Positions 1 through 64,000 of a stretch of 64,000 nt of DNA are shown here, in pieces. A program made the position numbers and the translations under genes. The notes under the pieces were generated by a model. That model made no database searches and was not told where the DNA came from. It saw only the letters and a list, made by a program, of their open reading frames with translations. Location: contig NZ_JAKVRD010000003.1 of NCBI RefSeq assembly GCF_022814865.1, positions 32,001 to 96,000 on the forward strand. Direction: 5' to 3'. Positions within the stretch are counted from its first letter, which is position 1. Each line of letters begins with the position of its first letter. Source of the stretch: Shimia aestuarii (GTDB lineage Bacteria; Pseudomonadota; Alphaproteobacteria; Rhodobacterales; Rhodobacteraceae).

Positions 1-458
1 AGGCGCACACGACGTTCGTCAGATGGCATCGCAGCACCTTGGATCACCACGGATTTGAACAATGCGATCTGGCGGTAGATCTCGAGCGTTTCGGCATCGC
101 CACCGGCCAGGCCGTCAAGCGTTGCAGACGCGGCAGCCTTATCGCCGGATGCAAGCTGATGCGCGGCGGTTAGCAGATCGACAACCACCTCGGCCTCTTG
201 CGACGGCACTTCAAGCGCGCTCAGCGCCTCGGCACGCGCGGCATCGTCGTTCTTTTCGACGGCGGCAAAGAGCATGTCGCCCGTGGCCTCGGCTTCGGCG
301 CGCGCTTGCGCCTTTTGCCACTCTTTGAAACCCGCGCCGCCAACGATCAGCAGCACGGCAAGAACACCGATCCAGCCATATTTGCGCAGCAACGCAAAAA
401 GCTTGTCGCGGCGGACTTCTTCGGTGACTTCTTCGATGAAACTGTCGGTGTCGCTCAC
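1..458 (-). CDS. YfgM-like membrane-anchored tetratricopeptide protein (3' end cut by window)
   Basis: The reading frame opens with GTG at 458-456, preceded by GGGAGG seven bases upstream, and runs off the left edge, so about 152 residues are visible. The N-terminus is charged and cytoplasmic (SDTDSFIEEVTEEVRRDK), followed by one membrane helix at about residues 28-45 and then an Ala/Glu-rich helical region of the TPR_21 (YfgM-like) type. YfgM-type proteins are inner-membrane proteins with periplasmic repeats, linked in enterobacteria to SecYEG and chaperone traffic. The family call rests on the topology (short N-tail, single helix, helical repeats), not on a specific catalytic motif. It is divergent from the efflux genes at 687 and shares a 228-base intergenic region with them. 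Confidence 0.7.
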   Translation of the reverse strand, partial: MSDTDSFIEEVTEEVRRDKLFALLRKYGWIGVLAVLLIVGGAGFKEWQKAQARAEAEATGDMLFAAVEKNDDAARAEALSALEVPSQEAEVVVDLLTAAHQLASGDKAAASATLDGLAGGDAETLEIYRQIALFKSVVIQGAAMPSDERRVR

Positions 459-567
459 GCCCGGCCTCCCTTGATTTGCCCCCTCTTAACCCGAAGCCGG
501 ACAAGTGCCAAGACTCCCTGCTCATTGACCGGGCAGAAGCTTGCCTCACAGGCGCAAACCGCATAAA

Positions 568-605
568 CTGAACCGAACAGTTCAGAAACAAGCAATGATC
601 GCTTG
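568..605. promoter_or_regulatory. Candidate operator upstream of the RND efflux genes
   Basis: Two inverted repeats lie side by side in the 228-base divergent intergenic region. The first is CTGAAC-N6-GTTCAG at 568-585. The second is CAAGC-N7-GCTTG at 589-605. GAAC/GTTC half-sites are common in operators of TetR-family repressors that control RND pumps, but no TetR gene is present in the window, so the identity of the regulator is inference. No other gene fits in 459-686. Confidence 0.4.
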
Positions 606-686
606 CAATCATGCGCGGGGCGATTATTTCGCGAAACAGGTCTACGCTCTTTCGGCGACCCAAACCCACAAGCGAGGCGAGGCGAC

Positions 687-1922
687 ATGCGCCCCATTCC
701 TATTCTTACCGCCATTCTGGTGACGCTCTTTCTTTTTTATGTTGTTGTCGAACGTGACACGCTGCTTGCGCTTGCTGCGGCGAGCCCTGATGAACAGAGC
801 GACAATAGCGCGCCGACACCGGCCAAGGACGCTGAGAAGCCAGCCCGGCTGCGTGTTGTGGCACTTGCCTCCGAGGCCAAGACCATCTCCAGCGCAGTTA
901 TCCTACGCGGCCAGACAGAGGCCGACCGCCAAGTCGATGTGCGCGCCGAAACCTCGGCTCAGGTGATTTCAGAGCCGCTCGCCCGTGGCAGCACGGTTGC
1001 GGCGGGGGACGTGCTCTGCCGTCTTGACCCCGGCACACGCGAAGCAACATTGGCGGAGGCCAAGGCACGCCTCCTCGAAGCGCGCGCCCGCAAGCCCGAG
1101 ACCGAGGCCCGCCTTGACGAGGCCAAGTCCAAACTCGACGAGGCAATGATCAACTTCAACGCCGCGAGCAAGCTGGCCGAGGATGGGTTTGCCTCGGAAG
1201 CGCGTGTCGCCTCGACCCAAGCCGCCGTGCGCTCGGCCCAAGCGGGTGTTGCCGCCGCGCAATCGGGGCTGCAATCGACACAGGCTGGTGTCGAATCCGC
1301 CGAAGCCGCCGTGGCCTCGGCCAGTCGCGAGATCAAACGCCTGACGATCACAGCGCCGTTTGATGGCTTGCTCGAGTCCGACACAGCAGAACTCGGAAGC
1401 CTGCTACAACCGGGATCACTTTGCGCCACCGTGATCCGCCTCGACCCGATCCGCGTTGTCGGATTTGTACCTGAGACAGAGGTCGGACGCGTCATGCTCG
1501 GAGCTCCGGCAGGAGCACGCCTCACCACCGGGCAAGAGATCACCGGCACAGTGAGCTTCCTCTCCCGGTCCGCCGACCCTGCGACCCGCACCTTCCGGGT
1601 CGAAATCAACGTCCCGAACCCCGACCTCGAAATCCGCGATGGTCAAACGGCGGAAATCGTCATCGGGGCCGAAGGCACGAAGGCGCATCTTGTGCCGCAA
1701 TCGGCTCTGACCCTGAATGATGACGGCACGCTAGGCGTTCGCACCGTCGACGCAGATGGCATCGTTGGCTTCTCCGAAGTCGATATCCTGCGCGACACCA
1801 CGGAGGGGCTCTGGCTCTCTGGATTGCCTGAAACCGCCAATATCATCACCATTGGCCAGGAATTCGTGGTCCGTGGGGTCAAGGTTGAACCGGTCTTTGA
1901 CCAAGAGGAGCCGGCCCAATGA
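687..1922 (+). CDS. RND efflux periplasmic adaptor (membrane fusion protein)
   Basis: This is a 411-residue HlyD/AcrA-type adaptor that links an inner-membrane RND pump to an outer-membrane channel. I chose ATG 687 over the upstream in-frame 603 because MRPIPILTAILVTLFLFYVV forms a proper N-terminal membrane anchor and GAGGCGAGGCG lies directly upstream. After the anchor come a lipoyl half-motif (about residues 65-105), a long Ala/Glu-rich coiled coil (about 105-205), the returning lipoyl half with TITAPFDGLLESD, and a beta-barrel domain. The stop overlaps the pump gene start by four bases (ATGA), so the two are translationally coupled. No outer-membrane factor gene is seen nearby. The substrate cannot be told from sequence. 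Confidence 0.9.
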   Translation: MRPIPILTAILVTLFLFYVVVERDTLLALAAASPDEQSDNSAPTPAKDAEKPARLRVVALASEAKTISSAVILRGQTEADRQVDVRAETSAQVISEPLARGSTVAAGDVLCRLDPGTREATLAEAKARLLEARARKPETEARLDEAKSKLDEAMINFNAASKLAEDGFASEARVASTQAAVRSAQAGVAAAQSGLQSTQAGVESAEAAVASASREIKRLTITAPFDGLLESDTAELGSLLQPGSLCATVIRLDPIRVVGFVPETEVGRVMLGAPAGARLTTGQEITGTVSFLSRSADPATRTFRVEINVPNPDLEIRDGQTAEIVIGAEGTKAHLVPQSALTLNDDGTLGVRTVDADGIVGFSEVDILRDTTEGLWLSGLPETANIITIGQEFVVRGVKVEPVFDQEEPAQ

Positions 1923-4900
1923 CCGGCATCGTCGATTGGGCCGCGTCCCGCGCCCGCATGATCCTTGCCTTCATCGCGCTTTCGATCCTCGTGGGCGGAT
2001 ACTCCTACATGAACCTTCCAAAGGAAGGCGAGCCGGACATTCAAATCCCGGCTCTTTTCGTTTCGGTGCCCTTCCCCGGCATTTCTGCTTCGGATGCCGA
2101 GACCTTGTTGATCAAGCCGATGGAGACCGAACTGGCCGACCTCGACGGGCTCGACAACATGAACTCTCTCGCGCAGGAAAACTATGCCGGGATTTTTCTC
2201 GAGTTCGATTTCGGCTGGGACAAGTCCAAGACCATCGCCGACGTGCGCGATGCAATGAACACCGCGGAATCAAAGTTCCCAGATGGGTTTGAGAAATACT
2301 CCATCAACGAGATCAACTTCTCGGAATTCCCGATCATCATCGTCAACCTGAGCGGCGACATCCCCGAACGCACAATGACGAAGATCGCCAACGGCCTGCA
2401 AGATCGGCTTGAATCCCTTGAACCCGTGCTCGAAGCCGGGATCGCGGGCGGGCGTGACGAGATGCTCGAGGTGACGATCGATCCGCTGCGCCTTGAATCC
2501 TACAATGTGACGGCGACCGAGCTCATCAATGTGGTGGTCAACAACAACCAACTGATCGCGGCAGGCGAAGTTGAGACCGCACAGGGTAAATTCTCGGTCA
2601 AGATCCCCTCGTCCTTCGACGAGCCACAGGATGTCTATAACCTGCCGGTCAAGACCAATGGCGACCGCGTTGTCACACTTGGCGATCTGGCAGAGATCAA
2701 GCTCACCTTTGAGGACCGCGAGGGCACCGCCCGCTTCAATGGTGAAACCACGGTCGCGCTTCAGGTGGTCAAGCGCAAGGGCTTCAACCTGATCGAGACC
2801 GCCGCGCTCGTGCGGGAAGAAGTGGCAAAGGAATCCGAAGAATGGCCTGAAGGCCTTCAGACAGCCATTGAGGTCGGCACATCGAATGACCAATCCCGCG
2901 TCGTTGAATCCATGGTGAAACAGCTAGAAGGTTCGGTGATGACCGCCATCGCGCTGGTGATGATCGTGGTGCTTGCGGCACTCGGGTCGCGCGCGGCGCT
3001 GCTCGTCGGTTTCGCGATCCCGACCTCCTTCCTGCTCTGCTTCGCGCTTCTAGCGCTCATGGATGTCTCGATTTCCAACATCGTCATGTTCGGCCTGATC
3101 CTCGCCGTGGGGATGCTCGTCGATGGCGCCATCGTTGTGGTGGAATACGCTGACAAGCGTATCTCCGAAGGCACGGGCCCGATGCACGCCTATGTCGAGG
3201 CGGCCCGGCGCATGTTCTGGCCGATCGTCTCATCGACCGCGACGACGCTTTGTGCCTTCCTGCCGATGCTCTTTTGGCCCGGCGTGCCGGGACAGTTCAT
3301 GGGCATGTTGCCCGTCACGCTGATCTTTGTGCTGTCGGCTTCGCTCGTCGTGGCGCTGATCTACCTGCCTGTCATGGGCGGCGTCTCGGGCCGACTGAGC
3401 CGCAAATTCCATCTCGCCTCTGAATGGTTGCGCGCCCGGACCTCGTGGTGGCTTCGTGCCGTGCTGGTACTGCCTTCCATTGCGCTCTTGTTCTTCGGCA
3501 TCATGGTCGCGCTGAACCCGGCGCTCCTGCTTGGGCCTGCCGCACCGAGCGGTGGCCTCATGGGCTTCCTGCCGGGCTTTGTCCTCTTCGTCCTCGGGGC
3601 CTTTGCGGCCTCGATCACGCTGGACGCCGCACGCATCGAACGCGTGAAAACCAAGATCGAAACCGAGAGCGGCTATTCGCCCTTCGGTCGCCTGATCCAC
3701 CTCATCACAGGCAACCCGATCCTCCCCCTCGTCACCGTAGGCAGCGTGATCTTCCTCGTGGTTTCGGTCTTTGCCTACTACGGCCAGAACAACAAAGGCA
3801 CCGAATTCTTCGTCGAATCCGAACCGGAGCAGGCGATCGTCTACGTGCTGGCACGCGGAAACCTCTCGCTTGAACAAAAAGACCACCTCATGCATCAGGC
3901 CGAGGATATCGTCCTCGCCCACCCCGGCGTTGACACAGCCTTTGCCTTTGCCGGCGAAGGCGGTCTCAATCAGAACACTGGCGGCGCGCAGGCTCCCAAA
4001 GACGCCATCGGCCAGATCAACCTCGAAACCATCCCGTGGGAAGATCGTCCGGACATCGACGAAGCTTGGTTCACGGTGCCGCTGATTGGCTACGAGGTCA
4101 CACGGCACGTCAAAGACCCCGCATTTGACGGCAATACGGTCATTGACGAGCTTGAGGTCGCCCTTTCCCGCATTCCCGGCGCGAAGATCGAGATTTTCGA
4201 GGCCAGCCGCGGCCCCGCCTCGGCCAAGCCGGTGCACCTGCGCCTGTTGGGGGACGATTGGGAAACGCTGATCGACGCCACCCGCGTTGCACGCGAGAAA
4301 TTTGACGCCTCCCCCGGGCTGACCTTGATCGAAGACACCCGCCCGCTTCCCGGTATCGACTGGCAAATCAATGTCGACGTGGAGAAAGCCGGTCGCTACG
4401 GCGCCAACGTCGCCACCGTCGGCGCGATGGTGCAACTCGTGACGCGTGGTATCCTGCTCGACACGATGCGCGTTGATAGTTCCGACGAGGAAATCGAGAT
4501 TCGCGTCCGCCTTCCCGAGGACGACCGCGTACTCTCGACGCTCGACACCCTCAAGGTTCGGACACAAGACGGGCTTGTTCCCCTGTCGAACTTCATCACC
4601 CGCACACCGGTCGAAAAGCTCGCCGAGATCAACCGCACCAACCAGAAACGCTATTTCGACGTCAAGGCGAACGTCATGAGTGGTCAGATGATCCTCACCA
4701 ATGGCGAAACCGGAGAAACGCGGCTTGTCTCGACCGAGACCTGGACCAATGATGTGGCCCAGAAACAAGACCTGATCGCGCAGGGCTTTAGCGCTAAGCC
4801 CCTTAACCCCAATGAGCGCATCGAGGCCCTGACCCAGTGGCTCGAGACCGAACCTTTCCCGGCTGGGATCGAATGGCAATGGACCGGTGATCAGGAAGAT

Positions 4901-5644
4901 CAGGCCGAAAGCCAAGCCTTCCTTGGAAGCGCCTTTGCCGGGGCACTTGGGTTGATGTTCATCATCCTGCTGGCCCAGTTCAACAGCATTTACAACTCGG
5001 TGCTTGTGCTTCTGGCGGTCGTCCTTTCGACAACAGGGGTGCTGATCGGCATGATCGTCATGGATCAGGCCTTCTCGATCATCATGACCGGGACAGGGAT
5101 CGTGGCGCTTGCCGGGATCGTGGTGAACAACAACATTGTTCTGATCGACACCTATCAGGAATACTCGCAATACATGCCCCGGCTCGAGGCGATCACCCGC
5201 ACCGCACAGGCTCGTATTCGCCCGGTCTTCCTGACAACCGTCACCACGATGGCGGGTCTTGCTCCGATGATGTTCGGCCTGTCGCTCGATTTCATCGACG
5301 GCGGCTACGCCATAGACAGCCCAACCTCGCTTTGGTGGAAACAACTTGCGACCGCCGTGGTCTTCGGCCTCGGGATCGCAACTGTGCTGACCCTTGTCTT
5401 CACGCCTTCGATGCTCGCTTTGCGGGTCTGGTTGAGCACCTATGTGCACTGGATCGCGTCGGTGCTTGCGCGCCTCTCGATGGGCCGTGGCAGCAAGGCC
5501 GCCCGCGATTGGGCACTGCGCCGCGAGGCCAAGAAGGTCAAGGCACCGCTCTTGATGTGGGATGACGAAGGCGCCCCCGACGATGCGCCCGAGGTGCTTG
5601 CAGACGGCACCGTTCTCGACAAGGATCTGCGCGCCGCTGAATAA
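1919..5644 (+). CDS. RND-family efflux permease, enlarged (1241 aa)
   Basis: This is an inner-membrane proton-driven RND pump of the AcrB/MdtB type. It shows the N-terminal helix, the TM4 motif GMLVDGAIVVVEY (one acidic residue where AcrB has two) and the TM10 motif GIVVNNNIVLID (Asn where AcrB has the relay Lys, as in many alphaproteobacterial pumps). At 1241 residues it is about 200 longer than AcrB. Part of the excess is a segment at about residues 505-575, between TM6 and TM7, that carries two extra hydrophobic stretches. A further 50-60 charged residues follow the last helix. It overlaps the adaptor gene by four bases and is followed by a strong hairpin terminator. It is probably a multidrug pump, substrate unknown. 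Confidence 0.9.
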   Translation: MTGIVDWAASRARMILAFIALSILVGGYSYMNLPKEGEPDIQIPALFVSVPFPGISASDAETLLIKPMETELADLDGLDNMNSLAQENYAGIFLEFDFGWDKSKTIADVRDAMNTAESKFPDGFEKYSINEINFSEFPIIIVNLSGDIPERTMTKIANGLQDRLESLEPVLEAGIAGGRDEMLEVTIDPLRLESYNVTATELINVVVNNNQLIAAGEVETAQGKFSVKIPSSFDEPQDVYNLPVKTNGDRVVTLGDLAEIKLTFEDREGTARFNGETTVALQVVKRKGFNLIETAALVREEVAKESEEWPEGLQTAIEVGTSNDQSRVVESMVKQLEGSVMTAIALVMIVVLAALGSRAALLVGFAIPTSFLLCFALLALMDVSISNIVMFGLILAVGMLVDGAIVVVEYADKRISEGTGPMHAYVEAARRMFWPIVSSTATTLCAFLPMLFWPGVPGQFMGMLPVTLIFVLSASLVVALIYLPVMGGVSGRLSRKFHLASEWLRARTSWWLRAVLVLPSIALLFFGIMVALNPALLLGPAAPSGGLMGFLPGFVLFVLGAFAASITLDAARIERVKTKIETESGYSPFGRLIHLITGNPILPLVTVGSVIFLVVSVFAYYGQNNKGTEFFVESEPEQAIVYVLARGNLSLEQKDHLMHQAEDIVLAHPGVDTAFAFAGEGGLNQNTGGAQAPKDAIGQINLETIPWEDRPDIDEAWFTVPLIGYEVTRHVKDPAFDGNTVIDELEVALSRIPGAKIEIFEASRGPASAKPVHLRLLGDDWETLIDATRVAREKFDASPGLTLIEDTRPLPGIDWQINVDVEKAGRYGANVATVGAMVQLVTRGILLDTMRVDSSDEEIEIRVRLPEDDRVLSTLDTLKVRTQDGLVPLSNFITRTPVEKLAEINRTNQKRYFDVKANVMSGQMILTNGETGETRLVSTETWTNDVAQKQDLIAQGFSAKPLNPNERIEALTQWLETEPFPAGIEWQWTGDQEDQAESQAFLGSAFAGALGLMFIILLAQFNSIYNSVLVLLAVVLSTTGVLIGMIVMDQAFSIIMTGTGIVALAGIVVNNNIVLIDTYQEYSQYMPRLEAITRTAQARIRPVFLTTVTTMAGLAPMMFGLSLDFIDGGYAIDSPTSLWWKQLATAVVFGLGIATVLTLVFTPSMLALRVWLSTYVHWIASVLARLSMGRGSKAARDWALRREAKKVKAPLLMWDDEGAPDDAPEVLADGTVLDKDLRAAE

Positions 5645-5664
5645 CTGGTGCCAAGGACAAACCA

Positions 5665-5696
5665 AAAAGGGCGGCCCCGCAAAAGGCCGCCCTTTT
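5665..5696. terminator. Bidirectional rho-independent terminator between converging genes
   Basis: GGGCGGCC (5669-5676) pairs with GGCCGCCC (5685-5692) and is flanked by AAAA and TTTT, giving a 12-bp stem with U-tracts on both strands. It lies between the converging RND permease and the Atm1-type exporter. Confidence 0.85.
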
Positions 5697-5715
5697 CTAT
5701 GTCTGACGCTATATG

Positions 5716-7557
5716 TTACGCCGCGCCTTCCGCTCCGTCGAGATCATCCTCTGCCGCTGCCTGACGCGTCCACATCGCCGCATACCGTCCGCGTTCGGCC
5801 AAGAGCGCCTCATGCGTGCCTTCCTCGACGATCTCGCCCTTGTCGAGCACGATGATCCGGTCGGCTTCGGCAATCGTCGACAGGCGGTGCGCAATGGTGA
5901 TGACCGTGCGCCCCTGCCCTGCCCGTGCAAGCGCTTCCTTGATCTCGCCTTCGGTCTGCGTATCAAGCGCCGAGGTGGCCTCATCGAGAAGCAGGATTGG
6001 CGGGTTCTTCAGAAGTGTCCGCGCGATGCCGACCCTCTGCTTCTCGCCGCCCGAGAGTTTCAGCCCCCGTTCGCCCACCATCGTGTCATATCCTTCCGGC
6101 AGGCTCAGGATGAAATCGTGAATCCGCGCCGCCTTGGCCGCCGCGACGACGTCCGCTTCGCTTGCCGTGTCACGCCCATAGGCGATGTTGTAGCGGATCG
6201 TGTCATTGAACAGGACCGTATCCTGCGGCACGACCCCGATTGCATCATGCAGGCTGACCTGTGTCACGTCGCGGAGGTCTTGCCCGTCTATCGCGATGCC
6301 GCCGCCGCTCACGTCATAGAAGCGGAACAAAAGCCGCGCGATGGTCGATTTCCCCGACCCCGACGCGCCCACGATGGCCACGTTATGCCCCGCTGGCACA
6401 TCGAGGCTGACACCGTGTAGGATCGGCCGCGCGCTATCATAGCCGAAAGACACCTTGTCAAAGCGGATGGCCCCACCGTCAACCTTGAGATCGAGCGCAC
6501 CCGGCTTGTCGCTGACTTCGCTCGGCTGTTCGAGTAGGTCGAACATCTCACCCATATCCACAAGGCTCTGGCGGATTTCGCGATAGACCGTGCCAAGAAA
6601 GTTGAGCGGGATGGTGATCTGCACCATGTAAGCATTGACCATCACGAAATCGCCGACGGTAAGCTCTCCCGCCTGCACACCCATCGCCGCCATCACCATC
6701 ACCGCGACAAGGCCGCTGGTGATGAGGAAGGATTGGCCAAAATTGAGAAAGGCCAGCGAATAAGAAGTCTTCAGCGCGGCGCTCTCATAGCCTTCCATCG
6801 ACTCATCGTAGCGTTTCGCCTCGCGTGCCTCGGCGCCGAAATACTTGACCGTTTCAAAGTTCAGAAGGCTGTCGATCGCTTTCTGGTTTGCATCCGTATC
6901 CTGGTCGTTCATCTCGCGCCGCAGACGCACGCGCCATTCCGTAACCTTGAAGGTAAACCAGATATAGAGGGCAATGGTGAGCGCCACAGCCGCGAGATAC
7001 CAAGCGTCAAAGAGCCAGAACAGGATCACCGCGACAAGCAAAAGCTCAAGCACAAGCGGCCCGATTGAAAACAGCATGAAGCGCAACAGGAAATCGACGC
7101 CTTTCACCCCGCGTTCGATGATCCGGCTAAGGCCACCGGTCTTGCGGGTAATGTGGTAACGCATGGAAAGGCGGTGGATATGCTCAAAGGTCTCGAGCGC
7201 GAGAGACCGCAAGGCCCGCTGCCCAACCCGCGCAAAAATCGCATCGCGCAATTGCTGAAACCCAACGGTCATCAGCCGGGCCATGCCATAGGCCACGGTC
7301 AGCCCCACCGCCCCGAGAAGCATCGGCGACACACCTTCGCCCGCAAGGCTATCCACGGCTGCCTTATAGATCATCGGCACGCCGACCGCGATCAGCTTGG
7401 AAAACATGAGCGCCACGAGCGCCAGCACCACGCGCCGTTTCACCCATGGCTCATCATCATTCCAGAGATAAGGAAGAACCTTGCGGATCGTGCGCATACC
7501 CGAGCGCTGTTCCTGTCGCGCCAGTTCCTCGGCGGATGCCGTGTGCCAACTACTCAT
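5716..7557 (-). CDS. Atm1-type ABC half-transporter (thiol/metal conjugate exporter)
   Basis: This is a 613-residue half ABC exporter with an N-terminal six-helix membrane domain (about residues 30-330) and a C-terminal ATPase. Visible ATPase motifs are Walker A GASGSGKST, the signature LSGGEKQRVGIART, Walker B ILLLDEAT and an IAHRLST switch. The N-terminus (PYLWNDDEPWVKRRVVLAL) and the SKLIAVGVPMIYKAAVD segment are typical of the bacterial Atm1/ABCB7 group, which exports glutathione-derived or metal-thiol conjugates. ATG 7557 is preceded by AAAGG. It is monocistronic by spacing. The specific substrate is inferred from the family. Confidence 0.9.
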   Translation of the reverse strand: MSSWHTASAEELARQEQRSGMRTIRKVLPYLWNDDEPWVKRRVVLALVALMFSKLIAVGVPMIYKAAVDSLAGEGVSPMLLGAVGLTVAYGMARLMTVGFQQLRDAIFARVGQRALRSLALETFEHIHRLSMRYHITRKTGGLSRIIERGVKGVDFLLRFMLFSIGPLVLELLLVAVILFWLFDAWYLAAVALTIALYIWFTFKVTEWRVRLRREMNDQDTDANQKAIDSLLNFETVKYFGAEAREAKRYDESMEGYESAALKTSYSLAFLNFGQSFLITSGLVAVMVMAAMGVQAGELTVGDFVMVNAYMVQITIPLNFLGTVYREIRQSLVDMGEMFDLLEQPSEVSDKPGALDLKVDGGAIRFDKVSFGYDSARPILHGVSLDVPAGHNVAIVGASGSGKSTIARLLFRFYDVSGGGIAIDGQDLRDVTQVSLHDAIGVVPQDTVLFNDTIRYNIAYGRDTASEADVVAAAKAARIHDFILSLPEGYDTMVGERGLKLSGGEKQRVGIARTLLKNPPILLLDEATSALDTQTEGEIKEALARAGQGRTVITIAHRLSTIAEADRIIVLDKGEIVEEGTHEALLAERGRYAAMWTRQAAAEDDLDGAEGAA

Positions 7558-7651
7558 GCAAAGCCTTTCGGATGTCTTTGCACTGGAGGTAACCCCGCCC
7601 CCGCTGAAAGACCAGAGTCAGCCGCCACTTTTCCGCCCGGCGGTGCGTCGA

Positions 7652-8731
7652 TCACTCGGGGATGTCAAAGACCTGACCGGGGAAAATCATGTCGGGATCA
7701 CGTATCCGGTCCTTGTTCGCCTCGAAGACGCGCACATACATCGTACCGCTGCCATAGCGCTCCGCAGCAATCGCCCAGAGTGTCGATCCCGGTTGCACAG
7801 TCACCACCTTGGCTGGCACATCCGGTTTCGGGGCCGCCTGCAAAACCGCCTGATCTTCGCGCTTGAACGGTGTCTCGATGCGCGACACCACGGTGCCGTC
7901 ATCATCCACCTCATCGACGCGCAGCGTATAGATCCCGGTATCCACTTGCGGCAGTTGCATCTGCCAGCTCCCGCCTTCCATGATGCGTGAAGTCGTGATC
8001 GGGCTATTGTCGAGGTAGACCCGCACAAACCGGTCCTCCCTGCCGCGCCCAGAAAGTTCGACCTCACCACTATCGGAGTAGCTGATCGCATCAAGGGCCA
8101 CGCTTGCCATCACGTCCGGCGCGGCGTCCAGCGTCGCAGAAGACTGCATGACGCTCACACCGTCTTTGGTCTGAACAAGCACGGTCGGCGCGCGCGGTGT
8201 CTTTGGGGCGTCCTCGATGGGCTCAGGCGTGGCCTCCGCCACGACCTCCTGTTCGGGCTCTGGTGTGGGCGCAAGGATCACCTTGGCGTCGGAAAACAGG
8301 TCTCCCTCTGCGCGCCGCTGCACAAGCTGAAGAACGCGCGGCGCGTCGCTCGGGGCGATGGTGGTAAAAGTGGCGAATTTCCCGGCTGCATCGGTCTTGG
8401 CGACGACAAGCTCTGCCTCGTCCATCAGAACGGTGATCTCGCTTTTCGGAGCACCGTTTCCGGCAATCAACGTCGTCCCGTCCACCTCGGCGCGCACCAC
8501 GTCAAACGCGGGTAAGATCGTCTCGACGACGGGCTCTGGGTCCGGCGCGGCGGCAATCGGTGCCTCTTCGACCACAGGGGCCTCAACGACAGGGGCATTC
8601 GGTTCAGGCGCAACAGCATCCTTCTCAAAGACCCCTCCGATAATAGCCGCTGCGACGCCCGCGACCACAACTGCAGCAGCGCCCCCCACAGCAACGATAT
8701 TCCCACTCAGGAGCGATGCAAATTTGCTCAT
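7652..8731 (-). CDS. LysM-domain protein with N-terminal membrane anchor
   Basis: This 359-residue protein has an N-terminal hydrophobic segment (about residues 12-32), a long Pro/Glu/Ala-rich low-complexity linker (about 35-75 and 160-185), Ig-like repeats carrying GNGAPKSEITVLMDEAE and DNSPITTSR, and a C-terminal LysM domain (about 305-358, VVTVQPGSTLWAIAAERYGS). LysM binds peptidoglycan, so the protein probably bridges membrane and cell wall. GGAAAGG precedes ATG 8731. Similar proteins are common in Rhodobacterales but their role is unknown. The 94 bases between its stop and the exporter start hold nothing I recognise. Confidence 0.8.
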   Translation of the reverse strand: MSKFASLLSGNIVAVGGAAAVVVAGVAAAIIGGVFEKDAVAPEPNAPVVEAPVVEEAPIAAAPDPEPVVETILPAFDVVRAEVDGTTLIAGNGAPKSEITVLMDEAELVVAKTDAAGKFATFTTIAPSDAPRVLQLVQRRAEGDLFSDAKVILAPTPEPEQEVVAEATPEPIEDAPKTPRAPTVLVQTKDGVSVMQSSATLDAAPDVMASVALDAISYSDSGEVELSGRGREDRFVRVYLDNSPITTSRIMEGGSWQMQLPQVDTGIYTLRVDEVDDDGTVVSRIETPFKREDQAVLQAAPKPDVPAKVVTVQPGSTLWAIAAERYGSGTMYVRVFEANKDRIRDPDMIFPGQVFDIPE

Positions 8732-8830
8732 GCCAGCCTTTCCCCAGGTTCAGCCCGCCATTCCGGTTGAGCGACCATATCAACCCCGCTAACACTGGTC
8801 AAAACAGCATTGAACTTTCTGGAGCACGCC

Positions 8831-9382
8831 ATGTCCAACCCATCGATCTGTGTCTTTTGCGGCTCACGTTCGGGGCAAGACCCGGCATATCATCGGTTCG
8901 CAACCGATCTCGGGACGCGTTTGGCTGCACGGAACTGGCGCCTTGTCTATGGTGCGGGCGATGTCGGCCTGATGGGAGCGGTGGCCAATGCAACGCAATC
9001 GGCCGGCGGCGAGACCTTCGGCGTCATCCCTGTGCACCTGATGCAGCGTGAAGTCGGCAAGCTTGACCTGTCCCGCTTCATCGTCACGGAAAACATGCAT
9101 GAACGTAAGAAGGTCATGTTCATGAACTCTGACGCCATCGTTGTCCTGCCCGGTGGGGCGGGATCGCTTGACGAGCTTTTCGAAGTTCTCACCTGGCGCC
9201 AACTCGGCTTGCATGAAAAGCCGATCATCCTTGCCAATATCAATGGCTATTGGGATCCGCTCGTGGGCCTCGTCGATCATGTGATCGAACAGGGCTTTGC
9301 CGATGCCTCTTTGAAAGACTTCCTTCAGGTGGTTGGCGATCTCGCGACATTGGAAGCCGCGCTCGAACGCGCTTTTTCCTGA
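8831..9382 (+). CDS. LOG family protein (nucleoside 5'-monophosphate phosphoribohydrolase-like)
   Basis: This is a 183-residue Rossmann-fold protein of the TIGR00730/LOG family. The family signature PGGAGSLDE is at residues 107-115, and ERKKVMF at 91-97 supplies the conserved Arg/Lys. Family members cleave AMP or cytokinin riboside monophosphates to a free base and ribose 5-phosphate. ATG 8831 is preferred over the in-frame 8810 because it sits behind GGAG and begins MSNPSICVFCGS, the usual start of this family. Its last 58 bases overlap the 3' end of the opposing permease gene. Confidence 0.88.
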   Translation: MSNPSICVFCGSRSGQDPAYHRFATDLGTRLAARNWRLVYGAGDVGLMGAVANATQSAGGETFGVIPVHLMQREVGKLDLSRFIVTENMHERKKVMFMNSDAIVVLPGGAGSLDELFEVLTWRQLGLHEKPIILANINGYWDPLVGLVDHVIEQGFADASLKDFLQVVGDLATLEAALERAFS

Positions 9383-10239
9383 CGCCACGAGGCAAGCGTA
9401 TAAAGCGCAAGCGCGGTCCAGATCATCGGGAAGGCAATCCCGTGCCAGAGGCCGAATGGCTCGCCAAAGACCAACACGGCGCAGAAAAACTGTAACGTCG
9501 GGTTCAGGTATTGGATGAGCCCGACGGTCGCCAAGGCAACCCGCTTGGCCGCAAAGCTAAACAGGATAAGCGGAGTCGCGGTGAGCACGCCGGAGAAGAC
9601 GAGAAGCGCCGTGTCCTGTGTATTGGCGCCGAAGGCGGCTTCGCCCGCGCTATAGCGCCACCAGAAAACCACAAGCGCGATCGGTGCCAAGACCACGACC
9701 TCGCCCGTCACCGAGACCACCGGCCCGACCTCAAGGCGCTTCTTCACGAGCCCATACATGCCAAAGCTAAACGCAAGGATAAGCGCAATCCACGGCGCCA
9801 CGCCAAGGCCAAAGGTCAAGAGCGCCACAGCCGCCCCGGCAATGAGAATCGCCGCGCCCTGCAGACCGACCATGCTTTCGCCAAAGACAAGCCGCCCGAT
9901 CAACACCGCAACAAGCGGAAAGAGGAAGTAGCCAAGCGAGGCTTCGGTCGCATGCCCCGCCCCAATCGACCAGATAAAGACGAACCAATTGGTCGAGATC
10001 GCCAGTGCCGCCGCCGCCACGATCCCGAAAGAGCGCCACGTGCCCAGGGCCCTGCGTAATAGGCCAAGACGCCCCTGTAGCAGCAACACACCGGTAAAGA
10101 TCACTGCGGACCAGAAGGTGCGATGCGCAAGAACTTCGATCGGCGGTATATGCGCCAAGAGCTTGTAGTAGAGCGGCGACAAACCCCACACCACGCAGGC
10201 CGTCACCATCGCCAGAACACCGGCCCGTGTCTCATTCAT
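9325..10239 (-). CDS. rarD: EamA-type permease, RarD family
   Basis: This is a 304-residue drug/metabolite transporter with ten predicted membrane helices in two EamA repeats, matching the RarD group (chloramphenicol-sensitive protein in E. coli naming). Diagnostic N-terminal pieces are VVWGLSPLYYKLL and EVLAHRTFWS. ATG 10239 follows GAGGGAATT and is better than the in-frame 10296. The real substrate of RarD proteins is not established. Its 3' end runs 58 bases into the LOG gene on the other strand, so the two coding regions share sequence tail to tail. Confidence 0.85.
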   Translation of the reverse strand: MNETRAGVLAMVTACVVWGLSPLYYKLLAHIPPIEVLAHRTFWSAVIFTGVLLLQGRLGLLRRALGTWRSFGIVAAAALAISTNWFVFIWSIGAGHATEASLGYFLFPLVAVLIGRLVFGESMVGLQGAAILIAGAAVALLTFGLGVAPWIALILAFSFGMYGLVKKRLEVGPVVSVTGEVVVLAPIALVVFWWRYSAGEAAFGANTQDTALLVFSGVLTATPLILFSFAAKRVALATVGLIQYLNPTLQFFCAVLVFGEPFGLWHGIAFPMIWTALALYTLASWRQEKARSSAASNVARSPTT

Positions 10240-10310
10240 CGCGCAATTCCCTCGTCTCACAGATCCATTGCTGACGAGGCGCAGCGGGAATGGCAAGGGA
10301 CAAAAAGAAA

Positions 10311-10335
10311 ACCCCGCAGCGCGGGGCTGCGGGGT
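10311..10335 (-). terminator. Terminator of sodB
   Basis: ACCCCGCAGC (10311-10320) pairs with GCTGCGGGGT (10326-10335) around a five-base loop. On the minus strand the stem is followed by a T-rich run (TTTTCTTTTTG), so it ends transcripts coming from sodB. Confidence 0.85.
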
Positions 10336-10360
10336 CTCCTGAAATGCGATTGAAAAACGA

Positions 10361-10960
10361 TCAGAGGCGCGACGCCACGTTTTCCCAGTTCACGAGGTTG
10401 TCGAGGAAGTTCGTGAGGTACGCCGGACGCTTGTTGCGGAAGTCAATGTAGTAGCTGTGCTCCCACACGTCGCAGCCCAGAAGCGCGGTTTGGTCAAAGC
10501 AGAGCGGGTTCACACCGTTCTCGGTCTTGGTCACGGCAAGCGAGCCGTCCGCGTTCTTCACGAGCCAGCACCAGCCCGAGCCGAACTGACCAGCACCTGC
10601 TGCGGAGAACTGCGATTTGAACTCGTCGACCGAGCCAAAGCTCTCAACAATCGCTTTCTCAAGCGCGCCCGGCATCGCACCTTTGCCCGGCCCCATCATT
10701 TCCCAGAACTGCATGTGGTTCCAGTGCTGCGACGCGTTGTTGAAGATACCGTTCTGCGCCACGGCGCCTGCATCGTAGGTGCCCTTTACGATGTCCTCGA
10801 GCGACTTGCCTTCCCATTCGGTGCCAGCAATCAGCTTGTTGCCGTTGTCGACATAGGCCTTGTGGTGCAGGTCGTGGTGATACTCGAGCGTTTCCGCCGA
10901 CATGCCGAAATCGGCCAGCGCGTCATGAGCGTAGGGAAGATCGGGAAGTTCAAAAGCCAT
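10361..10960 (-). CDS. sodB: Superoxide dismutase, iron type
   Basis: This 199-residue cytoplasmic enzyme converts superoxide to oxygen and hydrogen peroxide. Metal ligands are H28, H82, D164 and H168 (in DVWEHSYY). Gln78 in NNASQHWNH sits where iron enzymes carry their active-site glutamine, which favours Fe over Mn; this is an inference from motif placement. ATG 10960 lies behind AAGGAACC and gives the standard N-terminus MAFELPDLPY, rejecting the longer in-frame 11002. An inverted repeat, TTGTT-N6-AACAA at 10987-11002, lies in its leader. Confidence 0.95.
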   Translation of the reverse strand: MAFELPDLPYAHDALADFGMSAETLEYHHDLHHKAYVDNGNKLIAGTEWEGKSLEDIVKGTYDAGAVAQNGIFNNASQHWNHMQFWEMMGPGKGAMPGALEKAIVESFGSVDEFKSQFSAAGAGQFGSGWCWLVKNADGSLAVTKTENGVNPLCFDQTALLGCDVWEHSYYIDFRNKRPAYLTNFLDNLVNWENVASRL

Positions 10961-10986
10961 TGTAAGGTTCCTTCGTGTTCGTGCGG

Positions 10987-11002
10987 TTGTTCTGCACAAC
11001 AA
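10987..11002. promoter_or_regulatory. Inverted repeat in the sodB upstream region
   Basis: TTGTT (10987-10991) and AACAA (10998-11002) are separated by six bases, 27 bases upstream of the sodB start codon. It could be an operator. I cannot assign a regulator, and it does not match a Fur box well. Confidence 0.25.
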
Positions 11003-11080
11003 ATGGGTCCGTCACCCCCGGAAGGTCAACCCCAAAGCGCCCTAAAAGCCCGGGTTTTCAACCGAAAATCCCCAAACCCC

Positions 11081-11503
11081 TTACTGCGCCAGCACACAAC
11101 GCCCCTTGCCGTTGCCCGCATCGCTCTCATCGGACCAAACTGCTTTGACTTGCACGGTGGTGGTTTCGTCTTTGGTCAGAACCGCTTCAAACGTGGCATC
11201 CGTCGGTCCGCCTTCCGGCGCGATCGGCACGTCCTCGACCGACCACATGACCCGCGACTCCGTATCCGACAGGCTTTCAAACGCCCCTTTGACGGGTTTG
11301 CCCTCGGCAAAGCGAATGATCGGGTCAAGCACCAGAACCCGGCCTTTCTCGGCCTCGATTTCGAAACGGTAGCTCTCCGAGATCAACCCGGCCCAGCTCC
11401 GTTGGCGGATTTCGCACTCATAGGTCTCGGCCAGCGCAGGCGCGGCGATCAGCAGGGAAAGCGCCCCTGCGGCAAGGACAGAGCTTTGGTGGAATGTAAA
11501 CAC
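11081..11503 (-). CDS. Small secreted protein of unknown function
   Basis: This is a 140-residue protein starting at GTG 11503, with AAGGAT about 12 bases upstream. The first 25 residues form a clear signal peptide ending in APALAE, so the product is periplasmic. The mature part is acidic and predicted mostly beta, with two cysteines (one near the new N-terminus in TYECEI, one four residues from the C-terminus in GRCVLAQ) that could form a disulfide. I do not recognise the family. It stands alone between sodB and the sox operon. Confidence 0.7.
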   Translation of the reverse strand: MFTFHQSSVLAAGALSLLIAAPALAETYECEIRQRSWAGLISESYRFEIEAEKGRVLVLDPIIRFAEGKPVKGAFESLSDTESRVMWSVEDVPIAPEGGPTDATFEAVLTKDETTTVQVKAVWSDESDAGNGKGRCVLAQ

Positions 11504-11622
11504 GGGGCAGCGATCCTTTTAAGAACAGTCAGGCAAAGACCTACCCGCCCTGCCCGCGCATCTCAACCAATTCGCGCCGAACCCGGGCCATTTGGCGCAA
11601 ATGTGATCCCTGGAAACGCAGA

Positions 11623-11647
11623 ACGCCGCCTCATCGCGAGGCGGCGT
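11623..11647 (-). terminator. Terminator of the soxBDAG operon
   Basis: ACGCCGCCTC (11623-11632) pairs perfectly over ten bases with GAGGCGGCGT (11638-11647) around a five-base loop. It lies 27 bases after the soxG stop and is followed on the minus strand by a modest T-rich stretch. Confidence 0.75.
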
Positions 11648-11673
11648 CCGGTAAAGTCCTGCGCTGCGAAGGC

Positions 11674-12243
11674 TCAGTTGAAGAAGCCAACCTCGCTGCC
11701 GTCCACACTGGCGACGCAAAGCAGGTCGAATACATACCGCGCCACCGAGCGGAAACAGATGATCTCGAAAGAGCCATCATCATTCATCCAGAACGCCGCC
11801 GCGACCTGCGCAAACCGCGTGCGGCGCATCATGCCCGGCTCGAACGCGCCCGGAGCAAGATCGACCGGCGCGAGTTTGGCGATGACTTCGCGCGCGCACT
11901 CGCCCGAAACCTTGAACACCGCCCGCGCATCCGAGACGTTGACGACAAGCACATGCTCGCCCGCCAGCGCCGCGTTGAGGGACGCGATGATGTCCTCGGC
12001 GGCCCCGTGATCGCAGATCACAAGAAGCTCGTCCGGCGACATCCAGGCCACCGCGCCCTTCTCGCCACTGGCGATCTGGCGCTGTTCCGGCACCGACGCG
12101 CCAAGCACGTCTTTCAGGGCCTTGGCCATCGGCTTGGATGCGAGATCGCCCCGCACCGTGATCATGCCCCGCAGGCCGGTTTCCTCGACCAAAGCGATCC
12201 CCGACTGGGAGACGCCATTCAATGCACTGACGACATTAGACAT
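11674..12243 (-). CDS. soxG: Sarcosine oxidase subunit gamma
   Basis: This is the 189-residue gamma subunit of heterotetrameric sarcosine oxidase, related to the folate-binding GcvT fold. It is the least conserved subunit; identity rests on the fold signature (VNVSDARAVFKVSGECARE, WMSPDELLVICD) and on operon position after soxA. ATG 12243 overlaps the end of soxA by eight bases and has GGAGAG behind it. The enzyme demethylates sarcosine to glycine with hydrogen peroxide and passes the one-carbon unit to tetrahydrofolate. Confidence 0.9.
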   Translation of the reverse strand: MSNVVSALNGVSQSGIALVEETGLRGMITVRGDLASKPMAKALKDVLGASVPEQRQIASGEKGAVAWMSPDELLVICDHGAAEDIIASLNAALAGEHVLVVNVSDARAVFKVSGECAREVIAKLAPVDLAPGAFEPGMMRRTRFAQVAAAFWMNDDGSFEIICFRSVARYVFDLLCVASVDGSEVGFFN

Positions 12244-15200
12244 TTTGCTTCTCTCCATCTTTGTCGAAGAAGATCGGATCGACGATTTTCGCTTTCACGG
12301 TGCTGCCATCGACCTTGTTGAGTTCGATCACCTCGCCCATCCGATCCGTCCCGTGATGGACAAGCGCCATCGCGATGCCCCGGTCAAGGGTCGGTGAATA
12401 GTAGGTCGAAGTCACGCGCCCTTGGGTGTTGCGCTGGCCGTTGGCGTTCTCACCTTCGGCAATCGCATAGGCCCCGTCGGGAATGACCGATCCGTCGAGC
12501 GTCTCGAGGCCGACGAGTTTCCAACGTTCCGGGCTCGCCATGTGGGGGCGTTCCTGCGCGCGCTTGCCAAGGAAGTCTTCCTTCTTCTTGGAGATCGCCC
12601 ACTGCATGTTGAGATCCTGCGGGATCACCGTCCCGTCGGTCTCGTCCCCGATCATGATAAAGCCCTTCTCGGCCCGCATCACGTGCAGCGCTTCGGTGCC
12701 GTAAGGCATGATCCCGAACTCTTCGCCGGCCTCTAGGATCGCATCCCAGAAGGCGCGGCCCTGGCTTGCCGGGACGGCAATCTCGTAAGAAAGCTCGCCC
12801 GAGAAGGAAATTCGGTAGGCCCGCGCATCGAAATCGCCGATCTTGCCGTCTTTCCAGCCCATGAAGGTCAGGCCCTCTTTCGAGATATCCATATCCCCGC
12901 CGAGTTTCTCAAGCACCTTGCGCGCATTCGGACCCACGATGGCGATCTGCGCATATTGCTCGGTCACGTTGGCGGTAAAGACCTTCCAGTCCCACCATTC
13001 GCACTGGAGCCAGTCTTCCATCCAGCCGTGGATACGTTCCGCACCGCCGGTGGTGGTGTGGCAGAGGAAGGTGTCCTCGTCGATCCGGGCGACAACGCCG
13101 TCGTCGATCAGAAAGCCGTTCTCGTTACACATCAGACCATAGCGACAGCGCCCCGGTTTCAGCGTGCTCATCATGTTGGTGTAGAGCATGTCGAGGAACT
13201 TGCCCGCATCCGGCCCTTTGACAATGATCTTGCCGAGGGTCGAGGCATCGAGCATGCTCACGCTGTTGCGGGTTTGCAGGATTTCGCGTTTGACCGCCTC
13301 GCCGTGGCTCTCGCCAGTGCGCGGATAACAGTACGGACGGCGCCAATGGCCCACCGGCTCGAAGAACGCTTTCTGTTCATCGTGCCATGCGTGGATCGGC
13401 GTGCGGCGCAGCGGTTGGAACACGTCGCCCCGTGCCTCGCCCGCGATCGACCCCATGGAAATCGGCGTATAGGGCGGGCGGAACGTGGTGGTGCCCACCG
13501 ACGGGATCGGCGCGTTCAACTGACCGGCGAGCGTCGCCAGACCGTTGATGTTGCTGAGTTTCCCCTGATCCGAGGCCATGCCGAGCGTGGTGTAACGCTT
13601 GGTGTGCTCAACGCTCTCATAGCCCTCTTGCGCGGCAAGCCGCACGTCCGAGACCTTCACGTCGTTCTGATAGTCGAGCCACGCCTTGATGCGAAGCTCC
13701 GGCCCTGCACCCTGCGGCATAAGCCAGACCGGCTCCATCGCTGCTTCGGGCGCCTCTGCGGCTTTCGGTGCCGCCTTGCGCGTCGCGGTAAAGCCCGCCG
13801 CCTTGGCCGCGGCCTTGCCCGCATCATGGGCGTCTTTCACCCCTAGCGCGAGATCGAGATAGCCATTGGCCGACCCGGCCACAGTCACAAAGGCCTCGCC
13901 ATCATGGCTCGTCGGCGCGCGCGAAGGGTCGGGGCGGAAATGCGCCTGCGCCTCGTCCCAGGTGAGCTTGCCACCACAATGGGACCACAGGTGCACCACT
14001 GGCGACCAACCGCCCGACATGGCGACCGCATCGCACTTGATTTCCTCGAGCACAGCGCCTTCCCCGGCCTGCGCACAGATCGCCACACCGGTGACGCGCT
14101 TGCCGCCTTTGACCTTGGCAATGCCTTTACCGTTCTCAACCCGGATGCCAAGCGCGCGTGCCTCATCGGCCAGCGCCCCGCCGCCACCGGCGCGCGCATC
14201 AAGGATGACCGGCACTTCGAGGCCCGCCTGCTTGATGGCAATCGCAGTGCGATAGGCATCGTCATTGTTGGTCACGACCACGGTGCGATCCCCAACGGAC
14301 ACGCCATAGTCTACCACGTAATCGCGGATCGCAGAGGCGAGCATCACGCCCGGAATATCGTTGCCCGCAAAAGAAAGCGGCCGTTCGATCGCGCCGGTTG
14401 CGGTGACGATCTGCTTGGCACGGATGCGCCACAGGCGATGACGCGGCCCAGACTCGAGCGGTGCATGATCGCGCACCCGCTCATAGCCAAGCACATAGCC
14501 ATGGTCATAGACGCCCGCGCCCATCATACGGTTGCGCAGGGTGACGTTTTCCATTGCCTCAAGCTCGGCCACGAGGGCATCGACATAGTCCGCCACCGGC
14601 TGACCATCGACCTCACCGCCATCGACCATAGAGCGACCGCCCCAATGCGCCGTCTGCTCCATCAGGAGAACCTTGGCACCCGAGAGACCCGCCGCTTTCG
14701 CCGCCTGAAGACCGGCGACACCGCCGCCCATGACGACCACGTCCACATAGGCGTAGAAATGCTCATAGGTATCCGCGTCGCGATCCTTCGGCGCTTTGCC
14801 AAGGCCCGCCGACTGGCGCACGATGGGTTCAAAGACGTGCTTCCACGCTGCGCGCGGGAACATGAAGGTCTTGTAATAGAACCCCGCCGGGAAGAAACGG
14901 GTCATGTAGTTGTTGACCGCGCCGACATCGAATTCGAGGCTCGGCCAGTGGTTCTGGCTTTCGCAGGTCAGACCATTGAAAAGCTCGGTCGTCGTGGCGC
15001 GCTGGTTCGGCTCGAAGTTGCCGCCCTTGCCGAGGTTGACGAGCGCGTTGGGCTCTTCGGCCCCGCTCGCCACCGGCCCGCGCGGACGGTGATATTTGAA
15101 CGACCGGCCCATCATGAGCTGATCATTGGCGAGAAGCGCCGAGGCGAGCGTGTCGCCCTCGTAGCCGGTAAACTGCTTGCCGTTAAAGCTGAAATGGAGC

Positions 15201-15250
15201 TGTTTGCCCTTGTTCAGCAGACGGCCGCCTTGTGCGAGACGCGTGCTCAT
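12236..15250 (-). CDS. soxA: Sarcosine oxidase subunit alpha
   Basis: This is the 1004-residue large subunit. In order it shows an N-terminal ferredoxin-like domain (GKQFTGYEGDTLASALLAND), an NAD-binding Rossmann domain with VVMGGGVAGLQAAKAAG near residue 180, a second nucleotide-binding segment, and a C-terminal GcvT-like folate domain (about 610-990). The length matches the family. The subunit holds NAD+ and passes formaldehyde through an internal channel to the folate domain. It overlaps soxD by four bases (ATGA) and soxG by eight, consistent with one translationally coupled operon. Confidence 0.97.
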   Translation of the reverse strand: MSTRLAQGGRLLNKGKQLHFSFNGKQFTGYEGDTLASALLANDQLMMGRSFKYHRPRGPVASGAEEPNALVNLGKGGNFEPNQRATTTELFNGLTCESQNHWPSLEFDVGAVNNYMTRFFPAGFYYKTFMFPRAAWKHVFEPIVRQSAGLGKAPKDRDADTYEHFYAYVDVVVMGGGVAGLQAAKAAGLSGAKVLLMEQTAHWGGRSMVDGGEVDGQPVADYVDALVAELEAMENVTLRNRMMGAGVYDHGYVLGYERVRDHAPLESGPRHRLWRIRAKQIVTATGAIERPLSFAGNDIPGVMLASAIRDYVVDYGVSVGDRTVVVTNNDDAYRTAIAIKQAGLEVPVILDARAGGGGALADEARALGIRVENGKGIAKVKGGKRVTGVAICAQAGEGAVLEEIKCDAVAMSGGWSPVVHLWSHCGGKLTWDEAQAHFRPDPSRAPTSHDGEAFVTVAGSANGYLDLALGVKDAHDAGKAAAKAAGFTATRKAAPKAAEAPEAAMEPVWLMPQGAGPELRIKAWLDYQNDVKVSDVRLAAQEGYESVEHTKRYTTLGMASDQGKLSNINGLATLAGQLNAPIPSVGTTTFRPPYTPISMGSIAGEARGDVFQPLRRTPIHAWHDEQKAFFEPVGHWRRPYCYPRTGESHGEAVKREILQTRNSVSMLDASTLGKIIVKGPDAGKFLDMLYTNMMSTLKPGRCRYGLMCNENGFLIDDGVVARIDEDTFLCHTTTGGAERIHGWMEDWLQCEWWDWKVFTANVTEQYAQIAIVGPNARKVLEKLGGDMDISKEGLTFMGWKDGKIGDFDARAYRISFSGELSYEIAVPASQGRAFWDAILEAGEEFGIMPYGTEALHVMRAEKGFIMIGDETDGTVIPQDLNMQWAISKKKEDFLGKRAQERPHMASPERWKLVGLETLDGSVIPDGAYAIAEGENANGQRNTQGRVTSTYYSPTLDRGIAMALVHHGTDRMGEVIELNKVDGSTVKAKIVDPIFFDKDGEKQNV

Positions 15251-15576
15251 GCGAATTCCCTCCAGCTCCAGCCGGGATATTTGGCCGAAATCTTGTCCTT
15301 GATCTCCTGCGGCGGCTCCAAAGTCTGTGCCGAATAGGTGCCAAAGACCTCAAGCGTCGTGGTCGAGCGCGCGGCGTGAAAAAACTTGCCGCAGCCGTTC
15401 GAATGGCGCCAGCGCTCGAAATGCACCCCCTTGGGGTTTTCGCGCATGAAGAGATAGCCTTCGAAAGCCTCGTCTTCCGAGCCGGGCCCAAAGCGCTTAA
15501 GATGCGCCTCGCCCTCGGCATGAAGCTCCGTTTCCTCGGCCCAAACGCCGCAATAGGGGCATTGAAGTGTCAACAT
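15247..15576 (-). CDS. soxD: Sarcosine oxidase subunit delta (zinc-binding)
   Basis: This is a 109-residue small subunit. A zinc site is visible as C6 and C9 (CPYC) with H58 and C62 (HSNGC), the known pattern for SoxD, which has a structural role in the complex. It starts 15 bases after the soxB stop and overlaps soxA by four bases. Confidence 0.95.
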   Translation of the reverse strand: MLTLQCPYCGVWAEETELHAEGEAHLKRFGPGSEDEAFEGYLFMRENPKGVHFERWRHSNGCGKFFHAARSTTTLEVFGTYSAQTLEPPQEIKDKISAKYPGWSWREFA

Positions 15577-15591
15577 GTCCTTGCCCTCTCC

Positions 15592-16839
15592 TTAGTGTGC
15601 CACACCGGCCGCGACGCTCTCGTCGATAAAGCGGCCTTCGATGAAACGTTCCATGCCGAATTCGGCACAAAGCGGACCGGGCTCGCCCTTGGCGATGAGA
15701 TCCGCCGTGGCCCAGCCACCGCCCGGGATCGCCTTGAACCCGCCGGTGCCCCAACCCGCATTGATGAAGCAATTGCCAAGCGGCGTCTTGCCGATGACGG
15801 GCGAGCGGTCGCCGGTCACGTCCACGATCCCGCCCCACTGGCGCAGCATCTTCAGGCGCGACACGATTGGGAAGGTCTCGCAAAGCGCGCGCACGGTTTC
15901 TTCCACATGGTGGAACGAGCCGCGCTGCGTGTAGTTGTTGAACCCGTCGGTGCCGCCGCCAATGACCATCTCGCCCTTGTCGGACTGGCTCATATAGCCA
16001 TGCACCGTGTTGGCCATGACGACCACGTCCATGCAGGGCTTGATCGGCTCGGAGACCAGCGCCTGAAGCGCCACGGATTCCATCGGCAGACGGAAGCCCG
16101 CCATATTGGCGAGATCGCCGGAATTTCCCGCGACCACGAGGCCGAGCTTGTCACAGTCGATCGGGCCCTTGGTGGTATCCACGCCTTTGACCTTGCCGCT
16201 TTCCTGGCGCACGCCGATGACTTCGCATTTCTGGATGATATCCATGCCCATATCCGAGCAGGCCCGCGCATAGCCCCAGGCCACTGCATCGTGACGGCCC
16301 GTGCCGCCGCGCGCCTGCCAGAGACCGCCGAGCACCGGATACCGCGGCCCGTCGATATTGATGATCGGCACCAATTCCTTGACACGTTCCGGCCCGATAA
16401 ATTCGGTCTGCACACCCTGAAGCGCGTTGGCATGGGCCGTGCGCTGATAACCGCGCACCTCGTGCTGGGTCTGCGCCAACATGATGACGCCGCGCGGCGA
16501 GAACATCACGTTATAGTTCAGGTCCTGGCTCATCGTCTCATAGAGCGAGCGCGCTTTTTCGTAGAGCGCGGCCGAAGGATCCTGAAGATAGTTCGAGCGG
16601 ATGATGGTCGTGTTCCGGCCGGTATTGCCGCCGCCAAGCCACCCCTTCTCGATAATCGCGACATTTGTGATGCCGTGGTTCTTACCGAGGTAATAGGCGG
16701 TCGCAAGACCATGCCCCCCGGCACCGACGATGATCACGTCGTATTTCTTCTTAGGTTCGGGCGAACGCCATGCGCGCTCCCAACCGGTATGATACCGGGC
16801 GGCTTCACGGGCGATGGCAAAGGCTGAATAACGTCTCAT
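15592..16839 (-). CDS. soxB: Sarcosine oxidase subunit beta
   Basis: This 415-residue flavoprotein subunit oxidises the N-methyl group of sarcosine. The FAD motif VIIVGAGGHGLATAYYLG is at residues 35-52. H183 in GRHDAVAWG fits the histidine that binds FMN covalently in this enzyme. ATG 16839 gives the family N-terminus MRRYSAFAIAREA; the longer open frame to 17460 has no similarity and no ribosome site at its start. It is first in the sox operon, so the promoter should lie in the 195 bases up to the divergent ccmI. Only a weak GGAA precedes the start. Confidence 0.95.
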   Translation of the reverse strand: MRRYSAFAIAREAARYHTGWERAWRSPEPKKKYDVIIVGAGGHGLATAYYLGKNHGITNVAIIEKGWLGGGNTGRNTTIIRSNYLQDPSAALYEKARSLYETMSQDLNYNVMFSPRGVIMLAQTQHEVRGYQRTAHANALQGVQTEFIGPERVKELVPIINIDGPRYPVLGGLWQARGGTGRHDAVAWGYARACSDMGMDIIQKCEVIGVRQESGKVKGVDTTKGPIDCDKLGLVVAGNSGDLANMAGFRLPMESVALQALVSEPIKPCMDVVVMANTVHGYMSQSDKGEMVIGGGTDGFNNYTQRGSFHHVEETVRALCETFPIVSRLKMLRQWGGIVDVTGDRSPVIGKTPLGNCFINAGWGTGGFKAIPGGGWATADLIAKGEPGPLCAEFGMERFIEGRFIDESVAAGVAH

Positions 16840-17034
16840 GTGCAGCTGATTCCGATCTGAAACGGGTGTCATCCTGTATTGGACCGTCACGCAGAAAAAC
16901 CACGACCGTAAACCGTCAGTTTGCATCCTGGTTGCGACATCTATGTCGTCCGCGTCCATTTGCCCTTTTTCACATCGCCCCGAAACTATAGATGAAGAGG
17001 CGAAATACCTTTGCTGGCACCCCAAGGAGGCACC

Positions 17035-18276
17035 ATGGCATTCTGGATTATCGCTCTCGTTCTCGCGTTGATCGTCGCAGGGCTTCTGGCCCGCGCCCTG
17101 ACGCGTGGCCAGCAAGGCCAAGAGCATCCCGCTGCCTATGATCTCCGCGTCTACCGAGATCAGCTCAAGGAGATCGACAAGGATGTCGCGCGCGGTGTGA
17201 TCGGCGAAGAAGATGGCGAACGTCTGCGCGCCGAAGTCTCGCGCCGCATCCTGTCGGCAGACGCTCAGCTGCGCCACGCCGAAGAGGGCGGCAAATCCGA
17301 TACCCGCGGCGACGCCCCCCTTGCCGCTCTTGTCGCGCTCATCGTGGTGGCCGGTGGCGTTGGTCTTTATTTCACCGTCGGAAAACCAGGGTTCCGCGAC
17401 CTGCCCCTCGAAACCCGCATCGCCGAAGCCGAGGAAAAGCACAACACGCGACCAAGCCAAGCCGAGTACGAAGCCAAGCTGCCGCCAATGCCCCTGAATG
17501 AACCGCAGGGCGAATTCAAGGATCTGATCGCCAAGCTACGCGACACGGTGGCCGAACGCCCCGATGACCTTCAGGGACAAGTGCTCCTTGCACGGAACGA
17601 GGCCAATCTCGGCAATGTGCGCCCCGCCTATAAGGCACAGGGCGAGGTTCTGCGCCTCAAGGGTGCCGAGGCCGAGGTGCAAGACTACCTGTTCCATGCA
17701 GAACTGCTCATCAACGCCGCACAGGGCTATGTCTCGCCTGAAGCCGAAGCGTCACTGCGCGCCGCGATGGAGAAGAACCCGCGCCACCCGGTTGTGCGCT
17801 ACTACTGGGGCCTGATGCTGGTTCAAAGCGATCGCCCGGACCTTGCCTTTGACATGTGGGAACGCCTCTTGCGCGAAGGCCCGCCGAACGCGCCCTGGAT
17901 TCCCGCCATCCGAAGCCGGATCGAAGAACTCGCATGGCGCGCGGGCGAAAAGTTCACCCTTCCTCCAGAACAGCCCGCCACAAACGCCCCGATGCTGCGC
18001 GGTCCGAGCGAGGAAGACATGGAAAACGCCTCCGAGATGACCGCAGAGGACCAGCAGGCGATGATTCAGAACATGGTCTCGCAGCTCTCCGAGCGTCTCG
18101 CCGAGGAAGGCGGCTCCGCGATGGAATGGTCGCAACTCATCAGCGCCTATGGCGTCCTTGGCGACACGCCGCGCGCCGCAGCCGCCTATGCCGAAGCTCA
18201 AGAGATCTTTGCCGGGGATGAGGCCGCTCTGGCGATCTTGCTCAACGGTGCTGCCCGCGCAGGTGTGGCCGAATGA
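17035..18276 (+). CDS. ccmI: Cytochrome c maturation protein CcmI (CycH)
   Basis: This is a 413-residue membrane protein with an N-terminal helix (about 2-20), a short cytoplasmic loop with a leucine-zipper-like stretch (about 30-85), a second helix (about 97-117) and a periplasmic TPR region. CcmI presents apocytochrome c to the heme ligation complex. The start at 17035 sits behind a perfect AAGGAGG, which rules out the in-frame 17011. It overlaps ruvX by four bases. Confidence 0.9.
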   Translation: MAFWIIALVLALIVAGLLARALTRGQQGQEHPAAYDLRVYRDQLKEIDKDVARGVIGEEDGERLRAEVSRRILSADAQLRHAEEGGKSDTRGDAPLAALVALIVVAGGVGLYFTVGKPGFRDLPLETRIAEAEEKHNTRPSQAEYEAKLPPMPLNEPQGEFKDLIAKLRDTVAERPDDLQGQVLLARNEANLGNVRPAYKAQGEVLRLKGAEAEVQDYLFHAELLINAAQGYVSPEAEASLRAAMEKNPRHPVVRYYWGLMLVQSDRPDLAFDMWERLLREGPPNAPWIPAIRSRIEELAWRAGEKFTLPPEQPATNAPMLRGPSEEDMENASEMTAEDQQAMIQNMVSQLSERLAEEGGSAMEWSQLISAYGVLGDTPRAAAAYAEAQEIFAGDEAALAILLNGAARAGVAE

Positions 18277-18755
18277 TCCATATCCATGAAAGCGTCGAAG
18301 ATTTCCTGCCGGCCATCGCCGACACCCAGACGCTCATGGGGCTGGATCTTGGCACCAAGACCATCGGCGTCGCGCTCTCCGACAGCTTCCAGACGGTCGC
18401 CACGCCCACCGAGACCATCAAGCGCAAGAAATTCGGGATAGATGCCGCTCGCCTGATCGAGATCATCGAGTCCCGAAGCGTCGGCGGTATCGTCCTCGGC
18501 CTCCCTCGCAACATGGACGGAAGCGAAGGCCCGCGCGCCCAATCGACCCGAGCTTTCGCGCGCAATCTGGCGCAATTGACGGCAATCCCGATCTGCTTCT
18601 GGGATGAACGCCTGTCGACCGTGGCCGCCGAACGTGCGCTGCTTGAGGCGGATACGTCAAGAAAACGTCGCGCAGAGGTTATCGATCACGTCGCCGCCTC
18701 CTATATCCTCCAAGGAGCGCTGGATCGCCTGCGCCATCTGAGGAGCCTGTCATGA
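18273..18755 (+). CDS. ruvX: RuvX/YqgF family ribonuclease H-like nuclease
   Basis: This is a 160-residue protein of the YqgF family, an RNase H-fold nuclease implicated in pre-16S rRNA processing and described as a putative Holliday-junction resolvase. The motif GLDLGTKTIGVALSD (23-37) carries the first catalytic Asp, DERLSTVAAERALL follows in the middle, and the last acid lies in VIDHVAASYILQGAL near the C-terminus. It overlaps both neighbours by ATGA. Confidence 0.93.
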   Translation: MIHIHESVEDFLPAIADTQTLMGLDLGTKTIGVALSDSFQTVATPTETIKRKKFGIDAARLIEIIESRSVGGIVLGLPRNMDGSEGPRAQSTRAFARNLAQLTAIPICFWDERLSTVAAERALLEADTSRKRRAEVIDHVAASYILQGALDRLRHLRSLS

Positions 18756-18997
18756 GCGGACCCACCGAGACAGACAAGGTCTGGAAACGCGACGAAATTG
18801 AAAGTCCCTGTATCAAGCTCTGCGTGATTCACCCTGAGGAACGCATCTGCACGGGCTGCTACAGGTCGATTGAAGAAATCACAGGCTGGGCCCGCAAGAC
18901 CCCGGAAGAGCGCCGCGCCATCATGCAGGAACTGCCCTCCCGCGCGCCGCGCCTCAAGAAACGCCGCGGCGGGCGGGCTGCACGCCTCGACCGCTAG
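18752..18997 (+). CDS. DUF1289 small cysteine-motif protein
   Basis: This is an 81-residue protein with four cysteines, C20, C24, C33 and C36 (SPCIKLC and ICTGC), the DUF1289 signature, which is probably a metal or Fe-S site. The tail is very basic (LKKRRGGRAARLDR). The function of the family is not established. It is third in the ccmI-ruvX operon and its stop overlaps the stop of the opposing gene within CTAG. Confidence 0.85.
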   Translation: MSGPTETDKVWKRDEIESPCIKLCVIHPEERICTGCYRSIEEITGWARKTPEERRAIMQELPSRAPRLKKRRGGRAARLDR

Positions 18998-19767
18998 GGC
19001 GCTTCGATCCACTCTGCGACTGTGGCAACCTCGGGACGGAAATAGGCGATGATGCGATCCCCTGCCCCCGCGCGCCACGGCGCAACACCATGCAAGGTCA
19101 GCCGGTGCAGAAGATAACTCTCTCCCGGCACAGCATGCACCTCGACCCGCTCGCAGGTCTCAAAGACCTCGCGCCGCGCCGCGACATAGGCCTCCGTGAT
19201 ATCGACCTGCCCCCAATCCTCGGCCTTGTGATCTGCGAGTGCGTCGCGAAGACGGGTGCGCATGATCTCGTGACTGCCTTCCCAAAGCACCATCGGGGCC
19301 GCATCCGGCCCTGCATCCGTAAGCGGCAGGCCAAGGATGAACATATGTGGCTCCGCGATCCTGCGCCGCCGCGCCGCCCCTTCGGCGCGAATGCCATCCA
19401 CATGCGCCGCATCCCGGCGCAGGCGATAGCCGAACGCCGCCTCACTCTCGCCCGCGCGCGGCTTGGGATACCCTTCCCGCACCACCGAAACCTGTGCTTT
19501 GTGCAGCGCGGGCAGCGACCCGAACATCTCTGAAATGACGCTCACAGGTGCGCCGCAAAGCGAAGGCCCACCGGCCACCGCGCCCCGTGCATCATTGTCG
19601 AGAGCGTCGACCCCGACAAACCATGTGTCTTCGCATTGCCACCAATGCGCCTGCGCGGGATCGTGCATCGCCACCCGCGCGGCTGGCAACGCCGCCTCAG
19701 CCCAAGCGCGGACCGCCGCATCCTCTGCAAAGCGGCACCAGCCACGTTGCAAAAGCGCGTCTACCAT
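18994..19767 (-). CDS. Putative Fe(II)/2-oxoglutarate dioxygenase, PhyH-like
   Basis: This is a 257-residue protein. The iron triad of the phytanoyl-CoA dioxygenase superfamily appears as H122-x-D124 (AAHVDG) and H226 (TLHGVAPW), with R238 twelve residues later where the 2-oxoglutarate Arg usually sits. The assignment is from this motif spacing; the substrate is unknown. It overlaps the permease gene upstream by seven bases, so the two are probably co-transcribed. Confidence 0.6.
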   Translation of the reverse strand: MVDALLQRGWCRFAEDAAVRAWAEAALPAARVAMHDPAQAHWWQCEDTWFVGVDALDNDARGAVAGGPSLCGAPVSVISEMFGSLPALHKAQVSVVREGYPKPRAGESEAAFGYRLRRDAAHVDGIRAEGAARRRRIAEPHMFILGLPLTDAGPDAAPMVLWEGSHEIMRTRLRDALADHKAEDWGQVDITEAYVAARREVFETCERVEVHAVPGESYLLHRLTLHGVAPWRAGAGDRIIAYFRPEVATVAEWIEAP

Positions 19768-20585
19768 CCGAACGCCTTGCGCAGCATGTTCAACGCCACA
19801 AGCGTCAGGAAAACCGCAAACACCCGTTTGAGAGGTTTGGGATCAAGCGAATGCGCCAGCTTGACGCCAATCGGCGCAGTCAAAAGCGTCATCGCGATCA
19901 CCAGAAGAAAGGACGGCACATTCACCGCGCCGACCGTGTAGGGCGGCTTTGACTCCGCTGCGATGTCCAAAAGCAGGAACCCCGCCACGGACGGCACCGC
20001 GATGAGAACGCCAAAACCCGCCGCCGTGGCCACCGCTCGGTGGATCGGCGTGTTGTAGAGGCTCATCAGCGGGACGCCAAAACTGCCGCCGCCGATCCCC
20101 ATCAGAACCGAAAGGAACCCGACCACCGGGCTCATCACCGCACGGCGCAGACCGCCGGGCATCGCCTCACCAAGCCGCCATTCCGACCGCCCGAACCCCA
20201 TATAAAGGCCGATCACGACACCGAGACAGCCAAAGATCGCCTGAAGCGTCATGGAACGTAGCGACGCAGCGACAAGCACGCCCAGTACCGCACCAATCGC
20301 GATTCCCGGCGCCCAGGCGCGCAGGATTGACCAATCCACCGCACCTTTCTTGTTGTGGCTGAGCACCGATCGGATCGACGTGACAATGATCGTAGCAAGC
20401 GACGTGGCAAGACAGACCTGCATGATCTGCGGCCCGCCATAGCCTAGACCCTGAAACGCATAGAAGAACGCTGGCACAAGGATGATCCCGCCACCGACCC
20501 CAAGAAGCCCCGCAAGGACCCCGGCAAAGCCACCGATCACCACGAGCATGACCACCAGCGGCCAGATATCTACGATTGATGGCAT
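19761..20585 (-). CDS. TSUP family permease (TauE/SafE type)
   Basis: This permease of about 274 residues has eight predicted helices in two repeats. The repeat signatures are GVLAGLLGVGGGIILVPAF near residue 25 and VLMGIGGGSFGVPLMSLYN near residue 165, typical of TSUP transporters for sulfite, sulfoacetate or other anions. ATG 20585 overlaps the dusA stop (TGATG); an adjacent GTG at 20588 is also possible. The substrate cannot be deduced, and nothing nearby is obviously sulfonate-specific. Confidence 0.85.
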   Translation of the reverse strand: MPSIVDIWPLVVMLVVIGGFAGVLAGLLGVGGGIILVPAFFYAFQGLGYGGPQIMQVCLATSLATIIVTSIRSVLSHNKKGAVDWSILRAWAPGIAIGAVLGVLVAASLRSMTLQAIFGCLGVVIGLYMGFGRSEWRLGEAMPGGLRRAVMSPVVGFLSVLMGIGGGSFGVPLMSLYNTPIHRAVATAAGFGVLIAVPSVAGFLLLDIAAESKPPYTVGAVNVPSFLLVIAMTLLTAPIGVKLAHSLDPKPLKRVFAVFLTLVALNMLRKAFGW

Positions 20586-21604
20586 CACGCCGTCCCCACC
20601 TTGTTGAATTCCCCTGCCTCATCCACATGCGCGAGCGCATCAAGGACAACCTCTGGCCCTGCGCCGGGGCGCGAGGCGTTTTCCGAAAGATATCGCCGCC
20701 ACGCCCGCGCGCCCGGTTTTCCGGCGAACACGCCAAGCATATGCCGTGTGATCTGGTTGAGCTTGCCACCTTGCGACAGGTGCGCCTCGATATAAGGCAG
20801 CATGTCGATCACCGCCTGCCGCGCCGTCGTCGCATGGGCCCTACCATAAATCCGCGCGTCCGCTTCAAGCAGGATATCTGCCGGCGTATGATAGGCCGCG
20901 CGCCCGATCATCACACCGTCAAGACCCGCGGCAAGAAACGCCTCTGCCGCGTCAAGCGTCTCGATACCGCCATTGATCGACAGGTGAAGCGCGGGATAGG
21001 CCGCCTTCATCTCCTGCACGAGACCATAGTCGAGCGGCGGAATATCCCGGTTCTCCTTGGGCGACAGACCCTGAAGCCACGCCTTGCGCGCATGGATCGT
21101 GAAGCGACGCACCCCGGCCTTGGTCACAGTCTCAAGGAACTGTGGTAGGATCTCGCGCGGCTCTTGATCGTCGACACCGATCCGGCATTTGACCGTGACC
21201 TCCCGACCCTGCGTCGCGATCATCTCCGCGGCACACTCGGCGACAAGCTCCGGCTGGCGCATCAGAACTGCGCCAAACGTGCCCGACTGAACCCGGTCAG
21301 ACGGACAGCCGACGTTGAGGTTGATCTCGTCATAGCCCGCATCCGCCCCGATCTTCGCCGCCTGACCAAGCTCTTTCGGATCTGACCCACCAAGCTGAAG
21401 CGCGACGGGGTGTTCCTCGGGGTTGTAATCAAGAAGATGTAGCGCCCCGCCCCGCACCAATGCGGGCGATGTGACCATCTCAGTATAAAGCAATGTCTCG
21501 CGCGACATGAGACGGTGGAAGTAACGGCAATGCCGGTCCGTCCAGTCCATCATCGGCGCCACCGACAGGCGCGCCGCCCAATCAAGTTGTCCCGTCGCCG
21601 TCAT
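20585..21604 (-). CDS. dusA: tRNA-dihydrouridine synthase A
   Basis: This 339-residue FMN enzyme reduces uridines in the D-loop of tRNA. The start at 21604 gives LSVAPMMDWTDRHCRYFHRL, the DusA N-terminus; the longer frame to 21706 is not supported. Other signatures are LQLGGSDPKELGQAAKI, the active-site loop NLNVGCPSDRVQSGTFGAVL with its catalytic Cys, and INGGIETLDAAEAFL. It heads a three-gene minus-strand operon with the TSUP permease and the PhyH-like protein. Confidence 0.95.
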   Translation of the reverse strand: MTATGQLDWAARLSVAPMMDWTDRHCRYFHRLMSRETLLYTEMVTSPALVRGGALHLLDYNPEEHPVALQLGGSDPKELGQAAKIGADAGYDEINLNVGCPSDRVQSGTFGAVLMRQPELVAECAAEMIATQGREVTVKCRIGVDDQEPREILPQFLETVTKAGVRRFTIHARKAWLQGLSPKENRDIPPLDYGLVQEMKAAYPALHLSINGGIETLDAAEAFLAAGLDGVMIGRAAYHTPADILLEADARIYGRAHATTARQAVIDMLPYIEAHLSQGGKLNQITRHMLGVFAGKPGARAWRRYLSENASRPGAGPEVVLDALAHVDEAGEFNKVGTA

Positions 21605-22064
21605 CCGAACAACCGCTCCCCGAGCCTCTCGTTGCAAGCAAACCGCACCCCTCGGCGCGAAAGCCCTCGTTTGCCATGATTTGGAGCACAGCGAAACCGA
21701 AAACAAGCAGGACTTGATTCCCGCGAAGTGACGCCGCGTCGCTTGACCAAAAGATCAGGTTTTCATACCTATTTTTGGGTAGGAGCGGAAAACACCTCAC
21801 ACGAACGTGATACCGTGCAAGAACACCCCCGCACCCTTTACTAGCAAGCCATTGCTTTTACTTTGTTTTCTTAACATTTTCACAAGTCTTTACAAAGCAC
21901 CCTTTACAAATGGAAATGTTTTTACAAAAACTTCCTTTCCTTTTCGGCACTTATTTCAAAATTTTCAGTCTTGGGTATGATCTGCGCAACTCCGGATAAC
22001 CGCATTTTTCCGGCAGTCCGGCTGTTCACCACAGCATTCTTTTTGAAATGAGGGAGGAACCTCG
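21605..22064. promoter_or_regulatory. Divergent dusA/acsA control region with three TTTACAAA boxes
   Basis: This 460-base region is markedly AT-rich compared with its surroundings and holds no credible gene. Three direct copies of TTTACAAA lie at 21889-21896, 21903-21910 and 21921-21928. A possible promoter for acsA is TTTCAA (21954-21959) with TATGAT (21976-21981). The same octamer recurs beside the ScfR-type regulator gene at 62.6 kb. RamB/ScfR regulators are known to bind TTTGCAAA-like motifs, so these boxes are probable ScfR sites (inference). Confidence 0.6.
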
Positions 22065-24029
22065 ATGTCGTCTGACGCAACCGCAAACCCCACCTATCCG
22101 CCGTCGAAAGAGCTCGCCGCATCTGCCCATATCGACGCCGCGAAATATGAGGAGATGTACGCGGCCTCGATCAATGATCCGGAAGGTTTTTGGGCCGAGC
22201 ACGGCAAGCGGGTCGACTGGATCAAGCCCTTCACGAAGGTCAAGAACACCTCCTTCACCCCGGGCAACATCGACATCAAATGGTTTGAAGACGGCACGCT
22301 GAACGTCGCCGCCAACTGCGTCGACCGTCACCTCGCCACCCGCGGCGACCAGACCGCCATCATTTTTGAGCCCGATGATCCCAACGAAGCGGCCCAGCAC
22401 ATCACCTACAAGCAGCTGCACGTGTCGGTCTGCAAGATGGCCAACATCCTCGAAGATCTCGGCGTGCGCAAAGGCGACCGCGTTGTCATCTACCTGCCGA
22501 TGATCCCTGAAGCAGCCTACGCAATGCTGGCCTGTGCCCGCATCGGCGCGATCCACTCGATCGTTTTCGCAGGCTTCAGCCCGGACGCGCTCTCGGCCCG
22601 CATCAACGGCTCTGACGCAAAAGTTGTCATCACCGCCGACACCGCACCGCGCGGGGGCCGCAAAACCGCGCTCAAGTCGAACTGCGACGCGGCGCTGCTG
22701 CACTGCAAAGACACGGTGAAATGCCTCGTGGTCAAGCGCACCGGCGACCAGACCACTTGGATCGATGGCCGTGACTATGACTACAATGAAATGGCGCTCG
22801 AGGCGGACGAGTATTCCAAGCCCGCCGAGATGAATGCCGAAGATCCGCTCTTCATCCTCTACACCTCTGGCTCCACAGGTCAGCCGAAGGGTGTTGTGCA
22901 TTGCTCGGGCGGCTACCTTGTCTTCGCCTCGATGACCCACGAATACACGTTCGACTACAAAGACGGCGACATCTTCTGGTGTACCGCGGACGTGGGTTGG
23001 GTCACCGGCCACTCCTATATCGTCTACGGCCCGCTCGCCAATGGCGCGACCACCGTCATGTTCGAAGGCGTGCCGACCTACCCGGACGCCTCGCGCTTCT
23101 GGCAGGTCTGCGAAAAGCACAAGGTGAATCAATTCTACACCGCGCCGACCGCGATCCGCGCCCTGATGGGTCAGGGCAACGAGTATGTCGAAAAATGCGA
23201 TCTCTCTGACCTGCGCATCCTCGGCACCGTGGGCGAGCCGATCAACCCGGAAGCCTGGAACTGGTACAATGACGTTGTCGGCAAAGGGAAATGCCCCATC
23301 GTCGACACCTGGTGGCAGACCGAAACCGGCGGTCACATGATGACCCCGCTGCCGGGCGCCCACGCGACCAAACCCGGCTCGGCCATGAAACCCTTCTTCG
23401 GCGTCAAACCTGTCGTCCTCGACCCGCATTCCGGCGAGGAAATCGACAGCTACCCGACCGAGGGCGTGCTCTGCATCGCCGATAGCTGGCCTTCGCAGAT
23501 GCGCACCGTTTGGGGCGACCACGAGCGTTTCGAGAAGACCTACTTCTCCGACTACAAAGGCTACTACTTCGCAGGTGACGGCTGCCGTCGCGACGAAGAT
23601 GGCGACTACTGGATCACCGGCCGCGTCGATGACGTCATCAACGTGTCCGGCCACCGTATGGGCACCGCCGAGGTCGAAAGCGCCCTCGTCGCCCACGCAC
23701 AGGTCGCCGAAGCCGCCGTTGTCGGCTACCCGCACGACATCAAGGGCCAAGGCATCTATTGCTACGTCACCCTGATGAACGGCGTCGAACCTTCCGATGA
23801 ACTCTACAAGGAACTGCGCACCTGGGTCCGCACCGAGATCGGTCCGATCGCATCGCCCGACCTCATCCAATGGGCTCCCGGCCTGCCGAAGACCCGTTCG
23901 GGCAAGATCATGCGCCGTATCCTGCGCAAGATCGCCGAGAACGACTACGGCTCGCTCGGCGACACCTCGACGCTCGCCGATCCTTCGGTGGTCGATGACC
24001 TCATCGAAAACCGCATGAACAAAGGGTAA
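22065..24029 (+). CDS. acsA: Acetyl-CoA synthetase
   Basis: This 654-residue AMP-forming enzyme makes acetyl-CoA from acetate, ATP and CoA. Motifs are [11 protein letters not shown] (adenylate P-loop, near residue 265), [22 protein letters not shown], and RSGKIMRR with K614, the lysine whose acetylation silences Acs in other bacteria. GGGAGGA precedes the ATG. It is followed after eight bases by adk, which would recycle the AMP it releases. Upstream lie three TTTACAAA boxes, pointing to control by a short-chain acyl-CoA regulator. Confidence 0.97.
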
Positions 24030-24037
24030 TCGGCACT

Positions 24038-24643
24038 ATGACTGCAAAGACCCCCGTCAACGTCATCCTTCTCGGCCCTCCGGGCGCCGGGAAGGGCACT
24101 CAAGCCGCCCGCCTCGTGGAAGAACGCAACATGGTGCAGCTTTCCACCGGCGACATGCTGCGTGCCGCCAAGGACAGCGGCACCGAAATGGGCAAGCGCG
24201 TCGCCGACGTGATGGCCCGTGGCGAGCTTGTGACAGACGAGATCGTGATCGGCCTGATCGAAGAACAACTGACCACCGCCAAAGGCAATGGGTTCATCTT
24301 CGACGGCTTCCCGCGCACGCTGGCCCAGGCCGACGCGCTTGGCGCATTGCTCGAGAAGACCGGCCAGAGCCTTGATGCCGTGATCGAGATGCAGGTGGAT
24401 GACGAGGTTCTCGTCGGCCGCATCGTGGGCCGCGCTGCCGAGGCAGTCGCCGCGGGCGGAACGGCCCGCGCGGACGACAACGAGGAGAGCCTCAAGCTGC
24501 GTCTGATGGAATATTACAAGAAGACCTCGCCGCTGATTGGCTATTACCACGCCAAGGGCGCCCTTCAGTCGATTGATGGCCTCGGCGCGATCGACGAAGT
24601 CGCGGTCAGCATCGGCGCGATCATCGACAAGGCCGGGAGCTAG
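24038..24643 (+). CDS. adk: Adenylate kinase (short-lid form)
   Basis: This 201-residue enzyme converts ATP + AMP to 2 ADP. The P-loop GPPGAGKGT is at residues 13-21; [20 protein letters not shown] and the Arg-bearing VGRIVGRA follow. The lid region (about 127-148, Ala/Gly-rich) is short and has no zinc cysteines. Position right behind acsA suggests a dedicated role in removing AMP made by acetate activation. Whether a second adk lies in the ribosomal protein region of this genome cannot be seen here. Confidence 0.93.
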
Positions 24644-24968
24644 GCCAACACGTAAGAACGCGGCCTGCCCCAACGGGCAGACCGCAAGAAGATGCGGCGG
24701 CACGGATTTCTAATGACGCGCCGACGATATCGCCGACACCGTGACAGCAAGAATACGTGCCATCACGGTCACCCGGCACCGCCCCGGTCCAGGATTTCAG
24801 GACAAGGGCAGCCTCGACCGCCCCCGCCTCTGGCGACACGGGCGCACTCGCGGCAAATCTGAGCGTGAGGGCCGTTTCGGCAAGCGCGCAAAGGGGAATG
24901 TGGGGGGATTGCACGCCTGGCGGGCGATCTTCTTGCGGAGGAAACGGATATAGAGGGAGGAGCCAAAA
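24644..24968. other. 325-base intergenic region between adk and the symporter operon
   Basis: No gene is supported here. A hairpin at 24660-24685 (CTGCCC/GGGCAG core extended by GCGG/CCGC with one mismatch) follows adk but lacks a U-tract. The right end carries the GGGAGGAGCC ribosome site of the next gene. A promoter for the symporter operon should lie here, but I cannot place it. Confidence 0.5.
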
Positions 24969-25232
24969 ATGGCCGACAACTCATCCAATAACAACGCCTA
25001 CTGGTCCGCAAACGTGCGGATCATTCTGATCAGCCTCGTCATCTGGGCGCTGGTCTCTTTCGGGTTCGGCATTCTGCTGCGCCCCATGCTGAGCGGCATC
25101 GCCGTTGGCGGAACCGATCTGGGCTTCTGGTTCGCCCAGCAAGGTTCGATCCTCGTCTTCCTGGCACTGATTTTCAACTATGCCTGGCGGATGAACAAGC
25201 TTGATGCCGAACACGGCGTCGGTGAAGAGTAA
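24969..25232 (+). CDS. DUF4212 small subunit of sodium/solute symporter
   Basis: This is an 87-residue membrane protein with a polar N-tail, two helices (about 16-38 and 56-74) and a charged C-tail (RMNKLDAEHGVGEE). It matches the DUF4212/TIGR03647 family, which always precedes a specific group of SSS symporters and is thought to be their small subunit, analogous to YjcH of ActP. GGGAGGAGCC precedes the ATG and the symporter gene follows after 15 bases. Confidence 0.88.
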   Translation: MADNSSNNNAYWSANVRIILISLVIWALVSFGFGILLRPMLSGIAVGGTDLGFWFAQQGSILVFLALIFNYAWRMNKLDAEHGVGEE

Positions 25233-25247
25233 GAAGGACAGACACAG

Positions 25248-27035
25248 ATGGATCAGTTTACTATCAACCTGCTGTTTGTTGGCGCGTCCTTTGCGCTCTA
25301 CATCGGCATCGCGATCTGGGCCCGCGCGGGTTCCACATCGGAATTCTACGCTGCAGGTCGCGGCGTTCACCCCGTCACCAACGGTATGGCAACCGCCGCC
25401 GACTGGATGTCGGCAGCATCGTTCATCTCGATGGCAGGTCTCATCGCCTTCACCGGCTATGACAACTCCTCCTTCCTGATGGGCTGGACCGGCGGCTACG
25501 TGCTTCTCGCCCTGCTTCTCGCGCCCTACCTGCGCAAGTTCGGCAAGTTCACCGTGTCGGAATTCATCGGCGACCGTTTCTATAGCCAGACCGCCCGCAT
25601 CGTGGCCGTGGTCTGCCTTATCGTCGCCTCGACCACCTACGTGATCGGTCAGATGACCGGTGTTGGCGTGGCCTTCGGTCGCTTCCTCGAAGTGGACAAC
25701 ACCACCGGCCTCCTCATCGGCGCCTGTGTTGTGTTTGCTTACGCGGTGTTCGGCGGCATGAAGGGTGTGACCTACACCCAGGTGGCCCAGTATGTCGTGC
25801 TCATCATGGCCTACACCATCCCGGCGATCTTTATCTCGCTGCAACTGACGGGCAACCCGATCCCGGCCCTCGGCCTGTTCGGTGACCACGCAGCATCGGG
25901 CGAGCCGCTTCTGGCGAAACTCGACGCGATCGTGACCGAGCTCGGCTTCAACGAGTATACCGCGCATCACGCCGATACCTTCAACATGGTGCTCTTCACC
26001 CTGTCGCTGATGATCGGTACCGCAGGTCTGCCGCACGTCATCATGCGCTTCTTCACCGTCCCGCGCGTCGCAGACGCTCGTTGGTCGGCAGGTTGGGCAC
26101 TGGTGTTCATCGCGCTTCTGTACCTCACCGCGCCTGCTGTAGGTGCCATGGCACGCCTGAACATCTCTGAACAGTTCTGGCCGAACGGCGCCTCGGGCGA
26201 ACCGGTCTCTTCGGAAACCATCGCCAACGATGCCGCCTATGACTGGATGCAGACCTGGCAGCAGACTGGCCTTCTCGGCTGGGAAGACAAGAACGGCGAC
26301 GGCAAGATTGCGTATTTCAACGACAAAGACGCAGACACCGTGGCCAAGATGGAAGCGGCCGGCTGGGGCTCTGAGAACGAGCTGACCAACTTCAACCGTG
26401 ACATCCTCGTTCTGGCCAACCCCGAAATCGCCAACCTGCCGGGTTGGGTGATCGGTCTGGTCGCAGCCGGTGGTCTCGCCGCAGCCCTCTCGACCGCAGC
26501 AGGCCTTCTGCTCGCGATCTCCTCGGCTGTGTCGCACGACCTCATCAAAGGCGCCATCAACCCGGGTATCTCGGAAAAAGGCGAACTGATGTCGGCACGT
26601 GTTGCGATGGCTGTTGCGATTGCCGTGGCAACCTATCTCGGCCTTAACCCTCCGGGCTTCGCCGCGCAAACCGTGGCTCTCGCCTTCGGTCTGGCCGCTG
26701 CGTCGATCTTCCCGGCGCTGATGATGGGTATCTTCTCGACCAAGATCAACAACACCGGCGCAGTCGCTGGTATGCTGGCCGGTCTGGTTGTGACCCTCAT
26801 CTACATCTTCCTGCACAAAGGCTGGTTCTTCGTACCGGGCACCAACTCCTTCACGGATGCGGACCCGCTGCTGGGCACCGTCAAGTCGACCTCGTTCGGC
26901 GCCATCGGGGCCGCGGTGAACTTCACCGTTGCCTATCTCGTGGCGAACGCAACGAAAGAGACCCCGCAGGAGATCAAGGATCTCGTCGAAAGCGTCCGCG
27001 TGCCGAAAGGTGCAGGCGCCGCGCAGGATCACTAA
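25248..27035 (+). CDS. Sodium:solute symporter, VC_2705 subfamily (acetate-type)
   Basis: This is a 595-residue SLC5-type symporter with about 13 helices. It carries AADWMSAASFISMAGLIAFT near the N-terminus and TTYVIGQMTGVGVAF. A large hydrophilic insert at about residues 320-390, containing a DKNGDGKI sequence that resembles an EF-hand loop, is characteristic of the VC_2705 (TIGR03648) group. The group is close to ActP acetate permeases, and the position behind acsA-adk supports acetate or another short monocarboxylate as substrate (inference). A strong terminator follows. Confidence 0.9.
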   Translation: MDQFTINLLFVGASFALYIGIAIWARAGSTSEFYAAGRGVHPVTNGMATAADWMSAASFISMAGLIAFTGYDNSSFLMGWTGGYVLLALLLAPYLRKFGKFTVSEFIGDRFYSQTARIVAVVCLIVASTTYVIGQMTGVGVAFGRFLEVDNTTGLLIGACVVFAYAVFGGMKGVTYTQVAQYVVLIMAYTIPAIFISLQLTGNPIPALGLFGDHAASGEPLLAKLDAIVTELGFNEYTAHHADTFNMVLFTLSLMIGTAGLPHVIMRFFTVPRVADARWSAGWALVFIALLYLTAPAVGAMARLNISEQFWPNGASGEPVSSETIANDAAYDWMQTWQQTGLLGWEDKNGDGKIAYFNDKDADTVAKMEAAGWGSENELTNFNRDILVLANPEIANLPGWVIGLVAAGGLAAALSTAAGLLLAISSAVSHDLIKGAINPGISEKGELMSARVAMAVAIAVATYLGLNPPGFAAQTVALAFGLAAASIFPALMMGIFSTKINNTGAVAGMLAGLVVTLIYIFLHKGWFFVPGTNSFTDADPLLGTVKSTSFGAIGAAVNFTVAYLVANATKETPQEIKDLVESVRVPKGAGAAQDH

Positions 27036-27086
27036 GATGGTCTCGATGGGCCGCCCCTTGCGACGGCCCGTCCTCTTCTAATCTGG

Positions 27087-27118
27087 TCCTGCCCGGTGCA
27101 TATCGGGCAGGACTTTTT
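27087..27118 (+). terminator. Terminator after the symporter gene
   Basis: TCCTGCCCG (27087-27095) pairs with CGGGCAGGA (27104-27112) around an eight-base loop and is followed by CTTTTTCTTT. It lies 52 bases beyond the symporter stop, so the downstream DUF294 gene may depend on readthrough or on its own promoter. Confidence 0.85.
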
Positions 27119-27144
27119 CTTTATCGCTTGCAAGGCTGATTTCC

Positions 27145-28971
27145 ATGCCGCTCACCCAAGACCAGATCATTCGCTTTCTGAAATCCGTGCACCCCTATGA
27201 CGCGCTCGCGCCGGGCGTTGTCGAAGACCTCGTCCCGCTCTTCGAGGCCTGGGAGGTCGAACAGGGCTTTTCCGTCTATGACCTTGGCGACAAGCTCCCC
27301 GGCCTGTTCCTCGTCTATGAGGGTCAGATCGAGGTGCGCGATGAGAACGACGTGGTGGTCTCGCATCTTGGTGTCCGCAATTCCTTTGGTGAACGTGGCC
27401 TGCTGCGCGACGGCACCGCCGCGACAAGCGCCCGCGCCGAGGCACATTCCATCGTCCTCGTGCTGCCGCCAATTCCTTTCTACAAGCTGGTCGAAGATCA
27501 CGAGGTGGCGCGCAAGTTCTTTGATCGCACCCGTGTCGAGAAGCCCCGCGGCAACGACCTCGCGACGAGCCGCGTCGAAACGCTCATGGCCCATAGCCCC
27601 GTCACCTGCGCCGCCGATGCCAGCGCACAGGACGCCGCCATCCTCATGCGCGACAAACGCATCTCGTCAGTCTGTATCTGTGACGAATCCGGCGCGCTCG
27701 AAGGCATCCTCACGACCCGCGATCTCTCGGGCAAGGTGTTGGCCAATGCCCTGCCCGTCGCGACCCCGGTCTCCGAGATCATGACCCCGAACCCCGTCAC
27801 CCTCGCCCCCTCTGCCATTGGCTCGGATGTGCTGCACGTGATGATGGAACGGCGCATCTCGCATATCCCCATCGTCGAGAACGCCAAGCTCGTCGGCATG
27901 GTGACACAGACCGACCTCACCCGCTTTCAAGCGGTATCCTCTGCCGAACTGGTCTCCGAAATCGCTCAGGCCAACACGCCCGAGGAGATGGCCAAGGTCA
28001 CGGCCCGCATTCCGAAACTTCTCGTACAGCTTGTTGCGGGCGGCAATCGCCACGAAGTCGTCACCCGGCTCATCACCGATATCGCCGACACTGCAACGCG
28101 CCGCCTTTTGGCCCTTGCAGAGGCGAAACTCGGCCCCGCGCCCGCACCGTACCTCTGGCTCGCCTGCGGCTCCCAAGGGCGCCAGGAACAGACCGGCGTC
28201 TCGGATCAGGACAACTGCCTCTTCCTGCATGACTCGGTGACCGAGGCCGACATGCCCTATTTCCGCGACCTCGCGGCCTTCGTCTGCGACGGCCTGAACA
28301 CCTGCGGCTATGTCTATTGCCCCGGCGATATGATGGCCACCAACCCGCGCTGGTGCCAGCCGCTGAAAGTCTGGCAGAGCTATTTCGAGGGCTGGATCAA
28401 CAAGCCCGATCCAGAGGCACAGATGCTCGCCTCGGTGATGTTCGATCTGCGCCCCATCGGAGGCCACACCCACCTGTTCCAAGACCTGCAGGAAGACACC
28501 CTACGCAAAGCGGCCAAGAATTCGATCTTCGTCGCCCATATGGTCTCCAACTCTCTCAAGCACACACCGCCGCTCGGCCTTCTGCGCGGCTTTGCGACGA
28601 TCCGCTCGGGCGAGCACAAGAACCAACTCGATATGAAACACAACGGCGTCGTGCCAATCGTCGATCTTGCCCGCATCTACACGCTTCAGGGCGAGCTCAC
28701 GGCAATCAACACCCGCGCCCGGCTCGAGGCCGCCGAACATGCGGGCGTGCTGAGCGCCTCCGGTGCGCGCGACCTGATCGACGCCTATGACCTGATTGCC
28801 GAAACCCGGCTTCAGCATCAGGCAAATCTCGTCAAACGGGGCGACTCCCCGGACAACTATCTGCTGCCGTCTGATCTGTCGGACTTCGAACGCAGCCACC
28901 TGCGCGACGCCTTTGTCGTCGTCAAAACCCTACAATCCGCCATCGGCCACGGCCGGGGCATGTTAAGCTAA
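27145..28971 (+). CDS. cNMP-binding / CBS pair / DUF294 nucleotidyltransferase-like protein
   Basis: This is a 608-residue cytoplasmic protein. Domains in order are a cyclic-nucleotide-binding fold (about 15-125), two CBS domains (about 147-270), a DUF294 nucleotidyltransferase-like domain with ACGSQGRQEQTGVSDQDN (about 340-360; the GS...D-x-D pattern as in GlnD) and a DUF294 C-terminal domain (about 470-605). Such proteins repeatedly accompany DUF4212/SSS symporters and DnaQ-like exonucleases, suggesting a sensory or modifying role, but the reaction is not known. Confidence 0.85.
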   Translation: MPLTQDQIIRFLKSVHPYDALAPGVVEDLVPLFEAWEVEQGFSVYDLGDKLPGLFLVYEGQIEVRDENDVVVSHLGVRNSFGERGLLRDGTAATSARAEAHSIVLVLPPIPFYKLVEDHEVARKFFDRTRVEKPRGNDLATSRVETLMAHSPVTCAADASAQDAAILMRDKRISSVCICDESGALEGILTTRDLSGKVLANALPVATPVSEIMTPNPVTLAPSAIGSDVLHVMMERRISHIPIVENAKLVGMVTQTDLTRFQAVSSAELVSEIAQANTPEEMAKVTARIPKLLVQLVAGGNRHEVVTRLITDIADTATRRLLALAEAKLGPAPAPYLWLACGSQGRQEQTGVSDQDNCLFLHDSVTEADMPYFRDLAAFVCDGLNTCGYVYCPGDMMATNPRWCQPLKVWQSYFEGWINKPDPEAQMLASVMFDLRPIGGHTHLFQDLQEDTLRKAAKNSIFVAHMVSNSLKHTPPLGLLRGFATIRSGEHKNQLDMKHNGVVPIVDLARIYTLQGELTAINTRARLEAAEHAGVLSASGARDLIDAYDLIAETRLQHQANLVKRGDSPDNYLLPSDLSDFERSHLRDAFVVVKTLQSAIGHGRGMLS

Positions 28972-28983
28972 TAAGTCATCTAC

Positions 28984-29035
28984 CCCGATCTGGCCGGAGC
29001 GGAGGCCGGACAGGTCGGGCCGGGGCAAACACCCC
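28984..29035 (+). other. Structured leader between the DUF294 gene and the next gene
   Basis: CCCGATC (28984-28990) can pair with GGTCGGG (29013-29019, one G-U pair) with inner GGCC/GGCC pairing. A second hairpin, GGGG (29022-29025) with CCCC (29032-29035), ends just before the AGGAGG ribosome site. No U-tract follows the first stem, so this is more likely an mRNA structure or a weak attenuator than a terminator. Confidence 0.3.
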
Positions 29036-29048
29036 TTAGGAGGAAAAC

Positions 29049-29570
29049 ATGTTTCTAGAATTGATCGCGACGATTGTCGCCGGGATCGCAGCCGCCGGTA
29101 TCATGATGGTTATCACCCGCGCCAGCGGTGGACGCCTGCCCAAATGGCTCACGCCCGTTGCGGCGGGAGCCGCGATGATCGCTGCTACGATTTCCAATGA
29201 ATACGGCTGGTATGGCCGCACGTCGAAATCGCTCCCCGACGAGTTCATGATCGTCGATACCGTTGAAAGCAAGGCGCTCTACCGCCCCTGGACCTACGTG
29301 CGTCCCTATGTCGACCGGTTCGCCGCGCTCGACGTGCAATCGGTGCAGCGCCACGACGAGGCCCCCGCGATGCGTATGGCCGATATGTATTTCTTCGGCC
29401 GCTGGGCCCCGGTGAACAAACTAAGCGTGATTGCCGACTGCGCCGCCCTGCGCCGCGCCGCCGTCACCGAAGGCGTGACCCTGAACGCCGATGGCTCCGC
29501 CACTGGCGCGGCCTGGCTCCCCGTGCCGCTGGATGATCCGCTTGTCTCGACCATGTGCGAGGTAAGCTGA
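29049..29570 (+). CDS. Conserved membrane protein of unknown function
   Basis: This is a 173-residue protein with two N-terminal membrane helices (about 3-24 and 33-50) and a hydrophilic C-terminal domain containing RPWTYVRPYVDRF and two cysteines. AGGAGG lies directly before the ATG. Its stop overlaps the exonuclease start (TGATG), and it sits between the DUF294 protein and a membrane-bound exonuclease, so it is probably part of the same functional unit. I do not recognise a family. Confidence 0.7.
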   Translation: MFLELIATIVAGIAAAGIMMVITRASGGRLPKWLTPVAAGAAMIAATISNEYGWYGRTSKSLPDEFMIVDTVESKALYRPWTYVRPYVDRFAALDVQSVQRHDEAPAMRMADMYFFGRWAPVNKLSVIADCAALRRAAVTEGVTLNADGSATGAAWLPVPLDDPLVSTMCEVS

Positions 29571-30988
29571 TGTTGATGACCCTGAGCCTCCGCCTGCGCG
29601 TCTTCCTCTTCTTCGTCTTCCTTGCGCTCGCCGGGATCGTCGTGACCTCCGGCGCCCTCTACGTCGGCTATCGCCGCAGCCTTGGCGGCGACACCGGTCT
29701 CGGCTCAGCCTTCCTATTCTCCGCGATCCTGTCCGGGTTTGGCTTGTCGGCGCTCGCCGCAGGGGTCTGGCTTCTGTTTGATGAGAACGTGGCCAAACCA
29801 ATCGAACGTATCGCCGCCTCCATGCGCACCCGCGCCCATGCTGGCGTATCGCTCGATCTCGACACGCACGCGGCGCGCTACCTCGGCGATCTCGCACCCG
29901 CTGCCGCCGCCGTCTCAACCCAGTTGAGCCAATCAACCCTCGACACCGCCGAGGCCGTCGCCGCCGAGACCGCCCGCCTCGCATCAGAGAAAGAACGCCT
30001 CACCGCGCTCCTGACCGAGATTCCCGTCGCCATGGTCCTCATAAGCCCGACCCACCAGATCGTGCTCTACGATGGTCAGGCCGCCTCTGTTCTGGGCCAG
30101 ATTCACCCGCCCCGCCTCAACGCTTCGATCTTTGACTACCTGCGTGAGGACGAACTGCGCGCCGCCCATGCCAAGCTGATCGAGAAGGACGAGGAAATCC
30201 CCTTTACTGCCCACGGCTCCGAGGGTCAGCTCTCCTTTGACGCCCGCCTCAAGCCGCTTGGCCACGCGCCGGGGTACATGCTCCTGATCGACGACGCCCA
30301 CGCCGAGATTTCGCCCGAGGCCGCGCGGCCGCTGATCTATGATTTCGACCTCATGGAACACGACAGCGAGCGCGCCATCGAAGAACGCGCGATCCAATCG
30401 CTGACCTACGTGGTCTTCGACACCGAAACGACGGGCCTCCTGCCCCACAAAGACGAGATCGTCCAGATCGGTGCCGTGCGTGTCGTCAATGGCCGTATCG
30501 TGCCCGGCGAAGAGATCAACCAACTGGTCAATCCCGGCATGCCGATCCCGCCCGCCTCGACCAAGGTACACCATGTCACCAACGCCATGGTGGCCGACGC
30601 GCCCCTCATCGACACTGCCGCAAGCGACTTTCACAAGTTCGCCGGCGGCGCCGTCATCGTCGCCCATAACGCCCCCTTCGACATGGCCTTCCTCAAACGC
30701 CACGGCAAACGCCTCGGCCTTGCGTGGGATCACCCGATCATCGACACGGTGCTCCTGTCGGCCGTGCTCTTCGGGGCCTCGGAAACCCATACGCTCGACG
30801 CGCTCTGTGATCGGCTCGGGGTGACCATCCCGCCGCACTTGCGCCACACCGCACTCGGAGATGCGCAGGCCACGGCAGAAGTGCTCTGCAAGATGATCCC
30901 GATGCTCAAGTCGCGCGGCTACGTGACCTTTGGCGAGGTCATCCGCCAGACCCGCAAACACGGTCGCCTTCTCGAAGACCTGAACTGA
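29570..30988 (+). CDS. Membrane-tethered DnaQ-type 3'-5' exonuclease with receptor-like N-terminus
   Basis: This is a 472-residue protein. Two helices (about 8-30 and 45-68) are followed by a linker like those after the second helix of sensor kinases (NVAKPIERIAASM), a helical segment, a PAS-like region (about 140-240, EIPVAMVLISPTHQIVLYDG) and a DEDDh exonuclease domain (about 281-460). Catalytic residues are D284 and E286 (FDTETTGL), the Asp in HNAPFDMAFL and the H...D of RHTALGDAQAT. The domain is like the DNA polymerase III epsilon proofreader, but the membrane anchor argues against a replisome role. ATG 29570 follows GAGGTAAG. Confidence 0.85.
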   Translation: MLMTLSLRLRVFLFFVFLALAGIVVTSGALYVGYRRSLGGDTGLGSAFLFSAILSGFGLSALAAGVWLLFDENVAKPIERIAASMRTRAHAGVSLDLDTHAARYLGDLAPAAAAVSTQLSQSTLDTAEAVAAETARLASEKERLTALLTEIPVAMVLISPTHQIVLYDGQAASVLGQIHPPRLNASIFDYLREDELRAAHAKLIEKDEEIPFTAHGSEGQLSFDARLKPLGHAPGYMLLIDDAHAEISPEAARPLIYDFDLMEHDSERAIEERAIQSLTYVVFDTETTGLLPHKDEIVQIGAVRVVNGRIVPGEEINQLVNPGMPIPPASTKVHHVTNAMVADAPLIDTAASDFHKFAGGAVIVAHNAPFDMAFLKRHGKRLGLAWDHPIIDTVLLSAVLFGASETHTLDALCDRLGVTIPPHLRHTALGDAQATAEVLCKMIPMLKSRGYVTFGEVIRQTRKHGRLLEDLN

Positions 30989-31055
30989 CCTGCTGGACAC
31001 CCGACGCCGCCACCGCTACATGCGGCGGGACGCGCGAACAGGAAAGCACGAGACA

Positions 31056-31553
31056 ATGGCCACGACGTTCATCCCCGAGGGCGACCATCAACGCGACTAC
31101 CGCCACGCGCTGGCGCAGTTCGCGACCGGCATCACCGTCATCACCGCCCCCACCCCCGAGGGCGGCATCGGCATGACCGCGAACTCCTTCGCCTCCGTCT
31201 CGCTCGACCCGGCGCTGATCCTGTGGTCGGCGGCCAAAGACTCGCTGCGCTACCCGATCTTCAAGCAGGCGACGCATTTTGCCATCCATGTGCTGCGCGA
31301 GGATCAGTTCGACATCGCCAAAGCCTTTGCCAAGGACACCGACGCGCTCTCGCTCGTCTCGCCCCGCCTCAACGCCGCAAACGTCCCGGTCTTCGACTCC
31401 TGCCTCGCCCGGTTCGAATGCCGCACCGAGGCCCGCCACGACGCGGGCGACCACACGATCCTCGTCGGCGCCGTGGAAAACGTCTTCCTCAACGACACCG
31501 GCAAACCCCTGATCTTTAGCCAGCACGGTTACGGCACCTTTCAAGACGCCTGA
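31056..31553 (+). CDS. Flavin reductase family protein
   Basis: This is a 165-residue FMN-binding split-barrel protein. ALAQFATGITVITA and GGIGMTANSFASVSLDPALI are typical of the flavin reductase (Fre/HpaC-like) family, which supplies reduced flavin to monooxygenases or acts alone. The start at 31056 is preferred over the in-frame 31020 for its match to the family N-terminus. No partner oxygenase is adjacent. Confidence 0.85.
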   Translation: MATTFIPEGDHQRDYRHALAQFATGITVITAPTPEGGIGMTANSFASVSLDPALILWSAAKDSLRYPIFKQATHFAIHVLREDQFDIAKAFAKDTDALSLVSPRLNAANVPVFDSCLARFECRTEARHDAGDHTILVGAVENVFLNDTGKPLIFSQHGYGTFQDA

Positions 31554-31648
31554 TCCGCTTTCGCATCAAACCCTGCCGCTTTCAGCCCCTTGCTCCAGCG
31601 CCTTAATCGCCTAACCTGCCCCCGACTCGGCAGGAAAGCGCGATAGAT

Positions 31649-32353
31649 ATGGACGACCTCTGGCAAGGCATGCTCGCGGCCCTGCGCCTTATCGTGGCGC
31701 TGGATGCGGACCTGTTCGAGATCATCGGCCGCTCGCTCTATGTCACGCTGACCGCCACGCTCATCGCCTCCGCCATTGGCCTGCCACTTGGCGCATGGCT
31801 CGCCGTGAGCCGCTTTCGCCAGCGCCGCGTGGTGATCTCACTTCTGAACGCCCTGATGGGCCTGCCGCCGGTCGTGGTCGGCCTGATCGTCTACCTGATG
31901 TTCTCGCGCGCCGGTCCCCTCGGCGTCCTCGGGCTGCTCTTTACCCCCACAGCGATGATCATCGCCCAATGCATCATTATCACCCCCCTCATCGCCTCCA
32001 TCGCCCACCAAGCACTGCGCGATCTCTGGGCGGAGTACCATGATCTCCTGATCTCGATCTCGACAAGCCGCCTGACCCGCATCCGCACGCTTCTCTGGGA
32101 CGGACGCCGCGCGCTCCTGACCGCCTCGCTCGCAGGCTTTGGCCGCGCCATCGGTGAGGTCGGCGCGATCCTGATCGTCGGCGGCAATATCGACCACGTG
32201 ACCCGCGTTCTGACGACCGCCATCGCGCTTGAAACCTCCAAGGGCAACCTCGCCATGGCGCTCGCCCTCGGCCTGATCCTGATCGCCCTGGCCATTGGCG
32301 TGAACCTCGCCGTGCATGGCCTGTCGCGGACGGAAAGGACGCCGCGATGGTAG
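31649..32353 (+). CDS. tupB: Tungstate ABC transporter permease
   Basis: This 234-residue inner-membrane permease has about five helices and the cytoplasmic coupling loop GRAIGEVGAILIVGGN (EAA-type). It matches the TupB group, distinguished from ModB by context and by MGLPPVVVGLIVYLMFSR. It is first in the tupBCA operon and overlaps tupC by seven bases. The transporter imports tungstate for tungsten or molybdenum-type cofactor enzymes. Confidence 0.88.
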   Translation: MDDLWQGMLAALRLIVALDADLFEIIGRSLYVTLTATLIASAIGLPLGAWLAVSRFRQRRVVISLLNALMGLPPVVVGLIVYLMFSRAGPLGVLGLLFTPTAMIIAQCIIITPLIASIAHQALRDLWAEYHDLLISISTSRLTRIRTLLWDGRRALLTASLAGFGRAIGEVGAILIVGGNIDHVTRVLTTAIALETSKGNLAMALALGLILIALAIGVNLAVHGLSRTERTPRW

Positions 32354-33060
32354 ATCTCCTGCCCCTGACCGTGACCGACGCCAGCGTGCGCAAAGGTGGC
32401 CGCACGATCCTCGGCCCTGTGTCCCTGACCCTTTCCGGCCCCGGCACCACGATCCTCCTCGGGCCCAACGGTGCCGGGAAATCAACGCTCCTGCGCCTCA
32501 TGCACGGGCTCGACCGCCCCGCCTCCGGTTCGTTCTCTTGGGCTGCACCACGCGACATCGCCCACCTGCATCAGGCCTTTGTCTTCCAACACGCGATCCT
32601 CCTGCGCCGCTCCGTGCTCGACAATATCGCCTACCCGCTGATCGCCCACGGCACGCCCCGCAAGGCCGCCCGCGATGCGGCCTGCGACTGGCTCGACCGG
32701 ATCGGTCTCACAGCCCATGCCAACCGCGCCGCGAATACGCTTTCCGGCGGCGAGCGACAGAAGATGGCTATGGCCCGCGCCCTCATTCGCGAGCCTTCGG
32801 TGCTTTTCCTGGATGAGCCCTGCTCCAATCTCGACGGTCAGGCCACCGCCGAGATCGAAGCCCTCCTGCAAGACGCAAGCGCACACGGCACCCGCCTCGT
32901 CATGGCCACCCATGACCTCGGTCAGGCCCGCCGCCTCGCAACAGATGTGCTCTTTGTCCACAAAGGCAAAGTCCAAGAGCACGCCCCCGCCACTTCGTTT
33001 TTCACAGGCCCAGCCACCCAAGAAGCCAGGGCCTTCCTCAAGGGAGATATCGTCCTATGA
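32347..33060 (+). CDS. tupC: Tungstate ABC transporter ATP-binding protein
   Basis: This is a 237-residue ATPase. Walker A GPNGAGKST, signature LSGGERQKMAMARAL, Walker B VLFLDEPC and the switch His in ATHDLGQA are all present. It overlaps tupB by seven bases and tupA by four. The assignment to tungstate follows from the partner TupA. Confidence 0.9.
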   Translation: MVDLLPLTVTDASVRKGGRTILGPVSLTLSGPGTTILLGPNGAGKSTLLRLMHGLDRPASGSFSWAAPRDIAHLHQAFVFQHAILLRRSVLDNIAYPLIAHGTPRKAARDAACDWLDRIGLTAHANRAANTLSGGERQKMAMARALIREPSVLFLDEPCSNLDGQATAEIEALLQDASAHGTRLVMATHDLGQARRLATDVLFVHKGKVQEHAPATSFFTGPATQEARAFLKGDIVL

Positions 33061-33863
33061 TCCGCACCACACTCATGGCCCTTGCGGCCTCAACCCTCCT
33101 CGCCGGTCAGGCGCTTGCCGATGACATCCGCATGGCCGTCACGACCTCGTTCCACAATTCCGGTCTCGCCGAAGTCCTCCTGCCCGAAATCAAGGAAGAC
33201 CTCGATCTGACGGTGAACCTCGTCGTCGTCGGCACGGGCCAAGCCCTGCGCCTTGGCCGCGCGGGCGACGTGGACGCAATCCTCGTCCATGCCAAGGCGG
33301 CCGAAGAGGCATTCGTCTCCGAAGGCCACGGCGTCGCGCGCGTGCCGTTCATGTATAACGACTTTGTCCTGATCGGCCCCGCCGCCGACCCGGCAGGCAT
33401 TGCCTCGACCGAGACCGCCGCCGACGCCCTGAACGCGATCCGTACCGCCGAGGCGCCCTTCGTCAGCCGTGGCGACGATAGCGGCACCCACAAGAAAGAA
33501 CTCTCGCTCTGGTCCGGTGCAGGGCTCGAGGCCGCCGACTTCGACACCGCATGGTATCGCGCCGTCGGCGCAGGCATGGGCGCGGCCCTCAACACCGCCT
33601 CCGGCATGAACGCCTACATCATGTCCGACCGCGCGAGCTGGCTCAAATTCGCCAACAAGGGCGATCTGGCGCTGCTGTTCTCCGGCGATCCGGTGCTGTT
33701 CAACCAATATAGCTACATCATCGTGAACCCCGAGACGCACGGCCATGTAAAAGCCGACCTCGCCGCCAAGCTTCAGGACTGGTTCCTGAGTGACCGCGCC
33801 AAGGCCCTGATTGATGGCTACACGCTGAACGGCGAAAAGCTCTTTACCTACAACGCCGAATAA
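33057..33863 (+). CDS. tupA: Tungstate-binding periplasmic protein
   Basis: This is a 268-residue protein with a signal peptide of about 22 residues (cleavage after GQALA). The ligand-site signatures of TupA are visible: AVTTSFHNSGLAEVLLPE, VVVGTGQALRLGRAGDVDA, ILVHAKAAEEAFV and FMYNDFVLIGP. TupA binds tungstate with much higher affinity than molybdate. The operon order B-C-A, with the binding protein last, is seen here. A clean terminator follows ten bases after the stop. Confidence 0.92.
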   Translation: MIRTTLMALAASTLLAGQALADDIRMAVTTSFHNSGLAEVLLPEIKEDLDLTVNLVVVGTGQALRLGRAGDVDAILVHAKAAEEAFVSEGHGVARVPFMYNDFVLIGPAADPAGIASTETAADALNAIRTAEAPFVSRGDDSGTHKKELSLWSGAGLEAADFDTAWYRAVGAGMGAALNTASGMNAYIMSDRASWLKFANKGDLALLFSGDPVLFNQYSYIIVNPETHGHVKADLAAKLQDWFLSDRAKALIDGYTLNGEKLFTYNAE

Positions 33864-33872
33864 ACCCTTAAG

Positions 33873-33898
33873 CCCCCGGTCCTTGCACCGGGGGTTTT
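33873..33898 (+). terminator. Terminator of tupBCA
   Basis: CCCCCGGT (33873-33880) pairs with ACCGGGGG (33887-33894) around six bases and is followed by TTTT. Confidence 0.9.
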
Positions 33899-33914
33899 CC
33901 TTTGTGACTTGTGC

Positions 33915-33947
33915 ACCGACGCAATACCGACGTGATACCGACGCGAT
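33915..33947 (+). repeat. Three tandem 11-base repeats in the pta leader region
   Basis: Three back-to-back units, ACCGACGCAAT, ACCGACGTGAT and ACCGACGCGAT, share ACCGACG and a final AT. The 11-base period places the copies on one face of the helix, as expected for a cooperative protein-binding array. They lie about 170-200 bases upstream of the pta start. Confidence 0.6.
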
Positions 33948-33981
33948 GCAGACCCGCGTTTTTTGCCGAAATGACACGCAC

Positions 33982-34015
33982 TTCCGTTACGGAACCCCTG
34001 CGATACGCAACGGAA
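33982..34015. promoter_or_regulatory. Inverted repeat plus extra half-site upstream of pta
   Basis: TTCCGT-T-ACGGAA at 33982-33994 is a perfect inverted repeat, and a further ACGGAA half-site lies at 34010-34015. It may be an operator for pta-ackA. The regulator is unknown. Confidence 0.4.
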
Positions 34016-34114
34016 TTTGCCCTATGTCATTTGCCCTTGCTAGAACTGGTCTATGACGGGGCAACCCCGCTTCCCCGTGCCCCTTCCGCACGCGCCGACA
34101 TAGGAGACAAGCCC

Positions 34115-35089
34115 TTGATTTTGCCTGTAGATCCCGCCGATCACGCCACAAAGGAAGTGCACGCCAAGGGCGCCACCTTCGATCAGATGCTCGTCGCGAC
34201 CCGCGATCTCGACCCGATCCCGACTGCCGTGGTGCATCCTTGCGACGAAGCCTCCCTAGAAGGCGCCCTCTACGCCCAACAAAACGGCCTCATCACCCCC
34301 ATCCTCGTCGGCCCTGAAGCCAAGATCCGCGCCGCCGCAAAGGCTGCGAACCTCAACATCCAAGGCATTGAAATTGTTCCTTCTTTGCACAGTCACGACT
34401 CAGCCAAGAAAGCGGTCTGTCTGGTGCATGAGGCCAAGGCACAGGCGCTGATGAAAGGCGCGTTGCACACGGACGAATTGATGGGCGAAGTGGTTCACAA
34501 GGAGCGCGGATTGCGCACCGAACGCCGCATGAGCCATATCTTTGTGCTTGATGTGCCAACCTACCCCAAGCCTCTCCTGATCTCCGACGCCGCCATCAAC
34601 ATCTTCCCCGACCTCGAAACCAAGGCCGACATCGTCCAGAACGCCATCGAACTGGCCCAGGCCATCGGCGTCGACACCCCCAAAGTCGCGATCCTGTCGG
34701 CACTTGAGACCGTGAACCCGCGCATCCCATCCACGGTCGAAGCCGCCGCGCTCTGCAAGATGGCCGACCGGCGTCAGATCACTGGTGGCATCCTCGATGG
34801 CCCGCTTGCCTTCGACAACGCGGTGTCCAAGGAAGCTGCTGAAACAAAAGGGATTGTTTCGGATGTGGCGGGTGATCCCGACATTCTGATCGCTCCCGAT
34901 CTCGAGGCTGGGAACATGATCGCAAAACAGCTCATGTATCTCGCCGGCGCCGATTCCGCGGGCCTTGTCCTTGGTGGACGTGTGCCCGTCATGCTGACAA
35001 GCCGCGCCGACGGCACACTGTCGCGCGTGGTCTCTGCCGCTCTGGCCCAACTTCTCGTGCATCACCGCCTCGGAAAGGGCATCCTGTGA
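34115..35089 (+). CDS. pta: Phosphate acetyltransferase (PTA/PTB family)
   Basis: This is a 324-residue phosphotransacylase interconverting acetyl-CoA and acetyl phosphate. I place the start at TTG 34115, behind GGAG at 34103-34106. The open frame extends upstream to 33911, but that part crosses the repeat array and has no similarity to the family. Signatures include PTAVVHPCDEASL, KLMAP-like features replaced by LIAPDLEAGNMIAKQL, and GRVPVMLTSRAD near the C-terminus. It lacks the MaoC hydratase domain of longer fused homologues. It overlaps ackA by GTGA. Confidence 0.88.
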   Translation: MILPVDPADHATKEVHAKGATFDQMLVATRDLDPIPTAVVHPCDEASLEGALYAQQNGLITPILVGPEAKIRAAAKAANLNIQGIEIVPSLHSHDSAKKAVCLVHEAKAQALMKGALHTDELMGEVVHKERGLRTERRMSHIFVLDVPTYPKPLLISDAAINIFPDLETKADIVQNAIELAQAIGVDTPKVAILSALETVNPRIPSTVEAAALCKMADRRQITGGILDGPLAFDNAVSKEAAETKGIVSDVAGDPDILIAPDLEAGNMIAKQLMYLAGADSAGLVLGGRVPVMLTSRADGTLSRVVSAALAQLLVHHRLGKGIL

Positions 35090-36252
35090 GCCAATCCGCG
35101 ATCCTGACCCTCAACGCCGGCAGTTCGTCGATCAAATATGCCCTCTATGGCACCGACACAGAGCGCCCCTTGATCGCCAAGGGACTGATCGATCGCATCG
35201 GCCAATCCCCTGAGCATCATGATACCGAGGGCGACACCCCCTTGCCGACATCCGGCGGCACCGACCACAAAGCCGCCCTCGCATGGCTGACGGACCGCCT
35301 GCAATCTCGCTTCCCCGAGGTGCAAGTGATCGCCGCCGGGCACCGCGTCGTGCACGGTGGACAGGATTTCTCAGAGCCCACAAGGATCACCCCGCAAGCC
35401 CTTGAAAAGATTGCAGCGCTTTCGCCACTCGCCCCGGCACATCAGCCACATAACCTTGCCGGGATCGAGGCCATTGCCGCCGTTTGGCCCGACCTGCCAC
35501 AGGTCGCCTGTTTCGACACCGCGTTCCACCGTTCGCAACCGCGCCTCGCCCAGCTTTTCGCGATCCCGCGCGCATTGAGCGACGAAGGCATCCTGCGCTA
35601 CGGTTTTCACGGGCTGAGCTATGACTACATCGCCTCCCGGCTCCCTGCCCACCTCGCCGAAGAAGATCGCCGCCGCGTCATCGTCCTGCATCTCGGCCAC
35701 GGCGCGAGTCTCTGCGCCATGAAAGACGGCCAAAGCATCGCGACCTCCATGGGGTTCACGGCGCTCGACGGGCTAATGATGGGCAAGCGGTGCGGCGCGA
35801 TTGATCCCGGTGTGATCTTTCATCTGCAACGCGCCAAGGGTCTGAACACCGACGAGACCGAAACCCTCCTTTCCTCGCAATCCGGCCTGCTCGGTGTCTC
35901 CGGCGGCCTTAGCAGCGACATGCGCGACCTCTCGGCCAGCGCCGATCCCGCCGCACAAGAAGCCATCGACCTCTTCATCTATCGCTGTGTGACTCAAATT
36001 GGCGCCAAGGCCGCCGCGCTTGGCGGGGTCGATGCGATTGTCTTCACTGCTGGGATCGGCGAGCACGCCGCCACGGTGCGCAAGGGAATTCTTGAAGGAT
36101 GTGAATGGCTTGGCGTAGACCTCGACGACGACGCCAACAGCAAGAACGCGCGCGTGATCTCCAAGCAGAGCAGCAAGGTCAAAGCCCTCGTGATCCCCAC
36201 CAACGAAGAGCACGTGATCGCCGATCAGAGCCTTGCTTTGCTCGACCTCTAG
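35086..36252 (+). CDS. ackA: Acetate kinase
   Basis: This 388-residue enzyme converts acetyl phosphate + ADP to acetate + ATP. It starts with GTG overlapping the pta stop. Motifs are ILTLNAGSSSIKYAL (N-terminal phosphate loop), the GHRVVHGG box, CFDTAFHRS, HLGHGASLCAM and VFTAGIGEHA. With Pta it handles acetate or acetyl phosphate, for example acetyl phosphate from sulfonate or overflow metabolism. Its 3' end faces eutA with only three bases between the stops. Confidence 0.95.
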   Translation: MSQSAILTLNAGSSSIKYALYGTDTERPLIAKGLIDRIGQSPEHHDTEGDTPLPTSGGTDHKAALAWLTDRLQSRFPEVQVIAAGHRVVHGGQDFSEPTRITPQALEKIAALSPLAPAHQPHNLAGIEAIAAVWPDLPQVACFDTAFHRSQPRLAQLFAIPRALSDEGILRYGFHGLSYDYIASRLPAHLAEEDRRRVIVLHLGHGASLCAMKDGQSIATSMGFTALDGLMMGKRCGAIDPGVIFHLQRAKGLNTDETETLLSSQSGLLGVSGGLSSDMRDLSASADPAAQEAIDLFIYRCVTQIGAKAAALGGVDAIVFTAGIGEHAATVRKGILEGCEWLGVDLDDDANSKNARVISKQSSKVKALVIPTNEEHVIADQSLALLDL

Positions 36253-36255
36253 GGA

Positions 36256-37017
36256 CTAGCCCTCGGGCAGGTCACATGTGAAAAGCCGCCCCATACCCGG
36301 CATCGCCTCCTGCACCCCCGCAAGGCGCAACATATGCCAGCCCAGCGCCTGATTGCTCGACAGGACAGGAACCCCGGTCGCGCTCTCAACCCGGTCAATC
36401 ACATTGAGACACCGCAGGTTGGTGCAGGCGATGACGATCCCGTCACAGTCGGTCGTCTCCGCCATTTTGCGTGCCGCTGTTTCAATGGACGCTTCGGTGA
36501 TCCGCGCCACCACGCGGTCGTCGCCTTCCTCGAAAGAGCCAAACCCCGCGATCGCAAACCCCGCATCCTCCAGCCGCGACCGCATCCGCGCCGACACAGC
36601 AGGCACATAGGGCGTCACAAACCCGATCCGCGTCATCCCAAGCCGTCTTCCCGCCGCAATGATCGCGGCAAGGGGATTTGTCACGCGCGACTTGGGAAAA
36701 ACACTTTGAATTGCCTTCTCGACGTTCTCTGACCCGATCACCGAGGATGCCGAGGTACAGCCATACCCAATCACGTCAAAATCAAGCGCCTGCGGCAGAA
36801 GCGCCGCGGAGGCAGGCATGTCCGCCTCCATCTGTGCCAACGTGGCTTCGCTCACATCTGTCTTCATTGGGATGCGGCTATGGTAGAGCGCCACATGATC
36901 CAGCACGCCTGTCATCTGCGCCAGTTCCGGCTCAAAGGTCTCATCCGTCGACAGAACGATTGCACCGAGCGTCGCACGGGTGCCAATGCCGTTGTCTGTT
37001 TCGAAGCCAAGTTTCAT
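36256..37017 (-). CDS. eutA: Asp/Glu racemase-like protein EutA (hydroxyectoine utilisation)
   Basis: This is a 253-residue protein of the Asp/Glu racemase-maleate isomerase fold. Two catalytic cysteines are seen in GYGCTSASSVIG and VIACTNLRC. In the ectoine gene clusters of Ruegeria and Sinorhizobium, EutA with EutB and EutC is assigned to converting hydroxyectoine to ectoine-pathway intermediates, probably by inverting a stereocentre. It overlaps eutD by ATGA and is last in its operon. Confidence 0.85.
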   Translation of the reverse strand: MKLGFETDNGIGTRATLGAIVLSTDETFEPELAQMTGVLDHVALYHSRIPMKTDVSEATLAQMEADMPASAALLPQALDFDVIGYGCTSASSVIGSENVEKAIQSVFPKSRVTNPLAAIIAAGRRLGMTRIGFVTPYVPAVSARMRSRLEDAGFAIAGFGSFEEGDDRVVARITEASIETAARKMAETTDCDGIVIACTNLRCLNVIDRVESATGVPVLSSNQALGWHMLRLAGVQEAMPGMGRLFTCDLPEG

Positions 37018-38192
37018 GCAGTTCCACCGATCACCGGAAGCCGCTCCGGCGCGCGTTTCGTCAACAGTTCTGCGCCCTGCGCGCGGATCACTATATTCTC
37101 TTCCTGCACCATGAGACGCCCCTCGCCGTAGTCCAGAGAGGGTTCGAGGGTCAAGACCATGTTCTCTTGAAGAACCGTCTCGTCAAACCCCGCGATCGAG
37201 GGCACCTCGGTGAGTTGCATCCCCAATCCATGGCCAAGCCGCCCGACATCGCCGCCCTCGCCCCCGGCCTGCTTCAGAACACCGTTCATTGCGGCAAACA
37301 CGTCGCGGCAAGTCGCACCGGGTCGTGCCGCGGCAATACCGGCTTCTGTCGCCTGCCACAGGGTCTCATAGGCGCGACAGGACGCTGCATCCGCGTGTGC
37401 CACGGCATAAGTCCGATCGAAATCACAGAAATACCCGTCCCAGGTCATGCCCGTGTCGAGCATGAAGATATCCCCAGCCTGCAAGGGTCGCATCGACGGT
37501 GGAGAGATCACGTCGTGATAGCCGCCCTCCTCCGCCCCGCCGACAAGATACGGCACCTCATCCGCCCCTTGCAAAAGCGCCTCGCGCCGGAAGCTGCGAA
37601 AGACCTCTTCAAAGGGCATGCCTTCCGAGATCAACTCTGGCACACGGTCAAAACTACGGGACGCAATCCCACAAATATGGCGGATCTTCGCGATCTCCGC
37701 CTCTGACTTCACCATGCGCAACCCCTGCACGAGGTCCGTCGCATCCCGGAACATCAACCCCGGCAACGCCGCGCGCAGCCGTTCGAAATCGGCCAGCGGC
37801 ATCCGGAGCGTTGTTTCATGCCTCATCATCAGCCCGACACTCTCGCCACCCGCCGCAAGCGGCTGAAGAAGGTCGCGCAGAAGGCTGATGCCGTCATCTT
37901 GCGGGCACGGGGCCGCCCATGTGCGGATATCGTCGATCCAAGTCTTACCCATGAGCACCGCGCCGATCTCTGGGATCACGGCAATCGGTTTGCCCTTCAC
38001 TGGTACAAACAGGAACCAAGGCCGCGTCGGGCTTTGCCAGAACGGCGTGAAGAACCCTGTGAAATAACGCACTTCCGGCTCGGTCATAAGAAGAAGCCCG
38101 GCAAGCCCCTTTTCCCTCATGCCCGCTTGCGCCCGCTCTGTGCGCGCGCTGAACTCCGCTTCCGCGAACCCACGCAGCGGCGTCTTAGCCAT
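37014..38192 (-). CDS. eutD: Ectoine hydrolase (M24 peptidase fold)
   Basis: This is a 392-residue protein of the creatinase/M24 fold, the family of EutD/DoeA that opens the ectoine ring to N-acetyl-diaminobutyrate. Visible pieces are MLDTGMTWDGYFCDFDRTY, GRLGHGLGMQLTEVPSI and MVLTLEPSLDYGEG with the conserved His and Glu positions. It overlaps the lyase gene upstream by eight bases and eutA downstream by four. DoeA is an equivalent name. Confidence 0.9.
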   Translation of the reverse strand: MAKTPLRGFAEAEFSARTERAQAGMREKGLAGLLLMTEPEVRYFTGFFTPFWQSPTRPWFLFVPVKGKPIAVIPEIGAVLMGKTWIDDIRTWAAPCPQDDGISLLRDLLQPLAAGGESVGLMMRHETTLRMPLADFERLRAALPGLMFRDATDLVQGLRMVKSEAEIAKIRHICGIASRSFDRVPELISEGMPFEEVFRSFRREALLQGADEVPYLVGGAEEGGYHDVISPPSMRPLQAGDIFMLDTGMTWDGYFCDFDRTYAVAHADAASCRAYETLWQATEAGIAAARPGATCRDVFAAMNGVLKQAGGEGGDVGRLGHGLGMQLTEVPSIAGFDETVLQENMVLTLEPSLDYGEGRLMVQEENIVIRAQGAELLTKRAPERLPVIGGTA

Positions 38193-39378
38193 GCATATCG
38201 CCCTCCATGATCTGCCGGAAAATCTCCGGGTCTGTCACGCCCTCGGAGCCAATCAACAGCACCCGCGAGTTTGCCCCAAGGCCAAGTGCCTGCCAAAGCG
38301 TGTCATCCATCTGTGCCGCGATCAATGCCGCAAGTCCCGCGACTGCGCTCTCGCCCGCCTCGACCTTGGCGTCCCCGGTCTCTTGGCGCGCAAGGAGGCG
38401 CACGGTCGGCGCGACGATACTGTCGGGGATCGTGAGAAAGTCCGTTGCCTCCTCCCGAAGCACTTCCCAAGCCATCTCCGAAGGCTCCCCACAAGAGAGC
38501 CCCGCCATGATCGTTTCTTCGGCAATGACAACCTGCGTCGCTGCCCCTTTGCGGGCGCTCTCGATCAAGCACGCGGCAAGCTCCGGCTCAACCACAACAA
38601 CACGGGGGCTCTCCGCCCCCCAATACTGGCGCAGGGCCGCCGCCACCGCAGCCGCAAGCCCGCCGACCCCGCCTTGCAGGAACACATGGGTCGGCGCGGC
38701 CTCCATCGCTTCGCAGGCCTCGCGCACCATAACGCCATAGCCTGCCATCACGTCACGAGGCGGGGCGCTATAGCCGGGCCAGGACGTGTCCGAGACCACA
38801 AACCAGCCATTCGCCTCCGCCTCTGCCTTGGCAAGCGCAACCGAGTCGTCATAGTCCCCGGCAATTCGCACCACCTCGGCGCCAAGATCGCGCATCGCCT
38901 GTGCGCGCCCTTCGCTCACCTCCGCATGGATATAGATCCGGCAAGGCGCGCCAAACCGCTGACACCCCCAGGCGAGCGAACGACCGTGGTTGCCATCCGT
39001 CGCCGACACAAGCGTGATCTCACGACAGGCATCGGCATAGCGTCCCTCCCTGATCGCTTCGAGTGCCACTTCCTCTCCTGTGCGTCGCACGATCTCTCTC
39101 TGCAATACGCGCAACGCCGCGTAAGACCCGCCCAGCGCCTTGAAACTGCCAAGTCCAAAGCGCGGCCCTTCGTCCTTATACTCGATCCGTGCCACGCCCA
39201 GCGCACGGGCCACCCCCTCCAAGGAGACCAAAGGCGTCGGCGCATAGCCCGTCCACTGCGTGATCTCCTCATAGGCGCGCGCAAAATCATCCCGCGTGAG
39301 GACCCGCTCTGCGGCGTCGCCTCTCTCGGGTGCTACGGCCACATGCGCCAGCTTGGCCTTGGCAAATGCCTCGTTCAT
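38185..39378 (-). CDS. Diaminopropionate ammonia-lyase-like PLP enzyme
   Basis: This is a 397-residue fold-type II PLP enzyme. The PLP lysine lies in GLGSFKALGGSYAA, the substrate loop in SATDGNHGRSLAWG and the phosphate-binding loop in GGVGGLAAAVAAAL. The length and these motifs fit diaminopropionate ammonia-lyase (DpaL) rather than the threonine dehydratase-like EutB. It overlaps eutE by four bases and eutD by eight, so it is fully embedded in the ectoine operon. Ectoine yields 2,4-diaminobutyrate, one carbon longer than the usual substrate, so the true substrate here is uncertain. Confidence 0.8.
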   Translation of the reverse strand: MNEAFAKAKLAHVAVAPERGDAAERVLTRDDFARAYEEITQWTGYAPTPLVSLEGVARALGVARIEYKDEGPRFGLGSFKALGGSYAALRVLQREIVRRTGEEVALEAIREGRYADACREITLVSATDGNHGRSLAWGCQRFGAPCRIYIHAEVSEGRAQAMRDLGAEVVRIAGDYDDSVALAKAEAEANGWFVVSDTSWPGYSAPPRDVMAGYGVMVREACEAMEAAPTHVFLQGGVGGLAAAVAAALRQYWGAESPRVVVVEPELAACLIESARKGAATQVVIAEETIMAGLSCGEPSEMAWEVLREEATDFLTIPDSIVAPTVRLLARQETGDAKVEAGESAVAGLAALIAAQMDDTLWQALGLGANSRVLLIGSEGVTDPEIFRQIMEGDMHG

Positions 39379-40526
39379 GGATCTGTCCTTTCCGTCTTCA
39401 GTCGATCACGCACAAGCGACGCCCAGAACGCGGCCCCTTGGGTGAGCAGAGCATCATTGAAATCATACGTATCCGAGTGGAGCGGCTGTCCATGCGCCCC
39501 GTCCTCGCCATTCCCCATCAATAGGAAACACCCCGGCACGGCGGCGGCGAAATGCGCGAAATCCTCGGAGAAACTCATCGACGGGCGCTCTTTCACCACG
39601 GCAAGCCCCGCACTCTCTGCCGCGCGATAGACCGCCTCGACAGGCCCGGATGCGTTGATCGTCTCGATGAACTCTGTCTCAAAGGACATCTCGGCCTTGA
39701 CCCCATGCGCCGCCGCAATCCCCTCGACAAGCCGCCGCATATGCGTCTCAAGCGCGATGCGATCCTCCGGCGCCCGGGCACGCGCCTCCCCCTTGAGCAC
39801 CGCTTCGCCGGGCAGGACATTGCGCTGTCCATCGGTTAAGAATTCCGTCACAGACAAGACCGCCCCCGACCCCGGAGCCATCTTGCGGGCGATCACCGTC
39901 TGAAGCGCCAGCACCATCTCGGACCCCACGGTGAGCGCATCCACCCCCACATGCGGCATCGACGCATGTCCGCCCTGGCCCTTGATACGGATCTCGAAAA
40001 GGCTCTCGCTATTGCAGATAAGCCCCTTTCGGGTCGAGACCTGCCCCACCGGCGCACCGGGCAGGTTGTGGATCGCATAAACCTCCTCGACCGGGAACCG
40101 CTCAAGCACCCCCTCCGCAATCATCGCCTGCGCACCGAGGCCGTGCTCCTCGTTCGGTTGGAACAAGAAAACCACCGTGCCGTCAAAGCCGCCGTCCTTG
40201 GCAAGAGTTTCCGCCGCCCCAAGGAGCATGGTCATATGCCCATCATGGCCGCAGGCATGCATAGCCCCCTCGATTTCCGAGACATGGTCCTGCGTCCCGC
40301 GCTCCTGAATCGGCAACGCATCCATATCCGCGCGCAAACCGATGGCGCGATTGCCCGTCCCCGCGCGCAGGATACCCACCACGCCCGCACCTTCATGCAC
40401 CTCGAGACCGAGATCCCGCAGGGCGTCTGCCACCCGCGCCTTGGTGCGATCCAAGGCGAACCCGATCTCCGGCGACTTGTGGAAGGCATGCCGAAGCGCC
40501 ACCAGCTTTTGTTCGAACGTGTCCAT
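39375..40526 (-). CDS. eutE: N-acetyl-diaminobutyrate deacetylase (M20 family)
   Basis: This is a 383-residue zinc amidohydrolase of the M20D family, equivalent to DoeB. Metal-site motifs are MHACGHDGHMTMLL, FQPNEEHGLGAQAMI and AIHNLPG, with GQGGHASMPH in the dimerisation domain. In ectoine breakdown it removes acetate from N-alpha-acetyl-diaminobutyrate, giving L-2,4-diaminobutyrate. It is first gene of the eutE-lyase-eutD-eutA operon. The released acetate could feed the acs and pta-ackA systems nearby. Confidence 0.9.
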   Translation of the reverse strand: MDTFEQKLVALRHAFHKSPEIGFALDRTKARVADALRDLGLEVHEGAGVVGILRAGTGNRAIGLRADMDALPIQERGTQDHVSEIEGAMHACGHDGHMTMLLGAAETLAKDGGFDGTVVFLFQPNEEHGLGAQAMIAEGVLERFPVEEVYAIHNLPGAPVGQVSTRKGLICNSESLFEIRIKGQGGHASMPHVGVDALTVGSEMVLALQTVIARKMAPGSGAVLSVTEFLTDGQRNVLPGEAVLKGEARARAPEDRIALETHMRRLVEGIAAAHGVKAEMSFETEFIETINASGPVEAVYRAAESAGLAVVKERPSMSFSEDFAHFAAAVPGCFLLMGNGEDGAHGQPLHSDTYDFNDALLTQGAAFWASLVRDRLKTERTDP

Positions 40527-40653
40527 TGGGCCTTTGTCTTGATCCAGCGTTGTTGCGCCAGCCTAGCGCAAACACGGGCGGCGCAATGTCGAAATTCCCG
40601 CCACCGTGACGAATTTCATTTCCAATCGCGCTTTGAGCGATCAAAATCGGCAC

Positions 40654-41103
40654 ATGGATGACAAAGACCTCGACATTTTGCGACTCGTACAACGTGACGC
40701 TCGCCTGACCGCAGACGCGATCAGCCACGAGGTCGGACTCTCTGCGCCCGCCGTTCAGAAGCGGCTCAAACGCCTGCGCGAAAGCGGGGTGATCGAACGC
40801 GATATCGCCGTCCTGTCGCCATCGAAGCTCGGACGCGAGATGACGATCATCGTCGAGGTGATCCTTGAACGTGAAAGCCGCGCCCATCTCGACGCGTTCA
40901 AGCGCCGGATGCGTGGCGCACCTTGTGTGCAGCAATGCTACTATACCACTGGCGAAGCGGATTTCGTCCTGATCCTCACCGTCGAGGATATTCAGGAATA
41001 CGAGGCGTTCACCCAGACCTATTTCTTTGATGAATCCAACATCAGCCGCTTCAAGACCGCCGTGGTCATGGACCGGGTCAAGGTCTCACTCGACGTGCTC
41101 TGA
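40654..41103 (+). CDS. Lrp/AsnC family regulator between the two ectoine blocks
   Basis: This is a 149-residue regulator with an N-terminal winged helix (LRLVQRDARLTADAISHEVGLSAPAVQKRLKRL) shown here in part as residues 7-40, and a C-terminal RAM ligand domain. It is divergent from eutE (127 bases between) and converges on doeD. Position between eutE and doeD matches the place of asnC in the Ruegeria pomeroyi cluster, but a second Lrp gene occurs at 44.1 kb, so I leave the symbol open. Confidence 0.88.
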   Translation: MDDKDLDILRLVQRDARLTADAISHEVGLSAPAVQKRLKRLRESGVIERDIAVLSPSKLGREMTIIVEVILERESRAHLDAFKRRMRGAPCVQQCYYTTGEADFVLILTVEDIQEYEAFTQTYFFDESNISRFKTAVVMDRVKVSLDVL

Positions 41104-41111
41104 CATGAAAA

Positions 41112-41133
41112 AGGCCGGCGCAATGGCCGGCCT
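41112..41133. terminator. Terminator between lrp and doeD (convergent)
   Basis: AGGCCGGC (41112-41119) pairs with GCCGGCCT (41126-41133). On the minus strand it is followed by TTTTT, so it mainly ends doeD transcripts; on the plus strand the following sequence is only pyrimidine-rich. Confidence 0.75.
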
Positions 41134-41154
41134 CTCCCTTGTATTGTCTGGCAC

Positions 41155-42528
41155 TTAGCCAAGAACCGATTTCACGGCGCGCACGGTGGCGGCGACCACG
41201 GTGTCGGCCTCCTCACGCGTCAGGCAGAACGGCGGCGCAAAGCCGAGGATATCACCCTGCGGCATGGCGCGTGCGATGACCTTGTCCTGCTCGAGAAGCT
41301 TGGCCGAGACCTGCGGGCCGATCTTGTCGGCGGCGTCAAAGAAGGTCCGGCTGTCCTTGTCCTTCACGAACTCAACCGCACAGAGCATCCCTTCGCCGCG
41401 CACATCGCCGACATTGGCATGACCTGCAAGCGCGTCCGACATGGCCTTGTTGAGATAGGCGCCAACCTCCCCTGCGTTCGACACGAGGTTCAACTCGTCC
41501 AGAAGCTTGAGGTTCGCGACACCTGCCGCCGCTCCGATCGGGTGGGCCGAATAGGTCCAGCCGTGGCCAATCGGGCCGTTCTCGTCCGTGCCCTGCTCAA
41601 GCACCTTCCACATCTTGTCGCCCACGATGGAGCCTGAAAGCGGCGCATAGGCCGAGGTCAGACCTTTGGCGATGGTGATGAGGTCCGGCTCGATCCCGTA
41701 ATGCTCAGACCCAAACATCGTCCCGAGACGGCCAAAGCCGGTCACAACCTCATCCGCGACGAGAAGGATGTCATGCTTCTTGAGCACCGCCTGGATCGCT
41801 TCCCAGTAGCCCGCCGGCGGCGGCACGATCCCGCCCGTGCCAAGCACCGGCTCGCCAATGAAGGCCGCGATCGTATCCGCGCCTTCGCGCTCGATCAGCG
41901 CCTCGAGCGAAGCCACGCACTCGGCCACGAACTCTGCCTCGGTCTGGTCGAGGTTCTCGCGGCGGAAATAATAGGGCGCATCGGTGTGGATCACCTGCTC
42001 GACCGGAAGGTCGAACTTCTTGTGGAACAACTCCAGCCCGGTCAGCGAGCCCGTCACGAGACCAGAGCCATGATAGCCGCGCCAGCGCGAGATGATCTTC
42101 TTCTTCTCGGGGCGGCCAAGGATATTGTTGTAATACCAGATCAGCTTGACGTTGGTTTCGTTCGCGTCCGAGCCGCCAAGACCGAAATAGACCTTCGACA
42201 TGTTCTTCGGCGCGCGATCAAGGATCATCTTCGAAAGCGTAATCGACGCCTCGGTGCCGTGACCCACATACGCGTGATAATACGCAAGCTCTTTCGCCTG
42301 CTCACCGATGGCCTCGGCGATCTCCTGACGACCATAGCCGACATTCACACAGTAAAGCCCGGCAAACCCGTCGAGAAGCTTGTTGCCGTCACGGTCTTCG
42401 ATGAAGACGCCCTCGGCGGTGCGGAGGACACGGTTCGGCGCTTCGCCGCGCGCGAATTGGGCAAGATGGGTCGAGGGATGGAAGAAGTTCTCGCGATCCC
42501 ATTGTTCCAGTTGGTCATTACGAAGCAT
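41155..42528 (-). CDS. doeD: Diaminobutyrate aminotransferase, class III (DoeD/Atf)
   Basis: This is a 457-residue PLP enzyme of the omega-aminotransferase class. The PLP lysine is in LITIAKGLTSAYAPLSG, the Asp in LLVADEVVTGFGR and the phosphate-binding segment in YHGSGLVTGSL. In ectoine degradation it converts L-2,4-diaminobutyrate to aspartate semialdehyde. ATG 42528 follows AAAGGACAA and removes an unrelated 37-residue extension. It starts 13 bases after doeC. Confidence 0.85.
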   Translation of the reverse strand: MLRNDQLEQWDRENFFHPSTHLAQFARGEAPNRVLRTAEGVFIEDRDGNKLLDGFAGLYCVNVGYGRQEIAEAIGEQAKELAYYHAYVGHGTEASITLSKMILDRAPKNMSKVYFGLGGSDANETNVKLIWYYNNILGRPEKKKIISRWRGYHGSGLVTGSLTGLELFHKKFDLPVEQVIHTDAPYYFRRENLDQTEAEFVAECVASLEALIEREGADTIAAFIGEPVLGTGGIVPPPAGYWEAIQAVLKKHDILLVADEVVTGFGRLGTMFGSEHYGIEPDLITIAKGLTSAYAPLSGSIVGDKMWKVLEQGTDENGPIGHGWTYSAHPIGAAAGVANLKLLDELNLVSNAGEVGAYLNKAMSDALAGHANVGDVRGEGMLCAVEFVKDKDSRTFFDAADKIGPQVSAKLLEQDKVIARAMPQGDILGFAPPFCLTREEADTVVAATVRAVKSVLG

Positions 42529-42541
42529 TTGTTGTCCTTTC

Positions 42542-44017
42542 TTATGCCCAATCACGGCAGACGTATTTGATTTCTGTAAACTCTTCCATGCCAAGACGCG
42601 ATCCCTCGCGCCCAAGGCCGGATTGCTTGGTCCCGCCAAAGGGAATCGGCGCGCCAGTGACCTTGGTGCGGTTCACGGCGACCATCCCGAATTGCAGCGA
42701 CCGGCTCATGCGATAGATGCGGCGTGGGTCATGGCTGTGGAGATAGGCGACAAGGCCATACTCCGTGTCATTGGCCTTGGCGACGACCTCGTCCTCGGTC
42801 TCAAACGGCGTGATCGCCGCGACCGGGCCAAAGGTCTCGTCATGCATGATCTTGGCCTCCATCGGTACATCAACAAGGACCGTCGGCGCATAGAACAGCG
42901 GCCCAAGATCAAGTCGCGCACCGCCACAAGCCAGCTTCGCCCCCTTGGCAAGCGCATCCTCGACATGCTCTTCCTGCTTGAGAACCGCCTTCTCGTTCAT
43001 GAGTGGCCCAATATCGGGGTCATCCATGCCAACTCCGACGCTCAACGCCTTGGTCGCCTCGACGAACTTGGCGCAAAAGGCATCGTAGATGGCCTTCTCG
43101 ACAAAAATCCGGTTCGCCCCTAGGCAATCCTGCCCGGAGGTCGCGAATTTCGCCTTGATGGTTTCTTCTACCGCGAGGTCGAGGTCGCAATTCTTAAAAA
43201 CGATGACCGGCGCATGTCCACCAAGCTCCATCACGAGCCGTTTGACCGTATCTGCCGACTGGCGATAAAGCAGCTTTCCGACCGGCGTCGAGCCGGTGAA
43301 CGAGAGCGCGCGCACGCGGTGGTCTTCGGTCCAAGGCTTGACGACCGTCGCCGCATCCCCCGTCACCACGTTGAAGACCCCGGCGGGAATGCCCGCACGC
43401 TCGGCCAACTCGGCCAGCGCCAACGCGCTGAACGGCGTCTCCGCCGACGGGTGCGCCACAACCGTGCAGCCTGCGGCAAGCGCAGCGGCGGCTTTGCGGG
43501 TGAGCATCGCCGAGGGAAAGTTCCAAGGCGTGATGAGTGCCGCAACGCCCACTGGCTCGCGCCAAAGCTCAACCTCGGCATCCGGCAGGTGGCTTGTCAC
43601 GCCTTCGATGTTCGGACGCTTGGTTTCCTCCGCGTAGAACTCGACAAAGGCCGCGCCATAGTCGATCTCTCCCCGCGCCTCGGAAAGCGGTTTGCCCTGC
43701 TCGAGCACCATGATCCGCGCAAGGTCTTCCTTATGCGCGATCATCAGATCGAACCATTTGCGCAGAAGCGCCGAGCGATCCTGTGGCAAGAGATTGGCCC
43801 AGGCGTCGAATGCGGCCTGCGCCGCATCCACTGCCGCAGTTGATTCTTCTGCTGAAAGGCTTGCCACGTCGCCAATCAACTCGCCGTTCGATGGGTCCGT
43901 AACCTTGATCGCGGCGCCATCCTTGGCCGCACACCATTTGCCGTTGATATAAGAAAAAGACCGCACAAGCGCCTTGTCCTCAATATCGCTGCGCGCTGAA
44001 AGAGCTGTCTCACACAT
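42542..44017 (-). CDS. doeC: Semialdehyde dehydrogenase (DoeC/Ssd, ectoine pathway)
   Basis: This is a 491-residue NAD(P)-dependent aldehyde dehydrogenase. The active-site Cys lies in SGQDCLGANRIF, the general-base Glu in MELGGHAPVIVF, and LITPWNFPSAM binds the cofactor. By sequence it belongs to the succinate-semialdehyde group; in ectoine clusters the homologue oxidises aspartate semialdehyde to aspartate. GGGGAGAAAG precedes the ATG. The 118 bases upstream separate it from the Lrp gene and may hold a promoter. Confidence 0.88.
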   Translation of the reverse strand: MCETALSARSDIEDKALVRSFSYINGKWCAAKDGAAIKVTDPSNGELIGDVASLSAEESTAAVDAAQAAFDAWANLLPQDRSALLRKWFDLMIAHKEDLARIMVLEQGKPLSEARGEIDYGAAFVEFYAEETKRPNIEGVTSHLPDAEVELWREPVGVAALITPWNFPSAMLTRKAAAALAAGCTVVAHPSAETPFSALALAELAERAGIPAGVFNVVTGDAATVVKPWTEDHRVRALSFTGSTPVGKLLYRQSADTVKRLVMELGGHAPVIVFKNCDLDLAVEETIKAKFATSGQDCLGANRIFVEKAIYDAFCAKFVEATKALSVGVGMDDPDIGPLMNEKAVLKQEEHVEDALAKGAKLACGGARLDLGPLFYAPTVLVDVPMEAKIMHDETFGPVAAITPFETEDEVVAKANDTEYGLVAYLHSHDPRRIYRMSRSLQFGMVAVNRTKVTGAPIPFGGTKQSGLGREGSRLGMEEFTEIKYVCRDWA

Positions 44018-44135
44018 CGCTTTCTCCCCTGTTTGCCCAGAGAGAGTGCCTGTTTGTCACAGAAAAGGTGGCTGAACTTTTGCCCGCGCGCAGACGATTC
44101 AACTGCGCGCGCTGCTTCTCACAGCCCGGATTTCA

Positions 44136-44615
44136 TCACTCGTCAGAGAGAAGGATATCGAACGGAGGCACACCACCGCCTTTGACGGGCTTGGTCACCA
44201 CATAGGTGAAATAGCGCGACAAACCGATCCGCGCATCGAGCATGGCATCAATCAGCCTCTGATAGGCGTCGATATCGCGGGTGACGATCTGCAGGATATA
44301 GTCGAACCCCCCGCCAAGCGCCCAACAGGCCACTACCTCGTCATAGCGCTCCATCGCCTCTTCAAAGGCGCGAAAGCTCGCTGCCGTGTGATCTGCGATC
44401 TCAACGGCCACGAAAACCGTCACATGCGGCGCGAGTTTGCGCAGGTTGACCCGCGCGCCATACCCCTCAATAAGCCCCGCCTTTTCAAGCTTGCGCAGAC
44501 GGTCCCAACATGGCGTCGGCGAAAGACCAATACGATCGGCCAGCGCGGCCTTTGTGATCCGCCCCTCTTGCGTTAGAACACGCAGAATCTCGATATCCCG
44601 TTGATCAAGCTGCAT
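44136..44615 (-). CDS. Lrp/AsnC family regulator (DoeX-like)
   Basis: This is a 159-residue regulator with helix-turn-helix ITKAALADRIGLSPTPCWDR and a RAM domain. The C-terminal stretch SRYFTYVVTKPVK is what I associate with the DoeX group, an activator of ectoine breakdown thought to sense diaminobutyrate derivatives. It lies six bases after eutC and thus in the eutBC operon. That makes two Lrp regulators in one cluster. Confidence 0.85.
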   Translation of the reverse strand: MQLDQRDIEILRVLTQEGRITKAALADRIGLSPTPCWDRLRKLEKAGLIEGYGARVNLRKLAPHVTVFVAVEIADHTAASFRAFEEAMERYDEVVACWALGGGFDYILQIVTRDIDAYQRLIDAMLDARIGLSRYFTYVVTKPVKGGGVPPFDILLSDE

Positions 44616-44621
44616 CTCGCA

Positions 44622-45608
44622 TCAGGCCTCGATCACGGTGCCGATACGGGCGAACTCTTGGCGCACAAAACTCGCGATCGCCGTGTCCTGCGCACCGGTG
44701 CCTGTCAGATCACAGATGGTGACATCCTTGTCGCCCTGTCGACCAGTGGCTTTGCCAAGGATCACCTCGCCCAGCTCCGCAGGCGTCCCCTTATCCCAGA
44801 CTCCGGCAGCCATCGCTGCCTCCAACTCACCACTGACTTCGCATTGGCTCACCCGGTCGCAAACATAGGCATCCGCCGCCGCAAGTGCCGCCGGGTCGAT
44901 CTCGTTCTTGCCGGTCTGGTCCGATCCCATCGCCGTGACATGCAAACCCGGATGAAGCCACTCGGCCTTCAAGACCGGCGCGCGCGAGGGCGTCGTCGTC
45001 ACCACAAGCTGAGACCGCGCCACGAGTTCTGCCGGATCGCTCACCACCTCGGCCTCGACTCCCAGCATGTATTGAAGGTCCGCCGCGCAAAGCGCCGCTT
45101 TCTCGAGATCGCGCCCCGACACCAGCACCCGCTTGAACGGTCGCACGAGATGCGCCGCCTGCATCTGGAGCCGCGCCTGCACGCCGGTTCCGATCACGCC
45201 CGCGGTCTCGACGGTCTCCGGCGCCATATGCCGGGCCGCCACCGCGCCCGCCGCCGCCGTGCGAATATCCGTGAGGTATCCATTGTCGAGATAGAGCGCC
45301 TCCACGAGGCCCGTCTTGGCTGAGAACAGGATCATCAACCCGTTGAGGCTCGCAAGACCGAGTGTCGGGTTGTCGAAAAAGCCGGGGCTGACCTTGATGG
45401 CGAACCCGTCAAAGCCGGGAATGAACGCCGTTTTGACATCCACCTCGCCATTCGCCTCCGGCAGGTCCATGGATAAGATCGGCGGCATCACGACGCCCTC
45501 ACCGGCGAGCGCGACAAAAGCCTGTTCGACCACATCCACAACCCGCAGATCAAGCGAGACGACCTCGCGAAGCTGGGCCTCGGTGACAATCTGGATGTCA
45601 TGCGCCAT
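44622..45608 (-). CDS. eutC: Ornithine cyclodeaminase-family protein EutC
   Basis: This is a 328-residue protein of the ornithine cyclodeaminase/mu-crystallin family. The nucleotide fold is seen in TAGVIGTGVQARLQMQAAH and the substrate Arg-Thr in YLTDIRTAAAGAVAARH. EutC with EutB is needed for hydroxyectoine use; the exact step is proposed, not proven. It overlaps eutB by 11 bases. Confidence 0.88.
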   Translation of the reverse strand: MAHDIQIVTEAQLREVVSLDLRVVDVVEQAFVALAGEGVVMPPILSMDLPEANGEVDVKTAFIPGFDGFAIKVSPGFFDNPTLGLASLNGLMILFSAKTGLVEALYLDNGYLTDIRTAAAGAVAARHMAPETVETAGVIGTGVQARLQMQAAHLVRPFKRVLVSGRDLEKAALCAADLQYMLGVEAEVVSDPAELVARSQLVVTTTPSRAPVLKAEWLHPGLHVTAMGSDQTGKNEIDPAALAAADAYVCDRVSQCEVSGELEAAMAAGVWDKGTPAELGEVILGKATGRQGDKDVTICDLTGTGAQDTAIASFVRQEFARIGTVIEA

Positions 45609-46605
45609 AGGCTTGTCCTTTCACAAGAAGATCCCCGATCTCCACATCTTCGCCCACCATGATGCGCGCGAAACTCGCCATATCAAGGTTGCGCCCAGTG
45701 ACAATCGTGCCCACTGGCCCTTTTGGCATGGCGATCTTACCTGCAAGCAATGCCGCCTGCCCAACGACAGAGGCCCCTTCCGCCACAATGCGATCCTCGT
45801 AGAACATGACCTGCATCGCGCGGCGAATATCCTCTTCGGTGACAAGCACCGTGTCATCCAAGAGTTCGCGGCACAAGGGATAGCTCAGACGGTTCTCAAG
45901 ACCAATGCCCCCGCCAAGACTATCGGCAAGCGAGGCATATTCCGGCACCTCAACAGGATGCCCTGCGCGGATGCTTTCATACATCGCCGCACCGCGATCC
46001 ATTGAAATACCGATCACCCTGATCTCAGGATTGATCGCTTTCGCCGCGACCGCCACGCCCGCCGCGAGACCACCACCAGACAGAGGGACCAGAAGCGTCT
46101 CGAGATCAGGCCGCGCCTCGAGCATCTCGGCCCCGATGGTCCCCTGCCCGGCAATCACGTGCGGATCATCGAAAGGCGAGATTTCGACAAGACCTTCCGC
46201 CTCGCAAAGACGCTGGCTCTCGGCCATTGCTTCGTCCTGCGACTGTCCCACGATCCGCACATCTGCGCCAAGCGCGCGAATCCCGTCGACCTTGGCCTGC
46301 GGTACAAGCTCCGACATGCAGATCACGGCCTTCATGCCACGCTGGTTCGCGGCAAAGGTTACGCCGCGGCCATGGTTACCTGTCGAACAACACGTCACCC
46401 CCTGCACATCCTCAGGCAAGGCCATCACTGCCGACACTGCCCCACGCAGCTTAAATGCGCCAATCGGCTGCATGATCTCCATCTTCATTAGGAATTCCCG
46501 CCCGATTGCCTTGGACATGAAAGGCGATGGGATAAGTGGCGTTGCATCGGCAACGCCCTTGATCCGCTGACGCGCAGCGAGGATATCGGCAAGGTGAAGA
46601 GTCAT
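45598..46605 (-). CDS. eutB: Threonine dehydratase-like PLP enzyme EutB
   Basis: This is a 335-residue fold-type II PLP enzyme. PLP lysine in PIGAFKLRGAVSAV, substrate loop STGNHGRGVTFAA and phosphate loop PLSGGGLAAGVAV are visible. ATG 46605 follows GGGAGC and is preferred to the in-frame 46626. It heads the minus-strand block eutB-eutC-lrp and probably continues into doeC-doeD. No ectoine transporter or EnuR-type regulator lies upstream; the next gene is unrelated. Confidence 0.88.
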   Translation of the reverse strand: MTLHLADILAARQRIKGVADATPLIPSPFMSKAIGREFLMKMEIMQPIGAFKLRGAVSAVMALPEDVQGVTCCSTGNHGRGVTFAANQRGMKAVICMSELVPQAKVDGIRALGADVRIVGQSQDEAMAESQRLCEAEGLVEISPFDDPHVIAGQGTIGAEMLEARPDLETLLVPLSGGGLAAGVAVAAKAINPEIRVIGISMDRGAAMYESIRAGHPVEVPEYASLADSLGGGIGLENRLSYPLCRELLDDTVLVTEEDIRRAMQVMFYEDRIVAEGASVVGQAALLAGKIAMPKGPVGTIVTGRNLDMASFARIMVGEDVEIGDLLVKGQAYGA

Positions 46606-46834
46606 CGCTACGCTCCCGTGAGACAAGGTAAAACGCCGCCGACAACATCACCCGAACGCGCCCCTGTCAACATCAGGCACGCCCCTCTGTGCCGGCACGC
46701 GCCACATGCCGTTCTTCGAACATTTGCTAGCGGCACAGAACCCACTGGATCAATCTGCACAAACAAGGCAGGTTGAAGACCAAAGCCGTCCTCTTGGCGC
46801 GCGGCGCTGGCCCTCGAGGTACTAGAAACCTGAT

Positions 46835-47728
46835 ATGAAAGACCTGAAGTCAGCCAAGTCAGCAAGACCGCGACAACCGCACCGCACCTGCGCGATCATC
46901 ATTCCGATCTATCGCTGGCCCCTGACTCGGATGGACGCGCTTTCGGTCGACAAGACCACGCAAGTCCTGTGCAATCACGATATTTACATGGTCGGGCCGC
47001 CGTGGCTCCACCAGGTCGCCCCCCAAAGCCTGAATGGCGCAGAAATCCACCTCGAGACGTTTGATGCGGCGTTCTTCCGCTCCACCAAGACCTACAACAA
47101 GCTCTTGATGTCGCCTGCCTTCTTCAAGACCTTCGCGGCCTATGACTACATGCTGATCGCCCAGACCGACACGCTGACCTTCAGAGATGATCTCGAGCAG
47201 TGGTGCGCGGCCGGGTACGACTACATCGGCGCGCCTTGGATCGAATGGGTCAAAGAGCCGACAGAGCCCGGTCCCTTCCCGCATCTACGCATGAAAGGCG
47301 TTGGCAATGGCGGCTATTCGCTCCGCTCCATCCCACGCGCGCTCCAGACCCTCACGGACTTTCGCCACGCTCCCTTTACAGAATGGGGCCGTTCTCGAAG
47401 CACGCTTTGGAACCTCCTGAACAAGATCGAGCACGAATACATCCTCGCGCGAACCACTGGCCCGCTCAGAACCCGGATCAACGAAGATCTTTTCTGGGGC
47501 AAGGTTGCGCCAAAGATCAACCAAGACTACCGCCTCGCCCCGACCGAAGACGCGATACGCTTCGCCTTCGAAGCGGCCCCGGAAACCCTCTATGACCTCA
47601 ACAACCAACAGCTTCCGTCCGGATGCCACGCTTTCGAACTCTACAACCTGCCGTTCTGGAAAACCGTGCTGGGCAAGACATACTTCGACCTGCCCAACGA
47701 GATCGCCACCCAGCTCACCATAGGCTGA
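46835..47728 (+). CDS. DUF5672 family protein (glycosyltransferase-like)
   Basis: This is a 297-residue soluble protein. The motifs CAIIIPIYRWPLT, YDYMLIAQTDTLTF and DYIGAPWIEW followed by GNGGYSLRS are those of DUF5672, a family resembling glycosyltransferases and often found with surface-glycan genes. The QTDT segment may replace the usual DxD. It stands alone beside tRNA-Thr; no other glycan gene is near. The 229 bases before it hold nothing I recognise. Confidence 0.75.
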   Translation: MKDLKSAKSARPRQPHRTCAIIIPIYRWPLTRMDALSVDKTTQVLCNHDIYMVGPPWLHQVAPQSLNGAEIHLETFDAAFFRSTKTYNKLLMSPAFFKTFAAYDYMLIAQTDTLTFRDDLEQWCAAGYDYIGAPWIEWVKEPTEPGPFPHLRMKGVGNGGYSLRSIPRALQTLTDFRHAPFTEWGRSRSTLWNLLNKIEHEYILARTTGPLRTRINEDLFWGKVAPKINQDYRLAPTEDAIRFAFEAAPETLYDLNNQQLPSGCHAFELYNLPFWKTVLGKTYFDLPNEIATQLTIG

Positions 47729-47751
47729 CAGCATCGCAAATTGCAGGAAGA

Positions 47752-47827
47752 TGGTGCCCCCACACGGACTCGAACCGCGGACCTACTGATTACAAATCAG
47801 TTGCTCTACCAGCTGAGCTATAGGGGC
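47752..47827 (-). tRNA. tRNA-Thr (anticodon TGT)
   Basis: A full cloverleaf is readable on the minus strand. The acceptor is GCCCCTA with TGGGGGC, the D-arm is AGCTCAGCTGGTAGAGC, the anticodon loop is TTTGTAA on stem ACTGA/TCAGT, and the T-arm loop is GGTTCGAGTCC. The 3' CCA is encoded. Anticodon TGT reads threonine ACA codons. No integrated element abuts it. Confidence 0.97.
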
Positions 47828-47876
47828 GCTGGAGGGGATTTACGGTGAAAATCTCAGGCCTGCAAGTCTAAATCCG

Positions 47877-49535
47877 CTATCGGTTTGCCCGCGCGAGAAG
47901 AGCAACGGCACAAAGCCCGACGAGCATGATCAAAACCGCGCCAGGGCTTGCATCCCCGAGGTTTTCAAGGCTCGCCTGATCGTGGACCTGTGTGGCAAGC
48001 GTATCAAAGTTGAAAGGTCGCAGAAGCATGGTCGCAGGCAACTCCTTCACGCAATCGACAAAGACCAATAGCAAGGCCGAGCCGATCGTGGTGCGGATCA
48101 GCGGATAATACACATCGCCAAGCACCTGCCCTCTCGTGCGTCCAAGCGAGCGCGCCGCCATGGCAAGGCTCGGCGTCACGCGCCCCATCGCACCATCCGC
48201 CGCCCCTTGCGCAATGGCAAAGAAACGCACGCAATAGGCAAGCACGATGGCAAAGGACGACCCGGTCAAAAGAAGCCCCATCGACTGACCGGTGAGCGCC
48301 TCGAGGAAATCGGCAAGGCGATTGTCGAGAAGGGCCAAGGGAATAAGGATACCGACCGCAAGAACGGCACCCGGTGCCGCATATCCAATCGTGGTCAACG
48401 GCAAAAGCAACCGTGGCATGCGACGCCCCGAGAGCCGCACCCCGTAGACAAGGAAGACCCCCGCCGCCACGGTGATCACCGAAGCCAGACCGCCCACCAT
48501 GAGCGTATTACCAAGCGCGCGGAGCAACATCGGATCGCTCCACCGTTCGAAATTCCCGATGGCATGCGAGGTGATGACACTGATCGGCAAGACAAAACCA
48601 ATGAGGAACGGCATCAGACAGGCCAAGGTCGCGATCCATTTGGCGCCCCCATGAAGCTCTGTCGGCTCGGGCCGGCGTTGGCGCGTTGTCATGCTGAAAT
48701 AACGGAGTTTGCGGCGACTGACCTTCTCCATGGTCACCAGCAAGATCACCAAAGCAAGGACGACACAGGCAAGCTGTGCCGCGCCGCCCGCATTGTTGCT
48801 TTCAAGCCAGACGCTGAAAATGCCGGTGGTCAGTGTTTGCACGGCGAAATAGTCGACAGTGCCGAAATCATTCACGGTTTCCATCATGACAATCGCTGTG
48901 CCTGCGGCGATTGCCGGGCGTGCCATCGGAAGGCCGACGCGCCAGAACCGTTCAAAGGCCCCCGCCCCGAGCGAGCGCGCGACCTCTTCGCCTGCGCCGG
49001 ATTGCTCGCGGAACGCGGCGCGCGCAAGGATATAGACATAAGGAAATAGCGACGCGGACAAGACCAGGATCGCCGCGCCGAGAGAGCGGATTTCCGGGAA
49101 CCAATAGTCTCGGGCGCTCTGCCAACCAAACAGCGTGCGCAGCCCCGTCTGCACCGGTCCGGCATATTCGAGGAAATCCACGAGCGCATAGGCCCCGACA
49201 TAGGCCGGGATCGCCAGCGGCAACAAGAGCGCCCATTGCAGCCAGCCGACGCCCGGAAAGCGGTATCGGGTCACGAGCCACGCCGCCACCGTCCCGATAC
49301 TCGCAGCAACAAGCCCGACACAAAGCATGAGAACAACCGTGTTGCGCATGTATCGCGGCAGGGTCGTCGAGATCAGGTGCCCCCAGATGTTCTCGGTCGG
49401 ATTGAGCGCCAAAACGACCACCGCGGCGATCGGAAGCAGCACGACCGCGGCAATCACCAGCGCCCCGATGGACCAGATGCTTGGTACCCGGATTCGGAAG
49501 GGGAACGGCCCCGAAAATGACTGCGACAGTTTCAT
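47877..49535 (-). CDS. Iron-type ABC transporter permease (two-module, FbpB/SfuB-like)
   Basis: This 552-residue permease has about 12 helices in two fused modules, as in ferric-iron transporters FbpB/SfuB. The two cytoplasmic coupling loops are AREQ-type AGEEVARSLGAGAFERFW and SLAMAARSLGRTRGQVLGD. ATG 49535 follows GGGGCG; an in-frame GTG at 49565 is also possible. Neither the binding protein nor the ATPase is adjacent, so it is a solitary transporter part. It may instead serve another substrate of the same family. Confidence 0.85.
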   Translation of the reverse strand: MKLSQSFSGPFPFRIRVPSIWSIGALVIAAVVLLPIAAVVVLALNPTENIWGHLISTTLPRYMRNTVVLMLCVGLVAASIGTVAAWLVTRYRFPGVGWLQWALLLPLAIPAYVGAYALVDFLEYAGPVQTGLRTLFGWQSARDYWFPEIRSLGAAILVLSASLFPYVYILARAAFREQSGAGEEVARSLGAGAFERFWRVGLPMARPAIAAGTAIVMMETVNDFGTVDYFAVQTLTTGIFSVWLESNNAGGAAQLACVVLALVILLVTMEKVSRRKLRYFSMTTRQRRPEPTELHGGAKWIATLACLMPFLIGFVLPISVITSHAIGNFERWSDPMLLRALGNTLMVGGLASVITVAAGVFLVYGVRLSGRRMPRLLLPLTTIGYAAPGAVLAVGILIPLALLDNRLADFLEALTGQSMGLLLTGSSFAIVLAYCVRFFAIAQGAADGAMGRVTPSLAMAARSLGRTRGQVLGDVYYPLIRTTIGSALLLVFVDCVKELPATMLLRPFNFDTLATQVHDQASLENLGDASPGAVLIMLVGLCAVALLARANR

Positions 49536-49620
49536 GCGCCCCGTGTTGCCTGAATCTGGTTTCACTGTCCAGAAACGAAGATATAATGAGACGCTGATAG
49601 CAAAGGCCTTCCGAAACGCA

Positions 49621-50493
49621 ATGCAGATAGTCCTTCACGCAGGCGCCCATTTCACTGACGATGACAGGCTCTTGAAATCCTTGGGGAAAAACCGGGACGT
49701 TCTGGCGGCACGCGGTGTTTCCATTCCCAAACCGCGAAGCTATCGCAACAAGTTGCGTGGCTTCCTGCATGACCATCTGATCGACGAAACCGTGCGCGAA
49801 GACGTGCTTTCCGACCTCAAAGACCCAAGCGTCAGCGAACCGGACCGCATCATTTTCTCCAATAGCAGCTTCTTTTGCGTGCCGCGCCTCGCGATCCGCA
49901 ACAATGCCTACTATCCGCGTGGCGAGGAACGGCTGCAGGATTTCTGCAGCATCTTCCATAGTGACGAGGTCGAAATCTTCTTTGCGATCCGCAATCCGGC
50001 CACGCTCCTTCCTGCATTGCTCGACGGCACGCCGGACGACCGTATTGACGATATCACCGGCGGCTCTGCACCGACCGCGCTGCGCTGGTCAGAAATGATC
50101 CACCGCGTGCGTCACGCCCTGCCGAACGCCTCGCTGACGGTCTGGTGCAACGAAGATACGCCGCTGATCTGGGAGCAATTGCTGCGAGAGCTTTCGGGAG
50201 TCGAACCGACTCAACCGCTGGATGGGGGCAACGACCTTCTGCATGAAATCATGACAGTCGAAGGGCTCGAGCGGTTCGATGCCTATGTCGAGAAACACCC
50301 CGGCCTGACCGAGATGCAAAAGCGCCGGGTCATCGCCGCCTTCCTCGATAAATTTGCGATTGAGGAAGAGCTTGAGGAAGAATTGGACATCCCCGGCTGG
50401 ACCGAGGATGTCGTCGACGCCCTGACAGATATCTACGACGAGGACGTCTATGAAATCGCGCGGATGCCCGGGGTGACCTTCATCTCCCCCTAG
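49621..50493 (+). CDS. Conserved protein of unknown function (290 aa)
   Basis: This soluble 290-residue protein begins MQIVLHAGAHFTDDDRLLKS and is rich in acidic residues toward the C-terminus (EEELEEELDIPGWTEDVVD). The opening strand followed by a glycine loop recalls sulfotransferase-like proteins (hydrophobic strand, HxGxH), and AIRNPATLLPAL resembles their 3'-phosphate-binding stretch. I cannot confirm a PAPS site. The start at 49621 removes an extension that overlaps the divergent permease. Function is unknown. Confidence 0.65.
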   Translation: MQIVLHAGAHFTDDDRLLKSLGKNRDVLAARGVSIPKPRSYRNKLRGFLHDHLIDETVREDVLSDLKDPSVSEPDRIIFSNSSFFCVPRLAIRNNAYYPRGEERLQDFCSIFHSDEVEIFFAIRNPATLLPALLDGTPDDRIDDITGGSAPTALRWSEMIHRVRHALPNASLTVWCNEDTPLIWEQLLRELSGVEPTQPLDGGNDLLHEIMTVEGLERFDAYVEKHPGLTEMQKRRVIAAFLDKFAIEEELEEELDIPGWTEDVVDALTDIYDEDVYEIARMPGVTFISP

Positions 50494-50508
50494 GACCCCG
50501 CGCCGCGC

Positions 50509-50766
50509 TCACATCCCGAGCGCTTCCTTGTACATCTCGAGAACCGCTTCTTCCTCGGCAATGTCGTCCTTGTCGCGCTTGCGCAACGCCACGATCTTGC
50601 GCATCACCTTGGTGTCGTACCCGCGCGCCTTGGCCTCGGCCATGACTTCCTTCTGTTGGTCCGCAAGGTCCTTCTTCTCGATCTCGAGCCGTTCGAACCG
50701 TTCAATGAACTGGCGCAGCTCGCCAGCCGTCACGCGATAGCTTTCATCGCTTGGATTATCGCTCAT
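50509..50766 (-). CDS. gapR: GapR family nucleoid protein (DUF2312)
   Basis: This is an 85-residue coiled-coil protein of the DUF2312 family. GapR in Caulobacter binds overtwisted, AT-rich DNA ahead of replication and transcription and stimulates topoisomerases. The family core GELRQFIERFERLEIEKKD and ARGYDTKVMRKIVALRK is intact. It converges on the gene at 49621, leaving 15 bases between stops. Confidence 0.93.
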   Translation of the reverse strand: MSDNPSDESYRVTAGELRQFIERFERLEIEKKDLADQQKEVMAEAKARGYDTKVMRKIVALRKRDKDDIAEEEAVLEMYKEALGM

Positions 50767-50945
50767 TGAGCACTCCTATGGGATTGGCCGAAGCGGATCG
50801 GCAATGGGAACGAAGCCGCAACCTATCGCCCTCCCTGCGGCGTCGCAAGCGGCCAAGAGCCCCGCCCGCGCGAAAATTTGCCCGCTTGCCCAATCCGGGC
50901 CCATCGGCTACGTCCTGCGCAATCAATGCCTGAAGGAATGAACGC

Positions 50946-51161
50946 ATGGAATGGCTGGTTTGGGGCGGGGCAACCGTCTCGCTCGTGGGGCTTTGTGGCC
51001 TCGTTCTCTCGATCGTGCGCGTCGCGCGCGCCCGCAAGGCTGGCCTGTCGGACGAAGAGCTGCGCGCCGCCGTTCAAAAGGTTATGCCGCTTAACCTCGG
51101 TTCGCTCTTCCTGTCGGTCATCGGCCTGATGCTGGTGATCCTCGGCATTTTTCTCGGCTAG
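50946..51161 (+). CDS. Small two-helix membrane protein
   Basis: This is a 71-residue protein with a helix at each end (about 3-23 and 50-70) and a charged loop (RVARARKAGLSDEELRAAVQ) between them. A protein of this kind is common in Rhodobacterales next to gapR; function is unknown. Its stop overlaps the stop of the next, opposing gene within CTAG. Confidence 0.75.
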   Translation: MEWLVWGGATVSLVGLCGLVLSIVRVARARKAGLSDEELRAAVQKVMPLNLGSLFLSVIGLMLVILGIFLG

Positions 51162-53251
51162 GCGTTCAGCGCATCAAAGCCCTGCCCGGCCTTGAACAAA
51201 CTGTCAAAGACGGGCTCTGGCGACCAAAACACGCCGTCTTGCGCTGCAAAGCTCTCGATGTCCCTCTGGATGATGCGCGGGCCGATAAGGTCTGCCGCCT
51301 TCATCGGGCCGCCGCGCCACCGCGGAAACCCGTAGCCGTGCACCATCACCACGTCGATATCCGACGGGCACCGCGCCACGCCAAGCCGTAAGAGCCGCGC
51401 TCCCTCATTGACCATCGCAGCAAGGCACCGGCGCTGGATCTCGTCCGCCGAGATCCCCTGCGCCTGAATCCCCTTGCTTTCGCGTTCGGCCCGAATAAGC
51501 GCGATCACCTCGGGATCCCTGCGGCCATGCGGGCTCTCGCTGTCATAAATGTAATACCCTTTGCCCGCGGCCTTGCCAAAACGCCCCGCCTCGCAAAGCC
51601 GGTCCAAGATGGCAACCTGCCGCCCCTCCGGCGCACCGCGCTCCGCCATCGTCCGACGCAGCGCCCAGTCCTCCCGAAGACCGTCGCGGTCAAGCCGTTC
51701 GAATGGCCCCATCGCCATGCCATAGGCACGCATCGCCTCATCTACGAGGTAAGGCGTCGTCCCATCTTCGACCATGAGCTCGGCCGCATGACGACAGGCA
51801 TCAGCCATCGCACGTCCGATATGCGCCGTCGCGCCCCCGACCCGGACAGGAATTTTTCTGATCTGGCGCAAGACACCCACCAACGCAGCCACCGCATCCG
51901 CCGAGGCCTCGCTGGGCACGATCACCTCTGCCACCCGCTGAAGATGCGCAGGTGTCCCGATCCCAAGCCCAAGCACAGACCCCGGATCGCCGGTCTGCTT
52001 TGCAATCCGGCTGACATCATGGCGCATCGTCGTAGTGACAAGCACCGCGCCCTCCGGCACCACAGCATCAAGTTGATAAAACACCTGCTCTTTTTCGCGT
52101 AGGTCATCTGCCACCGCTTCGATCACCAGATCGGCCTCTGACAGGGCAACAAAATCTGTCTTGCCATGTAGCCGCATCATGCGTTCGTCGCGCAGCTGCC
52201 CCCGGAGGCGCCCCTGCGCCACCTGTCGGTCGAGATAGGCATTGATCTTGCCAAGACTGTCGCGCAGCGCCGGCCCATTGCGCTCGATCAGGACCACATC
52301 GAACTCGGCCTCGAGACAGGCAAGGACAAGGCCCCGCCCCGCGGTGCCGCCCCCCACGATCCCGACCTGCGCAACGCGCCTTGGCTGTGTGCCATCAAGC
52401 TCTGGAAACTTGGCGGCCCGCCGCTCGGCAAAGAAAACGTGCCGCAAGCTCGCGGCTTGATCCGAGCGCACGCAATCTTCAAAGGCCGCGCGCTCAAAGG
52501 CCATCCCCATATCGAAGGACAATAGCTCGGCCGCCTCGACGCATTTGACGATCTCCCCCGGCGCGCGGTCCGGTCGGTCCGCGACCACTTCTTTGCGAAG
52601 CGTGATCGCCCTCTGATACGCGGCGGGATCGTCAAACCCTTTCCGACAGTCCCGCGTCGGCCTTGGCCCTTTGCCCTGCGCCAGGAGGCCCCGCGCAAAG
52701 GCAATCGCCTCGGTCTCAAGATCGCCATGCACGATCTGGTCAATATAGGGCGCCGCCTCCTTGCGTGTGACGCCGATCGGGCGTCCGGACAACATGAGGT
52801 CAAGCGCATCCGCCGCTCCGGCAAGGCGCGGCGCGCGCTGCGTCCCGCCCGCACCGGGCAGAATGCCAAGCGTCACCTCCGGAAAACCGATCCGCGCGCG
52901 CTCTGAGGCGATACGATAATGCGCCGACAAGGCCAGTTCGAACCCACCGCCAAGCGCTGTGCCGTGAATGGCCGCCACGACCGGCTTCGGACAGGCTTCG
53001 ATCTCGTTGCAAAGCCCCGGCAGCCATGGATCGGCTGGCCTCTCGCCAAACTCGCGCATGTCCGACCCCGCCGGAAAGGTGCGCCCAGCCCCAAGGATCA
53101 CGATTGCGGCCACCTGTGAATCGGCCATGCCGCGACGCAGCCCCTCGGCCAATCCCTTGCGGACGTCCGCGCCAACCGCGTTGACCGGCGGATTGCGGAT
53201 CGCTAACACCGCGATCCCTTCCTTGACCTCGTAGCCGACCGTCTCTCCCAT
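51158..53251 (-). CDS. Enoyl-CoA hydratase / 3-hydroxyacyl-CoA dehydrogenase fusion with altered dehydrogenase site
   Basis: This is a 697-residue FadB/MFE-like fusion. The N-terminal crotonase domain keeps the oxyanion loop HGTALGGGFELALS and the catalytic Glu in GFPEVTLGILPGAGG. The dehydrogenase domain has a nucleotide loop VGIVGGGTAGRG near residue 325. The catalytic His of HFFNP is replaced: the sequence reads GLGIGTPAHL with Gly430 at the His position. The catalytic Asn of VNR is also Gly (HIGR, Gly479). ATG 53251 follows GGGAGGG. The hydratase half should work; the dehydrogenase half is doubtful. No FadA-type thiolase is adjacent. Confidence 0.88.
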   Translation of the reverse strand: MGETVGYEVKEGIAVLAIRNPPVNAVGADVRKGLAEGLRRGMADSQVAAIVILGAGRTFPAGSDMREFGERPADPWLPGLCNEIEACPKPVVAAIHGTALGGGFELALSAHYRIASERARIGFPEVTLGILPGAGGTQRAPRLAGAADALDLMLSGRPIGVTRKEAAPYIDQIVHGDLETEAIAFARGLLAQGKGPRPTRDCRKGFDDPAAYQRAITLRKEVVADRPDRAPGEIVKCVEAAELLSFDMGMAFERAAFEDCVRSDQAASLRHVFFAERRAAKFPELDGTQPRRVAQVGIVGGGTAGRGLVLACLEAEFDVVLIERNGPALRDSLGKINAYLDRQVAQGRLRGQLRDERMMRLHGKTDFVALSEADLVIEAVADDLREKEQVFYQLDAVVPEGAVLVTTTMRHDVSRIAKQTGDPGSVLGLGIGTPAHLQRVAEVIVPSEASADAVAALVGVLRQIRKIPVRVGGATAHIGRAMADACRHAAELMVEDGTTPYLVDEAMRAYGMAMGPFERLDRDGLREDWALRRTMAERGAPEGRQVAILDRLCEAGRFGKAAGKGYYIYDSESPHGRRDPEVIALIRAERESKGIQAQGISADEIQRRCLAAMVNEGARLLRLGVARCPSDIDVVMVHGYGFPRWRGGPMKAADLIGPRIIQRDIESFAAQDGVFWSPEPVFDSLFKAGQGFDALNA

Positions 53252-53339
53252 GTGCCGCTGCCCTCCCGGACACACTTTCACAAAACCTTAACCTTATCTT
53301 TAGGCGGACCGCCCTTTCACGCAAGCCTGCAATGGAAAA

Positions 53340-53365
53340 GGCGCCCGCAGAAACCTGCGCGCGCC
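53340..53365 (-). terminator. Terminator after the small gene at 53403
   Basis: GGCGC-CC-GCAG (53340-53350) pairs with CTGC-GC-GCGCC (53355-53365) with one mismatch around AAAC, and on the minus strand a TTTT run follows. Confidence 0.75.
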
Positions 53366-53402
53366 CGGTGTGGTAGATGTCAGAACCGATCTTGTGTTGG
53401 CG

Positions 53403-53618
53403 TCAGACCGGCATGTTGTCGAAGGAGTCTTCGACCTCCTCATCCACGAGCTCAAGATCGAGATTGCGCAAATGCGCAGGCACGGCGCCGCCTTTGGCGC
53501 GAATGTTTTCAAGCGCGCGATGGAGCTCTTGATGCAACGCATAGCGCGCATCCCCCTCAGCGGTCGCGATCTTTGCTTCAAGCGATTTGGCTTTTTCCAA
53601 AAGGTCTTCAATGGTCAC
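53403..53618 (-). CDS. Small acidic coiled-coil protein
   Basis: This is a 71-residue protein read from GTG 53618, nine bases behind GAGGAGG; the longer open frame overlaps the DksA-like gene and is not supported. The sequence is helical and charged (TIEDLLEKAKSLEAKIATAE) with an acidic tail (EEVEDSFDNMPV). I do not recognise a family. It follows the DksA-like gene by 29 bases and is probably co-transcribed. Confidence 0.6.
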   Translation of the reverse strand: MTIEDLLEKAKSLEAKIATAEGDARYALHQELHRALENIRAKGGAVPAHLRNLDLELVDEEVEDSFDNMPV

Positions 53619-53647
53619 GGCGGGATCCTCCTCAATCTGTCCCAATG

Positions 53648-53977
53648 TCACCGCGCGACGGCTGCCGCGCAATCTTTGCACAATGGCGCATCCGGAAGCA
53701 CATCCAAACGTTCAGGCGAGATTTCGTCGCCACACCGGACGCAAATGCCGTATTCTCCATCACGTATCCGCTTTAATGCTGCACGAATACGCAGGATTTC
53801 GTCTTGCCCGCTTTGCCCAAGCTGTTCGAGAACCTCGTCCCCTTCCCGCTCCACGGCAGCTTCTTCCCAGTCTTTGGAGGGCGGATTGTCCAGCTCGTCT
53901 TCGATCTCGTGAAGACGCGTATCCAACTCCCGAAGACGGTCCATAAGCGCGGTCTTGCGTGCTTCGATATCAATCAT
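53648..53977 (-). CDS. DksA/TraR-type zinc finger protein
   Basis: This is a 109-residue protein with an N-terminal coiled coil (about 1-70) and a four-cysteine zinc finger (CVRC ... CKDC, about 80-104). It is shorter than DksA and resembles the TraR/YbiI-like paralogues that bind RNA polymerase through the secondary channel. ATG 53977 follows GAAGGAAC. The shared intergenic region with the persulfide operon carries a perfect FNR box. Confidence 0.85.
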   Translation of the reverse strand: MIDIEARKTALMDRLRELDTRLHEIEDELDNPPSKDWEEAAVEREGDEVLEQLGQSGQDEILRIRAALKRIRDGEYGICVRCGDEISPERLDVLPDAPLCKDCAAAVAR

Positions 53978-54030
53978 CGCGTGTTCCTTCAATTGCCGAA
54001 ACACCCTGTCATGAACACTTCAAGAAGGCA

Positions 54031-54044
54031 TTGACATAGGTCAA
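54031..54044. promoter_or_regulatory. FNR/FnrL-type box
   Basis: TTGACATAGGTCAA matches the consensus TTGA-N6-TCAA of FNR-family regulators without mismatch and is a full inverted repeat. It lies 67 bases before the persulfide dioxygenase-like gene and 54 before the DksA-like gene on the other strand. A possible promoter for the rightward gene is TTGCGA (54059-54064) with TATATG (54081-54086). Control of one or both directions by an oxygen-sensing FnrL is inferred. Confidence 0.65.
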
Positions 54045-54110
54045 CCGTCAGTCGCCCCTTGCGACACATGCGCAAAGCCTTATATGTTCCTTCGAAACGG
54101 AGGTAGCGAC

Positions 54111-54974
54111 ATGAACCCTGAAGTCACCGCATTCTTTGACGACGCCACGAATACGATTTCCTACGTCGTGAAAGACCCGCAAGGCACTTCTTGTGCCATC
54201 ATCGATAGTGTCCTCGACTTTGACTATTCCTCGGGCCGCACAGATACCAAATCCGCAGACGCCGTGATCGCGCATGTGCAGAAGGAAGGGCTGACCGTGG
54301 AATGGCTCCTCGAAAGCCACGTCCATGCCGACCACCTCTCGGCCGCGCCCTATATTCAGGAACGCGTCGGCGGCAAGATCGGCATCGGCGATCGGATCAA
54401 GATCGTGCAGGACACGTTCGGCAAGGTCTTCAACGAGGGCACCGAATTCCAACGCGACGGGAGCCAGTTTGACCAGCTGTTCCAAGAAGGCGACAGCTTT
54501 CACATCGGCCAGCTGCGCGGCGACGTGTTGCACACGCCGGGCCATACGCCCGCCTGCCTCACCTATGTGATCGGCGACGCGGCTTTTGTGGGCGATACGC
54601 TTTTCATGCCCGATTTCGGCACCGCGCGCTGCGATTTCCCCGGCGGCTCGTCCGAGACGCTCTACAATTCGATCCAGAAAATCCTCGCCCTGCCGGATGA
54701 AACCCGCATCTTCGTCGGCCACGATTACAAGGCGCCGGGCCGTGATGAATACGCATGGGAAACCACGGTCGGGGAACAGAAGGCCGCGAATATCCATGTC
54801 GGCGCTGGCAAGGACAAGAACACCTTCGTGGAGATGCGCGACACCCGCGATGCCACCCTCGCCATGCCCAAGCTCATCATCCCCTCGCTGCAGGTCAACA
54901 TGCGCGCGGGCCAAATGCCCGAGCCCGACGAGCAGGGCGATGTCTTCCTCAAAGTGCCGGTCAACAAACTATAA
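54111..54974 (+). CDS. Metallo-beta-lactamase-fold hydrolase, persulfide dioxygenase-like
   Basis: This is a 287-residue protein. The iron/zinc site is seen as H70-x-H72-x-D74-H75 (ESHVHADHL), H145 (HTPGHT) and D162 (GDTLF), with the last His in FVGHDYK. It belongs to the Blh/ETHE1-like group that oxidises glutathione persulfide. GGAGG precedes ATG 54111. It heads an operon with two YeeE/YedE halves and a DUF442 protein, all linked to sulfide or thiosulfate handling. Confidence 0.85.
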   Translation: MNPEVTAFFDDATNTISYVVKDPQGTSCAIIDSVLDFDYSSGRTDTKSADAVIAHVQKEGLTVEWLLESHVHADHLSAAPYIQERVGGKIGIGDRIKIVQDTFGKVFNEGTEFQRDGSQFDQLFQEGDSFHIGQLRGDVLHTPGHTPACLTYVIGDAAFVGDTLFMPDFGTARCDFPGGSSETLYNSIQKILALPDETRIFVGHDYKAPGRDEYAWETTVGEQKAANIHVGAGKDKNTFVEMRDTRDATLAMPKLIIPSLQVNMRAGQMPEPDEQGDVFLKVPVNKL

Positions 54975-55072
54975 GGGCCACCCCCAACAAGACGGCGCAT
55001 CCACCGCGAACAGGGATGCGCCGCGCTTTCTCATCGCTTCGGCGGTGCCAAGGACTGAAAAAGGAAACGCAT

Positions 55073-55510
55073 ATGTTTGACTCCATTCCCGCAGACTGGA
55101 TCTGGGGCCTGATCGGGGGCCTAGTGATCGGCACCGGCGGCGCGGTTTACCTCCTCGCCAATGGCCGCATTATGGGCGCAAGCGGTATTCTCGGCGGGCT
55201 CGTCGATGGGTCTGGCCGCAATAGCGCGGGCGAGCGCCTCGCCTTCCTCGCCGGGGTGGTGCTTTTGCCAATCCTCCTCAACCCGATCTACCGCCCCTTC
55301 TCCACCCATGCGAGCGAGAACCTCGCAGTGCTGATCTCGGCAGGACTTCTCGTTGGCATCGGCACACGCATCGCCAATGGCTGCACCTCTGGGCATGGCG
55401 TCTGTGGCATCTCGCGCTTTTCCCTGCGCGGCATCGTCGCAACGGTGTTCTACATCCTCGCGGGCGGCCTGACCGTCCTCCTGTTCCGTCACATCCTGGG
55501 GGTCATCTGA
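55073..55510 (+). CDS. YeeE/YedE family membrane protein, first half
   Basis: This is a 145-residue protein with about four helices. It carries GRIMGASGILGG and GTRIANGCTSGHGVCGISR, the Cys-containing loop of the YeeE/YedE family (thiosulfate or sulfur-compound uptake). AAGGAAA precedes the ATG. It overlaps the next gene by one base (TGATG), and the two probably make one heteromeric transporter. Confidence 0.88.
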   Translation: MFDSIPADWIWGLIGGLVIGTGGAVYLLANGRIMGASGILGGLVDGSGRNSAGERLAFLAGVVLLPILLNPIYRPFSTHASENLAVLISAGLLVGIGTRIANGCTSGHGVCGISRFSLRGIVATVFYILAGGLTVLLFRHILGVI

Positions 55511-55944
55511 TGCAACGCAAGATCTTTGCTTTTCTCGCTGGGGGCCTCTTTGGCGCAGGCCTATTCATCTCCGGCATGACCGACACCAAGAAGGTGCAGG
55601 GCTGGCTTGATGTCTTTGGCGACTGGGATCCGACACTGGCCTTCGTCATGGGCGGGGCGATCCTGCCGATGCTCATCGCTTGGCGCCTCACACAGGGCCG
55701 CAAACCGCTTGTCGGCGGCACCTTCCCCGAGCGCGCCAAGGCGGAAACGGATTCCGACCTTGTCGTCGGCTCGGTCCTCTTCGGCGCAGGCTGGGGGCTC
55801 GCCGGCCTTTGCCCCGGCCCGGCCATCGCTTCGCTAAGCTACGGCGGCTGGCCCCATTGGGTCTTCTTCGGCGCGATGCTCCTTGGCATGGCCCTGACCC
55901 CGGCCCTGCGACGCGCGGTCGATGGGCGCGGCTCTGCCGCCTGA
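55510..55944 (+). CDS. YeeE/YedE family membrane protein, second half (DUF6691)
   Basis: This is a 144-residue protein with about four helices. GLFGAGLFISGMTDTKKVQG opens it, and GAGWGLAGLCPGPAIASL carries the second conserved cysteine. It pairs with the preceding gene as the other half of a YeeE/YedE transporter, as in BigR-type sulfide operons. Confidence 0.88.
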   Translation: MQRKIFAFLAGGLFGAGLFISGMTDTKKVQGWLDVFGDWDPTLAFVMGGAILPMLIAWRLTQGRKPLVGGTFPERAKAETDSDLVVGSVLFGAGWGLAGLCPGPAIASLSYGGWPHWVFFGAMLLGMALTPALRRAVDGRGSAA

Positions 55945-56042
55945 CACCAGCCCGAGACCACCGGCAGGCGATCTCCCCACCAGAGGCCGCCTGTTGCAAA
56001 AGCCTCGTTGCAGGCCTTTCTCGATACGGTATAGAAGACCAT

Positions 56043-56480
56043 ATGGACGCGCGTAAAATCACCGATAGCTATTTCGTTGCCCCGCAAATCGCGGTGGAAG
56101 ACATACCTGCCCTTGCCGAGGCCGGATTTACCCGGATCATCTGCAATCGCCCGGACGAAGAAGTGCCGCCAGAGCTTCAGGCCGACGCCCTGCGCGCGGC
56201 CGCAGAGGCCGCGGGTCTCGCGTTCGTGCTCAATCCGGTCTCGAATGCTGGCATGACCCCGGACAACATCGCCCTTCAGCAAGACGCGCTGGCGACGGAA
56301 ACCGGCAAGACGCTGGCCTATTGCCGCTCTGGCACACGGTCGACCTTCGTCTGGGGCCTCGCCAATGCCGGGGCTCTCGCGCCCGAGACCATTCTCACCG
56401 CCGCGGCAGAGGCCGGCTATGATCTCTCGCCGATCCAACCCTATCTCGAAGCACAGTCACAGGGTGACTCAGGCGGGTAA
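56043..56480 (+). CDS. DUF442 / TIGR01244 sulfur transferase-like protein
   Basis: This 145-residue protein carries a phosphatase-like P-loop CRSGTRS with C94 and R99. The family (beta-lactamase-hydrolase-like N-domain, DUF442) is fused to a metallo-hydrolase in Blh of Agrobacterium and Xylella; here it is separate and lies at the other end of the operon. It probably acts on sulfane sulfur. The final 12 bases overlap the opposing FliM-like gene. Confidence 0.85.
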   Translation: MDARKITDSYFVAPQIAVEDIPALAEAGFTRIICNRPDEEVPPELQADALRAAAEAAGLAFVLNPVSNAGMTPDNIALQQDALATETGKTLAYCRSGTRSTFVWGLANAGALAPETILTAAAEAGYDLSPIQPYLEAQSQGDSGG

Positions 56481-57563
56481 CGCCTCTGGCAGCTCCGCTT
56501 CGTCCAACAAATCATCGAGATCCTCTAGCGGGTCTTCCGCCGAAGGCGCGACAGGCGCATCAAGGCCCTCTGCTGCGTCAACCTCCTCCGCGACCGCCAC
56601 CGCCTCAAGCGGCACCTCCGCCACATCCGGCGTCTCCGAAAGCGCATCGCGCAATGACGGCGCGGGGGGCTTCGATGTCTCCAGGACCGCCTCGTCGCGG
56701 CTCCGGTCTTGCCCGGTTCTAAGCCGCACGGCACGAAAACCATGCAACTGGCCAAGCGTGACCGAAAGACCGCCGCCGTCGCCCCCCATCTCGAGCCGCG
56801 CCTCCTTGAGGGCACCCGGCGGGAGGGCAATCATCTCTCCAACCTGCAACCCCTGTAGCCGCGCCAACGGCAAGGGTACCCGCGCCAGCACCGCATCGAG
56901 CGTCGCCTGTGCCGTCAACACACCCGCGCGCAGGCTCTCGCCCGGGGGGACCGGGGTCTTTTCCTCTTTCTCTGCGCATTGTGGGGCCTCGACCTTGTCG
57001 GGAAAGGCAAAAACCATCCGCCCTTCCCGCACGCCCCCCATGAGCGCCACGTCCAATTCGAACACATGGTAAAGCCCCTCATTCAACGCCAGAACAAGCG
57101 CCCGCGCGGCGCCGACCATCGCTCCGAACCCATAGCCACAGCCCCAAGGCCCCCCGCCATCCGCCACGAGCGCCTCGCTGAACCGCACAAGGCAATCGTC
57201 TAGCAACGGGGCAAGGAGCGCCGCGTCTACCCGGGTCGCCGCCCGCGCCACATCGGCCCGCGACGGGATATGACCAATCGTCTGGTGCTCGACCAAGCCA
57301 CCAAGCAGCGCCATGTCGAGGCCGAACCCGGCCCCGGGGCGCCCTTCCAAGAGGGCAAGAAAGCCGCTTCCGTCAAGAAGCCCGCGCACCTCTTCGAGCG
57401 GGCGCAGGGATTGATGCACCGCCCGCACCTCAACCGACAATCCAAGCCTGCGGTCCGCTGCGGTTTCCAACGCGCGCCGCAACTGGCGCGCAACCGGAAG
57501 CCCCGCACCGGTTTTCGGCGAGGTCATCTTCTGCAGGATCGATGGTTTGGCGGTCTCAGGCAT
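56469..57563 (-). CDS. FliM/FliN (SpoA) domain protein, solitary
   Basis: This is a 364-residue protein. The middle part (GFGLDMALLGGLVEHQTIG, RVDAALLAPLLDDCLVRF) resembles the FliM middle domain and the later part (PLPLARLQGLQVGEMIALPP) the SpoA fold of flagellar C-ring proteins. A 90-residue Ala/Glu/Asp-rich tail follows. No other flagellar or type III gene is near. The ribosome site before ATG 57563 is weak. It may be a divergent flagellar switch component. Confidence 0.75.
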   Translation of the reverse strand: MPETAKPSILQKMTSPKTGAGLPVARQLRRALETAADRRLGLSVEVRAVHQSLRPLEEVRGLLDGSGFLALLEGRPGAGFGLDMALLGGLVEHQTIGHIPSRADVARAATRVDAALLAPLLDDCLVRFSEALVADGGGPWGCGYGFGAMVGAARALVLALNEGLYHVFELDVALMGGVREGRMVFAFPDKVEAPQCAEKEEKTPVPPGESLRAGVLTAQATLDAVLARVPLPLARLQGLQVGEMIALPPGALKEARLEMGGDGGGLSVTLGQLHGFRAVRLRTGQDRSRDEAVLETSKPPAPSLRDALSETPDVAEVPLEAVAVAEEVDAAEGLDAPVAPSAEDPLEDLDDLLDEAELPEALPA

Positions 57564-57631
57564 GGGTCATGGCATTCTGCGTCATGCCCAATCCTTAACG
57601 CGCCTGGGTTACCAAGCCCTTTACAGGCCTG

Positions 57632-60322
57632 TCATTGCGCGGCCATTGCGCTTGATGCTGGCAGGATCACACGAAACGCCGCACCGCCCTGTCCCGGCAG
57701 ATAGCTGACCGATCCGCCAAGCCGCGCCATGATCTCGCGACAGATCGCCAGCCCAAGCCCCGCCCCGCCGGCACGCATCGCGCCAACGCGGGCGAATTTC
57801 TCGAAGATCACCGCTTGATCGTTCTTCGATATCCCCGACCCGTTGTCGATGAAATCAATCAAAATGGTGTCATCACGATGGGTCACCCGAAGCACGAGTT
57901 CGGGCACCTCCGCGTCGCAATATTTGCGCGCGTTCGAGATGAGATTGATAAACACCTGACTAAGCCGGTCGAGATCCGTGCTAAGCAGCACCGTTTCCTG
58001 CGCCGTGTCGCGGCTGATCTTTAGGCCCTCTTGCCCGCTTCCCGTCAGCGCCGAGGCAATCGCATGGTCAAGAACCCGCGAGAGCTGTCCTTGCTGGATA
58101 TTGAGGTTCACCTGACCGTTTTCCAACACGCTGAGGTCAAGAAGATCATCCAAAAGCCGCGTCAAGCGCAGCGCTTCATCATGGATGATCGAGGCGTATT
58201 TGACTTGCTCCGTCTCGCTAAGCTTTTCGCTGTCCCGCAGGATTTCCGAAAACGCCCGGATCGATGTCATCGGCGTGCGCAATTCATGACTCACCTGACT
58301 GAGGAAGGCGTCTTTCTGAACCGAAATCTGCTGTAGCTTCTCGTTGGCCTGCCGCAATTGCCGCGCCGTGCGCGCCTGCTCTTCGGATTTCGCCTCAAGA
58401 CGGTTGGAGTATTCCATCATCTGCGCCGTCTCATCCGCCACCGCTAGCAGGTCTTCCACCGAGACAGAGGCGCCGCCGACAATCTGCCCGATCATCGCAT
58501 GCGCCGTTGCCGTGCCGACCGAGCCGGACAACGCGCGTTCCAGCGCCTGTAGGAAATCCGGCGTGGTGTCCGGGAGATAGCCGCTCACACCCTGCCGCCG
58601 CGCTTCGCTCTCAAACAGGGCCTGCGCCTCGCGCGCCCCAAGGATACGCTGCGACATGATCATCAGGTCTTCGCTCTGCGCCGCATTCCCGCTCCAGCTT
58701 TGCGGGGTTGAGCTATGTTCATAGACGTTGACGAATTGCGCGCCCTGCAAACGCTCAAGCGGCGTCGGGAAGCCGAGCATGGAAGCAAGCACAAAGCTCA
58801 ACCCGTTGAGAGAGATAGACCACAGGATCGCGTGCACCATCGGGTCGATCCCCTCGATCCCGAATAGCGCCTGTGGACGCAGCCAGGACCAACCGAACAA
58901 CCCCTCCTGCATAATCTGTGTCGGCATGAGCACATCCGGGCCGAAACTCGGCAGAAGCAGGCAATAGACCCAGACCACAAAGCCAACGCTCAGCCCCGTG
59001 AACGCGCCAACCCGCGTTGCCCCGCGCCAGAACACACCGCCAAGAAGCACCGGCAGAAACTGCGCCACCCCGGCAAAGGAGACAAGCCCGATCGAGGCCA
59101 GCGCCGCGCCGCCGCCGGAAAAGCGGAAGTAGAGATAGCCAAGCACCACAACCCCTGCGATCGAGAACCGCCGCGCCATGATAACCACGTTGCGCACGTC
59201 GCCCGACACCATCGCACCGCTGCCCGTCAACGAGAGCCAGATCGGCATAACGATATGGTTCGAAACCATCGTCGAAAGCGCCAAGGCCGCGACGATGACC
59301 ATGGAGGTTGCCGAAGAAAACCCACCAATAAAGGAAAGCATCGCAAGCCCCTCCTTCCCCATGGCCAAAGGCAAGGTCAGGACAAAAAGGTCCGGGTTCG
59401 ACCCTTCCGGCAACAGGTCGAGCCCGGTGACGGCAATCGGCACCACAAACAGGCTCATCACCATGAGATAGGCAGGAAAGGCCCAGGACGCGGTGCGCAG
59501 ATGGCCCTCGTCATCATTCTCGACCACCATGACCTGGAACATCCGCGGCAGGCAGAGGAAGGCCGCCGCCGACAGGAAGATAAGAGACGCCCAGCGATCA
59601 CCCCGCATCTGCCAATGTCCGATCTCTGACGCATCAATGCGCGCCATCATTTCACCGACACCCCCGACAACGCCCCAGACGACGAAGGCCCCGACGCACA
59701 ATAGCGCGAATAGCTTCACAATCGCTTCGACCGCAATGGCGATCACGACCCCATGGTGGCGTTCATTGACATCAAGGTTGCGCGTCCCGAACAGGATCGT
59801 GAAAAGCGCCAGACCCATCGCCACGAGAAGCGCCGTGGAATCCATATCGGCCAGCGCGCCATTGCTCTCGGAGGCATCGGCAAACACCGAGAAACTGAGG
59901 GTCACGGACTGAAGCTGCAACGCGATATAGGGCGTCGTGCCGATCACGGCGAGCACCGTGACTCCGATCGCCAACAGGTTCGATTTGCCATAGCGCGACG
60001 AAATCAAGTCGGCGATGGAGGTGACGCGCTGCGTGCGTCCGATCCGCACCAGTTTTCGCAGGCACCACCACCAGCCGATCATCACAAGCGTCGGACCGAT
60101 ATAGATGGTCAGGTATTCCATCCCCGAACGCGCCGCATACCCAACCGCGCCATAAAACGTCCAAGCGGTGCAATAGATCGAAAGGGAGAGCGTGTAGACC
60201 AACGGCGATCGCAACCAGCCGCCCTGTCCCTGCCGCGCCGCGCGCTCGGCACCAAAGGCCACCGCGAACAGGAAAGTCACGTAAACAAGGCAAACCGCGA
60301 CAAGGATATTCATTGTCGCCAT
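57632..60322 (-). CDS. Sensor histidine kinase with sodium/solute symporter input domain (CrbS-like)
   Basis: This is an 896-residue membrane protein. Residues 1-500 form an SLC5/SSS transporter-like domain of about 13 helices. A linker and coiled coil (about 600-665) lead to the kinase. The phosphoacceptor His679 lies in SQVSHELRTPMTSIRAF, the N-box in FINLISNARKY, and the ATP lid in DNGSGIS and GLGLAICREI. CrbS of Vibrio with this architecture controls the acetate switch through acs; this homologue lacks a C-terminal receiver, which is supplied by the separate gene at 60.6 kb. The ligand is unknown. Confidence 0.9.
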   Translation of the reverse strand: MATMNILVAVCLVYVTFLFAVAFGAERAARQGQGGWLRSPLVYTLSLSIYCTAWTFYGAVGYAARSGMEYLTIYIGPTLVMIGWWWCLRKLVRIGRTQRVTSIADLISSRYGKSNLLAIGVTVLAVIGTTPYIALQLQSVTLSFSVFADASESNGALADMDSTALLVAMGLALFTILFGTRNLDVNERHHGVVIAIAVEAIVKLFALLCVGAFVVWGVVGGVGEMMARIDASEIGHWQMRGDRWASLIFLSAAAFLCLPRMFQVMVVENDDEGHLRTASWAFPAYLMVMSLFVVPIAVTGLDLLPEGSNPDLFVLTLPLAMGKEGLAMLSFIGGFSSATSMVIVAALALSTMVSNHIVMPIWLSLTGSGAMVSGDVRNVVIMARRFSIAGVVVLGYLYFRFSGGGAALASIGLVSFAGVAQFLPVLLGGVFWRGATRVGAFTGLSVGFVVWVYCLLLPSFGPDVLMPTQIMQEGLFGWSWLRPQALFGIEGIDPMVHAILWSISLNGLSFVLASMLGFPTPLERLQGAQFVNVYEHSSTPQSWSGNAAQSEDLMIMSQRILGAREAQALFESEARRQGVSGYLPDTTPDFLQALERALSGSVGTATAHAMIGQIVGGASVSVEDLLAVADETAQMMEYSNRLEAKSEEQARTARQLRQANEKLQQISVQKDAFLSQVSHELRTPMTSIRAFSEILRDSEKLSETEQVKYASIIHDEALRLTRLLDDLLDLSVLENGQVNLNIQQGQLSRVLDHAIASALTGSGQEGLKISRDTAQETVLLSTDLDRLSQVFINLISNARKYCDAEVPELVLRVTHRDDTILIDFIDNGSGISKNDQAVIFEKFARVGAMRAGGAGLGLAICREIMARLGGSVSYLPGQGGAAFRVILPASSAMAAQ

Positions 60323-60328
60323 GGCGGC

Positions 60329-60595
60329 CTACCCGTCCTTGCGCTCAAGATCGAGCCCCGAGCGACGCAGGAAAAGCGACACAACCGCACTCACCAAGAC
60401 CATGAAGAACCAGACCCCGAATATATAGATGATGGCTTCGGAAGTGGTCACCGAACTGTCCGGCCCACTTGGCCAGAGCAGCGGCACAGCCCAAAGCAGG
60501 CCGCCAATCAAGGGAAGGATGCGCAGAAAATCAACAAGGCGACGGCCACGATAGCCCTGCCGCTCGAGGAAGAGAGGAGAGCGTCCTTCGCTCAC
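60329..60595 (-). CDS. Small two-helix membrane protein of the sensor operon
   Basis: This is an 88-residue protein with a basic N-tail (ERQGYRGRRLVDFL), two helices (about 24-42 and 52-76) and a charged C-tail. Its ATG overlaps the response regulator stop (ATGA) and it ends six bases before the sensor kinase. Size and topology copy the DUF4212 small subunit in front of the symporter at 25 kb, although the sequences are not alike. It may be an accessory subunit of the sensor. Confidence 0.8.
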   Translation of the reverse strand: MSEGRSPLFLERQGYRGRRLVDFLRILPLIGGLLWAVPLLWPSGPDSSVTTSEAIIYIFGVWFFMVLVSAVVSLFLRRSGLDLERKDG

Positions 60596-60960
60596 GTCTC
60601 GACCAACTCGCGCACCGCCTCCAGCATCTCTGCATTCGAGAACGGTTTGGTCATAAAGCGATTGACCCCGGCCTTTTCGGCCATCTCACGATCCTTGAGC
60701 TGTCCCCGCGCCGTCAGCATCATCACCGGCAAGTCCCCCGGCCCGAGCTTTTCGCGCAGCATTCGCAGGATATCGAGCCCGCTTTTGCCCGGTAACATCA
60801 CATCAAGGATGAGTAGGTCCGGCGGCGCGCCTAGCACGACATCGACCGCGTCATGTCCATTGGAATGGGTGGCCACGGCCCAGCCATCCCGCGAAAGAAT
60901 GAAACTGATGGCCTCAATGATATTCGGCTCGTCTTCAATAAGAAGAACCCTTTTGCCCAT
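60592..60960 (-). CDS. Single-domain response regulator (CheY-like)
   Basis: This 122-residue protein is a receiver domain only. The acidic pair lies in IEDEP (residues 9-12), phosphoacceptor D53 in LILDVMLPG, T83 in MLTAR and K105 in MTKPF. No DNA-binding output domain is present. ATG 60960 follows GGGAGGG. It is first in the operon with the small membrane protein and the SSS-type kinase, so it is the likely phosphorylation partner. Confidence 0.93.
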   Translation of the reverse strand: MGKRVLLIEDEPNIIEAISFILSRDGWAVATHSNGHDAVDVVLGAPPDLLILDVMLPGKSGLDILRMLREKLGPGDLPVMMLTARGQLKDREMAEKAGVNRFMTKPFSNAEMLEAVRELVET

Positions 60961-61316
60961 ACCGCTTGCCCTCCCCGACACGCGCTGTGCGTCTTATGTA
61001 GTCTGGCGATCTTATGCACAGGGCCCGTTAATGTCCACGCCTCAGTTCCGCAGCTCTCGCAGCTCACAAGGCACATGGGCGCAGGAATAGTGGTTCTATT
61101 TCAAAGCCATGCAACGACGTATGGCGCGAACCCCGCGAAACCCGAAGGGGCGAGCGGAAGGCTCGGCCTCAACTGCGTGCTTTTCCTGTCATACCACCCG
61201 GCCGTGACCGTGCAAAGCAATCCCCTGATCTCGCGCCGTTTTCGGCGTTGAGGCGTGGCCATCCCAAAGGCCCCGCGCCTGTTGGTCCTGGTAGAAAAAA
61301 GCAGGCCAAACCACAA
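60961..61316. other. 356-base intergenic region between the sensor operon and the ScfR gene
   Basis: No gene is supported. Short open frames here lack ribosome sites and similarity. A weak CGCCG-TTTT-CGGCG hairpin lies at 61234-61247. The promoter of the response regulator operon should lie at the left end. Confidence 0.5.
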
Positions 61317-62633
61317 TCAGAGACCCTGTATGAGGATCGAAGGCTCCCGGCGCCCTTCGCAATCGACGCTCGGGCAGACCCGACAGCTCGACCCAACCTC
61401 GCGCGCCTGCGCGACCGCGCGTTCCATCGGCACCACCAACATATAAGAATGATAGAGCGGATCTTCGTTGAACGCGGCCGTGCCGATGGCCTCTGTCACG
61501 GCAAAACATTCAAACGGTCGCGCCTCGCGCCCGGTGACCGTGACCTCCTGCCGAATGGGGCGCAACGGACGGTTCAACGCTTGGAAAAGCGGCCATTTCG
61601 GACAGGCGGCACTAAACCGCGGCACCGGAAAACCCTCGACCGGCTTGCGCAGCATCAAGGTGCCGGACCCATCACACATCACAAGCCCAAGAGACTGCGG
61701 CAAGAGCGTGTCCGACAAAATCGCGAGCCGCCGGAAGACGGTGGCCATCGACACCCGGAAATGCTGCATGATCTGCGTGAACTCCATGCCGTGCTGCTCA
61801 AGCACGCCCGACAATTCGTCCCGCGGCATCACCCGCGCATCGGCCCGCAACTGACGCAGCGCCGCCAAGGCGAGATCGCGCGCGCCCTGCGAGGTCAGCT
61901 GCGGCTGCTCTGCGATAAAGGCCTCGAGGTCAAGCTGCGCCTCCGCGTCCGCCTCTTCGAACTGCGGAAAGTGATAGCGGTGCGCCGCAAGCATCGCCTC
62001 AACCTCTTCCATCGGTGAGGTGAGGCTCGCCCCCACGTCCCCGGCTCCGTCGAGGTATGACACAAGCTGCTGGGTGCTCTCGGCAAGACGGCGACTGTCC
62101 TCGTTGAGGTTGCGCTGAAACCGCTTCTCCCATTCGGGTTCGATTTCCTGCGTTTCGGCAAGGATCGACGCGGTTGACCGGATTGCCGTCACCATCGTCA
62201 GAACCTCATGCATCGAGGTCGCAAGATGAGGGTCATGCGTAAGCCGGTCGGTCAGCGTCGCCGCCACCCGCTCCAGCGAAGCAATCCGCCGATGGTTCTC
62301 GACCACCAACTCCGCCCAGCCCGGAAACCGCCCCGCGAATTCGTCGATCCGGTCAAGCTCGGGCTGCGCGCGCCCCGTGCCCGCTGCCGCCTCACGCAGC
62401 GTCGCGATCATCGCCGCTTCCGCGCCTTCGCTGAGCAAAGAAGGCTCGACACCCAATACCTGCGCAATATCTACAAGGAGTTTGCCGCCGATTCTGCGCC
62501 GGTTGTGCTCGATCAGGTTGAGGTAGGACGCCGAGATCCCGACCTCCCGCGCCAGTTCCGATTGACGCATTCCCGACATCGCGCGGCGCTCGCGGATACG
62601 GCTTCCGGTCAAGGTGTCACGAGCCAAGGGCAT
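61317..62633 (-). CDS. ScfR-family transcriptional regulator (XRE, short-chain fatty acyl-CoA sensing)
   Basis: This is a 438-residue protein. An N-terminal XRE helix-turn-helix (SELAREVGISASYLNLIEHN, about 25-44) is followed by a large ligand domain and a C-terminal cysteine cluster (CRVCPSVDCEG), the RamB/PccR/ScfR layout. PccR of Rhodobacter sphaeroides governs propionyl-CoA assimilation and RamB of Corynebacterium governs acetate genes. It is divergent from a binding protein gene, and the shared region has TTTACAAA boxes also found before acsA, suggesting autoregulation and control of acetate use. Confidence 0.92.
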   Translation of the reverse strand: MPLARDTLTGSRIRERRAMSGMRQSELAREVGISASYLNLIEHNRRRIGGKLLVDIAQVLGVEPSLLSEGAEAAMIATLREAAAGTGRAQPELDRIDEFAGRFPGWAELVVENHRRIASLERVAATLTDRLTHDPHLATSMHEVLTMVTAIRSTASILAETQEIEPEWEKRFQRNLNEDSRRLAESTQQLVSYLDGAGDVGASLTSPMEEVEAMLAAHRYHFPQFEEADAEAQLDLEAFIAEQPQLTSQGARDLALAALRQLRADARVMPRDELSGVLEQHGMEFTQIMQHFRVSMATVFRRLAILSDTLLPQSLGLVMCDGSGTLMLRKPVEGFPVPRFSAACPKWPLFQALNRPLRPIRQEVTVTGREARPFECFAVTEAIGTAAFNEDPLYHSYMLVVPMERAVAQAREVGSSCRVCPSVDCEGRREPSILIQGL

Positions 62634-62844
62634 TTCTCCGTTATTTCAACAGCTTTCCGCAACGCAGAATAATTTCTTTACAATGCATACCATGGTATTG
62701 TGGATTACTTTACAAAAAAATTGTTGCTTTGAAAGCAGTTGTTGCGAAATTTTCCATCCCTCCCTGATAATGACTTTGCACATCTGTGCGTTTGGCCTGC
62801 GGAAGAGGAGCCGCGTGCCAAGATTTACAAAATGGGAGGATTAC
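62634..62844. promoter_or_regulatory. Divergent control region with TTTACAAA boxes and a palindrome
   Basis: TTTACAAA occurs at 62709-62716 and again at 62824-62831, just before the ribosome site of the binding protein gene. A near copy, TTTACAAT, is at 62677-62684. Between the first two is the perfect 12-base palindrome ATACCATGGTAT (62687-62698). A possible rightward promoter is TTGCGA (62742-62747) with GATAAT (62766-62771). The octamers match those before acsA. Confidence 0.6.
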
Positions 62845-64000
62845 ATGTCCAAAACCACTATGACACGTCGCGGCGTGCTCAAGACCGGTGCCGTTGCTGA
62901 CGCGGGTGTTGCGCTGCCGACCATCTTCACCGCCAGCTCGGCGGCTGCCTATACCAACGAACCGACCGGCTCGACCGTGAAATTCGGCTTCAACGTGCCC
63001 CAGACCGGCCCCTATGCCGACGAAGGCATGGACGAGCTGCGCGCTCAGGAGCTCGCCATCGAGCACATCAACGGCATGGGTGACGGCGGCGCGCTGAACA
63101 CCTTCAGCTCCAAGGCTCTTGGCGGCGACGGTGTTCTCGGCAAGAAGGTCGAGTTCGTCACCGGCGACACGCAGACGAAATCGGACGCAGCCCGCGCATC
63201 GGCCAAGTCGATGATCGAAAAAGACGGCGTCGTGATGATCAACGGCGGTTCGTCCTCGGGCGTGGCCGTGGCTGTTCAGGGTCTCTGCCAAGAGGCAGGC
63301 ATCATCTTCATGGCTGGCCTGACCCACTCCAACGACACCACCGGTAAGGACCGCAAGGCCAACGGTTTCCGTCACTTCTTCAACGCCTACATGTCCGCTG
63401 CCGCTCTGGCACCGGTGCTGGCGAAAGAATACGGCAAGGACCGTCGCGCCTATCACCTGACCGCCGACTACACCTGGGGCTGGACCCAGCAGGAGTCGAT
63501 CGCGGCCGCAACCGAAGCCATGGGCTGGGAAACCGTCAACAACGTGCTGACCCCGCTCGCCGCAACCGACTTCTCGTCCTACATCGCCCCGGTTCTGAAC
63601 TCCGGCGCGGACGTGCTGGTTCTGAACCACTACGGCGGCAACATGGTCAACTCGCTCACCAACGCGATTCAGTTCGGCCTGCGTGACAAGATGGTCAACG
63701 GCAAACAGTTCGAGATCGTCGTTCCGCTCTACTCCGAGCTGATGGCGGCTGGTGCCGGTGAGAACATCAAAGGCGTTTACGGTTCGATGAACTGGAACTG
63801 GCAGCTTCAGGACGAAGGCACCAAGGCATTCGTGCAGTCCTTCGGCAAGAAGTATGGCCGTCCGCCGTCCAACTCGGCTCAGACCTGCTATGCCCAGACC
63901 CTGCTCTATGCAGACGCCGTGGCACGCGCCGGTTCGTTCAACCCCTGCGCCGTCGCAGAAGCCCTCGAAGGCTTCGAATTCGATGGTCTCGGCAACGGTC
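62845..64000 (+). CDS. ABC transporter substrate-binding protein, branched-chain amino acid type (3' end cut)
   Basis: The gene starts at ATG 62845 behind GGGAGGA and runs off the right edge, showing 385 residues. The N-terminus MTRRGVLKTG followed by a hydrophobic stretch ending in SSAAA looks like a Tat signal. The mature part has the type I periplasmic binding fold: VKFGFNVPQTGPYADEGMDE, NGGSSSGVAVAVQGLC and TADYTWGWTQQESI. Members import amino acids, amides, urea or carboxylates. Position opposite an ScfR gene with shared boxes suggests a carboxylate or a carbon source yielding acyl-CoA (inference). Confidence 0.88.
   Translation, partial: MSKTTMTRRGVLKTGAVADAGVALPTIFTASSAAAYTNEPTGSTVKFGFNVPQTGPYADEGMDELRAQELAIEHINGMGDGGALNTFSSKALGGDGVLGKKVEFVTGDTQTKSDAARASAKSMIEKDGVVMINGGSSSGVAVAVQGLCQEAGIIFMAGLTHSNDTTGKDRKANGFRHFFNAYMSAAALAPVLAKEYGKDRRAYHLTADYTWGWTQQESIAAATEAMGWETVNNVLTPLAATDFSSYIAPVLNSGADVLVLNHYGGNMVNSLTNAIQFGLRDKMVNGKQFEIVVPLYSELMAAGAGENIKGVYGSMNWNWQLQDEGTKAFVQSFGKKYGRPPSNSAQTCYAQTLLYADAVARAGSFNPCAVAEALEGFEFDGLGNG

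Follow-up and report, generated by a model that had tools for sequence, protein, structure and literature searches.

Between algae and marine bacteria, acetate serves as a common currency. How might a member of the Rhodobacteraceae control the gene for its acetyl-CoA synthetase, acs? One family of regulators to consider is ScfR, to which PccR of Rhodobacter sphaeroides belongs.

Several described systems bear on this question. The class-2 operator of RamB in Paracoccus denitrificans consists of two 14-bp boxes with an 18-bp spacer between them, a period of 32 bp (PMC10370305); we read the boxes off the differences between wild-type and mutant probes in Table 3 of that paper, according to which both boxes are needed for reporter activity and mutation of a box abolishes binding. 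The same paper names Pden_1785, an ScfR-network protein of P. denitrificans that is encoded with a two-component system. The site of PrpR in Mycobacterium tuberculosis is made of TTTGCAAA and TTTGCgAA with 1 bp between them (PMC6765138). Both Pseudomonas and Vibrio keep acs under the control of the CrbS/CrbR pair (PMC5715377, PMC8402216); the targets of CrbR in P. fluorescens are acs, actP, pflu0110 and pflu5625, and its known site is an inverted repeat (PMC5715377). RpuR of Sinorhizobium, a LuxR-type regulator, depends on an imperfect direct repeat between -80 and -43 (PMC9100948).

Boxes before acsA

The window, by which we mean the whole 64,000-nucleotide stretch of Shimia aestuarii DNA that was analysed, carries acsA on its forward strand at 22065-24029 (Pfam AMP-binding, AMP-binding_C and ACAS_N). 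This is the one strong acs match in the genome, and it lies 41 kb from the window's ScfR gene. An earlier note on this DNA had seen three direct copies of TTTACAAA in front of acsA, and these are real: they lie on the forward strand at 21889-21896, 21903-21910 and 21921-21928, with start-to-start spacings of 14 and 18 bp. Outside the acsA region the window holds two more copies, at 62709 and 62824, and the total of 5 compares with 0.35 +/- 0.56 in dinucleotide shuffles, 0 of 100 of which reached five or more. The note had called such an octamer rare by chance, which holds within the window but not across the genome, where there are 36 copies as against 28 of the reversed octamer; alone, it is not rare. 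The note had also been ready to give up its reading of the boxes if the octamer were frequent and random, and this turns out to be true of the single octamer and untrue of the pair, which has 2 exact sites in the genome.

It is the pair that deserves attention. The pattern TTTACAAW-N24-TTTACAAW is found without mismatch at two places in 3,972,025 bases, one of them before acsA (21889-21928) and the other at 62677-62716; the next-best matches number five, each with 2 mismatches, and three of these overlap the acsA site itself. At up to 3 mismatches the genome has 27 matches and the reversed control 20, so the weak matches are mostly background. A pair with a gap of 3-13 bp occurs in the acsA region and nowhere else.

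Which of the three copies matter? Box 1 (21889-21896) and box 2 (21921-21928), both exact and on the forward strand, start 32 bp apart, and the end of box 2 lies 137 bp upstream of the acsA coding match. The middle copy (21903-21910, forward strand) is poorly kept across acs promoters, recurring at up to 1 mismatch in 4 of 66 that bear the pair at up to 3 mismatches, the window's own included, and is probably incidental. The note had treated all three boxes as one unit. Each copy is indeed exact, but what relatives conserve is a unit of two direct boxes with a spacing of 31-32 bp, and the 14/18-bp triple is ruled out as a functional unit by its unconserved middle. Comparison with relatives leaves the first and third copies of TTTACAAA, 32 bp apart, as what appears to be the functional unit.

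We also considered a PrpR-type site with TTTGC(A/G)AA boxes such as TTTGCAAA, and rejected it: both window sites carry TTTACAAA or TTTACAAT boxes. Exact TTTGCAAA is absent from the 450 bp before acs in all 81 genes scanned. Among tested sites it is the class-2 RamB operator that comes nearest, with TGACAAA and TGACAAT boxes that likewise lie 32 bp apart (PMC10370305).

Conservation of the pair

We scanned 149 genomes of the family for the exact pair, allowing a gap of N23-24 and using the reversed pattern as control. There are 33 sites, in 30 of the 149 genomes, against 2 for the control. Placed by coordinates, 22 lie before an ScfR gene and 6 before acs, with 5 left unassigned; one of those five proves to precede a truncated ScfR gene and another an acs gene that is broken off at the end of its contig, and the final tally is 23 before an ScfR gene, 7 before acs, 1 between an ScfR gene and an aceA-like gene, and 2 elsewhere. 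These last 2 precede an RraA-like and a serA-like gene, named by reading with no family search, which have no known link to acetate. The aceA-like case, at 2461-2500 of locus L207 in genome G061, is an exact TTTACAAA pair between a RamB-like ScfR gene, a different one (27% identical), and an apparent isocitrate lyase gene; from this placement, the same two-box operator may serve aceA too in that genome.

For the region before acs we took the best 80 of a larger number of named relatives, 65 with a stand-alone acs gene and 15 with acs linked to an ABC-transporter operon. The best pair has at most 2, 3 or 4 mismatches in 41, 53 and 60 of these 65 stand-alone genes, and in 0.1%, 0.9% and 7% of upstream regions shuffled in 50-bp blocks, which keep the local AT content. 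Among the 15 linked genes none has the pair, even at 4 mismatches, and the difference at up to 3 mismatches (53/65 versus 0/15) gives a Fisher value of 2.6e-9, inflated by common descent. From 30 further acs loci we dropped 7 duplicates and 1 truncated locus; of the remainder, 13 of 17 stand-alone genes (the window's own included) and 0 of 5 linked genes have the pair at up to 3 mismatches. More than 4 mismatches are seen in 7 of the 82 distinct stand-alone upstream regions (65 + 17).

Direction and spacing of the pair are fixed in acs promoters. Across the 80 named acs loci, 46 pairs with at most 2 mismatches were counted on the sense strand in the 330 bp upstream of acs, and none on either strand in the rest of the 777,574 bp, a result that was repeated without the prefilter. 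Exact octamers in the 65 stand-alone promoters number 45 in sense and 1 in antisense, and the boxes are spaced by 31 bp in 19 of these promoters, by 32 bp in 13 and by 33 bp in 5, with every other spacing in at most 4. Might the octamer simply be common in AT-rich upstream DNA, and the whole pattern an effect of chance? The single octamer, hardly enriched genome-wide (36 versus 28), would allow it, but a reading that must set shuffles at 0.1% against 41 of 65 promoters (up to 2 mismatches), and 2 control sites against 33 exact ones, all in DNA where the sites are strand-biased and spacing-specific, strikes us as scarcely credible.

The second site and its neighbours

The other exact site, at 62677-62716, separates the gene of the ScfR-type regulator from a divergent ABC-transporter operon. 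Its box 1 is TTTACAAT (62677-62684) and its box 2 is TTTACAAA (62709-62716), both on the forward strand and both exact in the genome scan for the pair; box 2 ends 129 bp before the ATG of the binding-protein gene. The copies that had been reported here, at 62709 and 62824, are present, and the TTTACAAT partner at 62677 was missing from that list. The copy at 62824-62831 (forward strand), which overlaps the binding-protein gene's ribosome-binding region, is probably incidental; we reject it as a regulatory site, found as it is in 1 of 28 loci examined, the window's own. The pair, at up to 3 mismatches, is present in 28 of 30 ScfR loci, the window's own included, and its spacing is 32 bp in 27 of the 28 ScfR/ABC promoters that bear it. 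Neither at L103 nor at L112 does a good pair accompany the ScfR gene (8 and 5 mismatches, respectively), and both loci lack an adjoining binding-protein gene.

The operon starts on the forward strand with the periplasmic binding protein at 62845 and continues past the end of the window at 64000. Read at locus L200, it encodes a Peripla_BP_6 protein, two BPD_transp_2 permeases and two ABC ATPases (Pfam), is of the urea/branched-chain type, and is possibly an uptake system for a short-chain acid. In relatives this operon (62845-64000; L200 6845-12082) often ends with acs. Just 3' of its -10-like element, at 62775-62789, lies an inverted repeat, TTTGCACA-N3-GTGC, which is kept in the 27-sequence profile of ScfR/ABC promoters and may be a second operator; it has a single copy in the window and is therefore not before acsA.

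Promoter anatomy

We built profiles from acs promoters with 31-bp (n = 45) and 32-bp (n = 21) spacing and from ScfR/ABC promoters (n = 27). The acs and ScfR/ABC profiles share box 1, box 2, a downstream TTATT...TTTTC block whose start lies about 31 bp beyond that of box 2, and, further on, a TA-rich position that resembles a -10 element. Before acsA, the block lies at 21950-21968 on the forward strand, and by these profiles it may hold a degenerate third box, ATTTCAAA (21953-21960), which pairs with box 2 in a 2-mismatch match, 32 bp downstream of it. The TATGAT at 21976-21981 (forward strand), at the TA-rich position kept in the acs profile, is a possible -10 element, and taking it as such would centre the boxes near -64 and -96. 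A scan of 21605-22070 found no consensus sigma-70 promoter, which is compatible with an activator-dependent acsA promoter and is no proof of one.

The likely binder

The ScfR-family protein encoded at 61317-62633 on the reverse strand is the likely binder. It has the architecture of its family, with an N-terminal HTH_3 at 46.3 bits (cut-off 23) and a C-terminal ScfRs at 38.9 bits (cut-off 24), the latter a partial match over 14-141 of 157; residues 233-378 match the PrpR structure 6cyy (E = 1e-7), and the C-terminal cysteines C344, C417, C420 and C425 are invariant in 29 sequences. The earlier note had spoken of RamB/ScfR-family regulators. At 114.8 bits against the NCBI RamB cut-off of 700, the protein is not a RamB, and the gene does not lie beside glyoxylate-cycle genes as a class-2 RamB gene does; its neighbours are a receiver, a small protein, a kinase and the ABC operon. 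Judged by its sequence, the protein is a distinct ScfR subgroup.

The sites have the form of an ScfR-type operator, two near-identical direct boxes with kept spacing, 31-32 bp at acs and 32 bp at 27 of 28 ScfR/ABC promoters. The HTH segment GISASYLNLIEHNRR is common to the window's ScfR and to the G061 ScfR, and the G061 gene, too, has the exact pair in front of it. It is because of this shared HTH segment, together with the 32-bp period of the RamB operator, that we read the acsA element as a probable operator of the local ScfR.

An ScfRs domain is carried by two proteins of the genome, the local one and a second on contig C8, and similar sites do occur among family members. Could the boxes belong to the second protein, or to both? 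We think this quite improbable: the HTH segment of the second ScfR, GVSLPYLNQMENNNRP, differs from that of the local one, GISASYLNLIEHNRRR; the TTTACAAA pair stands before the local gene and not before the second; and the second protein has, about 2.4 kb from its ScfRs domain, a pair of TTTGCAAA type. That pair, TTTGCAAA-N24-ATTGCAAA, again with a 32-bp period, lies at 1501-1540 of locus L121 (C8:47305-47344), and is perhaps the operator of the second ScfR.

Co-occurrence of the operator and ScfR

We scored ScfR as present at E <= 1e-40, in genomes that are partly incomplete and of which those without a match may differ in other ways, and obtained 128 matches in 126 of 149 genomes. An acs gene lies within 15 kb of ScfR in 55 of the 128, always on the opposite strand, and in 54 of the 55 at 5.4 to 6.0 kb; this count used 145 of 147 acs matches, and it is unaffected by the two left out (the G068 match and the second G139 match), since both are in genomes with no ScfR found. 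In all four linked loci that we read (L201, L202, L203 and L210), acs follows the second ATPase gene.

We then set aside the acs genes behind the ABC operon. Genomes with an ScfR match have 73 others, all of which were used; genomes scored negative gave 19 usable acs matches, from 18 of 23 genomes, 4 genomes having no acs match and 1 match being cut by a contig end. The pair, at up to 3 mismatches, precedes 53 of the 73 and 1 of the 19 (Fisher 8.1e-8, a value overstated by common descent and by genomes with two acs copies); at up to 4 mismatches the counts are 58 of 73 and 2 of 19. All such Fisher values overstate independence, because the genomes are related by descent. There are 20 of the 73 genes without a pair at up to 3 mismatches, and one gene, at L229, with a pair in a genome where no ScfR was found.

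What would explain the division between linked and stand-alone genes? In many relatives acs closes the ABC operon and would need no operator of its own there, and a stand-alone acs, like that of the window, carries its own copy. Among the 20 genes without a pair is that of genome G011 (L278), where 214 bp separate acs from the ScfR gene that it directly faces and this intergenic region has no recognisable two-box pair.

The linked kinase and receiver

Beside the ScfR gene, on the same reverse strand, the window encodes a receiver-only response regulator of 129 aa (60592-60981; Pfam Response_reg only), an 88-aa protein, by reading probably a membrane protein, with no Pfam family (60329-60595), and a membrane histidine kinase, probably of SLC5/STAC type (57632-60322; HisKA, HATPase_c). 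Receiver, small protein and kinase accompany ScfR on its strand in 30 of 30 loci, a set made up of the best ScfR matches and counting that of the window, and the binding-protein gene lies opposite in 28 of the 30. The N-terminus of the kinase has no Pfam match, and it is homologous to the N-terminal part of 10ed, a histidine kinase of solved structure (E = 5e-66); profile comparison with a symporter is weak (28% probability), and an SLC5/STAC type as in CrbS is weakly supported. The linkage of kinase, receiver and ScfR suggests what might be an acetate-type switch wired to ScfR.

Could the pair, then, be the operator of some other regulator, for example a LuxR-type homologue of CrbR acting on acs, the ABC operon and the ScfR gene, with ScfR merely one of its targets? 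Pseudomonas and Vibrio do place acs under CrbS/CrbR (PMC5715377), RpuR of Sinorhizobium needs an imperfect direct repeat (PMC9100948), and the genome has 12 LuxR-type (GerE) DNA-binding domains from which to choose. We nonetheless consider the idea unlikely. The CrbR site is known as an inverted repeat (PMC5715377); a degenerate CrbR pattern has 3 matches in the window, each with 3 mismatches, against 5.7 in shuffles, and the match nearest acsA (21507) is inside the neighbouring gene. The receiver linked to the kinase has no DNA-binding domain, and no other kinase of the genome matches this one over the whole length, three matching in the kinase domain alone. Finally, the 32-bp two-box form is that of an ScfR protein, RamB (PMC10370305).

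A CrbS/CrbR-type LuxR response regulator was looked for at the locus, where the linked regulator is the receiver-only protein of 129 aa. The CrbR/ACTU imperfect inverted repeat, as a pattern that we built from printed sites, was not found before acsA at up to 3 mismatches. Downstream of acsA, at 25248-28971, are genes for a VC_2705-type sodium/solute symporter and a DUF294/CBS/cNMP protein, which recall the CrbR regulon of Pseudomonas.

Discussion

We have tried to say what one short element before one gene might be for. We are fairly confident that the element before acsA serves the local ScfR as an operator, through which the protein probably activates acs and the transporter. In the mechanism that we propose, the operator would be two direct TTTACAAA boxes, 32 bp or three helical turns apart, reading toward the gene that they serve; an ScfR oligomer would sit on both boxes, on one face of the helix and upstream of the promoter, and would switch on acsA and the transporter operon upon an acyl-CoA signal or one from the kinase. 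We infer activation rather than repression, and autoregulation of the ScfR gene is likely. The earlier note had suggested that the local ScfR may work on acsA by way of the boxes, and comparative genomics supports that core well; what had to change are the details, namely the unit, the type of box and the naming of RamB.

A wider reading, which we offer as a tentative one and would not bet on, is that many Rhodobacteraceae have a newly wired acetate switch, in which a membrane sensor kinase (probably SLC5/STAC) and a receiver-only protein feed an acyl-CoA-sensing ScfR, whose 32-bp two-box operators control acs and a dedicated ABC system for acid uptake. If it is true, one regulatory unit would read both an outside signal and the internal pool of acyl-CoA, a task for which Pseudomonas uses a LuxR-type regulator.

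How much of this is new? The protein family and the general form of the operator are already known. We found no literature description of this operator, of ScfR control of acs in the Rhodobacteraceae, or of any other way in which that family controls acs, in a search that ran without most subscription journals and supplements, and the available portions of PMC12632250 and PMC5343134 do not mention an operator for acs control; that search likewise gave no description of the target set, the letters of the boxes, the division of acs genes into stand-alone and linked ones, or the association with the kinase. For the control of acs, the analysis puts forward a defined operator together with its likely regulator, lists a handful of targets, and points to a kinase and a transporter that go with them. 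It also offers an operator that is present when its target gene stands alone and absent when that gene sits in a regulated operon.

How, finally, does this locus compare with the systems with which we began? RamB of P. denitrificans is close: it too is an ScfR-family regulator of acetate metabolism, with near-identical direct boxes, a 32-bp period and a TKACAAW core. Its operator serves a glyoxylate-cycle operon, whereas the window's sites would serve acs and an ABC operon, and its boxes read TGACAAA/TGACAAT where the window has TTTACAAA. Pden_1785 is perhaps the orthologue of the window's ScfR; a search of 394 genomes with the P. denitrificans RamB probe gave no match, and our genome sample therefore probably does not include that species. 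PrpR shares the ScfR family and a structural match (E = 1e-7) with the window's regulator and differs in its TTTGCAAA-type site, as against TTTACAAA. With CrbS/CrbR the likeness is that acs is a target of a system with a membrane kinase, and the difference lies in the output, which there is a LuxR-type regulator on an inverted repeat, and in the window a receiver-only protein and an ScfR.
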